A stretch of 7,949 nt of DNA from Candidatus Delongbacteria bacterium (GTDB lineage: Bacteria; Delongbacteria; UBA4055): contig JAQICF010000026.1 in NCBI GenBank assembly GCA_027858795.1, forward strand, positions 1-7,949, given 5' to 3'. The notes under the pieces were generated by a model that saw only the letters and a list, made by a program, of their open reading frames with translations, ran no database searches and was not told the origin of the DNA. Position numbers and translations under genes: made by a program. Below, one piece after another: positions 1 to 7,949 of the stretch (position 1 is its first letter; every line of letters starts with the position of its first letter).

Positions 1-187
1 AATGCATATTTCCCCGATAATATCTTTTTCAATTCCATGATGACTTCTTATTAAATAGTTATTATTTACGATCTGACCCTAATGTAATGAAATAAAATCT
101 TTACACAAATTAATTCTTAATTATTTTTATTATAAAAGATATTTGTATAAAAAGATATTCAATATAGGATTAAAGAAAATTTATCAT
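1..187. other. AT-rich left flank without a supported gene
   Basis: No convincing gene is visible in this stretch. Short open stretches run off the left edge on both strands: a plus-strand one ending at a TAA at 52-54, and a minus-strand one starting at an ATG at 36-38. Neither has enough length or recognisable sequence to call. Two near-identical direct copies of TATAAAAGATATT lie at 131-143 and 146-159; the second has one extra A. They may simply reflect the base composition. I see no tRNA, CRISPR repeat or insertion sequence end. Confidence 0.5.
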
Positions 188-214
188 AAAAAAAGCCCGA
201 ATTTAAACGGGCTT
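188..214 (-). terminator. Strong intrinsic terminator after the rhuM-like fragment
   Basis: Read on the minus strand, a 7-bp GC-rich stem (AAGCCCG at 193-199 on the plus strand pairing with CGGGCTT at 208-214) with an 8-base loop is followed directly by a run of Ts, which is the plus-strand A run at 188-194. This is a textbook Rho-independent terminator for leftward transcription. The stop codon of the rhuM-like frame (203-205) lies inside its loop, so the last codons of that frame are terminator stem. That suggests the frame does not end at its original stop. Confidence 0.85.
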
Positions 215-604
215 AATTATTTGTTCATTACTTGAAGTAACGAGAAAGTTTACGAATGTCCTGAAAATGCAGGTTGGCATTTGAGTTTTACCCTCAATTG
301 CACCATGTTTAGTGGTATGTCGGAAATCCCGACATACCACTCTTTCGTCTAGTTCTCCATCATCAAAAATTTTATTCAGATGTTCAGTAATAGTTGATCT
401 TCCCTTTTCAAACAATTCAGCTATTTTCTTTTGAGTCAACCATAATGTTTCATCATAAAAAAATACATCAATATTAACTTTCCCTTTTTCCGTCTGAAAT
501 ATGACAAAATTTAAAAACTTGTTCTCATCTGTAAATTGATTATCATTTTTTATAAGTTTATTCATCTCACTTCCCGTAGTATTCTTTTTCATTTTGTTTC
601 TCAT
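203..604 (-). pseudogene. Truncated RhuM-family (virulence RhuM) protein, N-terminal part only
   Basis: The product is 133 residues. Residues about 32-108 match the N-terminal region of the RhuM family as I know it: an FQTEKGKVNIDVFF-type opening, then a helix-turn-helix-like stretch LWLTQKKIAELF (54-65) with STITEHLNKIF (70-80), then GELDERVV and a terminal HGAIEGKTQ (100-108). Full-length members are roughly 300 or more residues and continue with a conserved YNLDAIISVGYRVNS-type block. Here the match stops at Q108, near base 280. The last 25 residues look unrelated and run into the intrinsic terminator at 188-214. I read this as a remnant that lost its C-terminal two thirds by deletion. A short DNA-binding regulator that is still expressed is possible. 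In-frame ATGs at codons 5 and 14 are alternative starts, and no strong ribosome binding site chooses between them. RhuM genes often sit in mobile and restriction-modification neighbourhoods. Their molecular function is not settled. Confidence 0.72.
312..340. repeat. 12-bp perfect inverted repeat inside the rhuM-like fragment
   Basis: GTGGTATGTCGG (312-323) and CCGACATACCAC (329-340) are perfect reverse complements separated by 5 bases. They lie within the coding part that reads RVVCRDFRHTTK. A stem of this length inside a coding region would fold strongly in RNA on either strand. It could be a chance result of the codons for this conserved stretch, an inserted palindromic unit, or an mRNA hairpin. 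Confidence 0.6.
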
Positions 605-894
605 TGTTATATTCCACTCGTTACGGGAAAGCGTGGAAACATTCCCTTACATTCTTGGTGTTTCATGTATCTTTGTGTAATATAAACATAGCAAAGTGTC
701 ATATAGTGACCTTTTGCTTACTTTTTCATTTTATTTTCAACTGTAAATTGTCCATTGTCAACTATCAATTGCTTTTTAGCTTTGTGATCTTATTTTGAAT
801 TTTATTTATTTGGTACATGGTGACCTCGTTCTAATATTTATCAAATTAGCAATAATATTGTAGATTTCCAATAGAAAAATTAGTATGTTAAATC
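605..894. promoter_or_regulatory. Divergent intergenic spacer between the rhuM fragment and the DUF4238 gene
   Basis: This 290-base spacer separates two divergently oriented genes, so it should hold promoters for both, but I cannot place a convincing -33/-7 (TTTG / TAnnTTTG) or sigma70-type pair. The nearest match for the rightward gene is TAGATTTC at 861-868, which differs from TAnnTTTG at the last base and has no clear partner. Just upstream of the rhuM fragment, TTCCAC (612-617) and GTGGAA (633-638) form a spaced inverted repeat that could be an operator. The plus-strand reading frame in 604-798 is not a believable gene; part of it is the low-complexity repeat at 738-771. Confidence 0.3.
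738..771. repeat. Degenerate heptanucleotide tandem repeat (CAATTGT-like)
   Basis: Five consecutive units can be read: CAACTGT, AAATTGT, CCATTGT, CAACTAT and a partial CAATTG. All are variants of CAATTGT in a strict 7-base period. Because the core CAATTG is itself palindromic, the tract can fold on either strand. Similar tracts are frequent in intergenic DNA of Bacteroidota-like genomes. It carries no clear regulatory meaning and is listed because it explains the spurious reading frame that crosses it. Confidence 0.6.
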
Positions 895-1956
895 ATGGCA
901 GGCAAACGGCATCATTTCATACCACAATTTTTACAAAAAGGGTTTATAAGTCATAAATCTGGGAAAAATTCATTTACATGGGTGTATCGTAAAGATAGAA
1001 GTCCTTTTAATTCAAACATTATTAATATTAGAATTGAAAAACATTTTTATTCTATAGATAAAGAAGTATTACTTGATGATTTGATAACGGAATATGAAAA
1101 TGATATAAATAATTATGTCAAGAAATTACAAAATAATGGCATTCTTAATAGTGAAGAGACTGAAAAAACAGCAAAATTGATTGCTCATTTCGAAGTACGT
1201 ACTAATCACTTAAGAAAAAGCTTCCTTGAGAGTAATCAATTTTTGATGAATGAATTTACAAAATATATAGATGATACTGATTTTTTTACTAATTTTTATA
1301 TTAATGAAATTAAAAAAAATCCAAGTATACTAAAAGAAGAAATTGATAAAAATTTAATAAACTTAAATATCCCATCTTGTTTTCATTCATATATAAATGA
1401 ACTATTCCGTAATAATTACGAGGTTTTTGCTCCAATATTTTTAAAAGATTTTATACCTGTACTCGCTCAGATTATGAAAACAAAATTACCTGAAGTCTTA
1501 GTTCAATCAGTAAAAAAGGGACATATTAAATTATTAACTAACACTTTATCACCTGAATTGAAATTGGAAAGATACAAAAAATTAGAATTTAAATTACATT
1601 ACTCAGGAAATGTATCTATACCTTTAGGTGATTCTATCGTAATTTACCACATTAAAAATCCCAACAGAGAATTCAAACCCTTTCTTGAATCTGATGAAAT
1701 TATTAAAGCAGTATTATTACCAATTAGCTCGAATTACTTATTAATTGGTTCTATAGAAAATTACAAACCAAATTTTGAATTGATAAAGAATGAAATTATT
1801 AAATGCTCCTGTGAATACTTTATTTCAAATGAAAGATATTCAAATTTTAATGAATTAAATAAGTTTATTGGTACTAACTCTCATTTTATTACAAAAGAGC
1901 AAGCTGAAGAAATGATGCGAGATATTATGTTAAAAGGTATAAAAAACTACGCCTGA
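895..1956 (+). CDS. DUF4238 family protein
   Basis: The 353-residue product opens with KRHHFIPQFLQKGF (residues 4-17), the KHHxxPxxxLxxF signature that begins DUF4238 proteins. This is followed by a WVYRKDR segment and the FYSIDKE motif near residues 51-57, then a long helical middle. I see no signal peptide or membrane segment, so it is probably cytoplasmic. The biochemical function of DUF4238 is unknown. The paired histidines H6-H7 and P10 recall metal-binding HNH-like nuclease motifs, but that is only a speculation. The ATG at 895 is the first in-frame start; an earlier ATG at 885 is in another frame. There is no Shine-Dalgarno sequence before it, in contrast to the minus-strand cluster. 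The gene stands alone on the plus strand and converges on the PIN gene, ending in a hairpin that contains its stop codon. DUF4238 genes are often seen beside defence and mobile genes, so it may be a solo effector or cargo of the same island. Confidence 0.75.
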   Translation: MAGKRHHFIPQFLQKGFISHKSGKNSFTWVYRKDRSPFNSNIINIRIEKHFYSIDKEVLLDDLITEYENDINNYVKKLQNNGILNSEETEKTAKLIAHFEVRTNHLRKSFLESNQFLMNEFTKYIDDTDFFTNFYINEIKKNPSILKEEIDKNLINLNIPSCFHSYINELFRNNYEVFAPIFLKDFIPVLAQIMKTKLPEVLVQSVKKGHIKLLTNTLSPELKLERYKKLEFKLHYSGNVSIPLGDSIVIYHIKNPNREFKPFLESDEIIKAVLLPISSNYLLIGSIENYKPNFELIKNEIIKCSCEYFISNERYSNFNELNKFIGTNSHFITKEQAEEMMRDIMLKGIKNYA

Positions 1957-1975
1957 ATACGTACTTTTTTATACC
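1936..1975. terminator. Probable bidirectional terminator between convergent genes
   Basis: GGTATAAAAAA (1936-1946) pairs perfectly with TTTTTTATACC (1965-1975). Inside it, TACG (1948-1951) pairs with CGTA (1960-1963) after a single C/C mismatch, leaving an 8-base loop. The inner stem is followed by a T run in both reading directions, the layout of a bidirectional intrinsic terminator. It covers the last codons and stop of the DUF4238 gene and lies 61 bases beyond the PIN gene stop, so it can end both convergent transcripts. The stem is AT-rich, so its efficiency is uncertain. Confidence 0.5.
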
Positions 1976-2036
1976 AGTAAATATCGTATCTGCGTATTTT
2001 GGTTTAATCGACAATAATACTTTCATTTGTATTTGC

Positions 2037-2573
2037 TTATGCTAAAATAAGTCTAGTATTTGCTGTTAAAATATCAACATCTGCATCTCTAAAATCACGA
2101 TCATGTGTTAAAAGAACAAAATTATTTTCTTTACAAATCTCAAGTAATATTCTATCAGAAAAATCCAGATGATCTACGACCAACATATTCACAATGTCTT
2201 CCTTTGAAAAGCTATTACCAACAAGATTAAAGTGTTTGAATACAGTACCTTTTAGTAAACTATATATTTCATCAATTGTATTATGTCCAGCATCGCTATC
2301 TCTATACACTTTTTTCTTTAAACGAAGGTTATTATTATCTTCTTTATATTTTACATACTCTATGTCAAAAGCTTTGTTGAAAACTTCAGAAATAACCGTT
2401 AGGTCAATAAATAGTTTGTTTTTGTTGTTTAATAATATTTTTAACAATTTAGCATATTTAGTTTCACAATCATTACTACCAGTTGCCCAAAAAAGATATA
2501 AAAGTATATTTGCATCAAAAAATATTTCTCTTTCAATTAATTCATTTGCTCGGGTTAAATCGTATTTACTCAT
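2037..2573 (-). CDS. PIN-domain ribonuclease-like protein, end gene of the ATPase/STAS/PIN module
   Basis: The 178-residue product has the acidic pattern of PIN nucleases. It has D20 in the opening strand IFFDANILLYLF, E63 in VISEVFNKAF, D140 (with D137) in HLDFSDRILLEICKEN, and D158/D160 in the closing FVLLTHDRDFRDADVDILTA. These side chains normally bind Mg2+ or Mn2+ for single-strand RNA cleavage. It is longer than typical VapC toxins of about 130-140 residues, because of an inserted charged segment around residues 75-120. I chose the ATG at 2571-2573 rather than the in-frame ATG at 2600. This start overlaps the stop of the upstream STAS gene in ATGAGTAA (8-base overlap), a classic translational-coupling arrangement, and is preceded by a purine-rich GGTGAGGGTGA. 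The longer start would push the frame deep into the STAS gene. No small VapB-like antitoxin is adjacent; the partners are a STAS-like protein and a GHKL ATPase, which I infer control this nuclease. The substrate is unknown. Confidence 0.8.
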   Translation of the reverse strand: MSKYDLTRANELIEREIFFDANILLYLFWATGSNDCETKYAKLLKILLNNKNKLFIDLTVISEVFNKAFDIEYVKYKEDNNNLRLKKKVYRDSDAGHNTIDEIYSLLKGTVFKHFNLVGNSFSKEDIVNMLVVDHLDFSDRILLEICKENNFVLLTHDRDFRDADVDILTANTRLILA

Positions 2574-2928
2574 CGTCACCCTCACCCAATATATCATCAA
2601 TTGATTTTCTTAACTGCTTATCACGATCTTTGTAAAATGCTTTAGCGGTATCAGTTACTCTTTTGATTCTCTGCGCATCATCAGGTTCGAGATTTATAAC
2701 TTCTAAACTTGATTTGATTTGCTCTTCAGGATAATCTCTATAAAGCTGACCAACTGCCGTGTTAAGAAATGCAGTTGTTATCATTTCTACATTCTGAAAA
2801 GATAGTACGATTCTCTTTCCCTCGTTTAAACCTTTTTTTATAAAATCGTAAACTTTCTGACCGTCTTCAGCTTCTACACAAAGTTGACTGCCTACAATAT
2901 TGTATATTTTCAATTCAATTGAATCCAT
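2566..2928 (-). CDS. STAS-like DUF4325 protein
   Basis: This is a 120-residue protein. Its core GKRIVLSFQNVEMITTAFLNTAVGQLY (about residues 37-63) matches the STAS-like DUF4325 family, which is usually encoded next to a histidine-kinase-like ATPase, as here. The region aligns in layout with anti-sigma-factor antagonists, with a strand, then a ser/thr-rich loop (TTAF, near residues 51-54) at the position phosphorylated in SpoIIAA-like proteins, then a helix. The C-terminal 40 residues are highly charged and helical. By family analogy its role is as a partner and possible phosphorylation target of the ATPase; this is inference. AGGAG (plus-strand 2934-2938) lies 5 bases before the ATG and overlaps the stop of the ATPase gene. 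Only 8 bases separate the two coding regions. Its own stop overlaps the PIN start, so all three products should be made together. Confidence 0.85.
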   Translation of the reverse strand: MDSIELKIYNIVGSQLCVEAEDGQKVYDFIKKGLNEGKRIVLSFQNVEMITTAFLNTAVGQLYRDYPEEQIKSSLEVINLEPDDAQRIKRVTDTAKAFYKDRDKQLRKSIDDILGEGDDE

Positions 2929-2933
2929 ATTAA

Positions 2934-2938
2934 CTCCT
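2934..2938 (-). promoter_or_regulatory. Ribosome binding site of the STAS-like gene, overlapping the ATPase stop
   Basis: AGGAG on the minus strand is followed by 5 bases and the ATG at 2926-2928. The TAG stop of the upstream ATPase gene (2937-2939) shares two bases with it. This implies that translation of the STAS gene is coupled to termination on the ATPase gene. Confidence 0.7.
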
Positions 2939-3800
2939 AAAATAAATCATTATTATCTATTTCTTCCTTTAACGCATAAGATGTATTATCATCAGTACAA
3001 ATACTCACATTTATTAAGGAACCTGGGAAATTGTGTGGGAATTTACTGATATGTACACCTTCTTCATCATATTGATATAAACCATTTCCACTTATAATTT
3101 GCAACTTACCTTTGTTTAATTTAATAAATTCAATTAGTATTGCAAGTCCAATACCACCAGAAATATCTTTTTTTGTTGTATTCCTATCCTGGAGTGCCCA
3201 TTTTATAGCTTGAATTGATGTGAAATTTGTTAACAAAGCATCGTTTACAACTTGTTTGAATCCTTTACCGGTATCAGCAATTGTGAATTCTATTCTATTT
3301 TTTCCCGGGTAAAACTGTCCGCAAGTATAAATAAACTTTGTTCCACTGTGATCTTTTGCATTAACAAAAAGTTCATAAATATATTCTGTTATTCTTTTTT
3401 TTAATCCTTTCGTCATTACTGGCAACTCAGGTCTATTAATAAATTCTTCTATAATATAACTGTTAAAGAATCTGCCATCTGAAGGTTTAATTTTCAAATA
3501 TTTTATCGTACTATGCCTGTCATCATATACTGTTGGGTGTCCGTAGTGTGATAAAAATCCATTTCTTTGTAACACATTTTCTGTATCTAAATTCTGTATA
3601 GTAAAATTGATTGTATTTAAGTTGTCAACAAGCAAATCTAAAACACCACCTAATACAGCTGACATATTTGCACCGAACCACTGATCCAAATGAATATCTA
3701 TATTTTCAAAGATCTCATCTTTAAATTTATCATAGAATTCAATTATCTGGTAATAACTATTATATTTATTATCAATATTTTTTAATGTGTAAGTTGCCAT
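2937..3800 (-). CDS. GHKL (histidine-kinase-like) ATPase
   Basis: In this 287-residue protein the C-terminal half is a GHKL ATP-binding domain. The N box is YELFVNAKDHS with E143 and N147, the G1 box is IADTGKGF with D176, G178 and G180, and the G2 box is SGGIGLAI (214-221). It closes with a GSLINVSI strand at 260-267. The N-terminal part contains HLDQWFGANMSAVLGGVLDLL (about 38-58), which resembles the WFxANxxAxLG stretch found ahead of the ATPase domain in similar proteins and looks like a degenerate STAS-type fold. No H-box, sensor or membrane segment is seen, so this is not a conventional sensor kinase. It is closer to SpoIIAB/RsbW-type protein kinases or to soluble GHKL switch ATPases. 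It starts at the ATG at 3798-3800 after a weak AGGGGA about 13 bases upstream and is the first gene of a tight ATPase/STAS/PIN unit. A 64-base gap (3801-3864) parts it from the HEPN gene upstream, with no clear promoter in it. Confidence 0.85.
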   Translation of the reverse strand: MATYTLKNIDNKYNSYYQIIEFYDKFKDEIFENIDIHLDQWFGANMSAVLGGVLDLLVDNLNTINFTIQNLDTENVLQRNGFLSHYGHPTVYDDRHSTIKYLKIKPSDGRFFNSYIIEEFINRPELPVMTKGLKKRITEYIYELFVNAKDHSGTKFIYTCGQFYPGKNRIEFTIADTGKGFKQVVNDALLTNFTSIQAIKWALQDRNTTKKDISGGIGLAILIEFIKLNKGKLQIISGNGLYQYDEEGVHISKFPHNFPGSLINVSICTDDNTSYALKEEIDNNDLF

Positions 3801-3864
3801 CAGTATTTCAAATCCCCTAAATTTGATGATAAATTTAATTCAATTATTCTAAAATTGAAAGAAT

Positions 3865-5226
3865 TTAATTTTTCACTTCTTTCACCCACGGAACAAATTC
3901 TATTTTATAATGGTTACATCTATTCTTGTGTTTACCTTTATATTCTAAAATATATAAGAGAGACATCTCAATATACCATATCGATAATTCAAGAGCTTCC
4001 CAAACTACATCTACATCTAACTTAGATACTTTTTTTCTTTTTTCTAGCTCAGAGTGTACTATCGCATTTCTTATTTGCACTATAGCATCTGGTGCATCTT
4101 CGATATCTTTTGTATTTTGAATATGCCCTTTTAAATGAGTAAATTTATCTGGTGCATTATAATCAATTTGTAAATGAGAAAGCAGTAGCCTTAATTTATT
4201 AGAAGCAGAAATATTGTTAGCATCTTTACCTAGGAGTAGACCTTTGTTTTCTATTAGCAACCAATTGTAAATTAGCTCTATAGCTGTCTGTGCCATTATT
4301 ATTGAGCCTTCGATATGAGCAGTATTGCTATTCGCTTCGATATACCAGTGAATTGCTAGTCTAATAAAATCTCTGTCATTTTCATCTGACCATAATTTAA
4401 AAAAATTCTTAAATAAATCATTGTTGAATTTAATAGATATAAAAGTCCAATTTGGAATATCTTTGTAAGGATCAACAATATAATGATTGTAATCACACCA
4501 TTGAAATTCATTTTCAAATATACCAGTATGAAAAAGTGAAGATAATCTACGCCCATTTAAAAAACTGAGAAAAATGCTAAAAGCAATTAGTATCTCTTGC
4601 CCTTTTTTCAAGGTAATATCCCCTTTCTTTTTTCTCAATTCTCCAGCATATAGTATTAAAAAGCCTCCATTCGCTTTTATATTTTCATATCTTACCTTAT
4701 GATCTAATTGTTTGTCAATTATTATTTCAAAATCATCATTTTCAAAACAGATTCTACTTGAAAATGAGCCCCGTCCAATTGGATAGTTGACAGTAGTTCC
4801 ATAAAATTCTCTTAAATTAAGTACAGAAAATCCAATATACTCAACAGGTATTGATTTATCACCTAAAACAGCATCGTTCACGGTTCCTTTTAATTCTATA
4901 TAATCCCATTCTGTTGATGAGGAATTGCTCGTTATGAAGCAATCTCCAAATCTTAAATTATTCACTACTACTTCGTAAAAATCATTTTTTTCAAAATATT
5001 CATAGATTTCTTTATTAATTTCGTTCGTTTTAACACTAAAATCAACCTTAATTGATGGGAACCATTTAAATTCGATAACACCTTTAACATCAATTTCAAA
5101 TTCCTCATGTCTTAACTTAAAGTCCCCTTCATAGATATTTATTACTTGATTTGGTTCAAGCATTTCAATCGGGGAATTAATGCAGATTGGATATTTTTTT
5201 TCTTTTATTTTAACATCTTGATTCAT
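3865..5226 (-). CDS. HEPN-domain protein with a separate N-terminal beta-rich domain
   Basis: The 453-residue product (counted from the second ATG) carries a C-terminal HEPN fold. A long helix GSIIMAQTAIELIYNWLLI is followed about 60 residues later by the catalytic-type motif RNAIVH (R386, H391), an RX4H signature, then by further amphipathic helices. HEPN proteins with this motif are commonly metal-independent RNases. The N-terminal 200 residues are strand-rich and not recognised, though the layout (large beta domain, then C-terminal HEPN) is like that of ApeA, whose N-terminal domain has different sequence. A central IFLSFLNGRRLSSLF stretch looks conserved. The start at 5224-5226 is preferred because GGGGAG lies 7 bases upstream. 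The in-frame ATG at 5239-5241 would add 5 residues and overlap the previous gene by 11 bases. Four bases separate it from that gene. I infer an RNase effector acting with the two upstream genes. Confidence 0.75.
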   Translation of the reverse strand: MNQDVKIKEKKYPICINSPIEMLEPNQVINIYEGDFKLRHEEFEIDVKGVIEFKWFPSIKVDFSVKTNEINKEIYEYFEKNDFYEVVVNNLRFGDCFITSNSSSTEWDYIELKGTVNDAVLGDKSIPVEYIGFSVLNLREFYGTTVNYPIGRGSFSSRICFENDDFEIIIDKQLDHKVRYENIKANGGFLILYAGELRKKKGDITLKKGQEILIAFSIFLSFLNGRRLSSLFHTGIFENEFQWCDYNHYIVDPYKDIPNWTFISIKFNNDLFKNFFKLWSDENDRDFIRLAIHWYIEANSNTAHIEGSIIMAQTAIELIYNWLLIENKGLLLGKDANNISASNKLRLLLSHLQIDYNAPDKFTHLKGHIQNTKDIEDAPDAIVQIRNAIVHSELEKRKKVSKLDVDVVWEALELSIWYIEMSLLYILEYKGKHKNRCNHYKIEFVPWVKEVKN

Positions 5227-5230
5227 TTCT

Positions 5231-6241
5231 TTACTCCCCATCTTCCATATTAGCTTTATCTGGAAGAATTACTCTTATTAAATCTTTCAATTTCTTAAAG
5301 GCTTCTTTAATTTTATCTTTTTTCCATAAAATAGTTTGTAAATGACTTGTATCAAAATGAGTACTTTCTTTATTGAATTTCGTTTCGTTACAAAAATAAA
5401 TCACAGATTTACCTAAACCTTCTGCATATCCTGCTTCCCAGTATGCGCCATAATTGTCATCAGTTAGATCAGATATCAACAAACAACTCTTTTTTATCTC
5501 AACTCTTAAATGATTATCAATGATACCATCCTTAGGTTTATCAATTAGCCTTACAAGATCTAAACCTAAATCCTCTTTAAATTTTTTAACTAAAAAATTC
5601 TCGAAAACATCGGTCAAATCTTTATTTCCAAACTTCATAGCCATAAAAACCTGTTTACTGTATGATTTTTCTTTCTGTAGTTCTTCATATTCCCACCAAC
5701 CTTGGAATGTTAAACCAATCCTATATTTATAATCAAAATCATTAATCGAATCAAAACTAATTCCATAATGATTTATAAATTGGGTTTCATTAATTAAGTA
5801 CTTAATTAAATAATGCAAATCGAAGAATGTTGAACTCCCTATAATTGCACATAATTTCAACTTTTTAGATTCTGTTTCAAAAAACAAATTAGCACTTAAT
5901 GATTCTGTATGATTACCCAAATACAAAATTAAATTATCAGCTTGTTTTGCAGGATTCGGCAATTTTAATGATTCAAAAAATTCTACTGTATAAATCGGTT
6001 TATTAAAATCTGGTATATGACCTTTTTCATTCTGTGTTCTAATCCAATGACTCAAAGCCATTTTTTTGGATTGTTCAAATTTATCTACTAATTGATGCAC
6101 TTCAAGTGAGTATTTAAAAATTCCACACCTAACACATTCAGTACTATATTCTCGCGATGATGCATGATTAATTTGTTTTACTGGACTTTTGCAAATTTGA
6201 CATTGTTCCGTAAGTTTTTCTGTTTGATTAGTTCCCAACAT
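5231..6241 (-). CDS. Zinc-ribbon plus nucleoside 2-deoxyribosyltransferase-like protein
   Basis: The N-terminus of this 336-residue protein has two CxxC pairs, C14/C17 and C36/C39, forming a probable zinc ribbon. A middle region (about 45-190) of unrecognised sequence ends in GLTFQGWWEYEEL. From about 196 the C-terminal domain resembles nucleoside 2-deoxyribosyltransferases and related NDT/TIR-like folds. It opens with QVFMAMKFG, followed by ISDLTDDNYGAYWEAGYAEGLGKSVIYF (256-283), where D258, N263 and E269 fit the substrate-binding and nucleophilic-glutamate pattern, and later by HFDTSHLQTILW (295-306). Canonical members exchange bases on deoxynucleosides; NDT-like domains in conflict genes could cleave nucleotides or NAD, or bind a nucleotide signal. 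Which applies here is not visible. The ribosome site GGAG lies 7 bases before the ATG. The gene sits 12 bases after the ApeA-like gene and 4 bases before the HEPN gene, so it is the middle of a three-gene unit. Confidence 0.8.
   Translation of the reverse strand: MLGTNQTEKLTEQCQICKSPVKQINHASSREYSTECVRCGIFKYSLEVHQLVDKFEQSKKMALSHWIRTQNEKGHIPDFNKPIYTVEFFESLKLPNPAKQADNLILYLGNHTESLSANLFFETESKKLKLCAIIGSSTFFDLHYLIKYLINETQFINHYGISFDSINDFDYKYRIGLTFQGWWEYEELQKEKSYSKQVFMAMKFGNKDLTDVFENFLVKKFKEDLGLDLVRLIDKPKDGIIDNHLRVEIKKSCLLISDLTDDNYGAYWEAGYAEGLGKSVIYFCNETKFNKESTHFDTSHLQTILWKKDKIKEAFKKLKDLIRVILPDKANMEDGE
5234..5239 (-). promoter_or_regulatory. Ribosome binding site deciding the HEPN gene start
   Basis: GGGGAG on the minus strand is 7 bases ahead of the ATG at 5224-5226 and overlaps the end of the upstream coding region. 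The competing in-frame ATG at 5239-5241 would have no usable site, so the shorter protein is preferred. Confidence 0.6.
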
Positions 6242-6253
6242 TTTGTATCTCCA

Positions 6254-7708
6254 TTATTTCTCGACTTCAACAATCTTCTCTTCAAATTTATATTCACCTT
6301 CCAAAATCTTCCGATACTCGTAAAACCGTTTCAAACATTCAATAATTTTATCATCAGGAAATCCAATTTTTCTTAAAAATACTGCTGTAAGAATCATTTT
6401 TGCACCATAAAACAACCAATATAAATCTTCACCCTCATAACAAAATGGATTTCTCTTCTTTTTTTCTTCGCTATCTCCGTGAGATATCGCATGTCGTGTT
6501 TGAGCAATTGCTTTTACAAAATTATTAAAATTTGGAATTTTTCTAATAAATTCAAAACTCAAAACTAGATTTGATATTCTATCTTCATAGTTGATATTTT
6601 TTGCATTGTTCGTCAGGTATTTATTAAGCCATTTCCTATATTTATCCTTTTTTGAATCAGAAATACATTCTAACAGTTCATTTTTTCTTTTCTTAAATTC
6701 AACAGTATTTATAACATAATCATTCTTTTCTTTTTCAAGAAAAATCCATGTATAAGAATCCAAAGCTTGTGCTAAAGATAAAAATTGAAACCCTATTAAA
6801 TTCTGCGTGTAATAAGTTAAGAAAAACATATCATAAATATGTTTTAGTTGATTATACTCAAAATACCAATTTTTTAGTGCCTTTTTAAATCCAATTTTTT
6901 CTAAATCTTCAAAATAGAAAATTTCGTACATTAAACGGCCATTAAGGTCTTTTGTCGTATGATCTCTTCTTATAAATATTTCTTTTGTGTGCAATCGCTC
7001 TTTATTGTATGACCAAATTTTTTCTAAAAAAACAGGTTCGGAAGTAGCTAAACTGATAAAATTTTTAAGATGATTTAAATCTCTTTCAATCTCGTCAATA
7101 TGAGTATTTTTTGTATAGTTTAATAAAAAGTATGGTTTTTTCTGGATATTACAGTATACATTACCCTTTTTATAGTTTGTGCTAATACAAAACTTTATTG
7201 TTAAATTATTTCTTACTTTTGACAAAATTGTTTTCTTTGGAAGTACATGAACACCATAACCTTCTTTACCATTGTGATACTCATTAAATGGAAGTTTTAT
7301 GATATTTTCTTTTACCCAAAATTCCAACATTGGTAAATATAATGCTAGCATCTTGTATTTGATTCTATCTTCTGAGCTAAATAAATTATTTGAAAATATT
7401 TTTTCTATATAAAAAAATGATGTGTTATCGCCCTTATATCCATTACAATTATATAAAGTCCAAGTAGCTCCTCTATTATCTTTCCTTCTACAACCAAGTA
7501 TTATTTTATGAGTACTACCAAACTGTTTAATTAAATCATTAGCTTTTTTCAATCTCGCTTTTTGATCTTTTATTTTATCATCAATAATATCGGTATGTAC
7601 AATTTTTAAGCTACCCCCTTTAATGGGGTCATATTCCAAAAAACCAAAAAATTTTTCATCCTTTTTTTCTGGCCACCAAAAATATCCTTGTTCTTTAAAT
7701 GCTTTCAT
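6254..7708 (-). CDS. ApeA-like HEPN protein
   Basis: The 484-residue product opens with GYFWWPEKKDEKFFGFLEYDP (about 8-28), closely matching the GxFWxPxxxxxxxxGxLxxDP opening of the ApeA N-terminal domain. The C-terminus is a HEPN fold. The segment QFLSLAQALDSYTW (308-321) is the first helix with the LAQALDSY pattern typical of ApeA-type HEPN. The motif RHAISH (R405, H410) is the RX4H catalytic signature, near the expected distance. ApeA from Escherichia coli is a known anti-phage HEPN protein thought to act by abortive infection through RNA cleavage. This protein shares that architecture but is linked to two further genes, and ApeA itself works alone. GAGG (plus-strand 7717-7720) lies 8 bases before the ATG. 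A stretch of 71 bases parts it from the restriction-modification-like gene upstream, filled by a three-way-junction structure. No membrane segment is seen. Confidence 0.8.
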   Translation of the reverse strand: MKAFKEQGYFWWPEKKDEKFFGFLEYDPIKGGSLKIVHTDIIDDKIKDQKARLKKANDLIKQFGSTHKIILGCRRKDNRGATWTLYNCNGYKGDNTSFFYIEKIFSNNLFSSEDRIKYKMLALYLPMLEFWVKENIIKLPFNEYHNGKEGYGVHVLPKKTILSKVRNNLTIKFCISTNYKKGNVYCNIQKKPYFLLNYTKNTHIDEIERDLNHLKNFISLATSEPVFLEKIWSYNKERLHTKEIFIRRDHTTKDLNGRLMYEIFYFEDLEKIGFKKALKNWYFEYNQLKHIYDMFFLTYYTQNLIGFQFLSLAQALDSYTWIFLEKEKNDYVINTVEFKKRKNELLECISDSKKDKYRKWLNKYLTNNAKNINYEDRISNLVLSFEFIRKIPNFNNFVKAIAQTRHAISHGDSEEKKKRNPFCYEGEDLYWLFYGAKMILTAVFLRKIGFPDDKIIECLKRFYEYRKILEGEYKFEEKIVEVEK

Positions 7709-7731
7709 AAATTTTTCCTCTTTTTCTCTTC

Positions 7732-7781
7732 AGTTGCACTGGCACTTGCCAGACAAGGGGATATATCCCCTTGTTGCAACT
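7732..7781. repeat. 50-base perfect three-way-junction structure between two genes
   Basis: Outer arms AGTTGCA (7732-7738) and TGCAACT (7775-7781) pair over 7 bp. They enclose two directly abutting hairpins. One is CTGGC/GCCAG (7739-7743 and 7748-7752) with an ACTT loop. The other is a perfect 22-bp palindrome (7753-7774) whose core is CAAGGGGATATATCCCCTTG. Every base between the outer arms belongs to one hairpin or the other, and all the joints have no unpaired bases. It overlaps the stop codon of the upstream gene. It could act as a terminator or attenuator, although no T run follows, as an RNA stabiliser, as an operator, or as a REP/MITE-like mobile palindrome. Confidence 0.7.
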
Positions 7782-7949
7782 ATTTCCCCTCAACTATCCC
7801 TACTTCTTCCTCTGTCAATCCATAAAGTTTATAAACCATCTCATCAATCTCTTTATCTGTCTTAGTAATCTCTGCTTGTAACTCATTTATATCTTTTTTA
7901 TAACCGCTAAAATATTCATCCCAAATATCGTCTTGATCTTTTGGTAATA
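7780..7949 (-). CDS. C-terminal end of a probable type IIG (Eco57I-like) restriction-modification protein
   Basis: This is partial: the frame enters from the right edge and ends at a TAG at 7780-7782, giving 55 visible residues. The end reads LQAEITKTDKEIDEMVYKLY followed by GLTEEEVGIVEGK. A coiled segment followed by EIDxxVYxLYGLTEEEIxIVEG is the usual tail of large Eco57I-type methyltransferase/endonuclease fusions and related N6-adenine methyltransferases with a TaqI-like C-terminal recognition domain. Catalytic motifs (NPPY, PD-ExK) lie outside the window, so the class cannot be proved here. It is first in the minus-strand cluster and may share its transcript with the ApeA-like gene, depending on whether the structure at 7732-7781 stops transcription. 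Confidence 0.6.
   Translation of the reverse strand, partial: LPKDQDDIWDEYFSGYKKDINELQAEITKTDKEIDEMVYKLYGLTEEEVGIVEGK

Follow-up and report, generated by a model that had tools for sequence, protein, structure and literature searches.

Three tightly joined genes on the minus strand of the window, the whole 7,949-nucleotide stretch of Candidatus Delongbacteria DNA analysed here, encode a putative GHKL kinase, a STAS-like protein and a PIN-domain nuclease and, judging by their sequences, form a divergent member of the known VapKSC kind. The preliminary description of this DNA had stated that no named system of such composition was known, a statement that is now superseded, as VapKSC carries a name (Chambers et al., EMBO J, 9 June 2026; PMC13373217). 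As in the published system, kinase, STAS protein and PIN nuclease follow one another in this order on one strand with tight spacing; VapS is homologous, VapC is related at the level of profiles, the phospho-acceptor and the catalytic aspartate are kept, and defence-like genes surround the operon. The window differs in its VapC, which has 178 aa against the 203 residues of the Escherichia chain and lacks a single-sequence match to it, and in its acceptor residue, Thr rather than Ser.

The published account lists 289 vapKSC instances, of which 103 (36%) have another immune gene no more than 10 kb away. The VapC of Escherichia sp. E4736 is toxic, and VapS neutralises it without VapK; the two proteins were crystallised as a 2:2 complex (PDB 9Z7O), and the phosphomimic S48E in VapS abolishes both neutralisation and binding. 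The E4736 operon gave E. coli about 2 logs of protection against phage Bas42, which was lost with D28A in VapC, S48A in VapS or F54A in VapK (PMC13373217). VapK presumably phosphorylates VapS and thereby sets VapC free; the published support for this step comes from the phosphomimic and the loss-of-protection mutants and not from a direct assay of VapK, which was insoluble. Activation of VapK by ssDNA was inferred from CapK and modelling, F54 being a conserved aromatic residue equivalent to W68 of CapK for ssDNA, and tRNA or rRNA as the VapC target is the authors' guess (PMC13373217). A literature search on VapKSC returned this paper only, and the main text of the DefensePredictor paper (PMC13092281) contains neither GHKL nor STAS.

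Gene layout and predicted proteins

The vapK-like gene (2937..3800, minus strand; 287 aa), called a GHKL kinase gene from its reading frame and Pfam, ends 8 bases before the start of vapS (gap 2929..2936). The vapS-like gene (2566..2928, minus strand; 120 aa), a DUF4325/STAS-like putative antitoxin by Pfam and by its match to 9z7o_A, shares the 8-base overlap ATGAGTAA (2566..2573, minus strand), containing its stop and the vapC start, with the vapC-like gene (2037..2573, minus strand; 178 aa), assigned to the PIN-domain nucleases by Pfam, a profile match to 9z7o_C and a VapC-type fold. Both junctions are as first described. The vapC start was taken as the ATG that matches the start of the aligned relatives, the longer listed frame beginning with TTG at 2600. 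All three frames are open and keep their active-site residues. A promoter scan was at chance level, with 16 found against 14.8 ± 3.9 expected. PADLOC matches of the trio to GajB (0.0084) and DrmA (5.6e-6) were set aside, being restricted to small parts of much longer models.

VapS has DUF4325 as its sole significant Pfam match (2.8e-20), without a winged helix in the Pfam scan of its 120 aa, and aligns with the Escherichia VapS crystal chain 9z7o_A over query residues 6-115 (E 5.1e-16; 2.4e-25 with a profile). It bears a C-terminal tail beyond the STAS domain. In this alignment the equivalent of the Escherichia phospho-acceptor Ser48 is Thr52 (codon 2773..2775, minus strand). Of the 75 aligned VapS rows, which include five or more repeats of others (L205-L208, L173), 74 have Ser or Thr at this position. 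L180 alone deviates: this orphan VapS-like gene encodes Asp there and has neither a kinase match nor an adjoining PIN gene. Another incomplete locus, L164, holds an Escherichia-type vapS with two short vapC remnants only and no kinase match.

The match of VapK to Pfam HATPase_c (3.1e-5, 24.8 bits) falls slightly below the cut-off of 26.4. Its C-terminal domain (about residues 97-267) is a SpoIIAB-like ATPase, with SpoIIAB itself as the closest structure. The N box (E143, N147 and H151; 3348..3374), the G1 box (DTGKG, residues 176-180, with D176, G178 and G180; 3261..3275) and the G2 box (GGIG, residues 215-218, with G215, G216 and G218; 3147..3158), all on the minus strand, are invariant in alignment A1, which comprises 50 kinase rows, the window's own included, chosen among the best 120 of 293 matches. 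The boxes are complete, as had been read from the window alone, and VapK carries an intact GHKL kinase domain.

The N-terminal region of VapK (about residues 1-88) has a beta-alpha-beta-alpha-beta-alpha arrangement in the predicted structure, the order expected of a STAS fold. Pfam found STAS there in none of 50 family members, hhalign gave a probability of 0.1% for its comparison with VapS, and among nine distant kinase relatives scanned only L186 and L189 touched STAS models, both below cut-off; the VIA structure-comparison rows for VapK did not span residues 1-88. No helix-turn-helix (HTH) was matched by Pfam in the window VapK. The published F54 falls on Trp41 or Val49 of the window protein, and Escherichia-type kinases offer two candidate Phe, at positions 44 and 52 of P0147. 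The E4736 VapK was not recognised among the best 120 of 773 protein matches, mostly nameless; the vapKSC stretch of L037 had no match in complete E. coli genomes, and one plasmid and two phage matches likewise did not yield the kinase of Escherichia sp. E4736. Were Val49 the equivalent, the window VapK would carry a change in the published ssDNA site.

The window VapC matches Pfam PIN (4.8e-7), and its predicted structure has a VapC-type fold. Six acids, D20, E63, D137, D140, D158 and D160, do not vary across the 25 rows of alignment A2 (25 of 26 matches, one short match having been dropped) or across the 22 more divergent rows of A3, both alignments including the window VapC; the acidic site claimed for this protein is accordingly present. 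The family profile A3 found Escherichia VapC 9z7o_C (E 4e-9) and aligned Asp20 (codon 2514..2516, minus strand) with the catalytic Asp28. The window VapC alone found no PDB VapC, nor did the narrower profile A2 at E <= 1, and 9z7o was not among the 50 matches listed by Foldseek and VIA, whose library entries were released up to 8 April 2026. The Escherichia-type relative L167, by comparison, matches 9z7o_C at E 1.4e-43. The window VapC is thus far from the tested Escherichia toxin and, at the level of sequence, is a distant PIN subtype.

Conservation of the trio

When the kinase family was used to scan species genomes, 278 stretches matched, and 61 of them encode a relative. A PIN gene, whole or partial, lies next to the kinase and STAS genes in 54 of these 61 loci, a count that includes partial PINs (L052, E 3e-4 at a contig end, and L054) and loci with split kinases (L007, L054 and L059); 45 loci hold the complete trio at close to full length. 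Near-absence of PIN genes from related loci, which would have spoken against the grouping first proposed, was therefore not seen. Among the seven PIN-less loci, four run off the contig (L011, L014, L015 and L061), whereas in L035, L056 and L058 the kinase gene itself is truncated, the contig of L056 also ending within about 0.7 kb. All 53 loci that hold the three genes at the stricter threshold encode them on the same strand as kinase, then STAS, then PIN; measured from longest-ORF starts, the median spacings are 4 and 2 bases.

Pairwise distances were compared by Mantel tests on 46 sets, namely the 45 loci with near full-length genes and the window. Correlations were 0.91 for kinase-STAS, 0.85 for kinase-PIN and 0.82 for STAS-PIN, values reached by none of 2000 permutations; they are read as co-inheritance and not as contact, because shared host ancestry contributes. 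The kinase-STAS-PIN trio is a conserved unit whose proteins diverge together, and this independent reading of raw sequence supports VapKSC as a widespread unit. The window clade, with a VapC far from the sole tested one, is well suited to finding out if distant VapKSC members use the same trigger and the same RNA target.

By record titles, trios occur in Bacteroidota, Pseudomonadota, spirochaetes, Desulfobacteria, Sulfurovum, Fibrobacteres and Brocadia-type planctomycetes, as well as on a Deinococcus plasmid and in one archaeal MAG. The latter (L004, titled as a Methanosarcinales archaeon) may be mis-binned; the published account speaks of bacterial groups (PMC13373217). None of 29 candidate stretches from viral contigs encodes a relative. 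A GHKL and STAS-like pair without an annotated PIN gene was observed near an integrase in Streptococcus phage Javan172 (L063, 3863-5141).

The converse survey started from DUF4325. Searches of 369 genomes from the class of G001 and 395 from the phylum of G002 gave a match in 54 and 66 genomes, respectively. Examination covered 75 stand-alone matches, excluding those in frames longer than about 170 aa, most of which are fusions to other sequence, and five sub-cut-off matches; four of the 75 loci (L205-L208) had been chosen as trio holders, L173 repeats L022, and the kinase match L209 lies outside the survey. A PIN gene adjoins DUF4325 in 28 loci, a protein with a hydrophobic segment, picked by eye, in 14, and neither in 33. 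Of the 27 loci in which the adjacent kinase matches the window family with an E-value of 1e-24 or better, 26 have a PIN (the exception being L186), or 21 of 22 without the five preselected or repeated ones; of the 12 loci with a kinase match between 3.6e-19 and 1.3e-7, none has a PIN. PIN therefore goes with the window kinase family and not with DUF4325 at large. The other two PIN loci are L142, whose contig ends within the kinase gene, and L163, in which no family kinase was found; VapS-like genes without PIN occur in L164, L180 and L194.

Three PIN profiles used in this survey were built from proteins that they then matched, and the PIN calls there rest on other matches: L196 and L202 match profile A3 at 1e-27 and L174 and L192 at about 1e-8, L187 and L199 match L192 at 1e-33 or better, and L163, L165, L166 and L169 appear almost identical to L167. 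Taken alone, L187 has no Pfam and no PDB match. The PIN proteins encoded by third genes comprise the window type, an Escherichia type (L163, L165-L167, L169 and L174), a group of L187, L192 and L199, and L196 with L202.

Genes around the operon

The genes around the operon look like a defence island in sequence. An ApeA-like HEPN protein is encoded at 6254-7708 (Pfam ApeA_NTD1 8e-19, HEPN_Apea 1.7e-17; PADLOC candidate PDC-S58). Between it and vapK lies a minus-strand gene pair (3865-5241 and 5231-6241) with an 11-base overlap; one of its genes has a weak Apea-like HEPN match (3.6e-4), the other weak matches to nucleoside-deoxyribosyltransferase (0.0035) and to a PADLOC TIR-effector (1.3e-4). 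Relatives of the second gene of the pair were observed in 16 of 296 genomes searched, and the first was absent within 1.5 kb at the six loci fetched. A DUF4238 gene (895-1956) and a short RhuM-like gene (203-604; 133 aa) complete the set.

Among the relative loci fetched, the ApeA-like, HEPN-like, deoxyribosyltransferase-like and DUF4238 proteins had no match at E 1e-4, and the RhuM-like gene was the only neighbour matched. Its window copy of 133 aa compares with roughly 330 aa for the RhuM-like genes of L164-L169. RhuM-like matches near vapKSC were also noted in L004, L023, L037, L059, L163-L167 and L169, and the gene lies directly 3' of vapC in L004, L163, L165-L167 and L169.

Proposed mechanism and alternatives

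The operon very probably works as a divergent VapKSC system in which VapS restrains VapC until VapK phosphorylates VapS and VapC cuts RNA. In resting cells, by homology with Escherichia, VapS would bind VapC with its C-terminal tail near the active site, barring RNA. A stress signal, probably ssDNA from phage infection or DNA damage as suggested in the published work, would activate VapK; VapK would phosphorylate VapS at Thr52, the presumed acceptor, and VapS would let go. The freed VapC would then cleave RNA, possibly tRNA or rRNA, halting growth and phage multiplication. Such a system would share with classical VapBC a PIN toxin of VapC fold beside a likely antitoxin, and would differ in that the gene joined to vapC is DUF4325/STAS-like and not a small VapB, its product being a STAS protein under putative kinase control.

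An alternative is that kinase and STAS protein govern transcription of the neighbouring immune genes, of which PIN is merely one. CapK and CapS, which likewise pair a GHKL kinase with a STAS substrate bearing a phospho-acceptor, act in this manner (PMC13373217), and defence-like genes do surround the operon. CapK, however, has an N-terminal HTH and CapS a C-terminal winged helix, and the pair controls transcription (PMC13373217), whereas the window kinase has no HTH match and the 120-aa STAS protein has DUF4325 as its only significant one. Moreover, a PIN gene accompanies the pair in 54 of 61 loci, while four other neighbour proteins were unmatched at E 1e-4 in the loci fetched; a transcription switch is accordingly very unlikely. 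The affinity of the kinase domain to SpoIIAB favours an arrangement in which the kinase itself holds the nuclease and the STAS protein acts as the releaser, in line with the SpoIIAB/SpoIIAA analogy of the preliminary description. Yet in Escherichia it is VapS that joins VapC in the 2:2 complex, and VapK is not needed for neutralisation (PMC13373217), so the effector of the published system is bound by the STAS protein and not by the kinase, and there is little chance that the window operon behaves otherwise. It also differs from SpoIIAB/SpoIIAA/sigma-F and RsbW/RsbV in having a nuclease as effector, and no sigma factor gene was found among the eight window ORFs scanned. The earlier proposal of kinase/STAS control over RNA cleavage was essentially right, as homology with VapKSC indicates, and is partly supported as a whole: unlike in the SpoIIAB/SpoIIAA analogy that it drew, the STAS protein and not the kinase would hold the nuclease.

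That the three genes are a decayed or chance neighbourhood without function is hardly credible. The RhuM-like gene, at 133 aa well short of roughly 330, suggests that the island may be partly decayed, and broken trios exist elsewhere; against this stand the three open frames with their active-site residues and the strong conservation of the trio.

Loci with other third genes

The kind of system is already known, and the survey adds a range of third genes, with several PIN types and loci with membrane proteins. In 14 sister loci (L135, L137, L138, L145, L146, L148, L150, L152, L156, L159, L181, L184, L188 and L195) the DUF4325 gene is followed by a gene for a protein of 104-215 aa, and a GHKL-like frame precedes it in 13. 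Ten of the 14 third proteins exceed 2.0 on a 19-residue hydropathy average, against a maximum of 1.75 for the PIN neighbours; those of L145, L148, L152 and L181, at 1.55-1.76, are not separated from them. In phmmer comparisons six third proteins were linked to each other, L152 was linked to L159, L150, L181, L184 and L188 formed a further group, and L146 and L195 were unlinked.

The GHKL-like proteins of these loci are mostly 320-380 aa long and have a very basic start, with at least 13 Lys/Arg in the first 45 residues in 10 of 13, and 8 of the 14 DUF4325 proteins carry a YG[S/T]SFL motif. Pattern searches recovered an N-box-like motif in 12 of 13 kinase-like proteins, a G1-like motif in all 13 and a G2-like motif in 9, and 4 of the 10 scanned matched Pfam ATPase models, all below cut-off. 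It is possible, but rather doubtful, that the pair of GHKL kinase and DUF4325/STAS protein serves as a portable control module, with its third gene exchanged for several PIN subtypes or for membrane proteins; the weak evidence for GHKL identity in the sister loci lowers the odds of this reading. Literature searches found no published system with an exchangeable-effector cassette that includes membrane proteins. In the sister loci a membrane effector may replace the nuclease, in which case a phosphorylated STAS inhibitor would gate membrane damage as well as RNA cleavage. Apart from seven third proteins scanned without a Pfam family above cut-off, that of L181 matches a model of the 2TM CBASS effector (3.7e-6) and, under cut-off, SLATT_4 (0.0045).
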